Shown here piece by piece: positions 1 through 64,000 of a DNA stretch of 64,000 nucleotides (position 1 is the stretch's first letter; every line of letters begins with the position of its first letter). The notes under the pieces were generated by a model, which saw nothing but the letters and a program-made list of their open reading frames with translations, searched no databases and was not told where the DNA came from. Both the position numbers and the translations under genes were made by a program. The stretch spans positions 496,001 through 560,000 of the forward strand of contig NZ_QODK01000003.1 in assembly GCF_003324485.1 (NCBI RefSeq), in the 5' to 3' direction. Source of the stretch: Cohaesibacter intestini. GTDB lineage: Bacteria > Pseudomonadota > Alphaproteobacteria > Rhizobiales > Cohaesibacteraceae.

Positions 1-563
1 CTCAGCTCGAACGCCCCGGCACCAGCCATGTCTCGATTGTCGATTCTTATGGCAATGTGGTCTCCCTGACCACCACCATCGAAACCGGTTTTGGCTCACG
101 CGTCATGGTGGGTGGATTCCTGCTCAACAATGAGCTGACAGATTTTTCCCGGACACCAGAAAAGGACGGCAAGCCCATCGCCAACCGGGTGGAAGGGGGC
201 AAGCGACCGCGTTCGTCAATGGCACCGACCATTGTTCTGAAACACGGGGCGCCAGTGCTGGCCATTGGCTCGCCGGGCGGCTCGCGCATCATCAATTATG
301 TTGCCCGCCCGATCATCGCCATTCTCGACCATGGCATGGATCCGCAGGACGCAATCAACATGCCGCATATCGTCAACCGCAATGGCAAGACCGATTTGGA
401 GAAGGATACGTCTGCGACCACGCTCGGTACTGCTTTGGAGGCCAAGGGGCATGAGATCAACATCACCGATCTCAATTCTGGTCTGCATGCCATTCAGATC
501 AAGGATGGCAAACTGATCGGGGCAGCAGATCCACGTCGCGAAGGCGTCGCCCTTGGTGAGTGA
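1..563 (+). CDS. ggt: Gamma-glutamyltransferase, C-terminal part (partial)
   Basis: This is the 3' end of a gene that begins left of the window; the reading frame is open from base 3. The visible 186 residues are the small-subunit start of a gamma-glutamyltranspeptidase, a periplasmic Ntn-hydrolase that cleaves gamma-glutamyl bonds of glutathione and related compounds. The piece PGTSHVSIVD matches the autoprocessing site, and the Thr encoded at 21-23 is the expected nucleophile. GFLLNNELTDF and GSPGGSRI are further family motifs, the latter around the oxyanion and substrate-binding loop. The N-terminal large subunit and signal peptide are not visible. A bidirectional terminator hairpin follows the stop codon. 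Confidence 0.9.
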   Translation, partial: QLERPGTSHVSIVDSYGNVVSLTTTIETGFGSRVMVGGFLLNNELTDFSRTPEKDGKPIANRVEGGKRPRSSMAPTIVLKHGAPVLAIGSPGGSRIINYVARPIIAILDHGMDPQDAINMPHIVNRNGKTDLEKDTSATTLGTALEAKGHEINITDLNSGLHAIQIKDGKLIGAADPRREGVALGE

Positions 564-585
564 TACGGGCCCGCTTCTCAAAATG

Positions 586-610
586 AAAAGGGGCCTTGAT
601 GGCCCCTTTT
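586..610. terminator. Bidirectional intrinsic terminator
   Basis: Perfect arms AAAAGGGGCC and GGCCCCTTTT enclose a 5-base loop. Flanking A and T runs make it usable from both strands. It lies between the convergent ggt and aldo/keto reductase genes. Confidence 0.85.
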
Positions 611-633
611 AACCGTTTGATCGATGGTTGGGA

Positions 634-1458
634 CTATTCGAACTGCAAAGGATCGGGACCGGTACGCATCCCTGCTTCCAGTGCCTTGAACGCCTGCATC
701 TCTGCATCTGTCAGTTCGAAGTCGAACAGATCGACATTTTGCGCCTGACGCTGAGCATTGGACGAGCGCGGAATGACAACACGGCCCGATTGCAGGTGCC
801 AACGCAGAATGACCTGTGCGGGGCTTTTGCCCACGCGTTCGGCAATTGTCCGGATCGGATCCTCATCAAAGGAAGCGCCATTTCCCAACGGGGTCCAGGC
901 CTGCGAAATGATGGAGCGCGCCTCATTGGCAGCGCAAAGCGCGGCTTGTTGAAGCTTCGGATTGACCTCGATCTGATTGACCACTGGCACGACATCGGTC
1001 TCGGCAATCAGTCGGTCCAGATGGTCAGCATTGAAGTTGGACACGCCGATCGAGCGGATCAGTCCTTCTTCGCGCAGACCGATCAACGCTTTCCAGGTCT
1101 CGACATACAAATCCTGCTTTGGTGCAGGCCAATGGATCAACACCAGGTCGAGCTGGTCTACGCCGATCGCCTTGAGGCTGCGTTCGACCGACATTCGGGT
1201 CTTGTCCTTGCCCTGATCACTGTTCCACACCTTGGTGGTGATAAAAACACTGTCTCGGGACAGTCCCGATTGGCGAACACCTGCGCCCAGACCTGCCTCA
1301 TTGCCATAGATATAGGCACCGTCTATCAGCCGGTAGCCGACCTTCAGAGCACTCGCCACGACATCAGCCGTGTCCTCCTTGGGGACATTCCAAACACCGA
1401 AACCGAGCTGCGGGATAGGGTGGCCATCATTCATTGTGAGAGAGGGGATGGGTGACAT
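634..1458 (-). CDS. Aldo/keto reductase (2,5-diketogluconate reductase-like, AKR5 type)
   Basis: A 274-aa cytosolic NADPH-dependent reductase of the aldo/keto reductase superfamily. Visible family features are the GFGVWNVP start, the DGAYIYGNE stretch with catalytic Asp and Tyr, KVWNSDQG with the active-site Lys, the catalytic His in LVLIHWPAPK, GVSNFNADHL, and a cofactor loop near VVIPRSSNAQ. The start at 1458 is chosen because GGAG precedes it by six bases; longer openings upstream lack a ribosome site. The length fits AKR5 enzymes such as 2,5-diketo-D-gluconate reductase. Its place beside a uronate locus suggests a keto-sugar-acid substrate, but the substrate cannot be read from sequence. 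Confidence 0.85.
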   Translation of the reverse strand: MSPIPSLTMNDGHPIPQLGFGVWNVPKEDTADVVASALKVGYRLIDGAYIYGNEAGLGAGVRQSGLSRDSVFITTKVWNSDQGKDKTRMSVERSLKAIGVDQLDLVLIHWPAPKQDLYVETWKALIGLREEGLIRSIGVSNFNADHLDRLIAETDVVPVVNQIEVNPKLQQAALCAANEARSIISQAWTPLGNGASFDEDPIRTIAERVGKSPAQVILRWHLQSGRVVIPRSSNAQRQAQNVDLFDFELTDAEMQAFKALEAGMRTGPDPLQFE

Positions 1459-1536
1459 CTTGATCTCCATTCGGGCTAGGTGCACGGTCTCTAAGCTCAA
1501 CCGGAAGCATCTGCCCTGAAGGGCCATTCGTCAAAC

Positions 1537-2229
1537 CTATTCGACAAAGAAATCCGGAAATTCCTCCCGCACATTCTTCAGCAGCTCGAAGATTTCCGAC
1601 AGATGCTGGTCCATCTGCCGCGAAGCCTCCGACTTGTCACGATTCTTCAGCGCTTCGAGTATGCGAACATGGGCCTGAAAGGCATTGTCGAGATTGAGCG
1701 GCAAGGACCGATAGCGCACCCGATCCATGTGCGCCTTGTGTTCCTTGATCAGGTCCCACGCAAATCCAACACCGGAGCGGTTGTAAATTTCTTTGTGAAA
1801 GTCTTCATCAAGAGTGTGAAAAAGGTCGGAATCATGATCTTGCACAGCCTTGCGCTGCGTTTCGATATGATCGGAGAAGTAGTCCAAGTCCTCTTCACTC
1901 AACTTCTCGCAGGCCACCTTGATGGCTTTTGATTCGAGCGCGCAGCGAATGAAACGCGCTTGCAGAACGGCATTTTCCGATATGAAGGAAATCCGCGATG
2001 CAACCTGAGGACGAACATCCAGAAATCCCATTCGAGACAGTCTGAAAAAGACCTGTCGAACCGGTTGTCTTGAGATTCCAAAGGCTTTCGCGACATCCGC
2101 CTCGGACATCTTGGTGCCCGGCTTGAGGTCAAGCGACAGGATCTGGCGCTGCAATTCATCAAACACCCGGTCCGCAATCGCGGTACGGTTGAGAGAGATT
2201 GGCGCGGCTTGCAGGGGATCGTTCGGCAT
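1537..2229 (-). CDS. GntR-family (FadR/FCD) transcriptional regulator of the uronate locus
   Basis: A 230-aa regulator with an N-terminal winged helix (about residues 15-80; RVFDELQRQILSLDLKPG, then SEADVAKAFGISRQPVR) and a C-terminal all-helical FCD ligand domain. Asp and His residues that could form the FCD metal or ligand site lie in DEDFHKEIY and in the C-terminal HLSEIF region. The start at 2229 has GGAG about six bases upstream, whereas the in-frame ATG at 2241 has none. The gene is divergent from uxaC, and the spacer holds a strong palindromic site. By analogy with ExuR/UxuR it probably represses the uronate operon and is released by a uronate or intermediate. That role is inferred from position. 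Confidence 0.85.
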   Translation of the reverse strand: MPNDPLQAAPISLNRTAIADRVFDELQRQILSLDLKPGTKMSEADVAKAFGISRQPVRQVFFRLSRMGFLDVRPQVASRISFISENAVLQARFIRCALESKAIKVACEKLSEEDLDYFSDHIETQRKAVQDHDSDLFHTLDEDFHKEIYNRSGVGFAWDLIKEHKAHMDRVRYRSLPLNLDNAFQAHVRILEALKNRDKSEASRQMDQHLSEIFELLKNVREEFPDFFVE

Positions 2230-2284
2230 TTCACACTCCATTTGAAGCCATACTAGTGTCAGCGGACTTTACAAACAAGTATAA

Positions 2285-2326
2285 CTGGGATATTAGGATC
2301 CTAGCAATAGAATACTAGGATCCCAG
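2285..2326. promoter_or_regulatory. Palindromic operator region between the GntR regulator and uxaC
   Basis: The segment is framed by CTGGGAT (2285-2291) and ATCCCAG (2320-2326). Inside is the perfect palindrome TAGGATCCTA (2294-2303) and a near-copy, CTAGGATCCCAG (2315-2326). Two similar palindromes about 20 bases apart fit a dimeric GntR/FadR-type regulator bound at a divergent promoter. The assignment to the adjacent GntR protein is inferred. Confidence 0.6.
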
Positions 2327-2387
2327 ATTTTGGTAGCATGGCCTGTCTGAAGCTGCTATCTTCTATGAGGACAACCCGGAGGAAGCG

Positions 2388-3794
2388 ATGCGCAAGCTCA
2401 ACAATGATCGTTTGTTTCCATTGGACAAAGAGACCAGATCGATGGCTCGGGCGCTCTATAGCAGCGTCAAGTCCCTGCCGATCATCAGTCCGCATGGTCA
2501 CACGGACCCGCGTTGGTTTGCCGAAAACGAAGCTTTCCCCAACCCTGCTCAACTGTTCATAACGCCTGATCACTATGTCTTCCGCATGCTTGGCTCGCAG
2601 GGGGTCTCGATGGAAGATCTGGGCGTGCCGCGTATAGATGGTGGCTGGACCGAAACGGACGGACGCAAGATTTGGCGCCTCTTTGCCAAGCACGCTTATT
2701 TACTGCGGGCAACGCCATCGAAACTATGGTTGAGCCACGCCTTCGAAAATGTCTTTGGCTGGACCAACTGGATCAACGAAGACAATGCAGATGCGGCCTA
2801 TGATCATATCGCCGCCTGTCTGGAAAAACCGGAATTCCGTCCACGCGCCCTGTTCGAGCGTTTCAATATCGAAGTGCTGTCGACAACAGAGTCTCCACTT
2901 GATGACCTCAAATGGCACCGTGCCATGCGTGACAGTGGCTGGCAGGGCAGGGTGGTGACTGCCTATCGACCCGATCCGGTGGTTGATCCCCACTTCAAGG
3001 GCTTCGTTGAGAATGTCGAAACCTTCGGGCAGTTGACCGGCGAAGACACCACCACATGGCAGGGCTATCTCAAGGCCCATCGGGTCCGCCGTGCCTATTT
3101 CAAGGAGTTCGGTGCAACATCGTCCGATCATGGACATTTGACGGCACGCACCGAAGACCTCACCACGGCAGAAGCCGAAGCTCTGTTCCAGAAAGCACTC
3201 AAAGGGGAATGTTCAGCGGAGGAGGCTGACATTTTCCGGGGCGCCATGCTGACCGAGATGGCCCGTATGAGCCTTGATGATGGGCTGGTATTGCAGATTC
3301 ATCCTGGCAGCTATCGCAATCACAGCAATCCGGTTTTTGAAAAATTCGGGCTCGACAAGGGGTTCGATATTCCCACCCGCACCGACTATGTTCGGGCACT
3401 GAAGCCTTTGCTTGATGCGGTCGGGATGGAAAAGGCCCTTACCATCATTCTTTTCACCCTTGATGAGAGCGTTTATGCGCGTGAGCTGGCGCCGCTTGCC
3501 GGTGTGTATCCAGCCTTGCGGCTGGGGCCTGCTTGGTGGTTCCATGACAGCGCCGAAGGGATGCGGCGCTATCGCGAAATGACGACAGAAACCGCCGGCT
3601 TCTACAATACGGTCGGTTTCAATGATGACACACGGGCTTTCTGCTCCATTCCTGCGCGCCATGACGTTGCGCGCCGGGTGGATAGTGCATTCCTCGCCAC
3701 ATTGGTCGCTACGGGACGGCTAGATGAGGATGAGGCTTTCGAGGTCGCACACGACCTTGCTTATCGGCTTGCAAAGCAAGCTTACCGGCTCTGA
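2388..3794 (+). CDS. uxaC: Glucuronate/galacturonate isomerase UxaC
   Basis: A 468-aa uronate isomerase (EC 5.3.1.12) that converts D-glucuronate to fructuronate and D-galacturonate to tagaturonate in the cytosol. The length equals that of known UxaC proteins (about 470). [12 protein letters not shown] near residue 35 carries the metal-binding His-x-His of this amidohydrolase-fold family; [11 protein letters not shown] and the C-terminal [17 protein letters not shown] segment are also characteristic. GGAGG lies about six bases before the ATG. It is the first gene of the rightward uronate operon, and the palindromic operator upstream makes control by the divergent GntR regulator likely. Confidence 0.95.
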
Positions 3795-3823
3795 CGGGCC
3801 ACTTTCTTGGAGGAACCAATATT

Positions 3824-4798
3824 ATGCTCAAGTCTCTGTCTGCCGCACTCGTCGCCAGCGTCGCCATGGTTGCCACAGCATCCGCATGCGAAATCACGCT
3901 GAAGTCTTCCGACACCCATCCTGATGGCTACCCAACGGTTGAAGCCGTGAAATATATGGGTGAGTTGCTCAAGGAACGCACCGACGGCCGTATCTGCGTC
4001 GAAGTCTTCCATTCCGCTCAGTTGGGTGAAGAAAAAGACACCATCGAACAGACCAAATTCGGTGTGATTGATCTGAACCGCGTCTCCTTTGGCCCATTCA
4101 ACAACATCGTTGAAGAATCCAAGGTTGTCTCTTTGCCATATATCTTCAAGGGCGTGGATCACATGCACCGCGTTGTTGACGGCGAAATCGGTGATCAGAT
4201 CCTCGCAGCCTTTGAGCCACACGGCTATGTTGGTTTGACCTTCTATGATGGTGGCGCACGCAGTTTCTACAACAGCGTCAAGCCAATCAAATCCATGGAT
4301 GACCTCAAAGGCATGAAAATCCGCGTCATGCAGTCAGACATCTTCGTTGACATGATGACCGCTCTTGGCGCCAACGCCACCCCAATGCCATATGGTGAGG
4401 TATATTCCTCCATCCAGACCGGCGTTATTGATGGTGCTGAAAATAACTGGCCATCCTACGAGTCTTCCGGTCACTTTGATGTTGCTGGCTACTACACCCT
4501 TGATCAGCACCTGATCGTGCCGGAAATTCTCGTTATGTCGAAAATCTCCTGGGACAAACTGTCCGCTGAAGATCAGGCTGTCGTTCGTCAGGCTGCCAAG
4601 GATTCCACTCCGAAAATGCGTGAATTGTGGGCCGCTCGCGAAAAAGCATCCGAAGAAAAAGTTATGGCTGCTGGCGTAAAAGTCGTTACCGACATTGACA
4701 AGGCACCATTTATGTCTGCCATGGATTCGGTTTACGAAAAACACGTTACCTCCGATAACCTGAAAGATCTGGTCAAGCGCATTCGTGCAACCGACTGA
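3824..4798 (+). CDS. dctP: TRAP transporter solute-binding protein DctP (uronate type)
   Basis: A 324-aa periplasmic receptor of a TRAP transporter. The N-terminus is a clear signal peptide, with a hydrophobic stretch ending ATASA before the mature CEITLKSSD. Family features include the [11 protein letters not shown] region, the middle segment [13 protein letters not shown] with the Arg that usually holds the substrate carboxylate, and [18 protein letters not shown] precedes the ATG. It sits between uxaC and the membrane components dctQ and dctM, so the ligand is probably glucuronate, galacturonate or a related hexuronate. A stable hairpin follows the gene, which would favour higher expression of the binding protein. 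Confidence 0.93.
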
Positions 4799-4812
4799 TC
4801 CTTTCATCAAGT

Positions 4813-4845
4813 GCAATGTCCGCGATTCTGCATCGCGGGCATTGC
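4813..4845 (+). promoter_or_regulatory. Intra-operon stem-loop after dctP
   Basis: The arms GCAATGTCCGCGAT and ATCGCGGGCATTGC pair over 14 positions, with one G-U pair in RNA, around a 5-base loop. No T run follows, so it looks like an mRNA-stabilising or attenuating hairpin rather than a full terminator. It would let the binding protein be made in excess over DctQ and DctM. Confidence 0.65.
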
Positions 4846-4963
4846 CGCCATCATTGATGTGAAGCGGCCGCTTGCTGATTTGGCGAGACCCCGAAAAGCC
4901 ACTTCTTTGTCGGTGCCGGTGTCCCCGCATCCGGTGCTGTTTCCCATGGGTTCGGAGTGAAAC

Positions 4964-5485
4964 GTGCAAGATTTCATGAAATCCGTCGCGAAGGTGATGA
5001 GGCCACTCTCTCAACTCTCGCTTTGGCTGGCCGGTGCCGGGTTGATCCTGATGACTGTTTTTGTCGCCGCTCAGGTGTTTGTCCGCTACGTCCTCAATGA
5101 CTCCATCGTTTGGAGCGAGCCTGCAGCCGTCATTCTGATGGGCTGGTTCATTTTCCTTGGCGCCGCTGTCGGCATCCGCGAAGGCAATCACCTCAGCTTT
5201 GACGTGCTGGTGATGTTCATTCCCGAGAAAGCCAAGCTCATTTTCTACAGTCTGTCCGATCTGGTTGTCGTGGCCTTCGGGTTCGGCATGGCCTGGTATG
5301 GGGCACAATTGATGATTGCGGGTTGGCACATCAAGATCCCGTCTCTGGGCTTCAGCGATTCTGTCAATTTCATGCCACTGGTCGGTGGCGGAATATTGAT
5401 GGTGATTTTCTCCATTGAGCGTCTGGCCCGTAGAGCCGCCGGATTGCCGACCGCCCGTTTCGGCGAAACCAGTATCGAGGATTGA
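4964..5485 (+). CDS. dctQ: TRAP transporter small membrane subunit DctQ
   Basis: A 173-aa integral membrane protein with four hydrophobic segments, the usual DctQ layout. The VRYVLNDSIVWSEPAA region with Trp-Ser-Glu is a DctQ hallmark, and GAAVGIREGNHLSFD follows. Translation appears to begin at GTG (4964), since GGAG lies seven bases upstream; the next in-frame ATG is four codons further in. It forms the membrane complex with DctM, which starts five bases after this stop. Its substrate follows from DctP and the surrounding uronate genes. Confidence 0.9.
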   Translation: MQDFMKSVAKVMRPLSQLSLWLAGAGLILMTVFVAAQVFVRYVLNDSIVWSEPAAVILMGWFIFLGAAVGIREGNHLSFDVLVMFIPEKAKLIFYSLSDLVVVAFGFGMAWYGAQLMIAGWHIKIPSLGFSDSVNFMPLVGGGILMVIFSIERLARRAAGLPTARFGETSIED

Positions 5486-5489
5486 TGCA

Positions 5490-6770
5490 ATGGAAGTCTG
5501 GGTTCTTTTTGGCACATTCTGTGTGCTGCTTCTCATCGGTACCCCTGTTGCCTTCTGCCTCGGGGTCGCCTCATTTGCCACCATCCTCTATCTCGGCATT
5601 CCGCCGGTGGTGGTGTTCCAACGGCTCAATTCCGGCGTGTCCGTGTTCGCGCTGATGGCCATTCCCTTCTTCATCTTTGCCGGTGAAATCATGGTTCGGG
5701 GTGATATTGCCCGAAGGCTGGTCGGACTGGCTGGCGGTATGGTTGGCCACTTAAAGGGTGGTCTTGGTCAGGTCAACATCATGGCATCCGTCATGTTTGG
5801 TGGCATTTCCGGTTCTGCTGCGGCCGACGCCACCGCCATCGGCGGCATCATGATCCCGCAGATGAAAGAGCGCGGCTATGATGTCAATTACGGTGTCAAT
5901 GTTACCGTGCTTGCGGCGCTTATCGCCCTGATGCTGCCCCCATCCCACAACCTGATCATCTATTCCATTTCTGCAGGCGGCAAGATCTCCATCGCCGACC
6001 TTTTCACCGCTGGCATTTTGCCCGGTCTGTTGCTGGCTCTGGCCCTGATGGTCACCGCCTACTGGGTTGCCAGAAAGCGCAATTATCCCACCGAGCCTTT
6101 TGCTGGTTGGAAGGCCCTTGGCTGGATGTTCATCAATGCCTTCCCTGGCATCATGTTGATCGTCATCATCTTTGGCGGTGTCCGGTCCGGTATCTTCACC
6201 GCCTCTGAAAGCTCCTGCATTGCAGCGGTTTATGCGGTTCTCGTCACCACGCTGGCCTATCGCACCATGAAGTGGAATGAGTTCGTCGCGGCCACCAATG
6301 CAGCGGTGCGGACCACGGCGATGGTGTTGCTGGTGATCGGCTGTGCCGCCGCCTTCGGCTGGCTGTTGGCCTTCCTGCGCATTCCGGCTCAGCTGGTTGA
6401 AACCCTGCGCACCCTGTCGGACAATCCGCTGGTCATCCTGCTGCTGATCAACCTGCTGCTTCTGATGCTCGGCACCTTTATGGATATGTCGCCGCTGATC
6501 GTCATCACCACGCCGATCTTCCTGCCAGTGGCCACGGCCTTCGGCGTTGATCCGGTGCATTTCGGTGTGATCCTCATTCTCAATCTTGGCATCGGCCTGT
6601 GCACACCGCCTGTTGGCACCGTGCTGTTTGTCGGATGTGCCGTCGGCAAGATTCCGGTCTGGGAAGTCATCAGAACCATTTGGCCCTTCTACTTCGCGGC
6701 CTTCGCGGTTCTGATGATGGTCACCTATATTCCGGCTCTGTCGCTCTGGTTGCCAAGCATGTTCCACTAA
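5490..6770 (+). CDS. dctM: TRAP transporter large permease DctM
   Basis: A 426-aa, very hydrophobic permease with about a dozen membrane segments, the ion-coupled translocation subunit of the TRAP system. Typical stretches are AIPFFIFAGEIMVRGDIARR, FGGISGSAAADATAIG and ILNLGIGLCTPPVGTVLFVG. The start at 5490 follows dctQ by four bases with GAGG just upstream, and it matches normal DctM length; the frame is also open into the dctQ end, but that extension is not membrane-like. Together with DctP and DctQ it should import a hexuronate for UxaC. Confidence 0.93.
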   Translation: MEVWVLFGTFCVLLLIGTPVAFCLGVASFATILYLGIPPVVVFQRLNSGVSVFALMAIPFFIFAGEIMVRGDIARRLVGLAGGMVGHLKGGLGQVNIMASVMFGGISGSAAADATAIGGIMIPQMKERGYDVNYGVNVTVLAALIALMLPPSHNLIIYSISAGGKISIADLFTAGILPGLLLALALMVTAYWVARKRNYPTEPFAGWKALGWMFINAFPGIMLIVIIFGGVRSGIFTASESSCIAAVYAVLVTTLAYRTMKWNEFVAATNAAVRTTAMVLLVIGCAAAFGWLLAFLRIPAQLVETLRTLSDNPLVILLLINLLLLMLGTFMDMSPLIVITTPIFLPVATAFGVDPVHFGVILILNLGIGLCTPPVGTVLFVGCAVGKIPVWEVIRTIWPFYFAAFAVLMMVTYIPALSLWLPSMFH

Positions 6771-6881
6771 ACTCGTCCGCGGCCTTGGTGCCGCGGATCT
6801 TGGACCCGAAATCCCAGCCACCGGGCGGTCAACCATTCGCCCGGTTCGGCACTCTTACGCAAAATGAACCCGGAGTATTCC

Positions 6882-7199
6882 ATGCATATCCAGTCCTTTC
6901 CCGAGGTTGATGCAGACAAGCCCGTCAGTCGTCAGGTGCTGGCAGACAGCCCGGAATTGATGGTGGTGGTCTTCCGCTTCAAGGAAGTCGGAGCCGAAGG
7001 GGCGCTGCATTCCCATCCCCATGTCCAATCGACCTTTGTCGAGGCGGGTCGTTTCCGTTTCACAATCGACGGGGACGTTCTTGAAGTCGGTCCGGGAGAT
7101 AGTTTCGTCATTCCCTCCCTCGCGGAACATGGCTGCGTTTGTCTTGAGCCGGGCACGCTCATCGACAGTTTCACGCCGCGACGGGCCGACTTCCTTTAA
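6882..7199 (+). CDS. kdgF: Cupin protein, KdgF-like unsaturated uronate linearising enzyme
   Basis: A 105-aa single-domain cupin. The metal-site pattern is visible as HSHPHVQS (His, His and Gln) and a further His in SLAEHGC, the arrangement described for KdgF, which opens 4,5-unsaturated monouronates to 5-keto-4-deoxyuronate. The start at 6882 has GGAG six bases upstream; an earlier in-frame ATG at 6864 does not. It stands directly before kduI, the next enzyme of that route, which supports the call. Other small cupins look alike, so the name rests on both motif and neighbourhood. Confidence 0.75.
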   Translation: MHIQSFPEVDADKPVSRQVLADSPELMVVVFRFKEVGAEGALHSHPHVQSTFVEAGRFRFTIDGDVLEVGPGDSFVIPSLAEHGCVCLEPGTLIDSFTPRRADFL

Positions 7200-7220
7200 T
7201 TCTTCAACGCTGAGGAGCAT

Positions 7221-8048
7221 ATGATGCTGACTGTAAGAACCGTCCACGCAGTGGACCCAGAAGCCGCCAAGGCTTATGACACCGAGAAGCTCAGAGATCG
7301 TTTCCTGGCCGAAGGCATGTTCAAGGAAGGCGAGATCCGCCTGACTTATACGCACTATGACCGGATGCTTGTCGGCGCGGCCGTGCCCAATGGCGGCGAT
7401 CTGCTGCTTGATGAAGTCAAGGAATGTGGCACCAAGTCGGTCCTTGATCGCCGCGAAATGGCTGTGGTCAATATCGGGGATGCGGGCAGCGTGGCTTGCG
7501 GCGGCGAAACATATGCTATGGATCACGGCGATGTGCTCTATCTCTCCAAAGGCCTCGGCGCAATCACATTCTCCGGCATGGGCCGCTTTTACATTGCCTC
7601 CGCACCAGCGCATAAGGTCTTCCCGGCGCGCCTGATCAAGCTCGAAGAAGCTGCAAGCGTCAATATGGGTGCCGCAGAGACTGCGAACGAGCGCACCATT
7701 TACCAGTTTGTCCATCCAACCGTTATGGAAAGCTGTCAGTTGGTTCTGGGCTACACCAAATTCCACGGTGGCTCGGTCTGGAACACCATGCCAGCCCATC
7801 GGCACGATCGCCGCATGGAAGCCTATTGCTATTTCGACATGGACGAGAAGACCCGTGTCTTCCATTTCATGGGCGAGCCAGACCAGACCCGCCACCTTGT
7901 GGTGAAGAATGAAGAAGCCATCTTCTCCCCGCCATGGTCGATCCATTGCGGCGCGGGCACCGGCAGCTACACCTTCATTTGGGCGATGGCTGGCGACAAT
8001 GTCGACTATACAGACATGGATTTCATTGCCATGGAAGACCTGCGCTAA
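7221..8048 (+). CDS. kduI: 5-keto-4-deoxyuronate isomerase KduI
   Basis: A 275-aa cupin-fold isomerase (EC 5.3.1.17) that turns 5-keto-4-deoxyuronate into 2,5-diketo-3-deoxygluconate. The size matches KduI (about 278). Recognisable stretches are WNTMPAHRHDRRMEAYCYF, which holds zinc-ligand residues, FHFMGEPDQTRH and SPPWSIHCGAGTGSYTFIW. Translation could start at either of two adjacent ATGs (7221 or 7224); GAGGAG upstream suits 7224 slightly better. It follows kdgF by 21 bases. Its product feeds KduD at the end of the same gene run. Confidence 0.93.
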   Translation: MMLTVRTVHAVDPEAAKAYDTEKLRDRFLAEGMFKEGEIRLTYTHYDRMLVGAAVPNGGDLLLDEVKECGTKSVLDRREMAVVNIGDAGSVACGGETYAMDHGDVLYLSKGLGAITFSGMGRFYIASAPAHKVFPARLIKLEEAASVNMGAAETANERTIYQFVHPTVMESCQLVLGYTKFHGGSVWNTMPAHRHDRRMEAYCYFDMDEKTRVFHFMGEPDQTRHLVVKNEEAIFSPPWSIHCGAGTGSYTFIWAMAGDNVDYTDMDFIAMEDLR

Positions 8049-8138
8049 AGCGTCAGGCTAAAGGGGCCGGAGGCGCACTGCGCCTTTGGCCTGCGGCTTT
8101 AACAACCCCAAGAGATGAAGCCAATCGGGAGGACCATC

Positions 8139-9320
8139 ATGTTAGAAGGCTGGCGCTGGTACGGACCCTATGATCGTATTTCTCTGCCTGAGATTGCCCA
8201 AACCGGGGCGCGGGAAATCATCACTGCCCTGCATGAGGTGCCCTATGGCGAGGTATGGCCACAGGCGCGGATCGCTGAAATTCGCAGCACCATAGAACAG
8301 GCTGGCTTCAACTGGCCGGTGGTTGAAAGCCTGCCAATCCATGAGCGGATCAAACGTGGTGAGGGTGATCTGACCACGCTTTTTGCCAACTATCGCCAGT
8401 CTATGGCCAATCTGGCAGCCGAAGGCGTCAAGGTCATTTGCTACAATTTCATGCCGTTGCTCGACTGGACCCGCACCGACCTTAAAGCCCCCGTGGCCCG
8501 TGGAGGCTCTTGCCTGCGCTTCTCCGCCGAGAAGATGGCTGCTCTCGAAATTCACATGTTAAAGCGCGAAGGTGCTGAAGCTGACTATTGCCAAGAGGCG
8601 CAGGACAAAGCCAAGGTCTGGTTCCAAGCCGCCAGTGAAGCCGACAGGGAAGAGCTGATGCAGTCGGTCATGGCCGGTTTGCCCGGCGCCTATGATCGCT
8701 ATGACATTGAAGGCTTGCGTGCTGGACTGGCGCTCTATGATGGCATTTCTCGAGACGATCTGCGGACCAATTACAAGCGGTTTTTGGATGAAGTCATCCC
8801 GGCAGCAGAAGAGTTGGGCTTGTCCTTTGCGGTCCATCCCGATGATCCGCCGCGCGATATTTTGGGCCTGCCGCGGATTGTTTCGACCGCAGCCGACATC
8901 GAATGGGTGCTCGCGGCCCATGACAGCCCGGCCAATGGTCTGACGCTGTGCTCTGGCTCGCTTGGTGCCCATCCGGACAATGATGTGCCAGCCATCGCCA
9001 AAGCTTTTGCCGACAAGATCCATTTCGTCCATTTGCGCAATGTCCGCAAATTTGCCGACGGGTCTTTTGAAGAAGCCGCCCATCTGGAAGGCGACACCAA
9101 TATGGCCGCGCTCGTGACCGTGCTGTTGGCCGAGCAGGAGCGGCGACAGGCTGAGGGGCGTGCTGATGCCGACATCGTGTTCCGCCCTGACCATGGCCAT
9201 GAATTGCTCGATGATGCTGCAAAGCAGACCCATCCCGGTTATCCGCTGGTGGGTCGCCTGCGCGGTCTGGCAGAACTGCGCGGACTGATGGCTGGCATCC
9301 ATTTCAGCAGGACCAACTGA
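8139..9320 (+). CDS. uxuA: Mannonate dehydratase UxuA
   Basis: A 393-aa TIM-barrel enzyme (EC 4.2.1.8) that dehydrates D-mannonate to 2-keto-3-deoxygluconate, the same length as E. coli UxuA. WRWYGPYDRISLPEI at the N-terminus, ICYNFMPLLDWTRTDL, SFAVHPDDPPRDILGLPRI and the C-terminal FRPDHGHEL with metal-binding His residues are family signatures. The start at 8139 is preferred because GGGAGG lies six bases before it, while the ATG at 8115 has no ribosome site. Its stop overlaps the uxaA start (ATGA), so the two are translationally coupled. Confidence 0.95.
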   Translation: MLEGWRWYGPYDRISLPEIAQTGAREIITALHEVPYGEVWPQARIAEIRSTIEQAGFNWPVVESLPIHERIKRGEGDLTTLFANYRQSMANLAAEGVKVICYNFMPLLDWTRTDLKAPVARGGSCLRFSAEKMAALEIHMLKREGAEADYCQEAQDKAKVWFQAASEADREELMQSVMAGLPGAYDRYDIEGLRAGLALYDGISRDDLRTNYKRFLDEVIPAAEELGLSFAVHPDDPPRDILGLPRIVSTAADIEWVLAAHDSPANGLTLCSGSLGAHPDNDVPAIAKAFADKIHFVHLRNVRKFADGSFEEAAHLEGDTNMAALVTVLLAEQERRQAEGRADADIVFRPDHGHELLDDAAKQTHPGYPLVGRLRGLAELRGLMAGIHFSRTN

Positions 9321-10858
9321 TGACCAAAGCAACCCCGATCATCCTCAATCCGTCTGACACCATCGCCATCCTGCCAAGCGGGGCGCGTGCGGGTGACGAT
9401 CCGTTGCAGCTCGGCGCGCCATTGGCCGTCAATATCATGCCCGGTCACAAGATCGCCCGCGTGGCTCATAAGTCAGGGGACGCGATCTTGAAATTTGGCG
9501 AGAAAATCGGCGTGGCAACTGAAGACATCACCCCCGGTGCCCATGTCCATTCGCACAATTGCGCCTTTTCCGACCATGACCAATCTTACCAGATCGGGTG
9601 CGATCTGGATACTGCGCGGGCGGCAGTCCCCAAAGTCAGCCCGCGCAGTTTTATGGGTTACAAGCGCCGCAACGGGCAGGTGGGGACACGCAACTTCATT
9701 GCCCTTTGCGCCACGGTCAATTGCTCAGCCACCGTCATCCGTCAGGCCGCCGCTGAACTCAATGCGTCGGGTATTTTGGAGCAATATGCCCATGTCGATG
9801 GGGTGGTGGGCCTGACCCACAGTACCGGCTGCGGAATGAGCGGCATGCGAGACTTTGGCCTCCTCGAGCGCGTGCTCTGGGGCTATGCCACCCATCCCAA
9901 TGTCGGCGCGACCATTTTTGTCGGCTTGGGCTGCGAAATGATGCAGGTCGCCCGGATGAAAGAGATCTTTCAGGCCGAAGGACAGAAGACCAATCTTGAT
10001 CATTTTCACAGTCTGGCCATTCAGGAAGTCGGCGGCACCCGCAAGACCATCGAGGCCATCAAGGCCAAGGTGCTGGACCTGCTGCCCGAGGTGAACAAGG
10101 CACGGCGCGAACCATGCCCGGCTTCGGCCCTCAAAATCGCTTTGCAATGCGGCGGCTCAGATGGCTTTTCCGGCATCACCGCCAATCCGGCTCTGGGCAA
10201 GACCGCCGATCTGCTGGCCGGTCTTGGGGCGACGGCCATTCTGTCCGAGACGCCGGAGATTTACGGCGCTGAACAGCTGTTGCTGCGCCGGGCCGCCAGC
10301 CAAGAAGTGGCCGACAAGCTGATCGCCCAGATCAAATGGTGGGAGCATTATGTCGAGATCAACAATGGCAGCCTAGACAACAATCCAAGCCCCGGTAACA
10401 AGGCCGGTGGCCTGACCACTATTTTGGAAAAATCCCTTGGTGCAACTGCCAAGTCCGGCTCAACACCCCTGACTGCGGTCTATGATTATGGCGAGCAGGT
10501 CACCGAACCGGGCTTTGTCTATATGGACACGCCCGGCTATGACCCGGTCTGCGCCACAGGCCAGATTGCGGGCGGGGCCCATATGGTGGTCTTCACCACC
10601 GGGCGTGGCTCGGCCTTTGGCTCCAAACCGGCGCCAACCATCAAAGTCGCCACCAATGACCGTCTGTTCGAAGCCATGCCCGACGATATGGACATCAATT
10701 GCGGTGACATCCTAAGCGCGGGCATCTCGCTCGACGCCAAGGGTGCGGAGATCCTCGATCTGATCCTCGCGGTGGCCTCGGGCGAGCCAACCAAATCCGA
10801 ATTGCTGGGGCTGGGGGACCATGAATTCATCCCTTGGCAGGTCGGCGCGGTGATGTGA
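9320..10858 (+). CDS. uxaA: Altronate dehydratase UxaA
   Basis: A 512-aa iron-dependent dehydratase (EC 4.2.1.7) that converts D-altronate to 2-keto-3-deoxygluconate. It has the two-part structure of UxaA: an N-terminal SAF domain (about 1-100, with GAHVHSHNC) and a large catalytic domain containing GTRNFIALCATVNCSATV, THSTGCGMSG, LQCGGSDGFSG and GNKAGGLTTILEKSLG. The Cys residues in these motifs are likely metal ligands. The start codon overlaps the uxuA stop. It completes the galacturonate branch after UxaC and UxaB. Confidence 0.95.
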   Translation: MTKATPIILNPSDTIAILPSGARAGDDPLQLGAPLAVNIMPGHKIARVAHKSGDAILKFGEKIGVATEDITPGAHVHSHNCAFSDHDQSYQIGCDLDTARAAVPKVSPRSFMGYKRRNGQVGTRNFIALCATVNCSATVIRQAAAELNASGILEQYAHVDGVVGLTHSTGCGMSGMRDFGLLERVLWGYATHPNVGATIFVGLGCEMMQVARMKEIFQAEGQKTNLDHFHSLAIQEVGGTRKTIEAIKAKVLDLLPEVNKARREPCPASALKIALQCGGSDGFSGITANPALGKTADLLAGLGATAILSETPEIYGAEQLLLRRAASQEVADKLIAQIKWWEHYVEINNGSLDNNPSPGNKAGGLTTILEKSLGATAKSGSTPLTAVYDYGEQVTEPGFVYMDTPGYDPVCATGQIAGGAHMVVFTTGRGSAFGSKPAPTIKVATNDRLFEAMPDDMDINCGDILSAGISLDAKGAEILDLILAVASGEPTKSELLGLGDHEFIPWQVGAVM

Positions 10859-10913
10859 TCCGCCCCCTCTCTCTCGACCCAACTTCTGAACGAACTGTAA
10901 GAGGCCCAATGCC

Positions 10914-12386
10914 ATGCAACGCATCAATCAAAGCCAGCTAGAAGGCAGACCCCGCCCGAGCGAACGGGTGATCCAGTTTGGCGAAGGCAACTTTCTGCGT
11001 GCCTTCATGGACTGGAAAATTGACCGGATGAACGAAGCCACGGGCAGCGACTTTGGCATTGTTGTGGTGCGCCCCATCGATGGCGGCATCCCACACAGCC
11101 TCAATGACAGCGATGGAGTCTATACGGTTCTGTCTCGCGGGGTCGGAAGCGATGGCAAAGCGGTCAGCGAAAGTCGCGCCATTGCCGCAGTTCGGCGCGA
11201 AATGTCAGCGGTCGCCGACTGGAACGACGTGCTGGCCTTGGCCCACAATCCTGATATCTCTGTGGTCATTTCCAACACCACCGAAGCAGGCATCACCTAC
11301 AGCCCCGATTGCCAGCGCGACGATGCACCGCCAGCGACCTTTCCGGCCAAGGTGACGCGCCTGCTAATGGAACGCTTCGAGAGCCTAGGCGGCAGCGAAG
11401 CGCCGGGCTTTCAGTTTCTGCCATGCGAGTTGATCGACCACAATGCCGATGAATTGAAACGCTGCGTGCTGGCCTATGCCGATCAATGGCAGCTTGGGGC
11501 GGATTTTATCGACTGGGTCCATAATGCCAACGCCTTTTACAACACGTTGGTCGACCGCATCGTGCCGGGCTTCCCCCGCGATGAAATCAACGAAATCGAA
11601 CAAAGCCTCGGTTATCATGATCCACTGTTGGTGACGGCGGAATTATTCCATTTTCTCGTCATCGAACAGCGCGAAGGCCAGCCGGACCTCAAAATCCCGA
11701 TAGCAGAAGCCGACGAAGGCACCATCATTGTGCCCAATGCCGATGGCTATAAAGAGCGCAAGGTGGCGATCCTCAACGGGGCTCATACCGGCCTGTGTCC
11801 GCTCGCGTTGCTTGGCAACAGCCTCGCCGTGCGTGAAACCATGCAAAGTGCCCCGGCCAAGGCCTTTTTGCGCGCTATGTTGGAGCGGGAAATCCTGCCC
11901 TATCTCTCGCTGCCGCGCGAAGAACTGGAAGCCTTTAGCGCCGAAGTTTTGCGGCGCTTTGAAAATCCCTTCATCCTGCATCGCTGGCACGATATTTCGC
12001 TCAATGGCATTGCCAAATTCCATACCCGCAATCTGCCCCGCTTTAAGGCCTGCTGGCAGGCGACAGGCGCGCCATCACGCCTGATGAGCCTGTCGCTCGC
12101 CGCGTGGCTGGTTTTCTATCAGGGCGACTTTGCTGGCAGCGAAACCCTGCCACCACGCGATGATCTAGAGGTCATCGATCACTTTGATGTCTTCAAGCAA
12201 ATTGGCGAACAGGATGGTCGCAAGGCGATGATCCGCGCTTATCTGACAGAGGAAAGCTTCTGGGGCGAAAGCCTCGCATCCGACGATCTCGTCGCCATGG
12301 TCACCGAGGCCCATGCCTTCTTGACCAATCATCCCTTTACGCTCGACCGTCTGGACGCTTGGTCGACCTCCAACCCTTCCGCCTAA
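10914..12386 (+). CDS. uxaB: Tagaturonate reductase (altronate oxidoreductase) UxaB
   Basis: A 490-aa NAD-dependent long-chain mannitol dehydrogenase-family enzyme (EC 1.1.1.58) reducing tagaturonate to altronate. VIQFGEGNFLRAFMDW is the N-terminal nucleotide-binding motif, followed by VVVRPIDGG, ISNTTEAGITYS and LVDRIVPGFPRDE. KERKVAILNGAHTGL contains the catalytic Lys and His of the family. These stretches resemble E. coli UxaB more than fructuronate reductase UxuB. No separate UxuB is visible in the window, so fructuronate reduction must be done elsewhere or by this enzyme. It lies between uxaA and kduD on the same strand. Confidence 0.92.
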   Translation: MQRINQSQLEGRPRPSERVIQFGEGNFLRAFMDWKIDRMNEATGSDFGIVVVRPIDGGIPHSLNDSDGVYTVLSRGVGSDGKAVSESRAIAAVRREMSAVADWNDVLALAHNPDISVVISNTTEAGITYSPDCQRDDAPPATFPAKVTRLLMERFESLGGSEAPGFQFLPCELIDHNADELKRCVLAYADQWQLGADFIDWVHNANAFYNTLVDRIVPGFPRDEINEIEQSLGYHDPLLVTAELFHFLVIEQREGQPDLKIPIAEADEGTIIVPNADGYKERKVAILNGAHTGLCPLALLGNSLAVRETMQSAPAKAFLRAMLEREILPYLSLPREELEAFSAEVLRRFENPFILHRWHDISLNGIAKFHTRNLPRFKACWQATGAPSRLMSLSLAAWLVFYQGDFAGSETLPPRDDLEVIDHFDVFKQIGEQDGRKAMIRAYLTEESFWGESLASDDLVAMVTEAHAFLTNHPFTLDRLDAWSTSNPSA

Positions 12387-12401
12387 ACAGGAGCCAAATG
12401 C

Positions 12402-13160
12402 ATGCAGAACTTTATGGATCTATCCGGTAAAATTGCCATTGTAACTGGTTGTGACACGGGTCTTGGCCAAGGCATGGCCGTTGGTCTGGCAAAAGCCGGC
12501 TGTGACATTGCCGGAGTGAACATCGTTGAACCATCTGAAACAAAGGACATGATCGAGGGCTTGGGGCGCAAGTTCCTTGATATCCGCGCCAACCTGATGA
12601 AGACGGATGACATTCCATCCATCGTTGAGAAGACGGTGTCGGAATATGGTCGTATCGACATTCTGGTCAACAATGCCGGGATCATTCGCCGTGAGGATGC
12701 GATCAATTTCTCCGAGGCAGACTGGGATGATGTGATGAACATCAACATCAAGTCGGTCTTCTTCCTCAGTCAGGCTGTCGCAAAGCAATTTGTTGCGCAG
12801 AATGAAGGTGGCAAAATCGTCAACATTGCCTCCATGCTGTCTTTCCAGGGCGGAATCCGGGTGCCTTCATACACCGCATCCAAAAGCGCCGTTATGGGCG
12901 TCACCCGTCTGTTGGCCAACGAATGGGCAAAGCATGGCATCAATGTCAATGCCATCGCACCGGGCTATATGGCGACCAACAACACTGCGGCCTTGCGGGC
13001 AGACGAAGCGCGCAACGCGGAAATCCTTGGTCGCATCCCCGCAGGTCGCTGGGGCTTGCCGAGTGATCTTGAAGGCCCAGTTGTCTTTCTAAGCTCCGAT
13101 GCGTCCAGCTATATCAATGGCTACACCATCGCGGTGGATGGCGGCTGGTTGGCACGCTAA
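12402..13160 (+). CDS. kduD: 2-deoxy-D-gluconate 3-dehydrogenase KduD (SDR family)
   Basis: A 252-aa classical short-chain dehydrogenase. TGCDTGLGQG is the cofactor motif, NNAGI the structural NNAG, and Ser (NIASMLSF), Tyr and Lys (YTASKSA) form the catalytic set. Length and overall sequence agree with KduD (EC 1.1.1.127), which reduces 2,5-diketo-3-deoxygluconate to 2-keto-3-deoxygluconate. It closes the uronate gene run 15 bases after uxaB. Together with KdgF and KduI it makes a complete route from unsaturated uronates released by polysaccharide lyases. No kinase or aldolase for the product is in the window. Confidence 0.9.
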   Translation: MQNFMDLSGKIAIVTGCDTGLGQGMAVGLAKAGCDIAGVNIVEPSETKDMIEGLGRKFLDIRANLMKTDDIPSIVEKTVSEYGRIDILVNNAGIIRREDAINFSEADWDDVMNINIKSVFFLSQAVAKQFVAQNEGGKIVNIASMLSFQGGIRVPSYTASKSAVMGVTRLLANEWAKHGINVNAIAPGYMATNNTAALRADEARNAEILGRIPAGRWGLPSDLEGPVVFLSSDASSYINGYTIAVDGGWLAR

Positions 13161-13240
13161 TCCCCATTGTTTGATAAGGGGAAACGGCCATTGACTGCCC
13201 CTGAAAAGATGGCTGTTTTCTCTGCAATGATCCGGCAAGG

Positions 13241-14278
13241 TCAAATGTTGAACTTGCACTTGATGACGGGCTTGAGCAGTTGGTGGCTGGGTGTCCTGTC
13301 TGGTGTCTGAGCCTCTTCATGCGCATGATGTGTCTTCAAGCGACACTTTGCACGCAGCAGCTCGGCCTCCAGATTATGGGTGATGACAAAATCCATCGCG
13401 TTGCTTTCGAGCAGTTGGCGCGATGTGTCATTCAACTCATGGCCGACAAACAACACCTCCTCGCGCAAGCCCGCTTCGTGCAAGGCGCGGGCAATGCCTG
13501 CATTGCCGCCCGCCATATTATAGACAGCGATTGGCGGATCATCCCGTCTCAAAGCCTCTCGCAACAGATGATAGGAGCTTTCGGAATTGTCCGTCGCATT
13601 CAAAAGCTCGACCACTGACAGGTCCGGATAGGCACTGCGCAACAGACGGCGAAATCCCAGCTCTCGCTCTTCCTGACAGCGATAGGGTGCGCTGACCAGC
13701 ATCAGAACGTCGCCCTGAGGCTGCCTGCCATAGCGACCGATCAGATGGGCGGCACACAGGCCCGACGCCACCTGATCCATGCCCGCATAGCTGATGCGGC
13801 GAGTATTCTGCTGATCGGTCGTCAGGCAAACCACGCCTTTGCCTTGCTCGGCAAGGGCCTCAATGGCGCGGGAGATCGCCGGATGCTCCCGGCTGACAAT
13901 GATAATGCCATCCAGCGCCTCACCCCAATCCAGCACCTTGTCGGAAAAGGCCCCGGCATCGAACTGGTTGGTCAGAGTGGAGTGAAGTTGGAAGCAGATG
14001 CTTTTGTCCGTCTGATTGCTCTGATGCGCCAGAGCCTTCAGTGTGCCGGTGAAGGATGAACCAGAATCGATCAGCATGCCGATGGTCAGCTGGTGCCCTG
14101 TCTCCCGATCTCCGCTTCTCGAAGCATCCAGCGCCTTCAGGGCCTCATTTACCCGCAGCGCCTTGGCGGCAGACACCCCGCCACGATCATTCAACACCCG
14201 ATCAACGGTCGCCGTCGATACGCCCGCCTGTCGTGCAATATCCGCGATCGAGGGAGCCAGTTTGCTTGCGCGTCTCAT
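13241..14278 (-). CDS. LacI-family transcriptional regulator with sugar-binding domain
   Basis: A 345-aa LacI-type repressor. The N-terminal helix-turn-helix reads SIADIARQAGVSTATVDRVL (about residues 10-29), and a periplasmic-binding-like effector domain fills the rest. The usual LacI hinge is poorly preserved. The gene is convergent with kduD and divergent from the IolI-like gene, so either could be a target; TTGAT-rich palindromes lie in the divergent spacer. The C-terminal 30 residues are His- and basic-rich and look less conserved. The ligand is not predictable from sequence, though an inositol or uronate intermediate is plausible from position. Confidence 0.85.
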   Translation of the reverse strand: MRRASKLAPSIADIARQAGVSTATVDRVLNDRGGVSAAKALRVNEALKALDASRSGDRETGHQLTIGMLIDSGSSFTGTLKALAHQSNQTDKSICFQLHSTLTNQFDAGAFSDKVLDWGEALDGIIIVSREHPAISRAIEALAEQGKGVVCLTTDQQNTRRISYAGMDQVASGLCAAHLIGRYGRQPQGDVLMLVSAPYRCQEERELGFRRLLRSAYPDLSVVELLNATDNSESSYHLLREALRRDDPPIAVYNMAGGNAGIARALHEAGLREEVLFVGHELNDTSRQLLESNAMDFVITHNLEAELLRAKCRLKTHHAHEEAQTPDRTPSHQLLKPVIKCKFNI

Positions 14279-14291
14279 GCTCTTTCTTTTC

Positions 14292-14354
14292 TTGATCGAA
14301 CTTCCTTGTGAATAGCTTCATTTGATATCAAGTATGATGGTAATTCAATCAAGT
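14292..14354. promoter_or_regulatory. Cluster of TTGAT palindromes in the lacI/iolI divergent spacer
   Basis: The spacer holds TTGATCGAA (14292-14300), the perfect palindrome TTGATATCAA (14322-14331) and TTCAATCAAGTT (14343-14354). Repeated TTGAT half-sites between a LacI gene and its divergent neighbour suggest operators for the 13241-14278 regulator. They differ clearly from the TTGCAA sites used elsewhere in the inositol locus. Confidence 0.4.
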
Positions 14355-14568
14355 TTCTAGCGCAATGCATCATTGGGCAGAAGATGGCTCATCCGGTGAT
14401 AAACAAAGACAATTAAAAACAACAGGTTGTAGAATATTCTTTGCTTCCGAAATTGGGTTGATGCCTGCGTTGACAGGTGAAGATCTGCGAAACTAGAGTG
14501 CAGAACAAGGAAAGATGTTGATGGCAGTTCCATCAAATTCTGACATCTTCTATTGGAGGACTTCCCTG

Positions 14569-15381
14569 ATGAGCATTCGCTTTTCGATCAATCACATGAT
14601 CGCGCCCAACATGCCACTTGCCGACTTTTTCGCCTTTGTCAAAGCCCAGAATGTGGGACTGGTCGAAATCCGCAACGACATCGCCAATGACCCGATGGCT
14701 TTGGGACTTGATCCGGCAGAAGTGAAGGATTTGGCGGCCCAAAATGGCGTGGAAATCTGCACCATCAACGCCCTGCAGCGCTTCAATGAATGGAATGATA
14801 CCCGCGCGACTGAAGCCAAAGCATTGATCGATTATGCGGCCCAATGCGGGGCCAAAGGGCTGGTCATGTGCCCGGTCAATGACCATGATTATGGCAAGAG
14901 CGAACAGGAACTCGACGACACTCTGCGCCAGTCCCTGACCGCTTTAAAGCCAATGTATGAAGAGGCGGGCATCATCGGTCTGGTCGAGCCGCTCGGCTTC
15001 CCGCAATGCTCCCTGCGGCTGAAAGAAAAAGCCGTCGCCGCCATCCGTGACGTGGCAGGTGAGGGCGTCTTCCGCCTCGTGCATGACACCTTTCACCATC
15101 ACCTCGCCGGTGAGCAGAGCTTCTTTGCCGATATGACCGGCCTTATTCACATTTCCGGTGTCGAAGATCCGGCCATTGCTGTTGCCGACATGCTCGACGA
15201 TCATCGCATTCTGGTCGGTGAAGCGGACCGCCTCGACAATATTGGCCAGCTGAAACTGCTGCTCGCAACCGGCTATGACGGCCCGGTCTCGTTTGAGCCA
15301 TTTGCCGCCGAAATTCACCAGCTCGACGATGTTGCCCCGCTGCTGAACCAGTCGATGGATTATATCAAAGCAGCGCTCTAA
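14569..15381 (+). CDS. iolI: IolI-like sugar isomerase (TIM barrel; 2-keto-myo-inositol isomerase family)
   Basis: A 270-aa xylose-isomerase-like TIM-barrel protein. The patterns NALQRFNEW, VEPLGFPQCSLR, VHDTFHHHLAGE, HISGVED and VSFEPF line up with IolI, which interconverts 2-keto-myo-inositol and 1-keto-D-chiro-inositol; Glu, Asp, His and Glu in these motifs are the expected metal ligands. The start at 14569 has GGAGG close upstream; earlier in-frame ATGs (14515, 14521) do not. It is followed by a terminator, so it is probably transcribed alone. Its location beside iolG supports inositol metabolism, but related isomerases act on other sugars. Confidence 0.7.
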   Translation: MSIRFSINHMIAPNMPLADFFAFVKAQNVGLVEIRNDIANDPMALGLDPAEVKDLAAQNGVEICTINALQRFNEWNDTRATEAKALIDYAAQCGAKGLVMCPVNDHDYGKSEQELDDTLRQSLTALKPMYEEAGIIGLVEPLGFPQCSLRLKEKAVAAIRDVAGEGVFRLVHDTFHHHLAGEQSFFADMTGLIHISGVEDPAIAVADMLDDHRILVGEADRLDNIGQLKLLLATGYDGPVSFEPFAAEIHQLDDVAPLLNQSMDYIKAAL

Positions 15382-15410
15382 ATCTGCTCCCAAACCAGTT
15401 CGGAGCACTA

Positions 15411-15445
15411 TCCCGGCGGGGGATCACGGCCCCGTCGGGATATTT
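15411..15445 (+). terminator. Intrinsic terminator after the iolI-like gene
   Basis: The arms TCCCGGCGGGG and CCCCGTCGGGA, with one G-U pair, enclose a 7-8 base loop and are followed by a short TATTTT tract. Confidence 0.75.
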
Positions 15446-15457
15446 TGCAAGGCCAAT

Positions 15458-15471
15458 TGCAATCGGTTTCA
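15458..15471. promoter_or_regulatory. LacI-type operator upstream of iolG
   Basis: TGCAATCGGTTTCA fits the general LacI-family operator pattern of two inverted half-sites around a central CG. The same sequence occurs at 27191 and a close relative at 23127, both in front of inositol genes, so a shared regulator (probably the LacI encoded at 31900) is inferred. Confidence 0.7.
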
Positions 15472-15741
15472 AAAATATGAGGAAAACTGACCTCATGCCG
15501 CCGTGCGGCGTGATCTGGTGATTAAAAATCCCAACGAGATAGGCTATCCTAAAAATGGAAAAGACTAAGGGAATAGTGGGGAGGAAATCCGCTTTTCACG
15601 TTTATTTAAGCCAGGGCAGTCGGCTTTGCTTATCTGTCGTGACCGGTTGCATCAACAGCCGCAAATGACACCTCTTTTGCCCCATAATTGCAGGGAACCC
15701 ACCCCTCGGGGCCTCATTTTGTTAAGATAGGGAAATTGATC

Positions 15742-16728
15742 ATGATCTCCATCGGACTGATCGGTGCCGGACGCATCGGAAAACTGCATGCAGCCAACAT
15801 CGCGGCGTCTGCCAAAGCCAAACTTGCCTGCGTCGCCGACGCCATTCCGGCCGCCGCTGACGCATTGGCCGCAGACTATGGCATCCCGGCTATCACTGTC
15901 GAAGCCATGCTGGCAGACCCGTCTGTCGACGCCGTCTTTGTTTGCTCCTCCACCGACACCCATGCCGACTTCACGGAGCAGGCTGCGCTGGCTGGCAAGC
16001 ATGTCTTTTGCGAAAAGCCCGTCGACGCCTCCACCGACCGCATTCGCGCCTGCCTCGACACCGTCGAAAAAACCGGCAAGCAACTGATGATCGGCTTCAA
16101 CCGCCGCTTCGACCCCAACTTTGCCAGCGTTCGCGCCCGCATCGAAGCCGGTGAAATCGGCGAAGTCGAGCTGGTTCAGATCACCTCCCGCGACCCGTCC
16201 GCCCCGCCGATTGACTATGTCAAACGCTCCGGCGGCCTGTTCCGCGACATGATGATCCACGATCTCGACATGGCCCGCTTCCTGCTGGGGGAGGAGCCTG
16301 TGTCCCTGTTCGCCCGTGGTTCCTGTCAGGTGGATGAAGAAATTGGCAAGGTCGGCGATGTTGACACCGCCGTGGCCGTGCTCGAAACCGCCAGCGGCAA
16401 AATCTGCCAGATCTCCAACTCCCGCCGCGCCACCTATGGCTATGACCAGCGCATCGAAGTGCATGGCTCCAAAGGCATGCTGAGCGCCGGCAACTGCCGC
16501 GCCACCACCGTGACCTATGCCAACGCCGACGGCTATCAGGTCGACCCGGCCCTCGACTTCTTCCTCGAACGCTATGGTCAGGCTTTCGTCAACGAACTGA
16601 ACAGCTTCGTCGATCTGTGCGAAGGCAAGGATGTCGCCGTCCCACTCGGCTATGACGGCCTGCGCGCGCAGTTGCTCGCCGACGCCGCCGACGCCTCCGT
16701 GAGAGACGGCCAACTGAAGCAGCTCTGA
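15742..16728 (+). CDS. iolG: Inositol 2-dehydrogenase IolG
   Basis: A 328-aa Gfo/Idh/MocA-family NAD-dependent dehydrogenase (EC 1.1.1.18), the first step of myo-inositol catabolism, giving 2-keto-myo-inositol. GLIGAGRIGKLHAANI is the dinucleotide-binding motif, HVFCEKPVDAS carries the Glu-Lys-Pro signature, and RDMMIHDLDMARF holds the catalytic Asp and His. The opening ATG at 15742 is chosen because the Rossmann motif begins right after it; upstream codons add an unlikely leader. The ribosome site, AGGGAA, is weak. A LacI-type operator lies about 270 bases upstream and a terminator follows. Confidence 0.88.
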   Translation: MISIGLIGAGRIGKLHAANIAASAKAKLACVADAIPAAADALAADYGIPAITVEAMLADPSVDAVFVCSSTDTHADFTEQAALAGKHVFCEKPVDASTDRIRACLDTVEKTGKQLMIGFNRRFDPNFASVRARIEAGEIGEVELVQITSRDPSAPPIDYVKRSGGLFRDMMIHDLDMARFLLGEEPVSLFARGSCQVDEEIGKVGDVDTAVAVLETASGKICQISNSRRATYGYDQRIEVHGSKGMLSAGNCRATTVTYANADGYQVDPALDFFLERYGQAFVNELNSFVDLCEGKDVAVPLGYDGLRAQLLADAADASVRDGQLKQL

Positions 16729-16751
16729 TTGAGCGTCAAATTGTGAGACAG

Positions 16752-16784
16752 AAAAGCCGGGAGCCAAGTGCTTCCGGCTTTTTT
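16752..16784 (+). terminator. Intrinsic terminator after iolG
   Basis: AAAAGCCGGGAG pairs with CTTCCGGCTTTT around an 8-9 base loop, ending in six T residues. It is also reasonably symmetrical. Confidence 0.85.
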
Positions 16785-16959
16785 GTGGGTGGGGGATTGA
16801 GCGAGAATGGCAGAGCTGTCATTCGCCACGCGTTCAAAGCCGACACTCTGAAAGAAAAAGCATTCGTTTGCGTCCTCACAAACGTCGAATATAATCCTAG
16901 GTTTTTATTTATTCGAGTGCTACTAATCCCACAAGATAACTAATAGAAGGCCAAGCAAA

Positions 16960-18000
16960 ATGACAAGCGATCTAACGGTTTGGGGTATCCACATGGGAGC
17001 TCATGTTGCTGACCGCCCAATCGAGGGAGGCTATGTTGCCATCGGTTGGAAGGAAATGGGCGATTTGCGGAAAATTGCTCCCAACCGTGAAGCGTTTAAA
17101 GATGCTGTTGCCAAAACCTACCCAGATCGGAAAGCTGGTGCGATTCCAGTCGATGCAGGCACAATGTTCAAATTCCTGCATGAAATCAAATCTGGTGATA
17201 TCGTGATCTATCCGTCCAAAACGGATCGAATGGTAAATCTTGGGCGGTTCATGGGAGAATTGTCTTACATCGAAGACAATGAGGATGATTACCCAACCCG
17301 TCAGAAAGTGGAATGGCTTGGGCATTTCCCCAGAGATGAGTTTAGTCAGAGTGCGTTGCATGAAATTGGATCATTCATCACGGTTTTTCGCGTCAGAAAA
17401 CACGCTGAAGAGTTCTTGACCAAGGCTTCTCTTGGTGGCGCTCCGGTGTCTCTGCTACCGAAGCAGGCTCCATCTGAAAATCAGGACGAAATAACAGACG
17501 ACGATAGAGCTACGCTTTCTGCTACAATGCAGGCGGAAGCCAGTGCAGATGATTTTGTCATAAAGCGTTTGATGACCGAGCTATCTGGCCACCAATTTGA
17601 GGAATTTGTGGCCCATCTCTTGGAATGTATGGGGTATACGGCCCGCGTGACGCCAAAATCCGGTGATGGAGGCGTCGATGTCATCGCGCATATGGATCCA
17701 CTGGGATTCCAGCCCCCAATCGTCAAAGTGCAATGTAAAAGGACAACCAACCAGACGCCTCGACCAGATGTTGATCAATTGCTTGGAACTCTCGGCGATG
17801 GTGAGTATGGGCTGTTTATTAATCTTGGCTCGTATGCGCGGGGCGCTGTTGAACTTGAGCGAAACAGAGCAAAACTGAGATTGATTAACGGTGAGCAATT
17901 GGTCGAACTGATCTTCGAGCACTATGGGAAATTAGTTCCCCGGTATCGAGCCATCATACCCCTTAAACAGATATTTGTTCCCGATCTCCCGCAAGGTTAG
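16960..18000 (+). CDS. Mrr-type restriction endonuclease with N-terminal EVE/PUA-like domain
   Basis: A 346-aa protein in two parts. Residues about 1-150 look like an EVE/PUA-type modified-base reader: VAIGWKEMGDL near the start, then FLHEIKSGDIVIYPSK and TVFRVRK. Residues about 205-320 are an Mrr catalytic domain: SGHQFEEFVAHLLECMGY, then GDGGVDVIAH with the catalytic Asp and VQCKR with the Gln-x-Lys of the PD-(D/E)XK fold. Enzymes of this kind cut DNA carrying modified bases and serve in phage defence; that role is inferred. The coding sequence is visibly richer in A and T than iolG upstream, suggesting acquisition. Two small nuclease-like genes follow closely. Confidence 0.8.
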   Translation: MTSDLTVWGIHMGAHVADRPIEGGYVAIGWKEMGDLRKIAPNREAFKDAVAKTYPDRKAGAIPVDAGTMFKFLHEIKSGDIVIYPSKTDRMVNLGRFMGELSYIEDNEDDYPTRQKVEWLGHFPRDEFSQSALHEIGSFITVFRVRKHAEEFLTKASLGGAPVSLLPKQAPSENQDEITDDDRATLSATMQAEASADDFVIKRLMTELSGHQFEEFVAHLLECMGYTARVTPKSGDGGVDVIAHMDPLGFQPPIVKVQCKRTTNQTPRPDVDQLLGTLGDGEYGLFINLGSYARGAVELERNRAKLRLINGEQLVELIFEHYGKLVPRYRAIIPLKQIFVPDLPQG

Positions 18001-18009
18001 GGCCGTGCG

Positions 18010-18423
18010 ATGAAAAAACTTGCCCACCAACAAGCCGGAGAACTGGGTGAAGCTCTAGCCCTAGCTAAACTTAACAGTCTTGGTTTTGCAGCCTACGCTA
18101 GTCCTGCAGGAGCGCCAGGACACGATCTTATGGTCGTTGTGGATGGAAAGGCTTTGTCTGTTGAGGTGAAAACGCGACAATATATTGATCGAGAGAGTGA
18201 AATTACCCGCTGGCCGGTCTTGATGGCAACAAAGGGGGATGCTGATTTGTTTTTATTTGTTGCGCTAAACATCACATCTTTGTCACCCACGTTCTACCTT
18301 TTGACAAACGAACAGGCACTCGCTTGCCACAGGTCGGACCCAACTCGCGAGAAGTCGGGTAATTGCTTGCCTAGCGCCGTGCGACGCACCGTCAAAGCAA
18401 ATGACTTTGGAGCATTGCAATGA
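18010..18423 (+). CDS. Small PD-(D/E)XK nuclease-like protein, function unknown
   Basis: A 137-aa soluble protein. Near the N-terminus AGELGEALALAKLNSLGF gives the first helix with a Glu, followed by GHDLMVV and LSVEVKTRQ. This Glu, Asp, Glu-x-Lys order matches the PD-(D/E)XK core seen in Holliday-junction resolvase-like and restriction-like nucleases. I do not recognise a named family. It begins 9 bases after the Mrr-like gene and its stop overlaps the next start (ATGA), so the three genes form one unit. Base composition is low in G+C, down to about 40% in parts. It may supply a nuclease or a partner subunit for the defence-like neighbour. Confidence 0.6.
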   Translation: MKKLAHQQAGELGEALALAKLNSLGFAAYASPAGAPGHDLMVVVDGKALSVEVKTRQYIDRESEITRWPVLMATKGDADLFLFVALNITSLSPTFYLLTNEQALACHRSDPTREKSGNCLPSAVRRTVKANDFGALQ

Positions 18424-18822
18424 AGCATCAGATGACCGGGAATGCAGGCTTGTTCCATATCGCTTGGGAACTAACGCGGCGCGGTTGGATTGTGATGCCA
18501 ACAGTGCGCAATGCAAGAGGCGCTGATTTATATGCAGCTCCGATTGACAACGAAGATGCGGTAATACCTATTCAATCAATCAAAAGCGCTTTCAAAACGT
18601 GCGGCGGTTCCTCTTGGGACAGATTTAAGCCGACTTCGGTCGAAATGGTGGATCATAACCCTACGAGCGAACGATGATCGCCCTGTTTGCTTCATACTAA
18701 CCCTTGACGAAGTAAAATCACTTGCTTCGCGTGACAACGGTAGGAACCGAGCATATTGGCTCGAGGCCAAAAACTATGATCAACCTGATTTTCGCGAAGC
18801 GTGGGACCGTCTGCGGTTCTAA
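18420..18822 (+). pseudogene. Frameshifted small PD-(D/E)XK-like protein gene (4-bp duplication)
   Basis: The frame opens with ATG overlapping the previous stop and reads GNAGLFHIAWELTRRGW, RNARGADLYAAP, then IPIQS, before running out of frame and stopping at 18677. Between 18576 and 18583 TCAA is repeated in tandem. Removing one copy joins the start to a second open frame that continues SKALSKRAAVPLGTD, SKWWIITLRANDDRPVC, ILTLDEVKSLASRDNG and YWLEAKNYD, and ends in FREAWDRLRF at 18822. The joined product would be about 132 aa with a GAD...QSK nuclease-like core. The two halves fit so well that a recent inactivating duplication is the simplest reading; sequencing error or programmed slippage are less likely alternatives. 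Confidence 0.8.
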
Positions 18823-18930
18823 TGCTTCTCGAAAAGTTGAAGGAAAGTGGGCGCGGAGTTTGCTGTCGTGGTTCGTGGTTCCCAGTTTCCCATTATTGCG
18901 TCACAAAGTGACGAGGTTTTCTTCGCCCAT

Positions 18931-19125
18931 TCACTCCTCCTTAGCCTTCTCCGGGTCAAATGTCACGAACAACCGATAGGCCGCGTAAAATCCGGCGGAT
19001 AGGAAGATCATGGCGAAGCCAACGGAGTTGCCCATCAGCTCGAACAGGCCCCAGCCAATGCAGATTGTGACGACGATCAAGCGGACCCAGAGCGGGCGGA
19101 AGAAGGGGATGTCAAAATCGAACAT
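18931..19125 (-). CDS. Small membrane protein, conserved hypothetical
   Basis: A 64-aa protein with two hydrophobic segments (about residues 12-30 and 36-56) and the charged tail FDPEKAKEE. The N-terminus MFDFDIPFFRPLWVR resembles short uncharacterised inner-membrane proteins common in Hyphomicrobiales. The start at 19125 has AGGAA seven bases upstream; an earlier in-frame ATG at 19146 has none. It lies downstream of the inositol ABC genes, separated by a terminator, so it is likely a separate transcript. No function can be assigned. Confidence 0.65.
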   Translation of the reverse strand: MFDFDIPFFRPLWVRLIVVTICIGWGLFELMGNSVGFAMIFLSAGFYAAYRLFVTFDPEKAKEE

Positions 19126-19202
19126 GGGTATTCCTTTGCATCGCACGCCAGCCGGGTCTGACGCGGGCTTTGTCTGGCGTTAGTCTGAACATTGTTGCGG
19201 AT

Positions 19203-19228
19203 AAAAAACAAGGGGCCGAAGCCCCTTG
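19203..19228 (-). terminator. Intrinsic terminator of the inositol ABC transporter operon
   Basis: On the minus strand CAAGGGGC, a TTCG loop and GCCCCTTG are followed by six T residues. It lies about 35 bases after the permease stop codon. Confidence 0.9.
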
Positions 19229-19264
19229 ATAGTGTTGTGGTCTGTCTTGGGAGACTTGGGCGAC

Positions 19265-20290
19265 CTACTTGGCAGTCTTGCCCTTTTTCTGGCGGTAGGT
19301 ATCGATGACAACGGCACCGACAATGATCACACCCTTCATCATTTCTTGGTAATAGGCGTCAAGACGGAGGAAGGTGAAGCCTGAAATGATGACACCGAAG
19401 ATGACCATGCCGATGGCCGTGCCAATGATCGACCCGCGACCACCCGTCAGTGAGGTGCCGCCGATCACCGCCATGGCGATGGCATCCAGCTCATACATCA
19501 AGCCCATGCCCGGCTGGGCGGTCTGTCCACGAGCGGCCACCACGATGGCTGCCAGAGCGGACAGGGTGCCAGCGATCATGTAGATCTTGACCTTCTGGCG
19601 CTCCACATCGATACCGGAGACGCGGGCTGCGGTCTCGTTTGCCCCGATGGCATAGGTGAACTTGCCATAGCGGGTATATTTCATCAGCACGTGGAAGATG
19701 AGGGCGACGATCACGAAGATCACCACTGGCATCATGCCCGAGCCAATGAAGGCAAAGGAGTCGGTCGGGAAGGAAATCGGCGCGCCTTTGGTGAACCATT
19801 TGGCAAAGCCGCGGGCTGCCACCATCATGCCGAGCGTGGCAATGAAGGGCGGGATTTTGGTATAGGCAATCAGCCAGCCATTGATGAAGCCCGCACAGGC
19901 CCCCACAAACAACCCGACTGCGACCGGCACCAAAACCGGCAGGTCAACCAGAGCTGGGAAGAGAACCCGATCCAGACCATAATCGGCGGTCTGGGCAAAG
20001 GACATGGACACCATCGCCACGGCGCCCACCAGCGAGCCGGACGACAGGTCAATCCCGCCGGTGATGATGATCTGGGTCACGCCGACCGAGATGATGCCGA
20101 TCACCGACACCTGCAGGATCATGATTTTCAGGCGCGCGACATTGCCAAGGAAGGATTGGCCCTGAAACATCCAGCCAAGCACTTCGAACAGAATGGCGAT
20201 ACCGAACAGAACCAGAAGAATATTGACCTCTGGAGCGAGTTTGCGGCCTTTGGGTGCGGCCTCTGCCGCTGTGACATCTGCGTTAGACAT
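19265..20290 (-). CDS. Inositol-type ABC transporter permease (RbsC family)
   Basis: A 341-aa inner-membrane permease of the carbohydrate CUT2 family, with about ten hydrophobic segments. ITGGIDLSSGSLVGA and ATLGMMVAARGFAKW are RbsC-type signatures, and AIGANETAARVSGIDV is the conserved cytoplasmic loop that contacts the ATPase; AVIGGTSLTGGRGSIIGT follows. It is the last gene of a minus-strand operon (binding protein, ATPase, permease) and closely follows the ATPase gene. The surrounding inositol genes and the operator upstream of the operon suggest myo-inositol as substrate, as for the Caulobacter Iat system. Confidence 0.9.
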   Translation of the reverse strand: MSNADVTAAEAAPKGRKLAPEVNILLVLFGIAILFEVLGWMFQGQSFLGNVARLKIMILQVSVIGIISVGVTQIIITGGIDLSSGSLVGAVAMVSMSFAQTADYGLDRVLFPALVDLPVLVPVAVGLFVGACAGFINGWLIAYTKIPPFIATLGMMVAARGFAKWFTKGAPISFPTDSFAFIGSGMMPVVIFVIVALIFHVLMKYTRYGKFTYAIGANETAARVSGIDVERQKVKIYMIAGTLSALAAIVVAARGQTAQPGMGLMYELDAIAMAVIGGTSLTGGRGSIIGTAIGMVIFGVIISGFTFLRLDAYYQEMMKGVIIVGAVVIDTYRQKKGKTAK

Positions 20291-20309
20291 TGTGAATTTT
20301 CTCCCGGTC

Positions 20310-21839
20310 TTACTTCGCTGCCAGTTGCATGACGCTCACCTGATCGGCCTCGGACCGATCGAGGAAGCCACTCACGCAGCCTTCATGCATGACCATGATG
20401 CGGTCGGACATGCCCAGAACTTCAGGCAGTTCCGAAGAGATCATCAAGATGGCCACCCCCTGACCCGCAAGCTGGGTGATCAGGCGGTGAATTTCGGATT
20501 TCGCCCCGACATCGATACCGCGTGTCGGCTCATCGAGAATGAGGATTTTCGGATTGGTCAGAAGCCAGCGGGCGATCAGCAGTTTCTGCTGGTTGCCGCC
20601 TGATAGATTCTCGACGGTCTCCGCCAGACTAGGCGTCTTGATCCGCAGCTTCTCGACATATTCCTCGACCATCTGGGTGACCTTGCCCTGCTCGACAAAG
20701 CCGGTCTTGTTGACCATGCCCTGCGTGATCAGAGCCATCTGGATATTCTCCAGACAGTCAAGGATCAGAAAGCAGCCGCTTTCCTTGCGGTCTTCGGTCA
20801 GAAAGGCCAGACCATGCGCCGTGGCATCCGATGGCTTGGTGATGGTGACCTTTTCGTCATTGATCAGAATGTCACCTGAAGCGGCCGGCTTCACCCCGAA
20901 GATCGCTTCGGCAACCTCGGAGCGACCCGAGCCAACCAGCCCGGCAACACCCAAAATCTCGCCGCGACGCAGCTGGAAGCTGACATCCTTGAAGTGACGG
21001 CCGTTGCTTAGGTGCTTGACTTCCAGCGCAACGTCGCCAATCTCGCACTCGATTTTCGGGAACATGTCGGTGATTTCGCGCCCAACCATCATGCGAATGA
21101 CGTCATCTTTGGTGACGTTGGAGGCGGGCTCTGTGCCGACATATTGGCCGTCGCGGAAGACCGTCAGCTCGTCTGCAATTTCAAACAGCTCGTCCATCTT
21201 GTGGGTGATATAGACGATACCAACCCCCTTCGCCCTCAGGTCGCGAATGATCGTGAAGAGGCGCTCCACTTCGCTTTCCGTGATGGCGGATGTTGGCTCG
21301 TCCATGATCAGAACGTCTGATTTGTAGGACACGGCTTTGGAAATCTCGATCATCTGCTTCTGGGCGACCGTCAGGTCTCCGACCATGGCTTTCGGGTCGA
21401 GATTGAGATTGAGCTCATCAAACAGGGCCTGTGTCTGCTTGTTCATCTGATCATGATCGATCAGGCCCAGCGCGTTTTTCGGTTCGCGTCGGATCCAGAC
21501 ATTTTCTGCCACCGTCATCGTGTTCATCAGGTTGAGTTCCTGGTGAATCATTGCGATGCCGGAATTGAGGGCGTCGATCGGGGTCTTGATATCCAGCTGC
21601 TTGCCGGCAAACCGGACTTCGCCTTTGTCTGGATTGTAGATCCCGGCGATGATCTTCATGAGGGTCGATTTACCGGCTCCATTTTCGCCCATCAATGCGT
21701 GTACGGAACCGGGGCGGATCCTGAGTTGGACATCATCAAGGGCTACGACCCCTGGAAATTCCTTGCGCACATTGTCGACTTCGAGAATGTATTCGCCGGT
21801 ATAGGTATTGCGCGCTGAACCCGCGCTTTCATCAAGCAT
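20310..21839 (-). CDS. Inositol-type ABC transporter ATP-binding protein (RbsA family, duplicated ATPase)
   Basis: A 509-aa CUT2-type ATPase with two fused nucleotide-binding domains. The first has Walker [13 protein letters not shown] and Walker [11 protein letters not shown], with a degenerate signature (LTVAQKQM). The second has a modified Walker [11 protein letters not shown], the signature [16 protein letters not shown] and [14 protein letters not shown]. Asymmetric sites of this sort are normal for RbsA and MglA. It works with the adjacent permease and binding protein to import a monosaccharide or cyclitol. A perfect hairpin lies in the 83-base gap before it. Confidence 0.92.
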
Positions 21840-21879
21840 GGTTTTCCTCCCTTGCTTGCGCTGAAAGGCAACATTGCTT

Positions 21880-21903
21880 GCGAGGGCAGGGTGCCGCCCT
21901 CGC
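21880..21903 (-). promoter_or_regulatory. Intra-operon stem-loop between binding-protein and ATPase genes
   Basis: GCGAGGGC and GCCCTCGC form a perfect 8-bp stem with an 8-base loop just after the binding-protein stop. No T run follows. It probably protects the upstream mRNA or partly terminates, giving more binding protein than membrane parts. Confidence 0.6.
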
Positions 21904-21922
21904 AGTGATCAGATCAGAATGA

Positions 21923-22861
21923 TCAGTTGGTCTTGGCGAATTCGGCCAGATTTTCCGGCGTGATCAATTCGAATGGAATATAGTTGACTGCTTCAGCTTT
22001 TTCGCCACGTGCGAACTTCAGAGCAGCTTCAACAGCACCAGCGCCCTGACCTTTGGCATTCTGGAAAACAGTGTGGTCGATTTCACCCGTTTCGATCATG
22101 GCTTTGGCATCGATCGTGCCGTCCACGCCAGCAATCACGACTTTGTCGAAGTCAGCGCCAGCATTTTTGAGAGCCTGAGCTGCACCAACGGCCATTTCGT
22201 CGTTGTTGGACATCACGCCATCAATTTTCAAGCCAGCGGACAGCCAGTTGGTGACAAGGTCGGTACCAAGGGTACGCTGCCACATGCCGGTCTGTTTCTC
22301 GACCACCTTGATGAAGTTGCAATCGTCTTTGGCGAATACATCTTCCACACCTTTGGTGCGCAGACGCGCAGCCTGGTTGGACAGATCACCCATCAGAACC
22401 ACGACCTGCGCTTCGGTTTTGCCCATTTTCTTGAACAGGTCACAAGCATGCTGACCCTGCAGGTTGCCTGCCTGAATTTCAAGAGAACCGACATAGGCCT
22501 GTTTCTCTGGCAGTTTTTTGAGGTTGACAGGCTCGCGGTTGACGTAGATCAGCGGAATGCCAGCATCTGCAGCCAGTTTGGACATCGGGATAGTGGCGTC
22601 GGTGTCAACCGGGTTGACGATGATCGCATCCACGCCGGAAGCCACAAAGTTCTGAATCTGGTTGAGCTGTTTGCCAACTTCGTTCTGCGCGTCTTCGAGC
22701 TGAAGATCTGCACCCATTTCCTCGCCTTTGGCGATCATGGCGTTGCGCAGAACAGTCAAGAAGTTATCATCGAATGCAGCCATGGTGACGCCGATATTTT
22801 CGGCCATCGCAGACGAGGACAACAACGTGCCAACAACTGCTGCCATAACAAACTTTTTCAT
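21923..22861 (-). CDS. Periplasmic inositol/sugar-binding protein of ABC transporter (RbsB/IbpA-like)
   Basis: A 312-aa type I periplasmic binding protein. A signal peptide is evident (MKKFVMAAVVGTLLSSSAMA, cleaved before ENIGVTM). ASGVDAIIVNPVDTDAT, IPLIYVNREP and VMSNNDEMAVGAAQAL, followed by VVIAGVDGTIDA, match the ligand-pocket strands of RbsB-like proteins, and Asn-Arg-Glu after IYV is a typical pocket motif. The start at 22861 is supported by GGAGG eight bases upstream; the frame also extends further without a ribosome site. Context (iolG, iolD and LacI-type operators) makes inositol the likely ligand. Confidence 0.9.
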   Translation of the reverse strand: MKKFVMAAVVGTLLSSSAMAENIGVTMAAFDDNFLTVLRNAMIAKGEEMGADLQLEDAQNEVGKQLNQIQNFVASGVDAIIVNPVDTDATIPMSKLAADAGIPLIYVNREPVNLKKLPEKQAYVGSLEIQAGNLQGQHACDLFKKMGKTEAQVVVLMGDLSNQAARLRTKGVEDVFAKDDCNFIKVVEKQTGMWQRTLGTDLVTNWLSAGLKIDGVMSNNDEMAVGAAQALKNAGADFDKVVIAGVDGTIDAKAMIETGEIDHTVFQNAKGQGAGAVEAALKFARGEKAEAVNYIPFELITPENLAEFAKTN

Positions 22862-23126
22862 CTCAATTTCCTCCGTTTGAAAAAGCCGAAATGCAAGAAT
22901 TCCTGCTTTTGCATGCCGCCCCAAAACAGCCAAAACTGCGGCGCGGCGAAATGATGGTGTCCGGCAAAGGAGAAGAGAATGCAGCGCTCGCCAAATTCAA
23001 TTTCAACCCAGACCAAACCGGTGGCCAGGTGCATTGATGCGTGCGGCAGGCCCTCCCAAGATGCCTGATCGGTGACTGGTCAATAGCTCCTCTTTTGACT
23101 AGCACCGTGCTGCAACTGTACCAATA

Positions 23127-23142
23127 TTGCAATCGGTTGCAA
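23127..23142. promoter_or_regulatory. LacI-type operator upstream of the inositol ABC operon
   Basis: TTGCAATCGGTTGCAA has two TTGCAA halves around a 4-base centre containing CG. It lies about 270 bases before the binding-protein gene and matches the sites before iolG and iolD. Confidence 0.7.
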
Positions 23143-23792
23143 CACAAATTTTCAAAAAAATTCATTTGACAGATTGCTGACCAAATTCCGGCTTCTTGAA
23201 AGTTCGAAAAGCGCCTTTAGAATCAGAAAGGTCCATGGTTTGGACCCGTTGGAGGTTGGAACCCATATATTGCTGTTGATTGTCATTCCATCAGGCCAAG
23301 GCATTTTTTAAGCATGGGAAAAATTCAGCTTGAGCGGTTCAAGGTCTTTTGCTGTCAAGATAAATTGTCAACACACTCGGAATTTGTCTTTGTTGGTGAT
23401 GGTTCTATTTTGTTGCATCTAATCAATAACATCTAAGGAAAATAGCTAAGGAGTTCTGTGCTGAAAGGCACGACTTTACTTTACCAATTGATCCGATTGA
23501 TGGGTGGGGCTACTGCGTGGCAAAAATATTCGGAAATAAAAATCGATGAAATTTATATTCTATTGATTGAATTGACTTTTTTAGGACAGAAGGTGCTGGA
23601 AGCCTGTTTTCAATGACCTTCAATGACGGAAAAAAGGGCCAGTCTGTCGGCCAATAAGGCTGCGTTATTAAGGTGCAAAGATAAGGACTTATTGGTCCTA
23701 TCATGGTTCCTTTTGACAAATTATGGAAGAAAAAGTGAAAACCGATTTCAATTAAAACTGCGTCTTGGCTCATGCCTGATTGTACGAAAATT
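23143..23792. other. A/T-rich gene-free interval
   Basis: About 650 bases between the ABC operon operator and the terminator of the next minus-strand operon. It is clearly A/T-rich. Open frames on both strands (for example 23510-23773 and 23623-23889) lack ribosome sites and protein-like composition. Nothing else is recognised. Confidence 0.5.
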
Positions 23793-23816
23793 GCCCTCGC
23801 AAATTAATGCGAGGGC
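23793..23816 (-). terminator. Intrinsic terminator of the dehydrogenase/TIM-barrel operon
   Basis: On the minus strand GCCCTCGC and GCGAGGGC form a perfect stem with an 8-base loop, followed by AATTTT. The stem is the same 8-mer as the hairpin at 21880-21903. Confidence 0.75.
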
Positions 23817-23832
23817 AGGGGTTAATCCCTGT

Positions 23833-24969
23833 TTATTTTCGGAACATAGGCGGGCGAGCATCAAGCCATGTGCCCCCCTCTTTGGCTGACTGCACCGCAT
23901 AATGCACCGCTGCCATCGAGCGGGCGCCTGCTTCAGCGGTTGGTAGGGACGGTCTTACTTCGCCCCGAATGGCATCGGCGATGTCGCAATAGATGTTGGC
24001 AACGGCCAGAGGGAATCCTTCCGGATGGGCGATTGCCACACGCGACAGGCGAGTCGCCTCATCATGCAGACCGCCTTCGCCCTTCTCGATGATTTCGGTG
24101 CGACCGCCAATCTTGGTGTAAAGCAGCTGGTTTGGCTGCTCAGAGAACCATTTCAGGCCACCGGTTTCACCGAAAATCTGGATGGTGAAGCCATGTTGAC
24201 GGCCAATCGCCACCGACGAAGTCCAGAGGCGGCCAACGGTTCCTTTGCTCATCCGGAAATTGATCATCGCATCATCTTCCAGCTCGCGGCTTTCGATGCA
24301 GGAGGCAAAATCAGCAGAGAGCTTTTCAACCTCATCATTGCAAATGAAGCTGGCCATATTCAGCGCATGAATGCCGCAATCGGCAAACTGCCCCGACACG
24401 CCTGCCAGAGCCGGATCATACCGCCAACGTACCCGCGGATTGTCGGCGTCCGTTGCGTCGCCATGATGGCCGTGGCTGAACTCGGTGACCACCAGACGCA
24501 CCTTGCCGATTTCACCATTGGCCACCATGGCGCGGGCCTGTCGGACCATTGGATAGGCGGTGTAGCAATAATTGACGGCGCAAATCTTGCCGCTCTTCTC
24601 AGCCAGGCGAACGATCTCTTCACCTTCTTCCACGCTCACCGTCATGGGTTTTTCGCACAGTACATGAAAGCCTGCTTCGAGAAAGGCCTTGGTGATTTCA
24701 AAATGGGTCGAGTTCGGTGTGGCAATCGTCACCAGATCAATCCGGTCTTCGCGATTGCGCTCCCCTGCAAGCATTTCCTTCCAGTCGCCATAGGCTCGGT
24801 CGGCGGCAATGCCGAGCCGTTGCGCATAGGCGCGGCCTTCTTCCGGGCGATGATCAAGCGCACCGGCGGTCAGGTCAAAATGCCCGTCGGCCAAAGCGCC
24901 GAGCCGGTGGGCCGGGCCAATCTGGCTGCCTTCGCCGCCACCAATCATGCCCCATTTGAGTTTTGCCAT
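23833..24969 (-). CDS. Gfo/Idh/MocA-family oxidoreductase (inositol-locus dehydrogenase)
   Basis: A 378-aa NAD(P)-dependent dehydrogenase. The Rossmann motif is WGMIGGGEGSQIG near the N-terminus, then ATPNSTHFEI and HVLCEKPMTVS with the Lys that is catalytic in this family; the second domain contains GQFADCGIHALNMA with the conserved Asp and His. The start at 24969 has GGAGG about six bases upstream, while the longer frame lacks one. It is the last gene of a three-gene leftward operon under the iolD-side operator. The substrate is probably an inositol isomer or keto-derivative such as scyllo-inosose; sequence alone does not say which. Confidence 0.85.
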   Translation of the reverse strand: MAKLKWGMIGGGEGSQIGPAHRLGALADGHFDLTAGALDHRPEEGRAYAQRLGIAADRAYGDWKEMLAGERNREDRIDLVTIATPNSTHFEITKAFLEAGFHVLCEKPMTVSVEEGEEIVRLAEKSGKICAVNYCYTAYPMVRQARAMVANGEIGKVRLVVTEFSHGHHGDATDADNPRVRWRYDPALAGVSGQFADCGIHALNMASFICNDEVEKLSADFASCIESRELEDDAMINFRMSKGTVGRLWTSSVAIGRQHGFTIQIFGETGGLKWFSEQPNQLLYTKIGGRTEIIEKGEGGLHDEATRLSRVAIAHPEGFPLAVANIYCDIADAIRGEVRPSLPTAEAGARSMAAVHYAVQSAKEGGTWLDARPPMFRK

Positions 24970-25050
24970 GTGATTTCCTCCAGGAATGGGGACGTGCCCC
25001 AATCGATCAAGTTGGCCCAAACACTCCCGTCGCTTGGGCAATCGGATGGC

Positions 25051-25941
25051 TTATTGAAAGCCGATGGATTCGAGATATTCGCGGTTCTTGCGTGCGTCGC
25101 CGACCGGATCCGGGTCGAGATTGGGGTCGCAATCCTGCTCGATGGTGCACCAGCCTTCAAAGCCTGCCTCGATTAACAGGTCGCGCACGGCTGGGAAGTC
25201 GACTTCCCCTTCGCTCAAATTGCAGAAAATGCCCTGACCACAGGCATCATAAAAGCCCGTGCGGTTGGCAATCGCGTACGCTTTCACCTTGGCGTCGGTC
25301 GATTTGAAATGGACATAGGTGATGCGATCCATATGCCGCTTCATAAAGGCGACCGGATCAAAGCCCGCATAGGTGCAATGGCCAGTGTCGATACAAAGCT
25401 TGAGCAGATCCGCATCCACTTCCGCCAAGATGCGCTCCACTTCCGGCTCAAAGTCCATGAAGCCGCCCGCATGGGGGTGCAATTCCGGAATCAGACCATG
25501 ATCGAGCCCCATTTTGGCGATCTCTTCGATCCGGCTTTTGAACCCTTCCCATTCCGTGTCTGACATCTGCACCGCTTCCAATGGACGACCGGCGGTCGGG
25601 GCGCGGGCTTCCGCAATGGAATCGATCAAAACCAGATGCTTGGCCCCATGGGCCACCAAGGCTTCGCAGGTGCGTTTGGACGCATCAACCACTTCGTCCC
25701 ATTTGTTGGCGTCATGGAAGGGGCGGAAAATCACCCCGCCTATCAGCTCCAGACCAGTCTTGTCCAATTCAGCCTTGAGGATCGCCGGATCCTCAGGCAT
25801 GAAGCCAATCGGCCCCAGCTCAATGCCTTTATAGCCCGCATCCGCACAGTCTTTCAGGACGCTCTGCCATGTTGGATTGCGCGGATCCTGCGCAAATTCT
25901 ACACCCCATGAGCAGGGGGCATTGCCTATTTTGATCGCCAT
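25051..25941 (-). CDS. TIM-barrel sugar isomerase/dehydratase (IolE/IolH-like)
   Basis: A 296-aa xylose-isomerase-like TIM barrel. KIGNAPCSWGVEF at the start, IELGPIGFMP, LIPELHPHAGGF, LCIDTGHCTYAGFDP and WCTIEQDCDP give the metal-binding Glu, Asp, His and Glu pattern. It sits between two Gfo/Idh/MocA genes and opposite iolDCB, where Rhizobiales often place inosose dehydratase IolE (EC 4.2.1.44). As no other IolE candidate is present in the window, this gene may fill that step. The start at 25941 is chosen from a purine-rich site upstream and from the beginning of the barrel; the longer frame is unlikely. Confidence 0.7.
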   Translation of the reverse strand: MAIKIGNAPCSWGVEFAQDPRNPTWQSVLKDCADAGYKGIELGPIGFMPEDPAILKAELDKTGLELIGGVIFRPFHDANKWDEVVDASKRTCEALVAHGAKHLVLIDSIAEARAPTAGRPLEAVQMSDTEWEGFKSRIEEIAKMGLDHGLIPELHPHAGGFMDFEPEVERILAEVDADLLKLCIDTGHCTYAGFDPVAFMKRHMDRITYVHFKSTDAKVKAYAIANRTGFYDACGQGIFCNLSEGEVDFPAVRDLLIEAGFEGWCTIEQDCDPNLDPDPVGDARKNREYLESIGFQ

Positions 25942-26057
25942 GATAATGGTCCTCTCCTTGCAAGAAAGAGCCCAGTGACAGGCATACTCCTCCCTGGGAC
26001 TTGGCTCTCTGATTTTGTTGGAAATTGGTTCTTGGGTGCGGGTTGCTGTCCGCCAAC

Positions 26058-27161
26058 TTAGTCCTGAATGACGCTTTGCCACCTTCGCGATGTATTGGAC
26101 TTAGTCACCGCTTCAACGACGCGAGCGGCGGCAAGGCCGTCCCTGAAGGTTGGGAAACGGGGTTGGCCTTCATGGATCGCTTCCAGGAAATCCTTGGCCT
26201 CAATGACAATCAGGTCATTATAGCCCGTGCCATGGCCGGGTCCGAGGCAGAAAGCCTTATAGTCCGGGTGCGCCGGGCCGGTCAGGATCTTGCGAAAGCC
26301 GCGTTCTGCCTCTGGCCCTTCCATGCGATAGAGCCACAGGGCGTTCTGATCTTCCTGATCAAAGCGGATCGCCCCCTTTGTGCCGTGGATTTCGTAGGCG
26401 TAACCCATTTTGCGACCGGTTGCAACGCGAGACGAATGAAGATGCCCCATCACGCCGCTCTGAAAGCGGCACATCAGATGGACCTGATCGTCATTATCAA
26501 CGATCCCACCCGGGCGTTCTTTATGAATGGTTTCTGTCTCGGCAATCAGGCTGTCGATCGGCCCCATCAGTGCCAAGGCCCCATTGAACAAATGCACCGC
26601 CAGATCACCCAGCGTGCCATTGGCCGCGCCCGTGCAGCGCCATTCCCATGGATCATTGGCGTCGGCCAAAAAATCTTCCGTATGTTCGGCGCGAAACCAC
26701 GTAATATCCCCGATGGCGTTTTCCGAAAGCAACTTGCGGGCAAACTGGGTCGCAGGCGAGCGCACATAGCAAAAGGCCGTTTGGTGAACTAAACCGCTGG
26801 ATTCTGCGGCTTTGACCATGGCCAAAGCATCGTCAATGGAAGCGCCAAGGGGTTTTTCGCACATGACATGCTTGCCTGCGGCAAAGGCGGCTTCCGCAAT
26901 GGCGCGGTGATGGCTTTGAGGCGCGGCAATCACCACCGCATCGACCGAGGGGTCATTAACCAGATCACGCCAGTCCCCTGTGCTGCGGCGATAGCCATAA
27001 GCACGCCGATAGCCTTCCGCTTTTGCAGCGGAGGCAGAGCAAATCATTTCAAGGCGCGGCTTGAGGCTGGTTTCAAAAATAGTGCCGACGGCTGCAAAGG
27101 CAGCAGAGTGCGCTTTGCCCATATAGCCACCACCAATCATACCAATTCCGATCTCTGTCAC
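26058..27161 (-). CDS. Gfo/Idh/MocA-family oxidoreductase (inositol-locus dehydrogenase)
   Basis: A 367-aa dehydrogenase with Rossmann motif IGMIGGGYMGKAHSAAF, APQSHHRAIAEAAF, HVMCEKPLGAS and the second-domain GTLGDLAVHLFNGA segment. The likely start is GTG at 27161, five bases after GGGAGGGG; a TTG at 27176 lies within that ribosome site. It is the first gene of the leftward operon and shares a 120-base divergent spacer, containing a LacI-type operator, with iolD. It probably oxidises an inositol stereoisomer or epimerises through a keto-intermediate with its partners; the exact substrate is unknown. Confidence 0.85.
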   Translation of the reverse strand: MTEIGIGMIGGGYMGKAHSAAFAAVGTIFETSLKPRLEMICSASAAKAEGYRRAYGYRRSTGDWRDLVNDPSVDAVVIAAPQSHHRAIAEAAFAAGKHVMCEKPLGASIDDALAMVKAAESSGLVHQTAFCYVRSPATQFARKLLSENAIGDITWFRAEHTEDFLADANDPWEWRCTGAANGTLGDLAVHLFNGALALMGPIDSLIAETETIHKERPGGIVDNDDQVHLMCRFQSGVMGHLHSSRVATGRKMGYAYEIHGTKGAIRFDQEDQNALWLYRMEGPEAERGFRKILTGPAHPDYKAFCLGPGHGTGYNDLIVIEAKDFLEAIHEGQPRFPTFRDGLAAARVVEAVTKSNTSRRWQSVIQD

Positions 27162-27190
27162 AGCATCCCCTCCCAAAATGAAATACTATT

Positions 27191-27204
27191 TGCAATCGGT
27201 TTCA
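27191..27204. promoter_or_regulatory. LacI-type operator in the divergent iolD spacer
   Basis: TGCAATCGGTTTCA is identical to the site before iolG. It lies between the GTG start of the leftward dehydrogenase gene and iolD, where one bound repressor could control both directions. Confidence 0.75.
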
Positions 27205-27282
27205 AGATCTGTATCATGAGCCTCAATCTTTCGCAAGCGGCATTCGATAAGGATGCGCGCATTTCCCAAGGGAGGCGCCTAA

Positions 27283-29157
27283 ATGACAGAGGCACAAGGG
27301 ACATGCCGCCTTACGACGGCTCAAGCCATCGTAAAATGGCTGGTAAATCAGTATATTGAGATTGACGGGCAGGAATATCGGCTCTGTGGAGGCGGTTTCG
27401 GTATCTTTGGTCATGGCAACGTGACGTGCCTCGGCGAAGCTCTATACAACTATCAGGAAGAATTGCCGCTTTATCGTGGTCAGAATGAGCAAAGCATGGG
27501 CTTTGCTGCTGCAGGCTATGCCAAGCAATGGCTGCGCCAGCGCTTTATGTTTTGCACCGCCTCTGCTGGGCCGGGCACTTCGAACCTCGTCACCTCTGCG
27601 GCCTTGGCCCATGCCAACCGTCTGCCGATGCTGATGCTCTGCGGTGACGCCTATGTCACCCGCCTGCCGGATCCGGTTCTCCAGCAGATGGAAAATTTTT
27701 ACGATCCGACCCTCGGCGTTAATGATGCCTTCAAGCCGGTCACCCGTTTCTGGGATCGCATCGTTCATCCCGCCCAGATCATCCAGTCTCTGCCAAATGC
27801 TCTGGCGACCATGCTTGATCCGGCTGATTGTGGTCCGGCTTTCCTCGGTCTGCCGCAGGATGTGCAGGGCTGGGCCTATGATTATCCGGAAATCTTCTTT
27901 GAGAAGAAAGTCCATCGCATCCGCCGTCAGGCCCCTGATGCCTATGAAATTGCCGATGCGGTTGCTTTGCTGAAGGCGTCCGAACGCCCGATGATCATCG
28001 CCGGTGGCGGTGTGCAATATAGCGGCGCGGTCAAGGAACTGACCGACTTTGCCGAAGCTCACCAGATCCCGGTTGTTGAAACCATCGCTGGCCGTGCCAA
28101 CCTGCTCAATGAGCATGCACTCAATATCGGCCCGATCGGTGTGACGGGCTCGGATTCGGCCAACATTATCGGCGAGAAAGCGGATGTCATTCTTTGCGTC
28201 GGCACCCGTCTGCAGGATTTTACCACCGGCTCTTGGACTGCCTTTGCCCACGAAGCCAAGCTGATCGGCGTCAATGTCGCCCGCTTTGATGCTGGCAAAC
28301 ATATGGCCGCTCCCGTGGTCGGTGACGCCAAACTGTCGCTCCTCGCTTTGACCGAAGCTCTGGGGGACTATCAAGCGCCAAACGACTGGGTCTCCTTCGC
28401 TCAGGCCGAGCGCAAGACATGGGATGCGTATGTCGCCAAGAATGTTTCCTATGGCGGCAACAAACCGAATTCCTATGCGCAGGCCATTGGTGTGGTCAAC
28501 GAGCTTTGCGATCCGCGCGACCGCGTGCTAACCGCATCCGGCGGCTTGCCTGCCGAAGTCACGGCCAACTGGCGGACGCTGGATATCGGCACGGTTGATG
28601 TGGAATTTGGTTATTCCTGCATGGGCTATGAAATTGCCGGTGGCTGGGGTGCCCGTATCGCTCAGGCCGAGCGTGAGCCGGATAAGGACACCATCGTCTT
28701 TGTCGGCGACGGCGCTTACATGCTGATGAATTCCGACATCTATTCCTCGGTCCTGACCCAAAAGAAAATGATCGTGCTGCTGCTCGACAATGGCGGCTGG
28801 GCTGTCATCAACAAGCTGCAAAATAATGTCGGCTCGGAAAGCTTCAACTGCCTATATGAAGACACCCCGACCATCCCCAACCCGTTCGATGTGGACTATG
28901 CAGCCCATGCCGCCTCGATGGGGGCCAATGTCGAAACCGTGGCGGATGCGTCCGAGTTGGGCGATGCCTTCAAGCGTGCCAAGGCGTCGGACAAGACCTA
29001 TGTGATTTACATGAAGGTCGCTGCCTATGATGCCTGGACCGCGCAGGGCCATGCATGGTGGGAATGCGGTACGCCGGAAGTCTCCGACAGCGAGAAAGTC
29101 CGCGCCGCCCATGAAGACTGGGAATCGGCGCGCCCCAAACAGCGCAAGGGTGTGTAA
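27283..29157 (+). CDS. iolD: 3D-(3,5/4)-trihydroxycyclohexane-1,2-dione hydrolase IolD
   Basis: A 624-aa thiamine-diphosphate enzyme (EC 3.7.1.22) that opens the inositol-derived ring to 5-deoxy-glucuronate. The length is close to Bacillus IolD (637). The N-terminal pyrimidine-binding domain has the catalytic Glu region YRGQNEQSMGFAAAGYAK, the middle domain runs about 200-350, and the C-terminal ThDP motif begins VGDGAYMLMNSDIYSS and ends near LLDNGGW. GGGAGG lies before the ATG. It heads the rightward iolD-iolC-iolB-aldolase operon behind a LacI-type operator. Confidence 0.95.
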   Translation: MTEAQGTCRLTTAQAIVKWLVNQYIEIDGQEYRLCGGGFGIFGHGNVTCLGEALYNYQEELPLYRGQNEQSMGFAAAGYAKQWLRQRFMFCTASAGPGTSNLVTSAALAHANRLPMLMLCGDAYVTRLPDPVLQQMENFYDPTLGVNDAFKPVTRFWDRIVHPAQIIQSLPNALATMLDPADCGPAFLGLPQDVQGWAYDYPEIFFEKKVHRIRRQAPDAYEIADAVALLKASERPMIIAGGGVQYSGAVKELTDFAEAHQIPVVETIAGRANLLNEHALNIGPIGVTGSDSANIIGEKADVILCVGTRLQDFTTGSWTAFAHEAKLIGVNVARFDAGKHMAAPVVGDAKLSLLALTEALGDYQAPNDWVSFAQAERKTWDAYVAKNVSYGGNKPNSYAQAIGVVNELCDPRDRVLTASGGLPAEVTANWRTLDIGTVDVEFGYSCMGYEIAGGWGARIAQAEREPDKDTIVFVGDGAYMLMNSDIYSSVLTQKKMIVLLLDNGGWAVINKLQNNVGSESFNCLYEDTPTIPNPFDVDYAAHAASMGANVETVADASELGDAFKRAKASDKTYVIYMKVAAYDAWTAQGHAWWECGTPEVSDSEKVRAAHEDWESARPKQRKGV

Positions 29158-29159
29158 CA

Positions 29160-30143
29160 ATGACAGCCCTTCTTGATGCGATCAAAACCAACCGGTTCGG
29201 CGTGTTTGGCCGGGCAGGCATGGACATGTATGCCGACCCGATCGGGGTCAAAAGCGAGCATGCGGACACATTCAAGGCAGATCTTGGCGGCTCGTCCGCC
29301 AACATCTGCGCCGGCCTCTGCAAATTGGGCAGCTGGTCGACCTTGGTCACCTCGGTCTCGGACGATGCCATTGGCCGCTTTTGCGTCAATCGGCTGAAAC
29401 ATTATGGCGTCGATACCGGCAATATCCGCATTGTCGGCGGAGAGCATCGCATTTCGCTGGCCGTCTATGAAAGCGTGCTGGAAGATTTCCAGAATGTCAT
29501 CTATCGCAACGGGGCCGTTGATTTTCAGGTCACCGAAGAGGATATGGACAAGGTCGATTATGCCAGCTTCGGGGCGCTGATCACGGCGGGTACGGTCTTT
29601 GCGAGCGAGCCATCGCGCAGCGCCACCTTCCGCGCTTTCGAGAATGCCCGCAAGGCCGGCATCCCGGTCATCTTCGACATCGATTATCGCCCCTACAGCT
29701 GGCCGTCGCCTCAGGTGGCCGCAGATGTCCTCTCGCGCGCAGGCGAGGAAAGCGATATGATCGTCGGCAATGACGAAGAATTCGGCTTCATGGCAGGCGG
29801 CATCGAAAAGGGCCTTGATAAAGCCCGTGAGCTCGCGCAAAAGCCCGGTCGTCTGGTTATCTACAAGATGGGGCAAGAAGGGGCGCTCACCCTGTTTGAG
29901 GGCGAGGAAATCCGCACCGGCATTTATCCGGTCACCGCGATCAAGCCCAATGGCGCTGGCGACAGCTTCATGGCGGGTCTGCTGGCCTCACTGGCCAATG
30001 GCTTCTCGTTGAAAGAGGCTGTGTTGCGCGGTTCTGCCTGCGCTTCCATGGTGGTTAGTCAGCCCGGTTGTGCGCCCGCCATGCCGACCGTGCCACAACT
30101 CGACGCCTTCATTGCCGATCATCCCGGCCCAACAGACGCCTGA
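29160..30143 (+). CDS. iolC: 5-dehydro-2-deoxygluconokinase IolC
   Basis: A 327-aa PfkB/ribokinase-family kinase (EC 2.7.1.92) that phosphorylates 2-deoxy-5-keto-gluconate. DLGGSSANICAGLCKLG is the sugar-binding start of the family, and KPNGAGDSFMAGLL contains the anion hole and the catalytic Asp. VIFDIDYRPYSW and IVGNDEEF are typical of IolC. It begins two bases after the iolD stop, with AAGGG just upstream, and lies 13 bases before iolB. The order iolD-iolC-iolB fits a complete lower inositol pathway. Confidence 0.93.
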   Translation: MTALLDAIKTNRFGVFGRAGMDMYADPIGVKSEHADTFKADLGGSSANICAGLCKLGSWSTLVTSVSDDAIGRFCVNRLKHYGVDTGNIRIVGGEHRISLAVYESVLEDFQNVIYRNGAVDFQVTEEDMDKVDYASFGALITAGTVFASEPSRSATFRAFENARKAGIPVIFDIDYRPYSWPSPQVAADVLSRAGEESDMIVGNDEEFGFMAGGIEKGLDKARELAQKPGRLVIYKMGQEGALTLFEGEEIRTGIYPVTAIKPNGAGDSFMAGLLASLANGFSLKEAVLRGSACASMVVSQPGCAPAMPTVPQLDAFIADHPGPTDA

Positions 30144-30156
30144 GGAAGGAGGAGCC

Positions 30157-30999
30157 ATGCATATCGCTCCCCATGATAACCAGAACATGCCCATCGTGGA
30201 TGCTGGCCATGATCTGGTGCCATTGAATTACTTCAATATCGTCAAGCTTAACAAGGGCGAGACCTTTGACTATGCCGTTCCCGGCTATGAAACCTGCATC
30301 GTGCCAGCCACGGGCACCGTGCATGTGGATGTTGAGGGGGCGGCCTTTGATCAACTCGGCAACCGGACCGTCGATGTCTGGGATGGTGACCCGGAAGGGG
30401 TCTATGTCCCGGTCGGTGCCAAGGCCCGCATCACTTGCCTCAGTGACGCAACCGAATGCTTCATTGCCGGGGCCAAATTTGACAAGATGCTCGAGCCGTT
30501 TGACGTCCGCGTCGCCGATCTCGACATTGTCCAATATGGCTCTGACGAGACCAAGACCCACCGCAAGATCAAGCATATCCTTGGGGCCAATTATCATGAC
30601 AAGGTAGGCCGCCTGTTGGTCAGCGAGCTTTTTACTGTGGGTGAGGGCGGCTGGTCCGGCTTCCCCAGCCACAAGCATGATACGGATCGTCTGCCCGACG
30701 AAAGCCGCCATGACGAGACCTATAATTTCCGCTTCAAGCCCAATTATGGCTCTGGTCTGCAAATGCTCCAGCGGGTCGACAATGAACCGGGCGAGGCCTA
30801 TCACATCATGGATGGCTCGACAGTGCTGATCGACAAGGGCTATCACCCTTGCTGCGTTCTGCCCGGCTATCAGATGTATTATTTCACGATCCTTGGTGGT
30901 TTGTCCCAGCGATCGCTGAAGCAATATTTCCAGCCGACCCATGCCGAGCAACTGCACACGATCCCCGGGATCATGGATATGGTGGCCAAGTTCAAATGA
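30157..30999 (+). CDS. iolB: 5-deoxy-glucuronate isomerase IolB
   Basis: A 280-aa cupin-fold enzyme (EC 5.3.1.30) of the KduI/IolB family, converting 5-deoxy-glucuronate to 2-deoxy-5-keto-gluconate. GWSGFPSHKHDTD with its His residues, RHDETYNFRFKP and GYHPCCVLPGYQMYYFTIL carry the metal-site and C-terminal signatures. The ATG at 30157 follows GGAGGAG; the frame is also open further upstream inside iolC, but without a ribosome site. The stop overlaps the start of the aldolase gene (ATGA). Confidence 0.95.
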   Translation: MHIAPHDNQNMPIVDAGHDLVPLNYFNIVKLNKGETFDYAVPGYETCIVPATGTVHVDVEGAAFDQLGNRTVDVWDGDPEGVYVPVGAKARITCLSDATECFIAGAKFDKMLEPFDVRVADLDIVQYGSDETKTHRKIKHILGANYHDKVGRLLVSELFTVGEGGWSGFPSHKHDTDRLPDESRHDETYNFRFKPNYGSGLQMLQRVDNEPGEAYHIMDGSTVLIDKGYHPCCVLPGYQMYYFTILGGLSQRSLKQYFQPTHAEQLHTIPGIMDMVAKFK

Positions 31000-31826
31000 G
31001 CCTCGTCACGCTGAAGGACGTCCTTCAGCCAGCAATGCAGCAGGGCCATGCGGTGGCTGGCCTTGTGACGCTGGGCTGGGAGGATATGCGCGCCTATGTG
31101 GCCGCAGCTGAAGCGGAGAATTGCCCGGTCATTTTGCAGGCCGGGCCTTCTTGCCGCGCCCATACGCCACTACCAATCTTGGGCAAGATGTTCCGGCATC
31201 TGGCTGAAGGGGCAAACGTGCCGGTCGTTGCTCATCTCGATCATGGCTACACGCTGGAGGAGTGCAAGCAGGCGATTGATTGCGGTTTCACCTCTGTGAT
31301 GTTTGATGGCTCCCGCAAGCCACTGGAGCAGAATATCGCCGAAACCGCCCAGATCGCCGCCTTGGCCCATGCGGCCAACGTCTCCTGCGAAGGTGAAATC
31401 GGCTTTGTTGGTTATTCCGGTGGTGAAAGCTCCGCAGGCACCGACCCGGAAGACGCGGCGCGGTTCGCCCGCGAAACAGGGGTGGATGCCATGGCCATCT
31501 CGGTCGGCAATGTGCATTTGCAGACGGACCGAGCAGGGGGGCTGGATGAAGCCCGGATCCGGGCCATCGAAGCCGTGACCGATATACCCTTGGTCATCCA
31601 TGGCGGCTCCGGCGTGCCGCTGGAACAGCGAACCCGTCTCGCCAGACAGTCGAAGATCTGCAAATTCAACATCGGCACCGAGCTGCGCCTTGCCTTTGGC
31701 ACCGCGTTGCGAGAGGCCGTTAATGGCGATCCGGACTGCTTTGATCGAGTGCAAATCTTGAAGCAGACCCATGATCCGGTGATGGAAGCCGCCAGAGAAG
31801 CCTTGCACGCCCTCAAAGGCGCGTGA
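30996..31826 (+). CDS. iolJ: Class II aldolase IolJ-like (2-deoxy-5-keto-gluconate-6-phosphate aldolase)
   Basis: A 276-aa zinc-dependent class II fructose-bisphosphate aldolase-family enzyme. AHLDHGYTLEECKQAI carries the catalytic Asp and a zinc His, CEGEIGFVGYSGGE the Glu and glycine loop, SVGNVH a second His and VIHGGSGVPLEQR the third with phosphate-binding residues. The ATG overlaps the iolB stop, and the open frame upstream is only shadow. As last gene of the iol operon it most likely splits 2-deoxy-5-keto-gluconate-6-phosphate to dihydroxyacetone phosphate and malonate semialdehyde (EC 4.1.2.29). The next enzyme, IolA/MmsA, is not in the window. Confidence 0.88.
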   Translation: MSLVTLKDVLQPAMQQGHAVAGLVTLGWEDMRAYVAAAEAENCPVILQAGPSCRAHTPLPILGKMFRHLAEGANVPVVAHLDHGYTLEECKQAIDCGFTSVMFDGSRKPLEQNIAETAQIAALAHAANVSCEGEIGFVGYSGGESSAGTDPEDAARFARETGVDAMAISVGNVHLQTDRAGGLDEARIRAIEAVTDIPLVIHGGSGVPLEQRTRLARQSKICKFNIGTELRLAFGTALREAVNGDPDCFDRVQILKQTHDPVMEAAREALHALKGA

Positions 31827-31840
31827 CCGAAGGCCCAAAC

Positions 31841-31876
31841 AAAAAAGCCTGCCAGACATCATGCTGGCAGGCTTTT
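31841..31876. terminator. Bidirectional intrinsic terminator
   Basis: GCCTGCCAG and CTGGCAGGC form a 9-bp stem with an A run before and a T run after it. It separates the convergent aldolase and LacI genes. Confidence 0.9.
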
Positions 31877-31899
31877 CATTTCTCACAAGGCGGGAGCCC

Positions 31900-32898
31900 C
31901 TACGGCAGCGGTCTCAAGGTGCTGCGCTCAGTAATCGAGCATGGGAAAATGCGGGTTTCGGGATAACGGTCCGGATCGGCCAGCATCGCTGCCATCAGTT
32001 CGATCGAGCTGTTGACGATCTGAGAAATCGGCTGATGGATGGTCGTCAAATCGATATTCTGCCAGCCTGCCATTTCCATGTCGTTGAGACCAATCAGACC
32101 GATATCATCCGGCACCGACATGCCACGATCTTTGATTGCCGACAAGGCACCAATGGACAAGACATCATCGCCGCAGAAATAGGCTTGTGCCGGTGCATTG
32201 TCCAGAAGGCGCATCATCTCTTCGCGACCGGCAGCAAAGCTGTAAGTGCGTGCGAAAGAGTAGCTGCATTTAACCTCGGGATTGGCCGACATTTCACTCA
32301 TGAAGCCGGTATAGCGATCCTGCGTTGAGGTTGCACTTTCGGGGCCACCAAGAAAGCCGATATTGTCATAGCCTCTGGCGACAAGGGTTCTGGCCGCCAT
32401 GCGGCCGCATTCGATATTGTCGATCCCGACCACGTGCACCCGCGCATTGCTTGACGGGCGACCAAAGGAATGGACCACCGGAATGCCAGCATCGCGAAAG
32501 GCCTGCGCAAATTCCGGCAGCAGGGTAGAGGAGGCGACCACAACGCCGTCCACCGAATATTGCCGCATCATCCGAACAGAATGCTGCGGATCAGTTTCCT
32601 CTGACAAGTTAACCAGCAAGGGGCGCAGTCCTTTTTCCTGCAATCCGCGAGTGAAGCGGTCAAAGACATCGAGAAACAGGGGGTTGCGGAAGTTGTCAGA
32701 GACAAGGCCCACCAGCTTGGTGCGGCCCGTGGTCAACGAAGAGGCGAGCGCATTGGGGCTATAGCCCAGCTCATTGGCGGCTTTCTCGACTTTCTTGCGC
32801 ATCTTGTCGGAGACCGAGGCGCCATCGGTAAAGGTGCGAGAAACGGCGGACCGGCTGACGCCTGCTTTTGCGGCGACGTCCTTCAATGTAACAGCCAT
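31900..32898 (-). CDS. LacI-family repressor, probable inositol catabolism regulator
   Basis: A 332-aa LacI-type regulator. The DNA-binding end reads VTLKDVAAKAGVSRSAVSRT (residues 3-22) with a hinge at SPNALASSLTTGRT, followed by the effector domain (LVGLVSDNFRNPLF, GIDNIECGRMAA, GLNDMEMAGW). The start at 32898 is favoured because the HTH begins right there and GGAGG lies ten bases upstream. It is adjacent to the iol operon, and two TTGCAA-based sites lie in its own upstream region, so autoregulation and control of the inositol genes are likely. The inducer would be an inositol intermediate; this is inferred. Confidence 0.88.
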   Translation of the reverse strand: MAVTLKDVAAKAGVSRSAVSRTFTDGASVSDKMRKKVEKAANELGYSPNALASSLTTGRTKLVGLVSDNFRNPLFLDVFDRFTRGLQEKGLRPLLVNLSEETDPQHSVRMMRQYSVDGVVVASSTLLPEFAQAFRDAGIPVVHSFGRPSSNARVHVVGIDNIECGRMAARTLVARGYDNIGFLGGPESATSTQDRYTGFMSEMSANPEVKCSYSFARTYSFAAGREEMMRLLDNAPAQAYFCGDDVLSIGALSAIKDRGMSVPDDIGLIGLNDMEMAGWQNIDLTTIHQPISQIVNSSIELMAAMLADPDRYPETRIFPCSITERSTLRPLP

Positions 32899-33004
32899 GC
32901 TGACTGGGCCTCCCAAACCCACTAGATCAGGCCCGTGATATCAGGCCTTGTTTATCGGGGTTTTGTGCGTGTTGTTCCTTCATAGAATAGCAGCAGAAAT
33001 TCTT

Positions 33005-33020
33005 TTGCAACCCCTTGCAA
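33005..33020. promoter_or_regulatory. LacI-type operator upstream of the inositol LacI gene
   Basis: TTGCAACCCCTTGCAA has the same 6-4-6 layout as the site at 23127. It lies about 105 bases before the LacI start and suggests autoregulation. Confidence 0.6.
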
Positions 33021-33085
33021 ATCTATTTCATTTTTATACATGGCCATCCAGCCACAATCCTTTGTGATTCGGGCATTTTAGATGG

Positions 33086-33101
33086 TTGCAAAATGCTGCA
33101 A
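33086..33101. promoter_or_regulatory. Second LacI-type operator near the inositol LacI gene
   Basis: TTGCAAAATGCTGCAA keeps the 6-4-6 layout with one changed base in the second half. Its centre is 81 bases from the previous site, close to eight helical turns, which could allow looping. Confidence 0.45.
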
Positions 33102-33163
33102 CGCAGTTCGGTTCGGACTGTTTTAGAGCCTGAACCGAGCCGTGTGGCTTTGGCGTGCGGCCG

Positions 33164-34546
33164 TTATGACTTGGGCAGACTGCGTGACCAAATGGTAGCC
33201 ACAACCGTTTTTGGATCCTCAAGGCATGGCTGCTCGATTGTTTGTTGGTCGAGTTGAATCACAAGAGTGTAGAACTGTCCTGAACCGGGTGCTGGAGTCC
33301 CGACGACCGTGCAGGATGTGATCCGGTTGTAGGGAATGAAGAGATCATTGCCAGCAAACCAGGCTTCCCCGCTCGGGTGGCACGGATCACCGCGATTGAT
33401 GATCACCAACTCCCCACCACCGTCAAGCATTAGCACACCTGTCGAGATTGCTTCATTGCCTTGCGCATCAAGGCAAGGCTGTCCTTGCGGCTCGAAATGC
33501 AGGGGCGTGAATGGTCCCCCTTCCCGGCGACGCAGTTCGAGCAGGGTTGAGCCGAAAAACAGATCCTCGTCGGAAAACTCAAACTCATCCGTATCTGTAT
33601 TGGAGGCTTTGGCCTTGTCCGTCAAATGGCTGCGGACAAAGTCTGTGACCACTTCGATCAAATCGCTTGATACGCGATTGAAGGAAATGCTGGGTCGATT
33701 GCCATCCTTGAGATACAGCGTCCATATACCCTGCAATCGGTCGCCAAAGCTGCAGATGGCAGCAATATCGTCCCATGTGGCCTTAAGGGTCCATATGCTT
33801 GTTTCTTCCAGACGGGCAAGAGAAACACCCGCCTCGTCCACTGCAATGACCGCCTCATAAAGATCCATCCCGGGCCGCAAATTGCGCCGGTCGGCATTTC
33901 TTGGCACCTTGATCAAATAGGTTGCGTCGCGATACTCCGAGTAGAGAGAGCGGAAGCGCCGCGGCATGTCGGCCTCGGATTTGACCTCCGTCAGCCATGG
34001 GCCAAAGGCATCATATTCCTTGCGATCTTCCGGGCTGGCAGCGTGATACCAGTTCAGAGACTTTGCATAAGCAGTTCGAGCTTGGGCCATCTTCTCCTCC
34101 TCCAGTTTCCGAAAATGCTGGGCCATCAGATCAAGTCCAGTGGCAGCAGCCTGTCTATCCGCAAGCGCCATGGTCTCGAACAGCGCTTTGAGGTCGCGTT
34201 CCATCCTTTGCTTCAGTCGGTGCGCCAGAGCGACGCCTTCCGACGACAATTCAACAACATGGCTGCGATCATCCGCAGGGTGGGCCCGACGTGCAATCAG
34301 ACCGAGCTTTTCAAGTCGCTTCAATACCGACGTCAGGCTCCCTTTCTGCATATTCAGCAGCCGACTGATGCTGGTCGGTGACAGGGGGCCGCGGTGGGTC
34401 AGTGTCATCAGTGCCATCAATTCGCTTTCAAGCAACTGCCGATCGTTGTAGGTCGCTCGATAAAGGATGGGCGCGACATGGCTCGGAACATAGCGCATGA
34501 AAGCCATCAGGCTCTTGTCGAGCCGCCCCAGTTCTTCAGTCATCAC
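33164..34546 (-). CDS. MarR-like regulator fused to a long uncharacterised C-terminal domain
   Basis: A 460-aa protein, far longer than ordinary MarR regulators (about 150). Residues about 10-145 form a winged helix: LMALMTLTHRGPLSPTSISR, KGSLTSVLKRLEKLGLIARR and the wing PADDRSHVVELSSEG. The remaining 310 residues are soluble, with no membrane segment, and include alternating strands (IWTLKATWDDIAAI, LYLKDGNRPSISFNRV) and an acidic stretch DTDEFEFSDEDLFFG. I do not recognise that part. It may bind a ligand or protein partner. Two adjacent ATGs begin the frame. The gene stands alone, flanked by gene-poor sequence, so its targets cannot be guessed. Confidence 0.75.
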   Translation of the reverse strand: MMTEELGRLDKSLMAFMRYVPSHVAPILYRATYNDRQLLESELMALMTLTHRGPLSPTSISRLLNMQKGSLTSVLKRLEKLGLIARRAHPADDRSHVVELSSEGVALAHRLKQRMERDLKALFETMALADRQAAATGLDLMAQHFRKLEEEKMAQARTAYAKSLNWYHAASPEDRKEYDAFGPWLTEVKSEADMPRRFRSLYSEYRDATYLIKVPRNADRRNLRPGMDLYEAVIAVDEAGVSLARLEETSIWTLKATWDDIAAICSFGDRLQGIWTLYLKDGNRPSISFNRVSSDLIEVVTDFVRSHLTDKAKASNTDTDEFEFSDEDLFFGSTLLELRRREGGPFTPLHFEPQGQPCLDAQGNEAISTGVLMLDGGGELVIINRGDPCHPSGEAWFAGNDLFIPYNRITSCTVVGTPAPGSGQFYTLVIQLDQQTIEQPCLEDPKTVVATIWSRSLPKS

Positions 34547-35152
34547 ACCGCCCCACCTTCAAAACCACGTCATCTTTTAAACTAGTATGATTTCTAACTA
34601 TATCTTCGCAGGTATTTATGCGTCAAGGGAAGCCATCAGGCTTGGCTGTCGATTGTCTGCTAATATATTAGTTTAACCTACTGACATTACTTGTTAAAAT
34701 ATGGCGAAGACAAGATGTCACTCCCGACGAATGGATGAGTTTTCGGCGAGGAAAATATACTCTGATCCCAAATTCAGACGCGAATAAATTCGATCTTCAA
34801 ACAATCTAAAAAAGCCTGCATTCGGGCTGACTGCGGTCTGCTTCCTAGGGTTTTGAAACAGCAAAGACGAAGCTATTTGCGCCGAGCTATGCATAGACCG
34901 CGTATGAATTGGTCTGTTTGGCACAAGTTCACTTTATGGCGAGCTGTCGAAATGTTCGAAAATATCGTCTGTTTGTTTGTAAGTTAAGTTATTGAATTAG
35001 ATGATAAAATATGCATGGACTAAGCTATTGGTATAGGTATTTTTTGAGCTATGCAAAAATGTATGAGGTGGCCTGACAAACCAGCGCTTCAAGGAAAAGC
35101 AATTTCCCTTATATACGTTGGTTGTAAGCCACACTCTAACGGAGTTATCAAA
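34547..35152. other. Intergenic interval with no recognised gene
   Basis: About 600 A/T-rich bases between the divergent MarR-fusion gene and a 45-aa gene. An open frame at 34718-34924 on the minus strand has no ribosome site or protein-like features. Promoters for both flanking genes must lie here, but I cannot place them. Confidence 0.5.
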
Positions 35153-35290
35153 ATGTTCGACGAACTGAACGCAAAATCTCTCTTCGGTGCCTTCGGCAAA
35201 CTGCCTGGTCTGAGCATCACCAAAAAACGCTATGAACTGAATGAGCGCGAACAGGAAGCCTTGAAACTTCTGCGCGGCATCGATCTTTGA
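35153..35290 (+). CDS. Small hypothetical protein (45 aa)
   Basis: A 45-residue protein beginning MFDELNAKSLFGAFGKLPGL, with a charged second half rich in Lys, Glu and Arg that should form a helix (NEREQEALKLLRG). The ATG at 35153 has GGAG about nine bases upstream; the frame runs further upstream, but that leader looks non-coding. There is no signal peptide or membrane segment. A perfect hairpin overlaps the stop codon. The family is unknown to me. It is convergent with the nitrate operon and shows no obvious link with it. Confidence 0.5.
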   Translation: MFDELNAKSLFGAFGKLPGLSITKKRYELNEREQEALKLLRGIDL

Positions 35291-35307
35291 GGCCAATGGC
35301 CTCAAAG
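35285..35307 (+). terminator. Perfect hairpin overlapping the stop of the 45-aa gene
   Basis: CTTTGAGGCC and GGCCTCAAAG form a perfect 10-bp stem with a 3-base loop. No T tract follows, so termination is uncertain; mRNA 3' protection is possible. Confidence 0.5.
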
Positions 35308-35547
35308 TCCGTTTGGGCTTGCAGCGCGTGTTGGCGCTGATCTGATCCCGAACGAAGGCACTGCAAACTGATCGCTGCAGCTTGATCATTTGTCTTGCCC
35401 GGCAGCCTATGCCGAAACAGGAAGGATGAGGACAAAGTCACTCATTTCGATCTGACCGGACTGGCAAAAAGCGACATCAATCCGCCACAGCCTGTCGATA
35501 AGAACGCTGCACCATTCATTCAGACATATCGCTATCAGCACAGCGCT

Positions 35548-36660
35548 TCATTCAGCCGCAACCGCGTCGAAGCCGTGCCGAAACTGCTCCTCCCTTGCCA
35601 AGGGTGGAATGGCTGCGGTCGGGATATGTCGGTCAGTGAGGGACTGCAACTCGCATTGCATCTGCTGGCTATCGCGCGGATCGGTCGCCAAAAGGCGGAC
35701 CACATGTTTGCCGGATTGGCTCAATGCCACCATTCGGTCCACGGTGCTGACAAACTCGCCGTCCGCGAAGCTCTGTGCTTCATCGATCGTCTGTCGCTTG
35801 GCTTCGCGTCGTGCCAACTCCAGAATGTCAAGGTTGGTTGCAGGGCCATGCAAGATCACATCAGCGCCTTGCAGTGCACGGATTGCCCGCATTGGCAGCA
35901 GATCGCTTTCTCCATGACTGGCATCAATGAATGTGACTGTTCCCGGCTTTCCTTTGAGTCGAGCCACTTCCGCGATGAAGCCGTCGAAGTGAGAAACATC
36001 CGGAACCTTGCGACCCGAAAAGGCCAAATCAACGAACCGCTCCCAAAAGCGACGGCGTGGCGCACCAGCCGTCAGGTGCCTGAGAACGGCAGGGCGAACC
36101 CGTCGCGCCAGATCAGCCCAATCGGCCATTGTGGACGATAACAAGCTTTCAATCCGTCGGCGAATGGCTTGTCCCAGAATGGGCGCAGCTCCATCAGTTG
36201 ATATCCCGATCACCACAGGTGAGCGATTGACAATGGAGCCAAACTGAAACTGGCAATAGGCCGGTTTGTCGATGATATTGACCACCGCTCCCGCCGCGTT
36301 GGCCTGAAGTCTGAAGCGCACGCACTCATGAGTGGTTTCAAGATCGCCAATCGCCATCACAGCCCCGTCAAAGCTTGTCTCATCCCATTGCTTTCGATGC
36401 CAGATCAACTGGCCTGAATGACACTTGCCGTTGGTCAGAAGGTCGAGCATGTCTTCTTCCGGTGCAGGGGCATGGACATGAACCTCGGCACCGCTGGCTG
36501 CCAGCAGTTCGGCCTTCCACGCAGCCCCATCTCCGTCGCCTGCTACAACCACTTTCGCACCCTTGAGGTTGAAGAAAACGGGCAAGGTCGCAAGGCAGCC
36601 AACCCGCTCACGGCGTGTGCGTCTTTTGCGTCGTCCGGCTTCATTCAGCAGCAATGTCAT
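35548..36660 (-). CDS. cysG: Siroheme synthase CysG with a truncated, degenerate methyltransferase domain
   Basis: A 370-aa protein. Residues about 25-225 are a precorrin-2 dehydrogenase/ferrochelatase module: KVVVAGDGDGAAWKAELL binds NAD, then VNIIDKPAYCQFQFGSIVNR and VIGISTDGAAPILGQ. The C-terminal part (about 235-370) resembles the start of a uroporphyrinogen-III methyltransferase (LLPMRAIRALQGADVILH, GKHVVRLLATDP), but the SAM-binding GAGPGD motif is replaced by DASHGESD and the domain ends early. It probably supplies the last siroheme steps for NirB. The start at 36660 overlaps the nasA end by 20 bases and has GGAG seven bases upstream. The methyltransferase activity is likely lost. Confidence 0.8.
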   Translation of the reverse strand: MTLLLNEAGRRKRRTRRERVGCLATLPVFFNLKGAKVVVAGDGDGAAWKAELLAASGAEVHVHAPAPEEDMLDLLTNGKCHSGQLIWHRKQWDETSFDGAVMAIGDLETTHECVRFRLQANAAGAVVNIIDKPAYCQFQFGSIVNRSPVVIGISTDGAAPILGQAIRRRIESLLSSTMADWADLARRVRPAVLRHLTAGAPRRRFWERFVDLAFSGRKVPDVSHFDGFIAEVARLKGKPGTVTFIDASHGESDLLPMRAIRALQGADVILHGPATNLDILELARREAKRQTIDEAQSFADGEFVSTVDRMVALSQSGKHVVRLLATDPRDSQQMQCELQSLTDRHIPTAAIPPLAREEQFRHGFDAVAAE

Positions 36661-39331
36661 GGAGCATCTCCGCGATTTCCGGTTTGCAGGAGCCACAATT
36701 GGTTCCTGCCCGTGTCATGGCGCCGACCGCATCGGTGGATTGGCAACCTGCAGCGATTGCGGCCGCGATTTCATTCTGCCCCACCTGCATGCAGGCACAG
36801 ACGATCTTGCCTTTGTCGGGCAGGGCGGCGCTGGGCGCGCTGGCAAGCACTTGTGCCCGTTCAGAGAAAGTGCGCCGATGCCCGTCGAGCAACCCGGCGG
36901 CAAAATCACGCGACACCGATACAGGCTCTGCCGCGAGAAAGATGGCAGCGACCAACTGATCTCCTTCAAACTGGGCCAATCGCATCCGCTCCTTGCGCTG
37001 GTCCAGAAAGACGAGAGGGGAGGCGTCTGACGGAAGGTCAAACAGGCCGGCCATCTGATGCGGCGCAATAGCAGCAGGTCGCTCAGACAGGGCAAACTCC
37101 ACCCGCCAACCATCCTTGCACTTGGCGATTGCCCAGTAAGGCAGCGCCAAGGCGACCGGCTTGTCTCTCAGGATCGCAAAGCCATAGCTCTGGATGGGGG
37201 CCGGGGTGAGGGTGACCCGTGCCGACTTGGATGCTGGCTGACCTGAAAAAGGGTCTGTGACCGGCGGTATCAAGACATCAACGCGGGCCTTGGCGCTTAC
37301 CTGATCGGTCCAGTGGATCGGAACGAAAACCTCCCCCGGCCTGACACGGTCGGTGATCAGGGCACGGACAACAATCTCGCCTCGGTCGTTGCTGACCGAA
37401 ACGAGAGACGCATCAGTAATGCCGCGCGCCTTGGCGTCCTCAGGGGAGAGCTCGCAAAAAGGTTCGGCCAGATGCGCCGACAACCGGGCGCTACGGGCGG
37501 TGCGGGTCATGGTGTGCCAGTGATCCCGAACCCGGCCAGTATTGAGAATGAGCGGCTCGATCCCGGCCTTGCCAACGGCTTTGAGCTGTTTTGGCAATGC
37601 AACGTCAATTGCTCGCGCCCGTCGATCCGGGGTGAAGAAGTTACCATTGGAAAAGAAACGAGTGGCCTTGGAAGATGAGGGTTTCTCTTCGGTTTGAGGC
37701 CAGTAAAAGGGTTGCATGGCGTCATAGTCGGCGGCATCGCGTCCCGCCCATGCGCCAATGTCAAAATCACGGCTGCCATCATTGTCCTGCTGGCTGAGTG
37801 CCGCATATTCGCTGAAAATATCCGCTGCATTCTGCCATGGGAACAAGGCCCCGTGACCCATCCTGCGGCCCACTTCGGCCATTTGCCACCAATCGGCCTT
37901 TGCCGCACCGGGTGCGGGCAGGAAGCTTCGTTGGCGGGAAATGCACCGTTCGGAATTGGTTACACTGCCCGCCTTCTCGCCCCATGCCAAAGACGGCAGC
38001 TTGATGTCGGCCAGATCGAGTGTATCGGTGCGGTCCTGCACATCTGAGACAATCACCAGCGGGCAGGCCTTGATCGCAGCACGCACCGCATCGGCGTCCG
38101 GCATGCTGTCGACCGGGTTGGTCGCCATGATCCAGAGGGCCTTGATTTTACCGTCGCCGACCGCTTGAAACAGGTCAATCGCCTTCAGGCCCGGCTTGTG
38201 CGGCAGGCGATCCGTTTGCCAGAAGTCACCCACCAAGGCCCGATGGCTGTCATTTTCGATATCCATATGGCAGGCCAGCATATTGGCAAGGCCGCCCACT
38301 TCACGGCCCCCCATGGCGTTGGGCTGGCCGGTGACCGAAAAAGGCCCCATGCCGGGACGGCCAATTCGCCCTGTTGCCAAATGGCAATTGATGATGGCAT
38401 TGACCTTGTCCGTGCCACAGCTTGATTGGTTGACCCCCTGACTGTAAACCGTCACCACCTTTTCGGTTTTCACGAACAGGCTGTAAAAGGCTTCAAGGTC
38501 GCGCTCGCTGAGGCCAGTGGCTTGTCTGATTGCCTCAGGGGTCAGCGCATTGGCTGCCGCAAGTGCTGTTTCCATTCCATTGACATGATCGGCAACATAG
38601 GTGGCATGATAGGCCGGGGACGCAGCTAGCCTTTGAAGAAGACCAAGGAACAGCGCAACGTCCCCGTCTGGCCGGATGGCCAGATGCAGGTCGGCTAGAT
38701 CGGCAGTGCGGGTGCGACGCGGGTCGATCAGCACCACCGTCAAGTCCGGATTCTTTTGTTTGGCAGCAAAGATCCGCTGATAAAGCACCGGGTGGCACCA
38801 GGCCAGATTGGTGCCCGTGAGCACGATCAGATCTGCCTGTTCCAGATCCTCGTAACAACCCGGCACCGTATCGGCCCCAAAGGCCCGTTTGTGTCCGGCG
38901 ACTGATGACGCCATGCAAAGGCGGGAATTGGTGTCGATATTGGCCGACCCAATCACCCCCTTCATCAATTTGTTGGCGGCATAATAATCTTCAGTCAGGA
39001 TCTGGCCCGAAACATAAAAGGCGATGGCGTCCGGGCCATAGTCCGTGATGATCTGGTTGAAACGGTTCGCAATATGGTCAAGGGCCTTGTCCCATGTGAC
39101 CTGTTTGCCATTCATTTCTGGCGACAGAAGGCGCTCTTCCAATCCGATCGTGTCCGCCAGCGCTGTTCCCTTGGAACAGAGCCGCCCATAATTGGCCGGA
39201 TGATCAGGGTCGCCCTTGACCTTGACGCTGCCATCCTTGCCTTGCCGGATCAGAACACCACAGCCCACCCCGCAATAGGGGCAGGTGGACCGGGTGGTTG
39301 TCTCCTCTGCTGTCGCCACCATTTTTGTCAT
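36641..39331 (-). CDS. nasA: Assimilatory nitrate reductase catalytic subunit NasA
   Basis: An 896-aa cytosolic molybdopterin enzyme (EC 1.7.99.-) reducing nitrate to nitrite. CPYCGVGCGVL and GRLCSKG give the four Cys of the N-terminal [4Fe-4S] cluster. NSRLCMASSVAGHKRAFGAD holds the Mo-ligating Cys, and IDPRRTRTADLADLHLAI and TGRVRDHWHTMTRT are cofactor-binding regions. The C-terminal 60 residues are a BFD-like [2Fe-2S] domain (CACMQVGQNEI, then NCGSCKPEI), as in Klebsiella NasA. The start overlaps the nirD stop (ATGA), and cysG overlaps its end, so it is expressed within the nitrate operon. Confidence 0.96.
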   Translation of the reverse strand: MTKMVATAEETTTRSTCPYCGVGCGVLIRQGKDGSVKVKGDPDHPANYGRLCSKGTALADTIGLEERLLSPEMNGKQVTWDKALDHIANRFNQIITDYGPDAIAFYVSGQILTEDYYAANKLMKGVIGSANIDTNSRLCMASSVAGHKRAFGADTVPGCYEDLEQADLIVLTGTNLAWCHPVLYQRIFAAKQKNPDLTVVLIDPRRTRTADLADLHLAIRPDGDVALFLGLLQRLAASPAYHATYVADHVNGMETALAAANALTPEAIRQATGLSERDLEAFYSLFVKTEKVVTVYSQGVNQSSCGTDKVNAIINCHLATGRIGRPGMGPFSVTGQPNAMGGREVGGLANMLACHMDIENDSHRALVGDFWQTDRLPHKPGLKAIDLFQAVGDGKIKALWIMATNPVDSMPDADAVRAAIKACPLVIVSDVQDRTDTLDLADIKLPSLAWGEKAGSVTNSERCISRQRSFLPAPGAAKADWWQMAEVGRRMGHGALFPWQNAADIFSEYAALSQQDNDGSRDFDIGAWAGRDAADYDAMQPFYWPQTEEKPSSSKATRFFSNGNFFTPDRRARAIDVALPKQLKAVGKAGIEPLILNTGRVRDHWHTMTRTARSARLSAHLAEPFCELSPEDAKARGITDASLVSVSNDRGEIVVRALITDRVRPGEVFVPIHWTDQVSAKARVDVLIPPVTDPFSGQPASKSARVTLTPAPIQSYGFAILRDKPVALALPYWAIAKCKDGWRVEFALSERPAAIAPHQMAGLFDLPSDASPLVFLDQRKERMRLAQFEGDQLVAAIFLAAEPVSVSRDFAAGLLDGHRRTFSERAQVLASAPSAALPDKGKIVCACMQVGQNEIAAAIAAGCQSTDAVGAMTRAGTNCGSCKPEIAEMLHDIAAE

Positions 39332-39663
39332 GCACTCAATCCCGTCAGATCGATCAGAATGTCCTGATCGGACAGCTTCACCGGGAAGCTTTTGGTGGCG
39401 CCTTCATCGGCACCCTGCGCCTGACCGCTTTCAAGGGAAATGACCCAATTGTGCAATGGGCAGGTGACACAGCCGTCATGAACGATGCCTTCGCTGAGCG
39501 GCCCTTTCTTGTGCGGGCAAGCATCTTCCAGTGCAAAGACCTGATCGGCGCTGGTGCGGAACAGGGCGATGGTTGTCTCCCCCACCGTCAGCTTGCGGGA
39601 CCCGCGAACCGGGATGTCGTCAAGGGTGCCAACACGCACCCAATTGTTGCCAAGCGCGTTCAT
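39328..39663 (-). CDS. nirD: Nitrite reductase small subunit NirD (Rieske type)
   Basis: A 111-aa Rieske-fold protein, about the length of E. coli NirD. Unlike many NirD proteins it keeps both cluster motifs: CPHKKGPLSEG and CPLHNWVISLESG supply the two Cys and two His that would bind a [2Fe-2S] cluster. Its start overlaps the nirB stop and its stop overlaps the nasA start, both as ATGA, so the three are tightly coupled. It partners NirB in reducing nitrite to ammonium with NADH. Confidence 0.93.
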   Translation of the reverse strand: MNALGNNWVRVGTLDDIPVRGSRKLTVGETTIALFRTSADQVFALEDACPHKKGPLSEGIVHDGCVTCPLHNWVISLESGQAQGADEGATKSFPVKLSDQDILIDLTGLSA

Positions 39664-42101
39664 TCTGCGGCCTCCATCAGCACCAGTGGATTGAATTCAT
39701 GCTTGTCCTTGCCCGAAACCCGTTCGGACCATGGGTCGACCTGAGCAAATTTCTGACTGAAAACGAAACGGTCATAATAGTCTTTGCGGCGCTCGGCATC
39801 GTCGACAATCTGGGTCCGGACCTCGTCAAGACCAATCCGCTTGGCCCATTTATAAATGCGCTCCAGATAGAAGCCTTGCTCGCGATACATTTGCAGGAGG
39901 GCGACGCAATATTCCATTGCTTCCGCTTCGCTAGAGACATTGCAGAGGATTTCTGTGCCCTTGATTTCAAGGCCAGCCGCCCCGGCAAAATGAATCTCAT
40001 AGCCGGAATCGACGCAAATGATGCCGATATCCTTGCAGGTCGCCTCGGCGCAGTTGCGCGGGCAGCCAGAGACTGCCAGTTTCACCTTGGCGGGGGTCCA
40101 AGACCCCCACATGAATTTTTCAAGCTTGATGCCAAGCCCGGTGGAATCCTGCGTGCCAAAGCGGCACCAGTCCGAGCCGACACAGGTCTTCACCGTGCGC
40201 AGCCCCTTGGCATAGGCATGACCGGAGACAAAGCCGACCTTGCCCAGATCCGCCCAGACAGCGGTCAGGTCTTCCTTCTTGATGCCCAGCAAATCGATGC
40301 GCTGACCACCGGTCACCTTGACCGACGGAATGTCGAACTTGTCGACCACATCGGCAATCGCCCGCAATTCGGTCGAGGAGGTCATACCGCCCCACATCCG
40401 TGGCACGACGCTATAGGTGCCGTCTTTCTGGATGTTGGCATGCACCCGCTCATTGATGAAGCGGGACTGATAGTCATCCGCATACTCTTCGGGCCAATCG
40501 GCCACCAGATAGTAATTGAGCGCCGGGCGGCATTTGGCGCAGCCGCACGAGGTCTTCCATTCCAGAGCTTGCATCACTTCAGGGATGGTTTTCAGTTCCT
40601 TTGCCTTGATCAGGCGGCGCACATCGCCATGCCCCAGATCGGTGCAAGGGCACATGGCGGCAACCGCATTGGGATTGTAGGCATCGCCGAGGGTGGCAGC
40701 CATCAATTGCTCGACCAGCCCGGTACAGGTGCCGCACGAGGCCGAGGCCTTGGTGTGGGCGCGGACATCATCAAGGCTGGTCAGGCCCTTGTCATTGATC
40801 GCGCCAACGATCTTGCCCTTACAAACGCCGTTGCAGCCGCAGATTTCTGCGTCATCGGGCAATGCTGCAACGGCTGCCATAGGGTCCAGCGGCGACCCTC
40901 CCTGATAGGCCTGACCAAAGATCAGCGTCTCGCGCATCTCGGAAACATTGGTCGCCTTTTTCAACATGTCGAAGAACCAAGGTCCATCGGCGGTTTCGCC
41001 ATACAGCACCGCGCCAATGATCTTGTCCCCTTCCAGCACCAGCCGCTTATAGACCCCTTTGGAACCATCCCTGAGGACGATCTCTTCGCGGTCTTCTCCT
41101 TCCGCAAAGTCACCGGCGGAATAGAGGTCGATCCCTGTTACCTTCAGCTTGGTGGCCGTCACCGAGCCATGATATTCCGACGCACCGCCGATCAGATTGT
41201 TGGCAATGACCCCGGCCATGTCATAAAGCGGGGCCACAAGGCCATAACACTGCTGACGATGCTCAACACATTCCCCAAGGGAGAAAATATCCGGGTCGGA
41301 GGTGCGCATGTCGTCCGAGACTACAACACCACGATTGACCTCCAGACCGGCCTCTTTGGCCAGAGCCGTGGAAGGGCGAATGCCCACTGCCATGACGATG
41401 ATCTTGGCATCGATTTTGGTGCCGTCCTCAAGCCGAATGCCTGTCACCTTGCCGTTGGATCCGAGGATCTCCTTGCTGTTGGCCTCGGTCATCACGTCAA
41501 TGCCACGATCCGTGAAGGCTTTTTCCAGCAAGTAACCTGCAGTCGGGTCAAGCTGGCGCTCCATCAGGGTTGGCATCAAATGCAGCACGGTGACATCCAT
41601 GCCTTGTTCTTTGAGGCCAGCGGCGGCTTCCAGCCCCAACAGACCGCCGCCAATCACCACGGCTCTGCCGCCCTGCTTGGCAACCTCAAGCATGCGTTCC
41701 ACATCATCGAGATCGCGATAGGTCAGCACGCCATCCAGATCATGGCCGGGCAGGGGGATGATGAAGGGAGAGGAACCCGTAGCGACCACCAATTGGTCAT
41801 AGGAGGCGCTGATGCCGTTTTCCGACGTCACAATCTTGGCGTCGCGGTCAATCTCGGTCACCTTTGCACCCTTGTGCAGGGTCACGCCATGGGTCTCATA
41901 CCAGGTATCATCATGGGTGATGATGTCTTCATAGGTCTTCTCGCCGGACAGGACCGGGGACAGCATCAGGCGGTTATAATTGACCCGTGGTTCGGCATTG
42001 AAGATGGTCACGTCAAAGGCATCAGGAGCCTTGTCGAACAGATGCTCCAGCATCCGTCCCGGTGCCATGCCGTTGCCAATTACGACTAGTTTCTTTTTCA
42101 T
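39660..42101 (-). CDS. nirB: Assimilatory nitrite reductase large subunit NirB
   Basis: An 813-aa siroheme, [4Fe-4S] and FAD enzyme (EC 1.7.1.15). The N-terminal FAD domain begins VVIGNGMAPGRMLEHL, and an NAD-binding site follows at VVIGGGLLGLEAAAGL. A BFD-like [2Fe-2S] domain holds CGCNGVCKG and SCGTCTGLVEQ (about 420-480). Near 640-690, CVGSDWCRFGTQDS and SGCPRNCAEATCKD provide the four Cys for the siroheme-bound cluster. GGAG precedes the ATG and overlaps the nrtCD stop. It turns nitrite made by NasA into ammonium. Confidence 0.96.
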   Translation of the reverse strand: MKKKLVVIGNGMAPGRMLEHLFDKAPDAFDVTIFNAEPRVNYNRLMLSPVLSGEKTYEDIITHDDTWYETHGVTLHKGAKVTEIDRDAKIVTSENGISASYDQLVVATGSSPFIIPLPGHDLDGVLTYRDLDDVERMLEVAKQGGRAVVIGGGLLGLEAAAGLKEQGMDVTVLHLMPTLMERQLDPTAGYLLEKAFTDRGIDVMTEANSKEILGSNGKVTGIRLEDGTKIDAKIIVMAVGIRPSTALAKEAGLEVNRGVVVSDDMRTSDPDIFSLGECVEHRQQCYGLVAPLYDMAGVIANNLIGGASEYHGSVTATKLKVTGIDLYSAGDFAEGEDREEIVLRDGSKGVYKRLVLEGDKIIGAVLYGETADGPWFFDMLKKATNVSEMRETLIFGQAYQGGSPLDPMAAVAALPDDAEICGCNGVCKGKIVGAINDKGLTSLDDVRAHTKASASCGTCTGLVEQLMAATLGDAYNPNAVAAMCPCTDLGHGDVRRLIKAKELKTIPEVMQALEWKTSCGCAKCRPALNYYLVADWPEEYADDYQSRFINERVHANIQKDGTYSVVPRMWGGMTSSTELRAIADVVDKFDIPSVKVTGGQRIDLLGIKKEDLTAVWADLGKVGFVSGHAYAKGLRTVKTCVGSDWCRFGTQDSTGLGIKLEKFMWGSWTPAKVKLAVSGCPRNCAEATCKDIGIICVDSGYEIHFAGAAGLEIKGTEILCNVSSEAEAMEYCVALLQMYREQGFYLERIYKWAKRIGLDEVRTQIVDDAERRKDYYDRFVFSQKFAQVDPWSERVSGKDKHEFNPLVLMEAAE

Positions 42102-42106
42102 AGGTC

Positions 42107-43864
42107 TTACTCCGCTGCAAAAGTCGGTTGCGAGCCGCGCTGGCGTGCCAATCGGGACGCCCTTTTTTGCTGGATTGATTGAAGTTGATCTGCTGATGGG
42201 TCTGCGCCACCCTCATAGGCTTCAAGGAAGTCGAGCAGTTCTTCGCGATAGGCGTAATAGTCAGGGTGGGCCAGCAGCTCCTTGCGCGAGCGTGGCCGTG
42301 GCAAATCCACTTCCATGATGTTGCCAATCCGGGCATTGGGGCCGTTTGACATCATCACCACCCGGTCAGCGAGCAAAATGGCCTCATCGACATCATGTGT
42401 GACGCAGATGGTTGTCACGTTGGTCCGGTCCCAGACCTCCATCAACACATCCTGCAACTCCCAGCGGGTGAGGCTGTCGAGCATGCCAAAGGGCTCGTCA
42501 AGCAGCAGCAGCTTGGGCGAAAGGGCGAAGGCCCGGGCAATCCCGACACGCTGTTTCATGCCGTTGGAGAGGTCAGACGCATAGCGGTCGAGACTGTCAC
42601 CGAGACCCACTTTGGAGAGATAATAATCAACGATATCTGCCCGTTCCGCCTTGCTGGCCTTGGGATAGACCTGATCAACGCCGAGGGCGACATTCTCCCG
42701 AGCGGTCATCCAGGGCATCAGGGAAGGGGCCTGAAACACCACCGCACGCTCTGGTCCGGCTCCGGTCACCTGCTTGCCATCCAAAATGATGCCTCCGCCC
42801 GTGATCGGATTGAGGCCCGCGGCCATCGACAGAACCGTGGATTTGCCGCAGCCGGAATGGCCGATCAGGGTGATGAACTCGCCCTTGTTGAGATTGAGCT
42901 CAAAGCCGTCGACCACGGTGAGTGGCCCTTTGGGGGTCGGATAAACCTTGGTCAGCTGCGAGAATTGCAGATATTTCTCGCTGCGTGGCGACTGGGCCGC
43001 CTCCTGATAGGCCTGCGGCAACGGCTTTGACCGGCTCGAGGGCAAGATATTGGGCAGTTCGATCAGATTGTCCGCATCACTGTGATGGCGTTCGCTGCCC
43101 ACATTCATCAGATAATCGGTGATGGCGGCACGAAGGGCGATGAAATCATCGTCATGGTTCATTTCTCCGCGCTCCCGCGGCCGTGACAGATCGACCTTGA
43201 ATTCCGGTCCCAAGGTTGCCTTTGGTCCCGGGGTCAGCGGAATGATCCGGTCTGCCAGCAAAATCGCCTCATCCACATCATTGGTAATGAGAATGATGGT
43301 TTTCTTTTCCTGCTCGGAAATGGCAGCGAATTCGTCCTGCAACTTGGCGCGGGTCAAGGCGTCAAGGGCAGACAGAGGCTCGTCCATCAGCAACACTTCT
43401 GGCTGCATGGCGAGCACGCGTGCCACGGCCACACGTTGCCGCATGCCGCCGGACAATTCAGCCGGCTTGCGGTCGCGGGCATGGGACAGGCCGACCATCT
43501 CGATATATTTGTCGATGATCGCTGCCCGGTCCGCTTTCGATTTGCGTTTGTGGACGCTGGAGACGGCCAGCTCGATATTGCCATAGACCGACAGCCACGG
43601 CATCAGCGAGTAGGACTGGAACACCAGTCCGCGCTCCGGGCTTGGGCCTGCAATTTCCTTGCTCTTGAAGATCACGCCCCCCTGATCCGGAGCGATCAAT
43701 CCGGCCAGCAGGGAAATCAGAGTGGTCTTGCCAGAGCCGGAGAAGCCGACAATCGCAATGAATTCCCCTTCTTCTACCTTCAGGTTGATGTCGCTGAGGA
43801 CATCGTTGCGGCTGGCCCCTTCGCCAAAATGCTTCGATAGGGCGGAAATTTCCAAAAAGGACAT
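42107..43864 (-). CDS. Nitrate/nitrite ABC transporter ATPase, tandem NrtC-NrtD fusion
   Basis: A 585-aa cytosolic protein holding two ABC ATPase domains. Domain 1 (about 1-245) has Walker A GFSGSGKTTL, signature LSGGMRQRVAVARV and Walker B VLLMDEPLSALD. Domain 2 (about 285-550) has GHSGCGKSTV, the altered signature LSNGMKQRVGIARAF and LLLLDEPFGMLD. Both show the acidic D-loops and switch His or Asn typical of nitrate/sulfonate ATPases (ITNDVDEAI, VTHDVDEAI). The linker lacks the NrtA-like domain known from cyanobacterial NrtC. It lies between nrtB and nirB and should energise the NrtB permease. The fusion of two ATPases in one chain is notable. Confidence 0.9.
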   Translation of the reverse strand: MSFLEISALSKHFGEGASRNDVLSDINLKVEEGEFIAIVGFSGSGKTTLISLLAGLIAPDQGGVIFKSKEIAGPSPERGLVFQSYSLMPWLSVYGNIELAVSSVHKRKSKADRAAIIDKYIEMVGLSHARDRKPAELSGGMRQRVAVARVLAMQPEVLLMDEPLSALDALTRAKLQDEFAAISEQEKKTIILITNDVDEAILLADRIIPLTPGPKATLGPEFKVDLSRPRERGEMNHDDDFIALRAAITDYLMNVGSERHHSDADNLIELPNILPSSRSKPLPQAYQEAAQSPRSEKYLQFSQLTKVYPTPKGPLTVVDGFELNLNKGEFITLIGHSGCGKSTVLSMAAGLNPITGGGIILDGKQVTGAGPERAVVFQAPSLMPWMTARENVALGVDQVYPKASKAERADIVDYYLSKVGLGDSLDRYASDLSNGMKQRVGIARAFALSPKLLLLDEPFGMLDSLTRWELQDVLMEVWDRTNVTTICVTHDVDEAILLADRVVMMSNGPNARIGNIMEVDLPRPRSRKELLAHPDYYAYREELLDFLEAYEGGADPSADQLQSIQQKRASRLARQRGSQPTFAAE

Positions 43865-43876
43865 GAGATCGGCTCC

Positions 43877-44959
43877 CTATCGATTGGCGCTGAAGGTGAA
43901 GGCGCGCTGCAGGGCATACATCACCCGGTCGAGCATGAAGCCAACGAGGCCAATGGTCAGAACAGCGACCATGATCTTGGCCAGCGATTGGGAAGAGCCA
44001 TTCTGGAACTCATCCCAGACGAACTTGCCCAGACCCGGATTCTGCGCCAGCATTTCAGCGGCGATCAGCACCATCCAGCCCACACCCAGCGACAGACGCA
44101 GACCGGTAAAAATCAGCGGCAAGGCAGACGGCAGCACCAGCTTGGTGATGGTCTTGCTGGTTGGCAGTTGCAGCACGCGCCCCACATTCATCAGGTCCTT
44201 GTCAACCGACGCCACACCAAGCGCTGTGTTGATCAGGGTGGGCCAAAGCGAGCAGAGCGTCACCGTGATCGCGGATATCAGCAGGGATTTTGGCAACCAA
44301 TCGAAGGTGTCGACATAAAGGGCAGAGACAATCATTGTCACCAGTGGCAGCCATGCGAGCGGCGAGACCGGCTTGAAGATCTGGATCAGCGGATTGATCG
44401 CGCCATTGACCGTCTTTGACAGGCCAGAGGCGATGCCGAGCGGCACGGCGATCAGGGTGCCAATCAGAAAGCCAACACCAACGGTCACCAATGAGGTAAC
44501 AATCTGGTCTAGATAGGTTGGTTTGCCAGTGTAAGAGCGCCACTTGACCTTGTCGGTCTTGCCGGCAGCTTCGAGCTTGGCGTTGCGCTTGTCCTGCCGT
44601 TCATAAAATGCAGCGGCTTTCTCTCGTTCGCGGATATGATCGTCCCACAGATTGCCTGCTTGTTCCCACACCTGAACCGGGCCGGGAATGGCGCCGAGAG
44701 AGGTCTTGACCTGCGGTGCAAGGCCTGCCCACAGCAGAAGAAAAAGCATGATACCCATCAAGGGGATGATCAGAACCCGTTTCAGTTCAGACAATTGCTC
44801 TTTGACATTGTCACCTGCGGCCAGTTTCAGCAAGGGCGTCAACCAGGACAGGCCAAGCGCATCAAGCCAGCCGCTGGCCTTGTTGATTGCCGCAAATAGG
44901 CGCTGTTGACGCGGACTGGGGCCGGACGGGGCCACGGGGTTGGAAGTTATGTCGGTCAT
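43877..44959 (-). CDS. nrtB: Nitrate ABC transporter permease NrtB
   Basis: A 360-aa inner-membrane permease of the nitrate/sulfonate/taurine family. A long N-terminal part with one membrane segment (LLFLLLW region) and a charged, probably periplasmic stretch (REREKAAAFYERQDKR) precedes the transport core. The core has SLVTVGVGFLIGTLIAVPLG and FKPVSPLAWLPLVTM, then the EAA-like loop GRVLQLPTSKTITKLVLPSA. The size and extended N-terminus are typical of NrtB. It is followed at 12 bases by the ATPase gene and preceded by nrtA. Confidence 0.93.
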   Translation of the reverse strand: MTDITSNPVAPSGPSPRQQRLFAAINKASGWLDALGLSWLTPLLKLAAGDNVKEQLSELKRVLIIPLMGIMLFLLLWAGLAPQVKTSLGAIPGPVQVWEQAGNLWDDHIREREKAAAFYERQDKRNAKLEAAGKTDKVKWRSYTGKPTYLDQIVTSLVTVGVGFLIGTLIAVPLGIASGLSKTVNGAINPLIQIFKPVSPLAWLPLVTMIVSALYVDTFDWLPKSLLISAITVTLCSLWPTLINTALGVASVDKDLMNVGRVLQLPTSKTITKLVLPSALPLIFTGLRLSLGVGWMVLIAAEMLAQNPGLGKFVWDEFQNGSSQSLAKIMVAVLTIGLVGFMLDRVMYALQRAFTFSANR

Positions 44960-45063
44960 TGGTTCGGTCCCTTATCTGACAGTCAGATTGGTCGTCTGGC
45001 TGGTTGCCTGACAGTGTCGCTGGACCGCCCGCCCATCATTGGCGGACGATCCGTTGCGTGGCC

Positions 45064-46458
45064 TCACTTTTTGATGATGTCGCTGCCTTCGACCATTTCT
45101 CCGGTCTTCAGGCCGATGGTCAGAGCGTCGAGATAGGCATTGGGCTTCTTGCCGTCATAAGCCACGCCATCGATGATGTCGGCGGCTGGTGTCGGTGCGC
45201 GATAGCCATCGCTCTCCCATGGGAAATCCGCTTCGGCAACATGGCCTTCTTCGACCAGCATCTTGGCGGCTTTCAGATAGATGTCCGGACGATAGACAGA
45301 CTTGGCAACCTCGTCATACCAGCTGTCAGACTTGGCTTCCGGGATCTGGCCCCAGCGGCGCATTTGCGAGAGATACCAGACCGCATCCGAATAGTAGGGA
45401 TAGGTGGCGAAGTAGCGGTAAAAGACGTTGAAGTCCGGCACGTCGCGTTTGTCGCCTTTTTCATACTCGAACGTACCGGTCATCGAGTTGGCGATGACTT
45501 CCGCATCCGCGCCGACATATTCGGACCGCGACAGGATCTCCACGGCTTCCATGCGGTTGGCATTGTCGTTTTCGTCGAGCCACTTGGCCGCTCGGATCAG
45601 CGCCTTGGTGATGGCGAGGGTGGTATTCGGGTTTTCCTCGGTGAACTCTTTGGTCATGCCAAAGACCTTCTCGGGATTGTTCTTCCAGATTTCAAAGTCG
45701 GTAATCACCGGTACGCCGATACCCTTGAACACCGCCTGCTGGTTCCATGGCTCACCGACGCAATAGCCATAGATGGTACCTGCTTCCAGTGTGGCAGGCA
45801 TTTGCGGTGGAGGGGTCACAGACAGCAGGGCGTCAGCCTTGATCTGGCCCGAAACGTCGGTCGGGGAATAGAAACCGGGATGAATGCCGCCCGACGCCAG
45901 CCAGTAGCGAAGCTCGTAATTGTGGGTGGAAACCGGGAAGACCATCCCCATATTGAACGGCTTTCCTTCGGCCTTGAATTGCTCGACAACAGGCTTCAGG
46001 GCATCGGCCTTGATTGGGTGCACCACCTTGCCATCGTCGCCGACGGGAATGTTTTTCTTCATCATTTCCCAGATTTCATTGGACACGGTGATGCCGTTGC
46101 CATTCAGGTCCATCGAAAAGGGAGTGACGATATGGGCTTTGGTGCCAAAGCCGATGGTGGCGGCCAGCGGCTGACCGGCCAGCATATGGGAGCCATCCAG
46201 CTCACCGGTAATGGTGCGATCAAGAAGAACCTTCCAGTTGGCCTGTGCTTCGAGGGTGACAAACAGGCCCTCATCCTCGAAATATCCCTTTTCATAAGCA
46301 ATCGCCAACGGTGCCATATCAGTCAGCTTGATGAAGCCGAACTTCAACTCATCCTTCTCGACATCAAGCATTTCCGCGTAGGACGATGACGCAAAGGTCA
46401 CCGCGAGGGCGGTTGCGGTCATGAGAAGAGATGTTTTGATCTTGCGTGCTGCTGGCAT
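45064..46458 (-). CDS. nrtA: Nitrate/nitrite-binding protein NrtA (periplasmic)
   Basis: A 464-aa solute-binding protein. The signal peptide ([20 protein letters not shown], then SYA) precedes the mature chain. [53 protein letters not shown] and [13 protein letters not shown] are the nitrate-binding-protein signatures shared with NasS. The start at 46458 has AGGAGG six bases upstream. The gene is directly behind a long leader with a predicted intrinsic terminator and a sigma-54 promoter, so expression should respond to nitrogen status and to nitrate through NasT. It feeds nitrate to NrtB. Confidence 0.93.
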
Positions 46459-46486
46459 AAATGCCTCCTGTTTGGTCCATAAAAAA

Positions 46487-46541
46487 AGCCATACCGGTGG
46501 GGACATTCCGGGAGGAGGAGAATGTCCAGACCAATATGGCT
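46487..46541 (-). terminator. Leader terminator upstream of nrtA (antitermination target)
   Basis: Read on the minus strand, AGCCATA pairs with TATGGCT, GGT with ACC, and GGACATTC with GAATGTCC, with wobble pairs between. The hairpin is followed immediately by a run of T residues (46481-46487). It lies just before the nrtA ribosome site and would stop transcription of the operon unless bypassed. Confidence 0.8.
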
Positions 46542-46555
46542 GCTTTGCCTTTTCA

Positions 46556-46589
46556 TGACCCATCATTGGGCCAGCCGCATCGCCGCGGC
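46556..46589 (-). promoter_or_regulatory. Tandem hexaloop hairpins, candidate NasT (ANTAR) binding RNA
   Basis: On the minus strand GCCGC-GGCGAT-GCGGC (46589-46574) is followed directly by TGGCCC-AATGAT-GGGTCA (46573-46556). Both are stems closed by six-base loops, the second with A at loop position 1 and both with G at position 4. This is the shape recognised by ANTAR proteins; NasT is encoded upstream. Only the first loop departs from the consensus, at position 1. Confidence 0.7.
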
Positions 46590-46604
46590 ATGTGAAACCT
46601 TCAC

Positions 46605-46620
46605 TGCAATCAGCGTGCCA
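46605..46620 (-). promoter_or_regulatory. Sigma-54 promoter of the nitrate operon
   Basis: The minus strand reads TGGCACGCTGATTGCA, an exact match to the -24/-12 consensus TGGCACG-N4-TTGCA. Transcription should start near 46594, just before the tandem hairpins. It implies NtrC-dependent control by nitrogen limitation. Confidence 0.85.
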
Positions 46621-46742
46621 GTTTCAGGGGTTGATAATTAAGGCATTGAAATATAGGGAATAATTGTCACGAAAATGATTTTGAGATGCTTTGGGATGCT
46701 AATTCATTTGATGCCTAAAATGTCATCAATACGTGCAAATGC

Positions 46743-47984
46743 TTAATTTTTGCCCACTCTTTGCCCGGCGACATAGGCGGCCAATGCATCAGGATCGAAC
46801 GGAATCCGATCAAAAAAGACATCAGGTCCCAGCGACCCCAATCCCTGATCGGATGCGATTGGGGACTGGATATCCTGGGCACTCAGGATGTCTTGCTGAG
46901 TGTCGGGAAGGGCGATGTCCAGAGGAGCCAACGCCGCTCTGAGCATCTCGGGATGACAGGATGCCCGCACACGGGCAATATGGTCGTCACTCAGTTCCAC
47001 ATGCCCCCAGCGCACCATTTGGGAATAGAACCACAAGGCATGGCTTTCTTTCGGAAAGAGCGCAGCACGAGACAGTGGCAAATAGAAGTCCGGCATGTTC
47101 AGGCGCTCGGGATCTGCAAGTCCCGTCTCGATGGCTCCGTTAAAGCCCGGCTTGAGGCGTGTTTCACTCAGCCCGATATAGCCGGGTGCGCTGAGAATGC
47201 GGCAAAGCTCCTCTTTGTTGGCCGGGGATTCGATCCATTCTGCGGCTTTATACAAGGCACGCAGGAGCGCATAGTGTGCTTCCTGCTGATCAAGGGCAAA
47301 GGACCGCCGCACGCCAAGCACCTTGTCTGGACTGTTTTGCCAGATATGACCCTTGGTGGTCAGCAGGACGCCATCGCCATCCAGAATGGCTGCGCTGTTC
47401 CATGGCTCTCCGACACAAAAGGCATCCAACGCACCGGACCGCAACGCATCAGGCATGGTGGAAGGGGGCAGAAAGACAATGTCGGTATCCTGATCCGGAT
47501 CTATGCCACAGCCTGCGAGCCAATAGCGCAACTCATAATTATGGGCTGAATAGGGATGCACGGCCCCAAGGCGCAACTTGGGATTTCCACGTGCGCGGCG
47601 ATCCTCGATCATTGCTTTGAGCCGCGCCCCTGCCGCCCCGGCATCGAAGGAAACCGGCCCGGAGGCCGGAGCATGGCCATCCCATATCGACCGTGCCATC
47701 GTGACCATATTGCCGCCCAGCCCCAGAGCCATGGGCACAACGATATCCAGCGGCAGGGGAAACAGTTTGCAACTGGCGGCAACCGAAATGGGAGCCAACA
47801 AATGGGCAACATCGAACAGGCCAATCGCCAGTTTGTCCCGCAAGGTTGCCCACGAGGTTTCCTTGTGCAGATGCAGATCAATGCCTTCGGCCTCCGCAAA
47901 GCCGCACTCCCGCGCGATGATCAAGGGAGCTGCATCATTGAGCGCAATGTAACCTGCCTGAATATGGGTTGCTTTACTGGTCAT
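46743..47984 (-). CDS. nasS: Nitrate/nitrite sensor protein NasS
   Basis: A 413-aa protein homologous to NrtA but with no signal peptide, so cytosolic. The shared ligand-binding stretches are visible: [32 protein letters not shown] and WFYSQMVRWGHVEL. NasS proteins bind nitrate or nitrite and otherwise hold NasT inactive. GGAG precedes the ATG, and it begins nine bases after nasT on the same strand. It therefore co-regulates the nrt-nir-nas operon downstream, whose leader carries a fitting RNA target. Confidence 0.93.
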   Translation of the reverse strand: MTSKATHIQAGYIALNDAAPLIIARECGFAEAEGIDLHLHKETSWATLRDKLAIGLFDVAHLLAPISVAASCKLFPLPLDIVVPMALGLGGNMVTMARSIWDGHAPASGPVSFDAGAAGARLKAMIEDRRARGNPKLRLGAVHPYSAHNYELRYWLAGCGIDPDQDTDIVFLPPSTMPDALRSGALDAFCVGEPWNSAAILDGDGVLLTTKGHIWQNSPDKVLGVRRSFALDQQEAHYALLRALYKAAEWIESPANKEELCRILSAPGYIGLSETRLKPGFNGAIETGLADPERLNMPDFYLPLSRAALFPKESHALWFYSQMVRWGHVELSDDHIARVRASCHPEMLRAALAPLDIALPDTQQDILSAQDIQSPIASDQGLGSLGPDVFFDRIPFDPDALAAYVAGQRVGKN

Positions 47985-47992
47985 GATTGCTC

Positions 47993-48583
47993 CTACAAAT
48001 CCATTGCTTCCGCAGCTAGGACGATGCTGCTGGCAATCTCTGACATTTTTTTTTGTTTGTTCATGGCGGTGGTGCGGATTTGTCTGTGCGCCTCGCTTTC
48101 GCTCAGACCCTTGCGATCCATCAGGATTTCTTTGGCCTTGGTGACCACCGACTGGTCCTTGAGCTGGGATTTGGCCTCGAAAAGCTCATCCTCCATTCTC
48201 GAGAAGGCCCGGAAGCGGGCAATGGCCATCTCCATGATTGGACGAATGCGATCCTTCTTCAGCCCGTCCACCACATAGGCCGACACCCCTGCATCAATTG
48301 CTTCTTCCATGGCGGAGAGGTCCGATTGATCGACAAACATCGCAATCGGCCTTTTGATGGCGCGCGACAGGGCAAAAAAGGCCTCAAGCGTGTCGCGTTG
48401 CGGGTTTTCCAAATCTACAATGATGACATCAGGCTGGCTGGTCTGTACCAGCAGCGCCAGACCTGAGAAGCTGTCAACGATCTCGACATTCAGATAGCCG
48501 CTTTCGATCAGCCCCAACTTGATGATGGAAGCGCGCGTGCGGTTTTCGTCTGCGACTAGAATTTTGAGATCCGATGGTGACAT
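47993..48583 (-). CDS. nasT: NasT response regulator with ANTAR RNA-binding domain
   Basis: A 196-aa two-part protein. The N-terminal receiver-like domain (about 5-125) has LKILVADENRTRASII and DVIIVDLENP; the C-terminal ANTAR domain (about 135-196) contains LKDQSVVTKAKEILMDRKGL and SEAHRQIRTTAMNKQKKM. NasT proteins prevent termination in nitrate-operon leaders by binding paired hexaloop hairpins when NasS releases them. The start at 48583 matches usual NasT length, although the ribosome site is weak; the longer frame upstream is unlikely. It precedes nasS. Confidence 0.92.
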   Translation of the reverse strand: MSPSDLKILVADENRTRASIIKLGLIESGYLNVEIVDSFSGLALLVQTSQPDVIIVDLENPQRDTLEAFFALSRAIKRPIAMFVDQSDLSAMEEAIDAGVSAYVVDGLKKDRIRPIMEMAIARFRAFSRMEDELFEAKSQLKDQSVVTKAKEILMDRKGLSESEAHRQIRTTAMNKQKKMSEIASSIVLAAEAMDL

Positions 48584-48791
48584 GTCCGCACTTTTGCATA
48601 TTGCTGCAGCGCGGAAAAGCGCAAACAAACAGCGTATTTTCTCAAACAATGGCGCAAAAATAGGCAGTTTTGATCGAGCAAATCGCACCCGTTACGCCAA
48701 CGATCGAACGTCGAACCAGGCGCAGACCATGCCAGAGGAGACAGCTTGGAATCACGAAAAGAGGGAGACTGATTGGATCAGGGAGAATGAA

Positions 48792-48866
48792 TGGCTGGGG
48801 TGGTAGGATTCGAACCTACGGTACACGATACCAAAAACCGTTGCCTTACCACTTGGCTACACCCCA
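48792..48866 (-). tRNA. tRNA-Gln (anticodon UUG)
   Basis: The minus strand folds as a cloverleaf with acceptor TGGGGTG/CACCCCA, a D-arm at GCCAAGTGGTAAGGC, anticodon loop TTTTGGT giving TTG, and T-arm GTAGGTTCGAATCCTAC. The 3' CCA is encoded. It reads codon CAA (and CAG by wobble). Confidence 0.95.
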
Positions 48867-49159
48867 GCAGGTCGAAGCGCTTGGCTGCGACGCGAAGTAG
48901 GCTTTCTATACAGAAGCGATATCAGCGGTGCAATGCCCTTCCTGCTTTTTTCACAAACAAAGCGCAGCAAAAGAACGGTCTGGCACGGGGCTGGTTTCAA
49001 GGCAGAAAGCGATGTTGCTGACACATACGCTGAACTTTCGAATAGGTTTTGCTGCCTGTCGAACAATGAGCGTGGAAATCTTCAAAAGTTTCGCACAATT
49101 GCCTTGAGAGACCCTTGCCATCACCGATTAGGAAGGCTATAAGCCGCCCACCAACGGTA

Positions 49160-49236
49160 CGGAGCGTAGCGCAGCCTGGTAGCGCACCTGATTTGGGATC
49201 AGGGGGTCGGAGGTTCGAATCCTCTCGCTCCGACCA
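49160..49236 (+). tRNA. tRNA-Pro (anticodon UGG)
   Basis: Acceptor CGGAGCG/CGCTCCG, D-arm with GCAGCCTGGTAGCGC, anticodon loop TTTGGGA giving TGG, and T-arm GGAGGTTCGAATCCTC; the 3' CCA is encoded. It stands alone, divergent from tRNA-Gln. Confidence 0.95.
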
Positions 49237-49291
49237 TGGTACTTCCCCGAAAATTTGAAGTATGCTGCTGAAAAGCCAGTCTTTTCACTGC

Positions 49292-49705
49292 TCAGCTGAG
49301 CAGTGTGAGAATATACTGGATCAGCACGAATATGGCTGCGCTGACGGTGCAGACAAAGGTCACGATCATGCCTCTGGTTCGGTAGGCAAGATTCTCGACC
49401 CCAGTCAGGGAATAGCGTTCGCGGAAGGCCACCCCGTAGGCATGGGACAGGCGACCCAGCAAGAATGTCGCGCCTAGCAGATGCACCCCCCAAGCCGGTA
49501 GGCCCTGATATTCTGCCAGCCCCAGAAGCAACAGAAAGATCGGTGCATATTCCGCCAGATTGCCGTGTGCCCGAACCGCTTGCCGCATGGCTTCTTTGCC
49601 GCCATCTCCCAAAGCGACTCTCAATTTGAGGCGATTGCGAACGACGTTGACGGATAAGGCAAGGAATAGAAAAGCAATGAGGGACGCATAAAGTGCTACA
49701 GTCAT
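49292..49705 (-). CDS. MAPEG family membrane protein
   Basis: A 137-aa inner-membrane protein with four hydrophobic segments. RLKLRVALGDGG, then RQAVRAHGNLAEYAPIFLLL and GRLSHAYGVA are MAPEG signatures (membrane-associated proteins in eicosanoid and glutathione metabolism), with the conserved Arg, Asn and Glu of the glutathione-site region. Bacterial members are mostly uncharacterised; a glutathione-linked detoxification role is possible. The ribosome site is weak. It is not obviously in an operon with its neighbours. Confidence 0.85.
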   Translation of the reverse strand: MTVALYASLIAFLFLALSVNVVRNRLKLRVALGDGGKEAMRQAVRAHGNLAEYAPIFLLLLGLAEYQGLPAWGVHLLGATFLLGRLSHAYGVAFRERYSLTGVENLAYRTRGMIVTFVCTVSAAIFVLIQYILTLLS

Positions 49706-49801
49706 GGATTGATCTTTCGTGATGGAAAAAACAGAATGTGTCTATGTTGGAAATAAGAGTGCCTGTTTCTGCAAACAAGGCAAGGTTGAAAAATTACAAA
49801 A

Positions 49802-49824
49802 GGGAAGCACTCTTCATGCTTCCC
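49802..49824 (-). terminator. Intrinsic terminator after the nitronate monooxygenase-like gene
   Basis: GGGAAGCA and TGCTTCCC form an 8-bp stem with a 7-base loop, followed on the minus strand by TTTTG and a later T run. Confidence 0.75.
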
Positions 49825-49848
49825 TGAATTTGCCTGAATTTGCCTGAA
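49825..49848. repeat. Short tandem repeat, 10-base unit
   Basis: CTGAATTTGC occurs twice in direct succession, with a third partial copy (CTGAAC), next to the stop side of the following gene. Function unknown. Confidence 0.7.
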
Positions 49849-49856
49849 CTTTCTCT

Positions 49857-50822
49857 CTATTCCCGAGCAAGCAACCGTTGTCTGGTGGCCGCATATTCGA
49901 CCTTCAGTCGGTCGACAATCGCCTGAACCGGTTCGACACGATCCACAGTACCAATGCCTTGCCCCGAGCCCCAGATATTCTTCCAGGCCTTGGCGCCTTC
50001 ATTGGTGGCCTTGGCAAAGTCCATTTTGTTCCGTTCTTCCTTCATCAGTTCTTTGGGATTGATGCCTGATGCGACCAGCGAGGGCTTGAGATAATTGCCA
50101 TGCACGCCGGTAAAGCGGTCGGTATAGATGATGTCATCGGCACCGCAATCAACGATCATCTGCTTGTAGGCTTCCTCTGCATTGGCCTCGCGTGACGCGA
50201 TGAAGGCCGAACCGATATAGGCAAGATCAGCCCCCATGGCCTGGGCTGCCAGAATGGAGGCACCGGTCGAAATCGACCCCGAGAGCAACAAGGGGCCATC
50301 AAACCATTGCCGGATCTCGCCGATCAGCGCCATCGGCGACAAGGTCCCCGCATGCCCACCGGCACCAGCTGCCACTGCAATCAGCCCATCGGCTCCCTTT
50401 TCAACCGCCTTCTTGGCATGACGATTGTTGATGATGTCATGCAGGATCAGCCCTCCGTAGGAATGCACTGCCTGATTGACCTCTTCCACGGCACCAAGCG
50501 ATGTGATGACGATCGGGACTTTGTGTTTGACACAGGTTTCCATATCCGCCATCAGCCGATCATTGGATCGATGCACAATCTGGTTGACGGCATAAGGGGC
50601 AGCCGGATGATCCGGGTGTGCCTGATTGTGGCGGTCCAATTCTTCCTCAATCTGGGTCAGCCACTGATCCAGCTTTTCTTGCGGTCGAGCATTCAGGGCG
50701 GGAAAGGATCCCACAATCCCGGCCTTGCATTGGGCGATAACCATCTCCGGATTGGAAATGATGAACATTGGCGACGCCACAGCGGGCAGGGTGAGTGTGT
50801 CGAAAAGAGCTGGCAGGCTCAT
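49857..50822 (-). CDS. Nitronate monooxygenase-like flavoprotein
   Basis: A 321-aa TIM-barrel FMN enzyme of the nitronate monooxygenase (2-nitropropane dioxygenase) family. SPMFIISNPEMVIAQCKAGI at the N-terminus, GADGLIAVAAGAGGHAGTLS with the glycine-rich FMN phosphate loop and presumed catalytic His, SGSISTGASILAAQAMGADL and AYIGSAFIASREANA match. These enzymes oxidise propionate-3-nitronate and similar toxins using oxygen. A G-rich site lies before the ATG. The gene appears monocistronic, ended by a terminator. The actual substrate is uncertain, as the family includes enoyl reductases. Confidence 0.85.
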   Translation of the reverse strand: MSLPALFDTLTLPAVASPMFIISNPEMVIAQCKAGIVGSFPALNARPQEKLDQWLTQIEEELDRHNQAHPDHPAAPYAVNQIVHRSNDRLMADMETCVKHKVPIVITSLGAVEEVNQAVHSYGGLILHDIINNRHAKKAVEKGADGLIAVAAGAGGHAGTLSPMALIGEIRQWFDGPLLLSGSISTGASILAAQAMGADLAYIGSAFIASREANAEEAYKQMIVDCGADDIIYTDRFTGVHGNYLKPSLVASGINPKELMKEERNKMDFAKATNEGAKAWKNIWGSGQGIGTVDRVEPVQAIVDRLKVEYAATRQRLLARE

Positions 50823-50959
50823 GGGAGTCCCCCTTGGAGAATGTTTGGCACATTACGTTAAGGTGAGGTTAGCGAATGTTCGAGCCTCTGTAAATGACTT
50901 CGAAAGGCGGAGAGCACTTGTCCACCTGACCGACGGTCAAACACAGTCAGGCGGGAGGG

Positions 50960-51874
50960 TCAGAAGACCATGCTGCCCTCGGAATGGGGTTCATGCGCCA
51001 TGTCTTCCGGCTCGATGTGAATGATCACGTCGGCATGTGGCATATTGTCCATCAGCGCATGCTCGATCCGGTCGCAAATGGCATGGGCGGTATCGACCGA
51101 CATGGCACTGGGCACGACCAGATGGAACTCGACAAAGATGACCCGCCCCGAATGGCGGGTTTTCAGGTCATGCGCCTCGATCGCCCCATCGGCATTGGCC
51201 ATGATGATGGTGCGGATCTGTTCTTGCTCTTCTTCATCGATCGCTTCGTCCATCAGGCCGCTCATCGAGCCTTTGAGCAAACCCCAGCCGGTCCACAGAA
51301 TGCTGACCCCCACCGCAAAGGCGAGCAGAGGATCAAGCCAGTGCAGACCCGTCAGGGCTGCAATACCAACGCCGGCCAGCACACCGACCGAAGAAACAAT
51401 GTCAGTGAACAGATGCTTGCCATCGGCAATCAGGGCAGGGGACCGCATGCGCGTTCCCTGACGCACGAGCACAGCTGCCCAGATGCCATTGACCACACCG
51501 GCCCCGGCATTGAGTGACAGGCCGAGCCAATGAATATCGAGCAATCGGGGATTCATAAATCCCGCATAGGCTTCACGGAAAATCGACAGGGCCGCCAGCA
51601 CAATGAACACCCCTTCAGCCACTGCCGAGAGATATTCGGCCTTGTGATGGCCAAACGGATGGTTGTCATCGGCAGGTTTTGCGCTGAGCCAGACAGCAAT
51701 CACGACCCCAATCGCCGCCGTCAGATTGACCACCGTCTCCAGCGCATCCGAATACAGACCGACAGAATGGGTCAGCAGATAGGCTGCATATTTCATTGCC
51801 AGAACAACGAGCGAAATGAAGATGGAGCCAATGGCAAGATGCATGGCGGTCAGTTTTGAAGGGGAAAAGGGCAT
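50960..51874 (-). CDS. Cation diffusion facilitator (CDF) metal exporter
   Basis: A 304-aa inner-membrane protein with six predicted membrane segments and a cytosolic C-terminal domain. LYSDALETVVNL and HPFGHHKAEYLSAVAEG, then ADGKHLFTDIVSSVG carry the Asp and His of the transport site; DTAHAICDRIEHAL and DVIIHIEPED belong to the cytosolic dimerisation domain. Such proteins export Zn, Fe, Mn or Co by proton exchange. The start at 51874 gives the usual length; the frame is open for another 52 codons upstream, but without membrane or ribosome-site support. The metal cannot be told from sequence. Confidence 0.85.
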   Translation of the reverse strand: MPFSPSKLTAMHLAIGSIFISLVVLAMKYAAYLLTHSVGLYSDALETVVNLTAAIGVVIAVWLSAKPADDNHPFGHHKAEYLSAVAEGVFIVLAALSIFREAYAGFMNPRLLDIHWLGLSLNAGAGVVNGIWAAVLVRQGTRMRSPALIADGKHLFTDIVSSVGVLAGVGIAALTGLHWLDPLLAFAVGVSILWTGWGLLKGSMSGLMDEAIDEEEQEQIRTIIMANADGAIEAHDLKTRHSGRVIFVEFHLVVPSAMSVDTAHAICDRIEHALMDNMPHADVIIHIEPEDMAHEPHSEGSMVF

Positions 51875-52158
51875 GATCGGACAAATTATAAGAGGGGAAG
51901 CGAAGGGGTGATCGCCTTCTTCTTGCATATCAGAGACAGGAATCCCACCCCGACAGATCACCCAGTCCAAAGCCGTGTATAAGTGGGCGAAGCGCCCTCC
52001 AATCCCGGAGCGATGATTGTCAGTCTGCATCGCACCACCTACACTGCCCGCAACAAAGCCAGCTGTTCAGGCTGAGCCCCCGCCTCAAGCTTCCCAGACC
52101 CACGCGCGGCATTGTCCCGGCGCGATTCCATGTTCCCCGTTTGAAGAAAGGCTTTTCG

Positions 52159-53013
52159 ATGTCCCGTATCGTGTATGTGAATGGCGAATTTCTGCCAGAA
52201 GAAGACGCCAAGATTTCGGTCTTTGATCGTGGTTTCCTGTTTGCAGATGGCGTTTATGAAGTCTCGACCATTATCGATGGCAAACTGGTCGACAATGGTG
52301 CCCATCTCGCCCGTCTGGAACGCTCGATGAAAGAGCTGGAGATGGATCAGCCGTGCACGATGGAAGAGCTGGAAGCCGCCCAGCATGAGCTGCTGCGTCG
52401 CAACGATGTCAAGGAAGGCGGACTTTATCTGCAGGTCACCCGTGGTGCGGCCGATCGTGATTTTGCTTTTCCCAAAGAAGCAAAATCCTCGTTGGTCATG
52501 TTCACTCAGGCCAAAGCTGTGATCGACAATCCTGCCGCCAAGACCGGGATTAGCGTTGTTACGGTGCCGGATATTCGCTGGCAGCGCCGCGATATCAAGG
52601 CCGTTGGCCTGCTGCCCGCTTCGATGGCCAAACAAGCTGCGCTGAAGGCTGGGGCCGACGACGCATGGATGGTTGAAGGTGGCTATGTTACCGAAGGCTC
52701 GTCCAACAATGCCCACATCGTCACCAAGGATGGCGTGCTGGTAACCCGGGCCTTGTCCAACAAGATTCTGCACGGCATCACCCGCAAGGCTGTACTGGCC
52801 TTGGCTGAAGAAACCGGCATCACGGTTGAAGAGCGCAGCTTCACGCCCGAGGAAGTGGGTGAAGCGTCTGAGGCCTTCATCACCTCTGCTTCGATGTTCG
52901 TCATGCCAGTGACCAAGTTTGACGGCGAGCCCGTTGGCGATGGCCAGCCGGGACCGGTCAGCACCCGCCTGCGTGCGCTGTATGTGGCCTTTGCTCGCGA
53001 CAGCCTGAGTTAG
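52159..53013 (+). CDS. dat: D-amino-acid aminotransferase (class IV)
   Basis: A 284-aa PLP enzyme of fold type IV. VFDRGFLFADGVYEV is the N-terminal signature, RDIKAVGLLPASMAK holds the PLP-binding Lys, WMVEGGYVTEGSSNN the Glu contacting the pyridine nitrogen, and GITRKAVL the phosphate-binding region. It matches D-alanine transaminase (EC 2.6.1.21) better than branched-chain enzymes, but the related 4-amino-4-deoxychorismate lyase fold is a possible confusion. The start at 52159 has GAAAGG upstream; a TTG at 52141 is less likely. A strong terminator follows. Confidence 0.85.
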   Translation: MSRIVYVNGEFLPEEDAKISVFDRGFLFADGVYEVSTIIDGKLVDNGAHLARLERSMKELEMDQPCTMEELEAAQHELLRRNDVKEGGLYLQVTRGAADRDFAFPKEAKSSLVMFTQAKAVIDNPAAKTGISVVTVPDIRWQRRDIKAVGLLPASMAKQAALKAGADDAWMVEGGYVTEGSSNNAHIVTKDGVLVTRALSNKILHGITRKAVLALAEETGITVEERSFTPEEVGEASEAFITSASMFVMPVTKFDGEPVGDGQPGPVSTRLRALYVAFARDSLS

Positions 53014-53041
53014 TCTCAAGCGACTAATGTGGAATAGTTGA

Positions 53042-53076
53042 ACCCCGTGCCATATGTCTGTGGCGCGGGGTTTTTA
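53042..53076. terminator. Intrinsic terminator after the aminotransferase gene
   Basis: AACCCCGTGCC pairs with GGCGCGGGGTT, one wobble pair included, around a 10-base loop, followed by a run of T. It may serve both convergent genes. Confidence 0.85.
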
Positions 53077-54309
53077 TCAGGCAAGATAACTGGCGATGCC
53101 GTCTGCGGCCCATCGCCCCTGAGACAGACAGGCGGTCAGCAAATAGCCACCCGTTGGCGCTTCCCAGTCGAGCATTTCCCCGGCAACAAACAGACCAGGC
53201 TGAGACCGCACCATGAGAGACGCATCCAGCGCATCCAGCGCAACGCCGCCTGCGGTGCTGATCGCCTCCGCCATCGGCCGCGTTCGAACCAAAGGCAAGG
53301 GAAGAGCCTTCAGGCTTCTGGCCAGCTTCTGTGGATCCTGCATAGTCTCGCGATCTACCAAGGCTTTCACCAATGCCGCTTGCAGCCCTTGCAGATGGAT
53401 CGTTTTGCGCAAATGGTTCGACAATGACTGTTTGCCCCTTGGGCGAGACATCTTGGCAGCAAGCTGGTCATCACTTTGATTGGGCCGCAAATCGATCAAT
53501 AGAGTGGCTTGGCCATCTTGCTCGATCGCATCGCGTAATGAAGCGCTGAGACCATAGACAGGCCCTCCCTCGATGCCATGGCGTGTGATGATGAAGTCGC
53601 CCGCCACTTCATTGTCGCCAAAGGACAGGCGCACCGATTTGACCGGTTGACCCGCCCACTGCTCGGCAAAGGCCTCAGGCCAGTTGGCATCAAAGCCGCA
53701 ATTGGCCGGGCGAAAGGCGCGCATCGCAAGACCACGTGCTTGAAGGACGTCCACAAAGTCGCCATCGGTCCCGAGCCGTGGCCAGCTTGGCCCACCCAAA
53801 GACAACAACGTTGCGTCAGCACGAACGGCCTGTTGTCCCTGTGGGGTGGCAAAGAGCAGCGCTCCATCGTTGTCCCAGCCGCTCCAGCGATGCCGTGCGC
53901 GTAGTGCGACACCGCGTCCGTCAAGCCGGGTCAGAAGGGAACGCAGCAACGTTGAAGCTTTCATGGTGCTGGGAAAGAGCCGACCTGACGAGCCAACAAA
54001 GAGAGTTTGTCCAAGCCCTTCCATCCATGTGATCAGTTCGGCCGTCCCAAAGCGATCCAGCATGGGTGCCATGAAACCTGCTGCCTTTCCATAGCGAGCC
54101 AGAAAGCGCTCGGGAGCATCGATTCCGCTCTGATGGGATATATTCAAACCGCTCTTGCCTGCCATCAGGATTTTGCGAGCAGGGCTCGGCATGGCATCAT
54201 AGAGCGTGATGGCCAGATCAGGCCGTTCGCTCGACAGCCGGTCTGCCGCCATGAGGCCAGCTGCACCGGCCCCGATAATGGCCACTTGTTTTTTGCGATG
54301 CGCCGTCAT
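53077..54309 (-). CDS. YhiN/BaiN-like flavoprotein (TIGR03862-type)
   Basis: A 410-aa FAD-binding oxidoreductase of the HI0933/YhiN group. VAIIGAGAAGLMAADRLS is the N-terminal dinucleotide motif, ILMAGKSGLNISHQSG the family-specific loop, LSLGGPSWPRLGTDG a middle motif and PGLFVAGEMLDWEAPTGGYL the C-terminal FAD-binding end. The start at 54309 places the Rossmann fold at residue 8; the longer frame lies across a hairpin-rich region and is rejected. Substrates of most members are unknown; some act on bile-acid-like or quinone compounds. Confidence 0.85.
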   Translation of the reverse strand: MTAHRKKQVAIIGAGAAGLMAADRLSSERPDLAITLYDAMPSPARKILMAGKSGLNISHQSGIDAPERFLARYGKAAGFMAPMLDRFGTAELITWMEGLGQTLFVGSSGRLFPSTMKASTLLRSLLTRLDGRGVALRARHRWSGWDNDGALLFATPQGQQAVRADATLLSLGGPSWPRLGTDGDFVDVLQARGLAMRAFRPANCGFDANWPEAFAEQWAGQPVKSVRLSFGDNEVAGDFIITRHGIEGGPVYGLSASLRDAIEQDGQATLLIDLRPNQSDDQLAAKMSRPRGKQSLSNHLRKTIHLQGLQAALVKALVDRETMQDPQKLARSLKALPLPLVRTRPMAEAISTAGGVALDALDASLMVRSQPGLFVAGEMLDWEAPTGGYLLTACLSQGRWAADGIASYLA

Positions 54310-54388
54310 TGCCTCATATCCATTCTTGATTCCAATCTGCGAAACTGCTTCTTCATAAGCCTTGAAGCGCTGCTTGCAAATGCGAAGT

Positions 54389-54424
54389 GAAAAGAAAAGC
54401 CTCCGAAGTGGGGGCTTCGGAGGC
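54389..54424 (-). terminator. Strong intrinsic terminator
   Basis: On the minus strand GCCTCCGAAG and CTTCGGAGGC form a perfect 10-bp stem with a 6-base loop, followed by CTTTTCTTTT. It ends the transcript that includes the BTLCP gene or a separate RNA from 54425-54642. Confidence 0.85.
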
Positions 54425-54642
54425 CGTTGGGACAGCATGTGAGTAAAACCGTCCGGCTCAAGTTGGATTGGTCTCCCTGAATATGGCCCGGACTCGCTTC
54501 GCTCCTCCGCTTGGTGTGCCAAGGGTCCATATTCCAGACACCGTGCCCCGCACGGCTTGTCTTATACCTCCGGGAGTGGGAGGTCGTGATGCATCGCATC
54601 ACAGATCTATTCTTGCGGACCAGTGCGCCGGTCCCGGTTCAT
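54425..54642 (-). other. Structured 218-base intergenic region, possible small RNA
   Basis: The segment between the BTLCP gene stop and the terminator carries several inverted pairs: GAATATGG (minus strand) with CCATATTC about 45 bases on, CTTGG/CCAAG, and CGTGC/GCACG. No protein-like frame fits either strand. It may be a long 3' untranslated region or a small RNA ended by the hairpin at 54389. It did not match SRP RNA, tmRNA or RNase P RNA motifs that I know. Confidence 0.35.
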
Positions 54643-55299
54643 TTAGGGCTCAAGCGCGGGCCTCAGACGCGCAACCGACTGGCCGTCACGTGCTTTCGGA
54701 GCACCCACGATCGTCTGCCAGATGTGCGGATTGCCGACCGCCTGACGTTTGTTCCAGCGATATTTGACCTTCTGCCAAGGCAGGATCAGCGGATCGAGAT
54801 TGTCGAGCACAAATTCGCCGCGATCCGTGCGCACCACCAACACCGCATGATAGGTGCCGTCGGGCAGATAGGCGGTGGTGACCAGCAGTGCATCTGAAGG
54901 CCAGCCCCGGCTCAACAGCTCGCGCTGTTTCGTCAGGGCGTAATCTTCGCAGTCCCCCGCAGACACATAAACAGACCATTGGTCGACACGGCCATCGGCT
55001 TTCGGGGCAATGCTCTTGTTGATCACGCTGTTGATCGTGACCAGCTGTTGCCAACTGGTCTGAGTCAGAATGACCGCTCCCTGACCATAGCGGGCACAGG
55101 CGTCGGGTTCCCGGGCGCAATAGTGGACATGACCGGCTGGTGGGCTGGTCCGCTCAACCACGCGCATCCCAAGACCCGACAGGGACACATCTGTCGCGCC
55201 GGTCGCTGCAGCATGGCTTGCACCAACCAACAGGCCAGCGACAAGGGTGGCTGCCTGCAAAATGCGGGATTGATTTCGATATGAACGAAGTCGAAACAA
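54643..55299 (-). CDS. Transglutaminase-like cysteine proteinase (BTLCP family), exported
   Basis: A 218-aa protein with a signal peptide (core AATLVAGLLVGASHA). The catalytic Cys is in GDCEDYALTKQRELL, the His in GTYHAVLVVRTD and the Asp in FVLDNLDPLI, the triad of bacterial transglutaminase-like cysteine proteinases. The start is TTG at 55299 with GGAGG eight bases upstream; an ATG within the ribosome site is out of frame. Members are often linked to surface adhesin processing and c-di-GMP signalling (LapG-type), but this protein lacks a partner gene in the window. Its target is unknown. Confidence 0.85.
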   Translation of the reverse strand: MFRLRSYRNQSRILQAATLVAGLLVGASHAAATGATDVSLSGLGMRVVERTSPPAGHVHYCAREPDACARYGQGAVILTQTSWQQLVTINSVINKSIAPKADGRVDQWSVYVSAGDCEDYALTKQRELLSRGWPSDALLVTTAYLPDGTYHAVLVVRTDRGEFVLDNLDPLILPWQKVKYRWNKRQAVGNPHIWQTIVGAPKARDGQSVARLRPALEP

Positions 55300-55946
55300 G
55301 ATCGGCCCTCCATAGATTTCGGGACCGAGGCTAGGCTTCGCTTTTAAATATGCGCTTTGAAACTATTGGAGATTTAAGATCGTTAATTCACAGATGCTTA
55401 ATCATGACAGCGAAAAAAACGGGTCGGCGAAAGGGCCTTGCGAGATCGAATTTTTGCCACGGATTGGCAAATCTCTGCTGGATTGACAAAATCCGATTTG
55501 CTGATCAATTCCCGAAAGACTTTGTTAGGCATGATCGAGAAAGACACCCCGACTTGCCATTCGTCAGAAGGACTTGCCATTCGTCAGAAGGTGGAAAAGA
55601 AATGAGCACTTTCAACCACATCTATCGATCAGCCTTAAAACGGCCTAAAGCCAGACGCCGCATTTACGTCTTTCGCGCAAGACTTTGTTCACCATGATGG
55701 CTCCGGAAAAGAACGGCCTAGCGAATGAGGAAGAGCCCTGCAATACAACAGCATCACGGGCAAGACGGTGAATCAATGTTCGAACAACTTGAATCACTCT
55801 GTGAGGCAACGGAATCATTTTCTCAGCCAGATGAATCTGTCTCTTCGCAATCCCCAGCAAGCCTCTGAAATGACTCTCGCTTCCAGTCTACTTAAAGTGG
55901 AATTTGCTTAAAGTGAGATCTTGGCTACATGGTTCGATAGGACAGA
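55300..55946. other. Intergenic interval, no convincing gene
   Basis: About 650 bases between the BTLCP gene and the next terminator. Open frames (55350-55697 plus and others) have no ribosome site, and their sequence looks random. A perfect 20-base tandem duplication lies inside. The motif AGACTTTGTT recurs at 55518 and near 55680, which could reflect a decayed element. Confidence 0.5.
55551..55590. repeat. Perfect 20-base tandem duplication
   Basis: GACTTGCCATTCGTCAGAAG occurs twice without gap (55551-55570 and 55571-55590). It looks like a recent slippage or duplication in non-coding DNA. Confidence 0.9.
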
Positions 55947-55947
55947 C

Positions 55948-55978
55948 AAAAAGGGCGGACCCCGAAGGACCCGCCCTT
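55948..55978 (-). terminator. Intrinsic terminator after the acetyl-CoA hydrolase/transferase gene
   Basis: On the minus strand AAGGGCGG and CCGCCCTT form the stem, with further pairs inside, and TTTTTG follows. It is about 50 bases after the stop codon. Confidence 0.85.
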
Positions 55979-56032
55979 GATATATGCTGAATTGATGAGC
56001 CGCTTGACGCCCATCACCGGGAAAATTCTCGA

Positions 56033-57625
56033 TTAAAGAAGGTCGAGTTTAACGTCCCAGTTTTTGATCTTCATGGTGCCGTTCTGGGCATTGTTCAACT
56101 GCATCTTGAAGACGCAATCCCAAAGCTGTGGTTCGTGGCCAACGCCGCGAGCCAGGCAGTCTTTTTCAGCCTTGTCGAAATAGGCGTTCAGGATGTCTTT
56201 GTAGTCCGGATGCGCACAATTGTTGATGATGGCATGTGCACGGTCACGAGGAGACAGACCACGAAGGTCAGCCAGACCCTGTTCGGTTACGACGATGTCC
56301 AGATCATGTTCGGTATGGTCAATATGCTGTGCGTGCGGCACGATGCAGCTGATACCGGTTGGATCGGTTTTGGTTGGACGGCTGGATGGGGTATGCATGA
56401 TCTTCAGGAAGCCGGAGCGCAGGAAGTCGCCCGACCCACCGATACCGTTGACGATACGGGTACCGTTGATCAAGGTCGAGTTTGCATGGCCATACATGTC
56501 GATTTCAACCGGCGTGTTCATGGCGATAACGCCGAGACGACGGGCAACCTCAGGGTTGTTGGAGATCGACAGAGGACGCAGGACGATTTTGTCCTGATAC
56601 AGCTCGCGGTTTTTAATGAAGCGTGGCATGCCTTCATTTTCCGACAGGGAAAGCGAGCAGGCAGATGCACGTTTCAGACGACCGGAGTCGAACAGGTCAA
56701 GCATACCGTCCTGAAGAACTTCGGTGTAAACCGACAGATCGTAGAAAGGACCGTTGGCCAGACCAGACACAACAGCGTTGGCGATGGAGCCCACACCGGA
56801 CTGCAGTGGCAGCAGGTTGCCCGGCAGACGGCCAGCTTTTACTTCAGCGCCGAAGAAGTCGAGCAAATGGTTGGCGATAGCGATGGAATCTTCATCAGCA
56901 CCGGCCAAAGAACGGCCTTTATCGGTATGCTCGGATTCGACGATTGCGACGATCTTGGAAGGATCGCAAGGCACATAAGTGGAGCCAATGCGGCTGTCAG
57001 CTTTGGTGACACCGATGATTTCACGATGCGGAGGCGCATGCAGAACCATCACGTCATGCATTCCTTCGAAGGAAGGCATGGCGGTGTTGACTTCGATGAT
57101 GATGTTTTCGCAGGTCTGAACGATTTCAGGGATCACACCAACGGAAGCGGAAGGAATAAGGCCACCATCTTCGGTGATGCCAGACACTTCGATGATCGCC
57201 AGATCGAGTTTACCGGACTGGGTGTCTTTGGTGTAGTAACCATAGGCCAGATCCTGAGCAAACAGGGACAAGTGCTTGTCACCCATGCGGATGCGGCCTT
57301 CGTTAATGGCCTTGGCGATGTTTTTACCGGTCTGGTAAGGCCAGCGACGGTCGATCATGTCGAGGCTTGCCCAACGGTCTTCGGTTTCTGCACCAACAGA
57401 AGCACCGATGAACAGGTTGAAGCGCATTTTGCCCTGAAGATTGTTCTCTTCAACATAATCGGCAAGAGCGATCGGAACCGCTTTAGGGTAACCGGCAGGG
57501 GTAAAACCTGACCAGCCAAGGTTCATACCGTCTTTGAACATCGGAAGGACTTCTTCGACGGTTTTAACTTTGTTCATCAGGAACGGACAGCGGACGCGTT
57601 CTTCCAGTGTTCCATACGTACCCAT
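56033..57625 (-). CDS. Acetyl-CoA hydrolase/transferase (succinate:CoA transferase-like)
   Basis: A 530-aa class I CoA-transferase-superfamily enzyme. The N-terminal part includes GMNLGWSGFTPAGYPKAVP and the middle part contains LQSGVGSIANAVVSGLANGP; the following VYTEVLQDGM holds the presumed catalytic Glu. GIGGSGDFLRSGFLKIMHTP and VVTEQGLADLRGLSPRDRA close the family pattern, as in succinyl-CoA:acetate CoA-transferase and acetyl-CoA hydrolase. The likely start is ATG 57625, behind AGGAG. The neighbour at 57972 is a second, distantly related CoA-transferase. Physiological acyl partners are probably acetate, propionate or succinate. Confidence 0.88.
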   Translation of the reverse strand: MGTYGTLEERVRCPFLMNKVKTVEEVLPMFKDGMNLGWSGFTPAGYPKAVPIALADYVEENNLQGKMRFNLFIGASVGAETEDRWASLDMIDRRWPYQTGKNIAKAINEGRIRMGDKHLSLFAQDLAYGYYTKDTQSGKLDLAIIEVSGITEDGGLIPSASVGVIPEIVQTCENIIIEVNTAMPSFEGMHDVMVLHAPPHREIIGVTKADSRIGSTYVPCDPSKIVAIVESEHTDKGRSLAGADEDSIAIANHLLDFFGAEVKAGRLPGNLLPLQSGVGSIANAVVSGLANGPFYDLSVYTEVLQDGMLDLFDSGRLKRASACSLSLSENEGMPRFIKNRELYQDKIVLRPLSISNNPEVARRLGVIAMNTPVEIDMYGHANSTLINGTRIVNGIGGSGDFLRSGFLKIMHTPSSRPTKTDPTGISCIVPHAQHIDHTEHDLDIVVTEQGLADLRGLSPRDRAHAIINNCAHPDYKDILNAYFDKAEKDCLARGVGHEPQLWDCVFKMQLNNAQNGTMKIKNWDVKLDLL

Positions 57626-57971
57626 TCTTCTTTTTCTCCTGTTAAGCTGTTGCTCTGTTGCGAGCAACGAATTCAAGGGTCATTTCCCGTGCTTGGTTCC
57701 CGATATGCGTGATCGAGCAGAGGAAAGTCACCAAATCAGTTTTGAATAATTGAAGTGAAAGTCTGGTCTCTTGTGCAGTGGTTCTTGCGTTCGAATTGGA
57801 TAGGGCAGGGGCAGCCTTGCAAGAAGCTGCCCCGATTGATGGGTCGGTGCGTTCGATCACATCCCGGCCACAGCACAGGCTGAGGCCTCTGGATTGGCCC
57901 CCAAGGCCTTGTTTGATCATAGCCAGTTGCGCTTTGGCAGTTTGCGTCACCGATTGAAACTCTCGTTGATC

Positions 57972-59294
57972 CTACAAAAGGTTTGACTTCCGAGCCGCCA
58001 CACGGAGGCCTTCGCGGAATTTTGGATGGGCAATCTCAATCAGAGCGGCGGCCCGCTGCTGCATGCATTTGCCCTTCATTTCGGCGACACCATATTCCGT
58101 CACCACATTCATCACTTCCATGCGCGGACCCGTCACTGCGCAGTTTTCCAGTCTTGGCACGATCCGCGAAACCGTATCATTCTTGGCGGTCGAATGCAGG
58201 GCAAGGAACGATTTGCCCCCTTCCGACGCATAGGCACCGCGGACAAAGTCGAGCTGTCCACCTGTGCCCGAAAACTGCAGTCCACCCACCATTTCCGAGT
58301 TGATCTGACCGCCCAGATCCATCTCGATGGCCGCATTGACCGAAATCATGCCTTTGTTCAGGCGAATGTTTTTCGGGCTGTTCGTGAACGACGCCGGATA
58401 GCCGACAACGGATGGGTTATCGTCCATGAAGTCGAACATTTCGCGATTGCCCAATGCCAGCGTGTAGACATGTTTGTAGGGCAGGAAGGTCTTCTTGCGG
58501 CCATTGATGACACCTTGCTGGATCAGCTTAGCCATCGCGGGCGAGAAGAGTTCCGAATGAAGGCCAAGATCGTTCTTGTCACCCAAGAACCGCATCACGG
58601 CGTCCGGAACCGCGCCAATCCCCATTTGGATTGTCGCGCCATCCTGAATTTGTTCTGCAATCAGTTTGCCGATGGCTTCATCCACCTCGGAGCCGCTTTC
58701 CACCTCGTACTCCATGAGGGGGTGGTCATATTCGACCACTTGGTCGACGTCATTGACATGGACCAAACATTCACCAAATGTCCGCGGCATTTGCGGATTG
58801 ACTTCCACAATCACATGCTTGGCCTTGCGGATAACACTCACCGAAACATCAGGGTTGGTGCCAAGGGAGAAGTGGCCCGATTTGTCCATCGGAGAAACGG
58901 TCACAATATGCACGTCCGGGCGCACATGTTCGGTCAACAGGCGCCCGGCCTGATGGAACATGCAAGGGACGAAATGCACCCATTCTTCACCCTTTTCATG
59001 GCCTCTGCGCGCCAGTTCGCGGTCGGCGCGGGACATAAAGAGCGGATGTGGCTTGATGAAGGGAATCGTGTCCGGGGTGAAGATCGTGTTCAGATGTTCA
59101 TCATGACCGTGCAGATAATAGACATTGAGGCGGGCATAGGCACCATCACGAGCGCGGTCTCCAACTGCCTTCATCAAGGCCAAAGGTTGCCCGGCACCCG
59201 ATCCCATAATCAGGTTCATATGGTCTTTGATGGCTTCGGCTGCCTTGGCTGGAGTGGTCAATTTGGCCTGATATTGCGCTTCAAATGTGGACAT
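57972..59294 (-). CDS. Acetyl-CoA hydrolase/transferase family protein (4-hydroxybutyrate CoA-transferase-like)
   Basis: A 440-aa CoA-transferase with the two-domain fold. MGSGAGQPLALMKAV at the N-terminus, DGATIQMGIGAVPDAVM, LGLHSELFSPAM with the presumed catalytic Glu, and LQFSGTGGQLDFVRGAY, then VVTEYGVAEMKGK match the AbfT/Cat2 group. GAGGAA precedes the ATG. The product would move CoA between acetate and a butyrate- or propionate-type acid. The gene lies upstream of the 530-aa transferase on the same strand, 346 bases apart, so they may be separately transcribed. Confidence 0.85.
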   Translation of the reverse strand: MSTFEAQYQAKLTTPAKAAEAIKDHMNLIMGSGAGQPLALMKAVGDRARDGAYARLNVYYLHGHDEHLNTIFTPDTIPFIKPHPLFMSRADRELARRGHEKGEEWVHFVPCMFHQAGRLLTEHVRPDVHIVTVSPMDKSGHFSLGTNPDVSVSVIRKAKHVIVEVNPQMPRTFGECLVHVNDVDQVVEYDHPLMEYEVESGSEVDEAIGKLIAEQIQDGATIQMGIGAVPDAVMRFLGDKNDLGLHSELFSPAMAKLIQQGVINGRKKTFLPYKHVYTLALGNREMFDFMDDNPSVVGYPASFTNSPKNIRLNKGMISVNAAIEMDLGGQINSEMVGGLQFSGTGGQLDFVRGAYASEGGKSFLALHSTAKNDTVSRIVPRLENCAVTGPRMEVMNVVTEYGVAEMKGKCMQQRAAALIEIAHPKFREGLRVAARKSNLL

Positions 59295-59608
59295 ACCCGG
59301 TTCCTCTTCCCTGAAACGGATCGAAGGTCGACCTTCAATCGAAAGTATAACACCGGGTTTTGGGTTTCCCTATCGGACCAAAAGAGAAAAATGCGGGTCG
59401 AAGGCGTCCGAAAGGCCAATGTTTTTGAGGAAAATCTGGCGATTTTTTCAGCAATTTGGGCTGAATCAATGTGGCGATCCACGAGTCGATCTCAGGCGGT
59501 GCTTTGCCTGAGCTCGACGATGTGCTCTGTCTGGTAACAAAACAGGCTAGTTGGGCAGCAGCCTCTGCCTGTCCGCCATGCTGCGAGACCGGGCGTCAAA
59601 TATGGATC
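59295..59608. other. Intergenic interval, no gene seen
   Basis: About 310 bases between the CoA-transferase start and the cydC stop. It should contain the promoter of the transferase gene. I see no clear terminator for cydC, nor any gene. Confidence 0.5.
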
Positions 59609-61324
59609 CTAGCGCAAGCCATTTACCGCTGCCTGCCATTGATCAGAATCAGCGCGGCTGATCAAGTTGGGCGGTTGGTCCTCATGCATGATCAGCAGGC
59701 GGTCGGCCAGTTCGGCTTCGGCCTGTTTGTGGGTGACGAACAACAAGGCCTTGTTGGCGGTCTCAGAACGCAAAACTGACAGGATCGCAGCCGCCGTCTC
59801 ACTGTCGAGACCTTCCGTGGTTTCATCCAGCAGCCACAGATCGGGCTTGAACAGCAGCAGCCGTGACAGGGCGAGTCGTCGGCTTTCGCCACCAGACAGG
59901 CCAAGGCCATCATCCCCGAGCGTCTGCTCAAGCCCGGCATTCGAGCGTTCCAGCACCTTGGCCAACTGGGCTTTTTGCAACGTTTGCCTCAGCAGTGTGT
60001 CGCTGCCTGAAGCATCGGCAATGCGCAAATTGAAGGCCAGCGACTCGCGGAACAATTCCGTGCGCTGGGTCAATAGTCCGATGCGAGGCTGCAAATGGGC
60101 GGCCCGCCCATCTTCGTAATCCAGTCGGATGCGCCCGCATTGTGGATCCAGCAATCCCGAAACAAGCCCGAGCAGGGTCGATTTGCCCGCTCCGGATGCG
60201 CCCACAATGCCGATGGCCTCGCCTGAGCGCAGCGACAGGGAAAAGTCGGAAAAGATTAAAGCCGCCTTGTCGGAATAGGCAAAGTCCACGCGGCTCACCT
60301 CCAGCAGGATGGGGCCATGGTCGCTCAAATCCGTGCTTTCGTCCTCAAGAGGATCAGCCACCAAAGGCAGGATTCGCTGCCCTGCATAAATCGCTTTGCC
60401 GATTTCCAGCAAGCCGCGGCGGATGGGAGCCATCAATTCGGTGAGTGCCAATGTTGCCAGTACCGCCATCAACAAAACAGACCCGGATATCGCCTCTTGT
60501 TCATAGGCATATGCCCCGGCCAGCAGCACCGCCACCAGAGCCGCTCCGCCAGCGAGACTGATCAGAGCCCGACCAACCAGATCATGTTTGGCCAACCGGT
60601 CCTGCAAGATGTGAATGCGATCAGCAGCACGCTGAATCGCATCCACCTGATCGGTCAAGCGCCCTGCCATGATCAATTCGACCTGACCGCGCAGTAAATC
60701 GATATAACGCAGCCGCAGGGCTTCGGACGAAAAGGCCAACCTGCGTCCCAGACCGACACCAACCCGCCCCGCTTGCAGCGGCAGCAGGATCAGCGCCAGC
60801 AGCAAAATACCGCCAACAGCCAGCGCCATCGGGACATTGATGGTATGCAAGGCGACCAGAACCACGAGGGTCGACAGAATGGCACTTGCCAGAGGCAGGA
60901 CCACCTTGAGATAGATGCCATCAAGCGCGTCGATATCCGCAGTCAAACGGGCGAGCAGTTCCCCGGAGCGGAAGTCGCGTAGCCGCCGGAAGGTCAACTG
61001 AGAGATGCCGTCAAATACATAAAGCCGCAATCGAGCAATGAAACGGAAGGTGGCGTCATGAGTGATCACCCGCTCCCCATAGCGCCCGAAAGTACGGGCC
61101 AAAGCCGCCGTGCGAATGAGAAAGCCGGGATACAGTGTGTTGAAGGCCAGCGCCACACTGGCACCACTGAGCCCTGAAATGGCTGTGGCGCCAAGATACC
61201 AGCCCGCTGTTGCCATCAGCGCGATGCTGGCCAGCGCTGCCATCAATCCGATCAGCAGCCCCCACAGGAACCAGTTGGGATAATGCCGCCAGTAAAGCGA
61301 GAGCACAGACATCAAGGTCTTCAT
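59609..61324 (-). CDS. cydC: Heterodimeric thiol ABC exporter subunit CydC
   Basis: A 571-aa ABC half-transporter with six N-terminal membrane segments (about 15-290) and a C-terminal ATPase. Walker A GASGAGKSTLLGLV, signature LGLSGGESRRLALSR and Walker B LWLLDETTEGLD are clear; the Walker B Glu is present but the motif has Thr-Thr rather than Pro-Thr, as is common in CydC. The length equals E. coli CydC (573). With CydD it exports glutathione and cysteine to the periplasm, needed for cytochrome bd assembly. The start overlaps the cydD stop (ATGA). Confidence 0.92.
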   Translation of the reverse strand: MKTLMSVLSLYWRHYPNWFLWGLLIGLMAALASIALMATAGWYLGATAISGLSGASVALAFNTLYPGFLIRTAALARTFGRYGERVITHDATFRFIARLRLYVFDGISQLTFRRLRDFRSGELLARLTADIDALDGIYLKVVLPLASAILSTLVVLVALHTINVPMALAVGGILLLALILLPLQAGRVGVGLGRRLAFSSEALRLRYIDLLRGQVELIMAGRLTDQVDAIQRAADRIHILQDRLAKHDLVGRALISLAGGAALVAVLLAGAYAYEQEAISGSVLLMAVLATLALTELMAPIRRGLLEIGKAIYAGQRILPLVADPLEDESTDLSDHGPILLEVSRVDFAYSDKAALIFSDFSLSLRSGEAIGIVGASGAGKSTLLGLVSGLLDPQCGRIRLDYEDGRAAHLQPRIGLLTQRTELFRESLAFNLRIADASGSDTLLRQTLQKAQLAKVLERSNAGLEQTLGDDGLGLSGGESRRLALSRLLLFKPDLWLLDETTEGLDSETAAAILSVLRSETANKALLFVTHKQAEAELADRLLIMHEDQPPNLISRADSDQWQAAVNGLR

Positions 61325-63201
61325 GATGCGTCCTCCTTTGTGTGGAGGGGGCTGTCGGCCGTTCGCTCAGCAAGCGCTGCTTCATCAAGGGCAGCCAGCT
61401 CTGCATGTGAGATGGCTTGCACGCGACCGTCATGCACATACAGGATTCGGTCGCAGCATTCGGCAACCGAGCGGTCATGGGTGGCAACCACCAGCAACCG
61501 TCCTTCAGCAATCTGCATCAGGCTGTCGGTGACCAGAGACGCAGTCTCGGCATCGAGATCCGCGGTCGGTTCGTCGCATAGAATAAGACTGGCGTCGCTC
61601 AGCATCGCCCGTGCAATCGCCAGCCGCCGCACCTGTCCCCCGGAAATGCCAAAGCCGGTTTCCCCGAGTATGGTCAGCAGATCGCGCGGCAGCTGGGTGA
61701 CGAAGTGATCCCCGTGGGCGTGCTCAAGTGCTTTGCGCACCGCATCGCGATCTGCCTTCGGTGCAGCCAAGCGGACATTCATCAAAACCGAGCCATGGAA
61801 TATGTGTGGCCTCTGGCCAATCCAGCCAATCGTTGGGCGCAGCGCGGCCCACTGTTCTGCATCAAGCGCCTGTTGATTGATCTCAAGATTGCCGGCAAGA
61901 GGGGACAGAAAACCGCACAGGGCTCCTAGAACGGTTGATTTACCCGAACCGGACGCCCCGAGAATGGCGATCTTTTCACCCTTCTCGAAACGAAAGGAAA
62001 CGTCTTTCAAGACAGCGGGTGCGTCTTCCAAATAGCCAAGGTTTGCAGACTTGAACACAACGCTATCGATTGTGATCGGTTCAGATGCCGTGGAGGACGG
62101 CACCAAAGCGGTCTCCATCTCAGATCTTTGGGCCGTGATCCAGTCTATCGGCAACACCTGCATCAGGCGGTCGGCGGCCGCTTGTGCCGTTGCCTTGTCA
62201 TGATAGGCGACGGCGAACTCCCGCAAGGGAGAAAAGAATTCCGGTGCCAGCAACAATAAAAACAAGCCGGTGCCCAGCGTGATCGGGGCACCATAGGTGC
62301 CATAGTCGATACTGCCCAAATAGTGATAGGCGGCGAAAATGGCGGTAAGGGCAATGCCAAGCGCGGCGAACAATTCAAGCGCCGCAGAGGACAGAAAGGC
62401 AATGCGCAGAACCCGCATTGTTGCCTTGCGATAGTCCGTGGCCAGAATGTCAAACTCCTCTCGGGTGCGGCCTACGGCGCGGAACAGTTTCAGCGTCGTC
62501 ATGCCTGACAGGCGGTCCAGAAAGAGGCTGCTCATGTCTGACAGGGCAGAGATCTGGTCGTCCGAGGCTTTCTTGGCGCGGATGCCGACAATGGCCATGA
62601 ACACGGGCACCAAGGGACCACAGACCATGAGGATCAAGGCCGCCGCCCATGATATGGAGGCGGACGCGATGAGGATCATCAGCGGAATGACAATCAGTTG
62701 CCGCTTCAAGGACAGATAGCGTGCCGTATAATCATTGAGTGCCTCGATCACATCCGATCCGAGCGCAGCCACTTCTCCTGCCGCTTTGCGCTCCTTGTCG
62801 AGCGGGGGGTGGTTGGCCAATCGCAAAGCCAATAAACCGCGCAGATCCCGACGCACCGCACTGGACACATGATGGCCGAGGCGCCCCGCCAGATACGCCA
62901 ACAGCGCGCGCAGGCCGATGGATGCAAACAGAGCCAAGGCATAGGGGAACAGACCCGAAAGGCCGCTTTTGTCGGCGACAAGGGCATCAATGCCGAAGGC
63001 CAAAGAGAAGGCTATGGGAATGGCCATCAGGCCCGATGCCACGTCAAGCCAGGCCTTGCGGGACAGAGTGGAGGCGTGCGGTAACAGCACGGCGGCCAGC
63101 CATTGATCTGCTGGTCGCTTTTCCTTCCGTCTCTTGGCTCTTTCCTGCTTTGGCGCTCGGTCCTTGAACGTCTTGTCGTTAGCTGCCAGATCCTTGGTCA
63201 T
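61321..63201 (-). CDS. cydD: Heterodimeric thiol ABC exporter subunit CydD
   Basis: A 626-aa ABC half-transporter. The membrane part spans about 50-330, and the ATPase has Walker A GASGSGKSTVLGAL, signature GISGGQVRRLAIARA and Walker B LILCDEPTADLD. PRDLLTILGETGFG before the signature is typical of CydD. A Lys/Arg-rich stretch (KQERAKRRKEKR) precedes the first membrane segment and makes it longer than E. coli CydD (588). The start at 63201 is preferred to 63237: an FNR-like box centred near 63273 would put the transcript start close to 63232. CydAB are not in the window. Confidence 0.9.
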   Translation of the reverse strand: MTKDLAANDKTFKDRAPKQERAKRRKEKRPADQWLAAVLLPHASTLSRKAWLDVASGLMAIPIAFSLAFGIDALVADKSGLSGLFPYALALFASIGLRALLAYLAGRLGHHVSSAVRRDLRGLLALRLANHPPLDKERKAAGEVAALGSDVIEALNDYTARYLSLKRQLIVIPLMILIASASISWAAALILMVCGPLVPVFMAIVGIRAKKASDDQISALSDMSSLFLDRLSGMTTLKLFRAVGRTREEFDILATDYRKATMRVLRIAFLSSAALELFAALGIALTAIFAAYHYLGSIDYGTYGAPITLGTGLFLLLLAPEFFSPLREFAVAYHDKATAQAAADRLMQVLPIDWITAQRSEMETALVPSSTASEPITIDSVVFKSANLGYLEDAPAVLKDVSFRFEKGEKIAILGASGSGKSTVLGALCGFLSPLAGNLEINQQALDAEQWAALRPTIGWIGQRPHIFHGSVLMNVRLAAPKADRDAVRKALEHAHGDHFVTQLPRDLLTILGETGFGISGGQVRRLAIARAMLSDASLILCDEPTADLDAETASLVTDSLMQIAEGRLLVVATHDRSVAECCDRILYVHDGRVQAISHAELAALDEAALAERTADSPLHTKEDAS

Positions 63202-63266
63202 AAAGCGATATGCAATCCTTCCCTTGACAGATTGCATGGCCCGAATCCGGTAAAAAATCCGACAAA

Positions 63267-63280
63267 TTGATGGTCCTCAA
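63267..63280 (-). promoter_or_regulatory. FNR/FixK-type box upstream of cydDC
   Basis: TTGATGGTCCTCAA matches the TTGAT-N4-ATCAA consensus at nine of ten positions. Its place about 70 bases before cydD fits activation under low oxygen, in line with the role of cytochrome bd. Confidence 0.65.
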
Positions 63281-63343
63281 TCTGTCAGGGTCTGCCATTG
63301 ATCGGTCCCGAGGATCGTATCCCTAGGGTAGCAGACGCCGGAA

Positions 63344-64000
63344 TCATTCGGGCTTGCAGATCTGTCGATTTGCTATGGCCTTTGCCGTTCTGAGCAGCAG
63401 ACCGACAATAACTGGAATTAGTAGACCAAATAGACCAATGCCTGCAATGAGATGAAGGTCTGATTGCGCTTTTTCCGCAAACAATAATGTTGCGATGGTC
63501 AGGGCAGCCAAGGGGAAGCTGTAAGCCCACCACGACATGGCAAAGGGAATCCGCGACAGTTTTGGCAATTGGGTGAGAATGATCAGGAAGAAGACAATGC
63601 CGGTATTGTAGAGAATCCGCGCAAAGGGATCGAGCCCTCCGGTCAGGCTGACATAAGCCACAAAGCCCACCGCAGGCGGGGCGATCAGGATCATCAGGGT
63701 CGGCAGCAGCCGCTCGGGCAGGGGATTGTGAAAGACCAGCCGGTTGAAGACCAGTGTCAGCAGTACGATCCAGAAGACGATCCCGACCGAGAAATAGAAC
63801 CAACCCAGCTCGATCAGGCCAAAGCGGCTCGCAGCGATTGGCACGATGATGTTGCCAACCACCGGAATGAACCAGGCCGGGTTGAGGGTCAGGGTTTCAA
63901 ATGTCCGGTGGCCGATCCAGGCTGTTAACACCGCCAACGTACCCAACAGATGCAGCCCGGCCCCCAGCGCCCACACGCCTACAGCCAGCCCATGGGAGAA
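63344..64000 (-). CDS. SLAC1/TDT-type membrane transporter (partial)
   Basis: The 3' part of a gene running beyond the right edge; the frame stays open through the last base and continues upstream of 63976 as FSHGLAVGVWALG. The visible 218 residues have about seven hydrophobic segments. WFIPVVGNIIVPIAASRFG and FNRLVFHNPLPERLLPTLMI are signatures of the tellurite-resistance/dicarboxylate transporter (TDT, SLAC1 anion channel) family, related to TehA and sulfite exporters. A small anion such as sulfite, malate or tellurite is plausible; the start of the protein is not visible. It lies upstream of cydDC on the same strand. Confidence 0.8.
   Translation of the reverse strand, partial: FSHGLAVGVWALGAGLHLLGTLAVLTAWIGHRTFETLTLNPAWFIPVVGNIIVPIAASRFGLIELGWFYFSVGIVFWIVLLTLVFNRLVFHNPLPERLLPTLMILIAPPAVGFVAYVSLTGGLDPFARILYNTGIVFFLIILTQLPKLSRIPFAMSWWAYSFPLAALTIATLLFAEKAQSDLHLIAGIGLFGLLIPVIVGLLLRTAKAIANRQICKPE

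Follow-up and report, generated by a model that had tools for sequence, protein, structure and literature searches.

The locus studied here raises the question of how the noncoding leader in front of the nitrate-assimilation operon of Cohaesibacter intestini may control the expression of that operon. The leader lies in a 64,000-nucleotide stretch of DNA (hereafter, the window) and is read on the minus strand, where nasT, nasS, a promoter, the leader and nrtA (from position 46458) follow each other in the 5′ to 3′ direction. As claimed in the first-pass annotation of this DNA, the nasT and nasS genes are located directly upstream of the leader. The product of nasT (47993–48583) has a receiver-like and an ANTAR domain (PF00072 and PF03861), and these domains, as well as the position of the gene beside nasS, identify it as a NasT protein; nasS (46743–47984) codes for a nitrate/nitrite sensor-like binding protein (PF13379, NMT1_2).

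The first gene of the controlled operon, nrtA (45064–46458, also an NMT1_2 match), most likely starts at the ATG at 46458–46456, behind the AGGAGG Shine–Dalgarno sequence at 46464–46469, and not at 46566 as in the mechanical list of open reading frames. It is followed on the same strand by nrtB (43877–44959, matching a nitrate permease model below its cut-off), a fused nrtCD (42107–43864, ATPase models), nirB (39660–42101, NirB model) and an open reading frame (36641–39331) that, from reading its sequence, we take to encode an assimilatory nitrate reductase-like protein. These genes (36641–44959) presumably constitute the rest of the operon. Two tRNA genes are located just upstream of nasT, at 48795–48866 and 49160–49233, on opposite strands. 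NasS is only ca. 62% identical to its counterparts in genomes G010 and G011 of the same genus, with NasT at ca. 80% and NrtA at 88%; judging by these values, the NasS sensor appears to be fast-evolving in the genus.

The exact −24/−12 σ54 promoter reported earlier, TGGCACGCTGATTGCA at 46605–46620 of the minus strand, is confirmed: it agrees fully with TGGCACG-N4-TTGCW, and the window contains one exact match where 0.05 are expected from shuffled sequences. The transcription start is predicted near 46594. Genes for σ54 (rpoN) and NtrC were found in the genome, and the promoter sequence together with rpoN marks the site as σ54-dependent, with the start a predicted one. The pattern TGGCAY-N6-TGC is present at most 110 nt upstream of the P1 hairpin described below in 57 of 69 related leaders (the window's own counted, a few genomes twice) against 0.0 expected. 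A weak candidate NtrC-type site, TGCACGTATTGATGACA, with one mismatch to the consensus taken from PMC5424462, lies ca. 100 nt upstream of the promoter (46721–46737, minus strand). Since the window has 140 matches with up to two mismatches against 118 expected, this match is by itself not significant.

Three hairpins that can be read as hexaloops, rather than the two annotated previously, are found in the leader, all on the minus strand. The 5′-most one, P0 (GCCGC-GGCGAT-GCGGC, 46574–46589), has G at loop positions 1 and 4. It is followed by P1 (TGGCCC-AATGAT-GGGTCA, 46556–46573), a 6-nt linker TGAAAA (46550–46555), which is inside the 5–12 nt range of eut leaders (PMC3369931), and P2 (GGC-AAAGCA-GCC, 46538–46549), a hairpin of 3 bp that the first-pass annotation overlooked. 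The terminator hairpin and T run proposed there are present, the hairpin (−28.1 kcal/mol) at 46488–46540 and seven T residues at 46481–46487. The 3′ arm GCC of P2 (46538–46540) doubles as the 5′ foot of the terminator. As can be seen, both P1 and P2 carry A1 and G4 in their loops, so that the predicted leader displays the features of an ANTAR dual-hexaloop RNA: stems of at least 3 bp, six-base loops with A1/G4, a linker and an overlap of P2 with the terminator. In energy folds, two of the window's loops are closed to four bases, that of P0 via G1-U6 and that of P1 via A1-U6.

Since the 3′ arm of P2 is at the same time the foot of the terminator, the two structures exclude each other. The full leader folds at −56.4 kcal/mol (z = −4.07). 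Among predicted folds of growing transcripts, P0 is present throughout and P1 up to 129 nt, the best fold of the full leader breaking P1 in favour of a long-range helix. P2 appears at six of nine transcript lengths between 57 and 105 nt and is missing once the transcript reaches 111 nt, the point where the GGC foot of the terminator is out. Removing the three lowest pairs weakens the terminator from −28.1 to −18.8 kcal/mol and leaves its end three bases away from the T run. Because P2 consists of three pairs only (−2.8 kcal/mol), most of the energy holding it must come from NasT. A duplex between the P1 loop region, CCAAUGAUGG, and the 5′ arm of the terminator, CCAUAUUGG, was considered as a rival antiterminator and dropped, its −9.7 kcal/mol being about equal to the −9.0 kcal/mol of P1 alone.

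Related leaders were collected in two rounds. NasS-type proteins (related NrtA included) were matched in 159 of the 297 genomes searched from the order. The 30 loci retrieved, one of which is that of the window, all have a NasT match upstream of NasS. Downstream of nasS, a common order of elements is seen in most of these loci: a σ54 site, a variable hairpin, a hairpin of the GCGTCC-AAxGxx-GGGCGC type, a short linker and GGC-AAxGxx-GCC leading into a terminator. P1 and P2 were identified by at least one of two scanners in 28 of the 30 (27 with A1 in P1); neither scanner found the pair in L029 and L035. The set was then enlarged to 110 with the 80 best of 584 relatives, taken from named genomes whose titles are almost all alphaproteobacterial, and the second scanner recovered the element in 71. 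Two of these (L025 and L051) were wrong picks and were dropped, leaving 69, with a few genomes represented twice. Twenty loci, 18 of them with no match by the first scanner, were read by eye; some of them, L041 and L044 for example, contain the usual element with a P2 stem outside the scanner's pattern. Six rhizobial loci (L043, L046, L055, L061, L067 and L069) carry downstream of nasS a different version that the scanners missed, with P1 loops such as AACGGC and a P2 of the form GAC-AxxGAC-GTC overlapping a ..GCGGCG-T terminator.

An alignment of 29 non-redundant leaders (A2, less than 82% identical) was used to examine the pairings. Since A1/G4 was a requirement of the second scanner, part of the loop conservation in A2 results from the choice of input, and it is no independent evidence. 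The 6-bp helix of P1 is 98.9% paired in the 29 leaders, with both sides changed at three of its pairs, that of P2 is 100% paired, and the terminator helix that uses the bases of the P2 3′ arm is 96.5% paired; in control structures slid by 1–3 columns, 33–58% of cells are paired (36–58% for P1 and P2). Three leaders (L030, L096 and L105) carry T where the others have C at the base common to P2 and the terminator, and each of the two partners of this base is A rather than G, so that A-U replaces G-C in P2 and U-A replaces C-G in the terminator. The three look rhizobial and related, so this three-way change may represent one event. The aligned sequences thus suggest selection on both the P2 and the terminator pairings, which a model of mutual exclusion requires.

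As an independent check, a model was built from 27 leaders, with the window and its congener excluded. It gives the leader of the window 39.7 bits (E = 5.7e-10), the next match having E = 0.22. With E up to 10, Rfam had no match within the leader; the closest one, to a microRNA model at 46659–46748 of the plus strand, is far below its threshold. A 24-base perfect match to the leader in genome G005 was set aside as chance, since it is part of a long open reading frame and its surroundings show no leader. Short motifs with small stems can arise by accident, and the leader could in principle be an ordinary attenuator of unrelated function whose hexaloops are fortuitous. This is extremely improbable: besides the score of the leave-out model and the nasT linkage in all 30 loci fetched, the second scanner passed none of 1380 shuffled leaders and matched non-leader sequence six times in 0.95 Mb, both strands counted.

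Within the genus, an ANTAR protein is encoded in 6 of 18 genomes, one in each (one of the 18 genomes is only 64% complete). The same six genomes contain a strong nas leader, at 33–55 bits, scores for which the leaders of the window and of G010 were in the training set. In G008, a leader-like remnant (L150, about 3988–4127, plus strand) keeps the σ54 site, P0 and the terminator; as read by eye, the loops of its P1 and P2 are eight and five bases long. No ANTAR match was found in the G008 genome and no NasT in 8 kb around the remnant, and the 3-kb locus L138 gave no match to NasT, NasS, NrtA or FNT.

A second candidate NasT target was found in the window's own genome (G000), on another contig (C5, near 228000) and unlinked to nasT. 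This leader (L118, about 1531–1615, minus strand), with a σ54 site, a hairpin and a P1–P2 pair with loops AACGGC and AATGTT, precedes a formate/nitrite transporter (FNT) gene (PF01226). It comes from a search with model R1 that gave 37 matches in this genome at E up to 10; the window's match and six others were read, and L117, L119, L120, L121 and L124 (15.7–23.2 bits) were rejected, having no P1–P2 pair. Score alone does not separate L118 (22.8 bits) from such noise (L117, 23.2 bits), and it was kept because of its σ54 site, its P1–P2 pair and its conservation. The FNT-leader pair is also present in G010, G011 and G013, there beside and divergent from nasT; no FNT-leader match is listed for G001 and G009. 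In all four leaders, P1 AACGGC and P2 AATGxx are kept. Read by eye, only the G013 leader has a plausible terminator with a T-rich run; G010 and G011 have an altered run, and the FNT leader of the window's genome shows no terminator.

With these sequences at hand, the place of P0 can be considered. The abutting hairpins with loops GGCGAT and AATGAT that the first-pass annotation had taken for the ANTAR pair do exist, as P0 and P1, but the pairing is not supported, since across relatives the conserved partner of P1 is the downstream P2; the zero linker and G1 that had seemed unusual belong to the extra P0. In favour of a P0–P1 pair, both hairpins can be read as six-base loops with G4, and the abutting layout (0–1 nt) recurs in G010, G011 and G013. 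Measured from the full stem, P1 and P2 are 1–5 nt apart in some related NasT leaders, so linker length alone does not decide the assignment. Several facts make this reading very unlikely all the same. Neither P0 nor P1 overlaps the terminator, and in published ANTAR elements the partner of P1 is a downstream hairpin that does (PMC3369931, PMC3369936). P0 is 11–13 nt away from P1 in G001 and G009. A linker of 3 nt already cripples eutP, drastically lowering induction (PMC3369931), and by analogy the eut data also speak against a zero linker.

The variability of P0 itself is a further argument against its pairing with P1. A scanner requiring a σ54 site kept 84 of 170 loci, from which 14 were removed (ten mis-called or dubious, four repeats). 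Among the remaining 70 leaders, a hairpin is found at the P0 place in 65 and is absent in five; its loop was read with 3–5 bases in 42 of the 65 and with six in 22, of which 14 have G4. Compared to shuffled sequences, the support is moderate (p ≤ 0.05 in 30 of 72, p ≤ 0.2 in 57 of 72; p = 0.06 for the window). In six nas-leader types of the genus, the G008 remnant included, P0 can always be read as a hexaloop with G4 and its stem covaries; position 1 is A in four of them and G in the window and the G008 remnant. Read by eye, the FNT leaders of the genus lack such a loop (three have five bases and G011 has CGAGGT), an argument against P0 being indispensable as a NasT site. On this sequence evidence, P0 is a usual 5′ hairpin, in some lineages resembling a third ANTAR loop, and possibly a third NasT site.

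NasT is the sole ANTAR protein of the window's genome and carries Gln144 (codon CAG) and His166 (CAC) at positions that align with EutV Arg142 and Tyr164. In EutV both residues touch the flipped-out G4, the contact of Arg142 being restricted to the P2 loop (PMC8934654). Positions 144 and 166 are 22 apart and on that basis correspond to NasR R340 and W362, and the substitutions R340A and W362A abolish RNA binding (PMC7496416). In the other NasT loci (115 of 116 loci could be matched, some genomes twice), the 144 position is Arg in 114 of 114 and the 166 position is Tyr in 78 and Phe in 36.

These data, together with the presence of a single ANTAR protein and of an FNT leader with no visible terminator, lend some weight to an explanation in which R144Q and Y166H have cost NasT its RNA binding while the leader stays intact, the operon now being always attenuated or otherwise regulated. 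We consider it improbable, though less so than a P0–P1 pair. P1 and P2 are kept in two unlinked leaders of the genome, and NasT is otherwise conserved: Lys, Glu and Met are retained at the EutV contact positions Lys 149, Glu 160 and Met 172, and of 62 columns conserved to at least 97% it departs at one, Arg144. Histidine can still stack. AmiR, a known antiterminator, has the same pair (Gln146/His168 in 1qo0_D, positions counted from the alignment), and its amiE target has A1/G4 loops (PMC3369931); by this analogy, a working NasT is more likely than a dead one. The coupling of Gln and His could be followed in 19 of 24 AmiR-like loci, too few to claim it: 15 are Arg/Tyr, and Gln/Tyr, Val/His, Ala/Tyr and His/Tyr occur once each.

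Returning to a functional NasT acting on P1 and P2, we infer that it binds its RNA through Gln144/His166 in the manner of AmiR and that P0 may serve as an auxiliary site. In its fullest form, the genus leader would be a three-hexaloop antiterminator on which P0 loads NasT onto nascent RNA before P2 exists, and NasT of the window's species would have an AmiR-like Gln/His grip on the loop G4, RNA recognition having changed with no change in the RNA. We regard this combination as speculative and rather unlikely to hold in full. A literature search for ANTAR antiterminators with three hairpins found none, and the triple form seems not to be in print, an impression from one narrow search.

We conclude that the leader is very probably an ANTAR/NasT-type switch, dependent on nitrogen and nitrate, in front of the nrt-nir-nas operon. 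The antitermination switch put forward in the first-pass annotation is thus supported in its promoter, NasT/NasS, leader and terminator, with P1–P2 replacing P0–P1 as the ANTAR pair, one hairpin of which had been wrongly chosen. The parts, their conservation and the mutually exclusive pairings are results of the present analysis. The proposed mechanism is as follows. When nitrogen is scarce, an NtrC-type protein would activate the σ54 RNA polymerase, transcription would start near 46594, and P0, P1 and P2 would fold while emerging from the polymerase. With no nitrate, NasT would be held by NasS, the GGC of the terminator arm (46488–46490) would on emergence displace the weak 3-bp P2, and transcription would stop at the T7 run. 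With nitrate, freed NasT would bind the A1/G4 hexaloops of P1 and P2 and keep P2 closed; the GCC/GGC pairs at the base of the terminator, adjoining the T run, would then be lost, allowing read-through into nrtABCD-nirB-nas.

Release of NasT from NasS by nitrate, leader binding and antitermination are carried over from published work on relatives and would apply here by analogy. In Paracoccus, the hold of NasS on NasT is broken by nitrate, and the nasA leader is bound by NasT (PMC3795266). However, a plain on/off scheme may not apply to all species: in Paracoccus, one leader hairpin was needed for expression and the second mattered little, nas transcript was present in the absence of nitrate, and the last nitrate step was put at translation (PMC5424462). 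In Bradyrhizobium, most NasT-dependent genes have no hairpins, and narK, with predicted hairpins, rises in a nasT mutant (PMC6759348). These results and the short linkers in relatives weaken parts of the argument for a switch. According to the EutV–RNA crystal structure, moreover, the two loops of an RNA cannot both be reached by a single dimer (PMC8934654).

The system resembles Klebsiella nasF/NasR in its nitrate-controlled ANTAR antitermination, A1/G4 in P1 and P2 and the overlap of P2 with the terminator (PMC3369936, PMC7496416); NasR, however, is one protein with its own nitrate domain, whereas here NasS would sense and NasT bind. The NasT/NasS regulator pair is shared with the Paracoccus nasA and Bradyrhizobium nosR leaders (PMC3795266, PMC5424462, PMC6759348) and, as cited in those papers, with Azotobacter nas, and as in Paracoccus the leader is located between nasTS and the operon. 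Compared with the published descriptions of these three systems, the present one has an extra 5′ hexaloop abutting P1 and a Gln/His NasT. With Enterococcus eut/EutV it has in common the dual hexaloop, 3-bp minimum stems, the linker range and P2 in the terminator (PMC3369931); EutV, unlike NasT here, is switched by phosphorylation and has Arg142 and Tyr164 (PMC8934654). Pseudomonas AmiR is likewise a pseudo-receiver ANTAR protein held by a binding-protein partner (PMC3369931), with the same Gln/His pair, but it senses amides, and its sequence is only distantly related to that of NasT (29.8 bits).

The nrtA leader thus joins a known class of bacterial RNA switches that open nitrate-uptake genes only in the presence of nitrate, and the extra P0 hexaloop and the Gln/His NasT are details beyond that class. 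For NasT leaders, the covariation at the base common to P2 and the terminator supports, on evolutionary grounds, a model in which the two structures exclude each other. The locus is also a compact natural test case for how ANTAR domains read RNA. A residue pair that NasR mutants predict to break RNA binding, and which is common to AmiR, here faces two conserved targets, and the genus offers genomes with and without NasT for comparison. The affinity of this NasT for its RNA would show whether Arg and Tyr/Phe/Trp are truly required.
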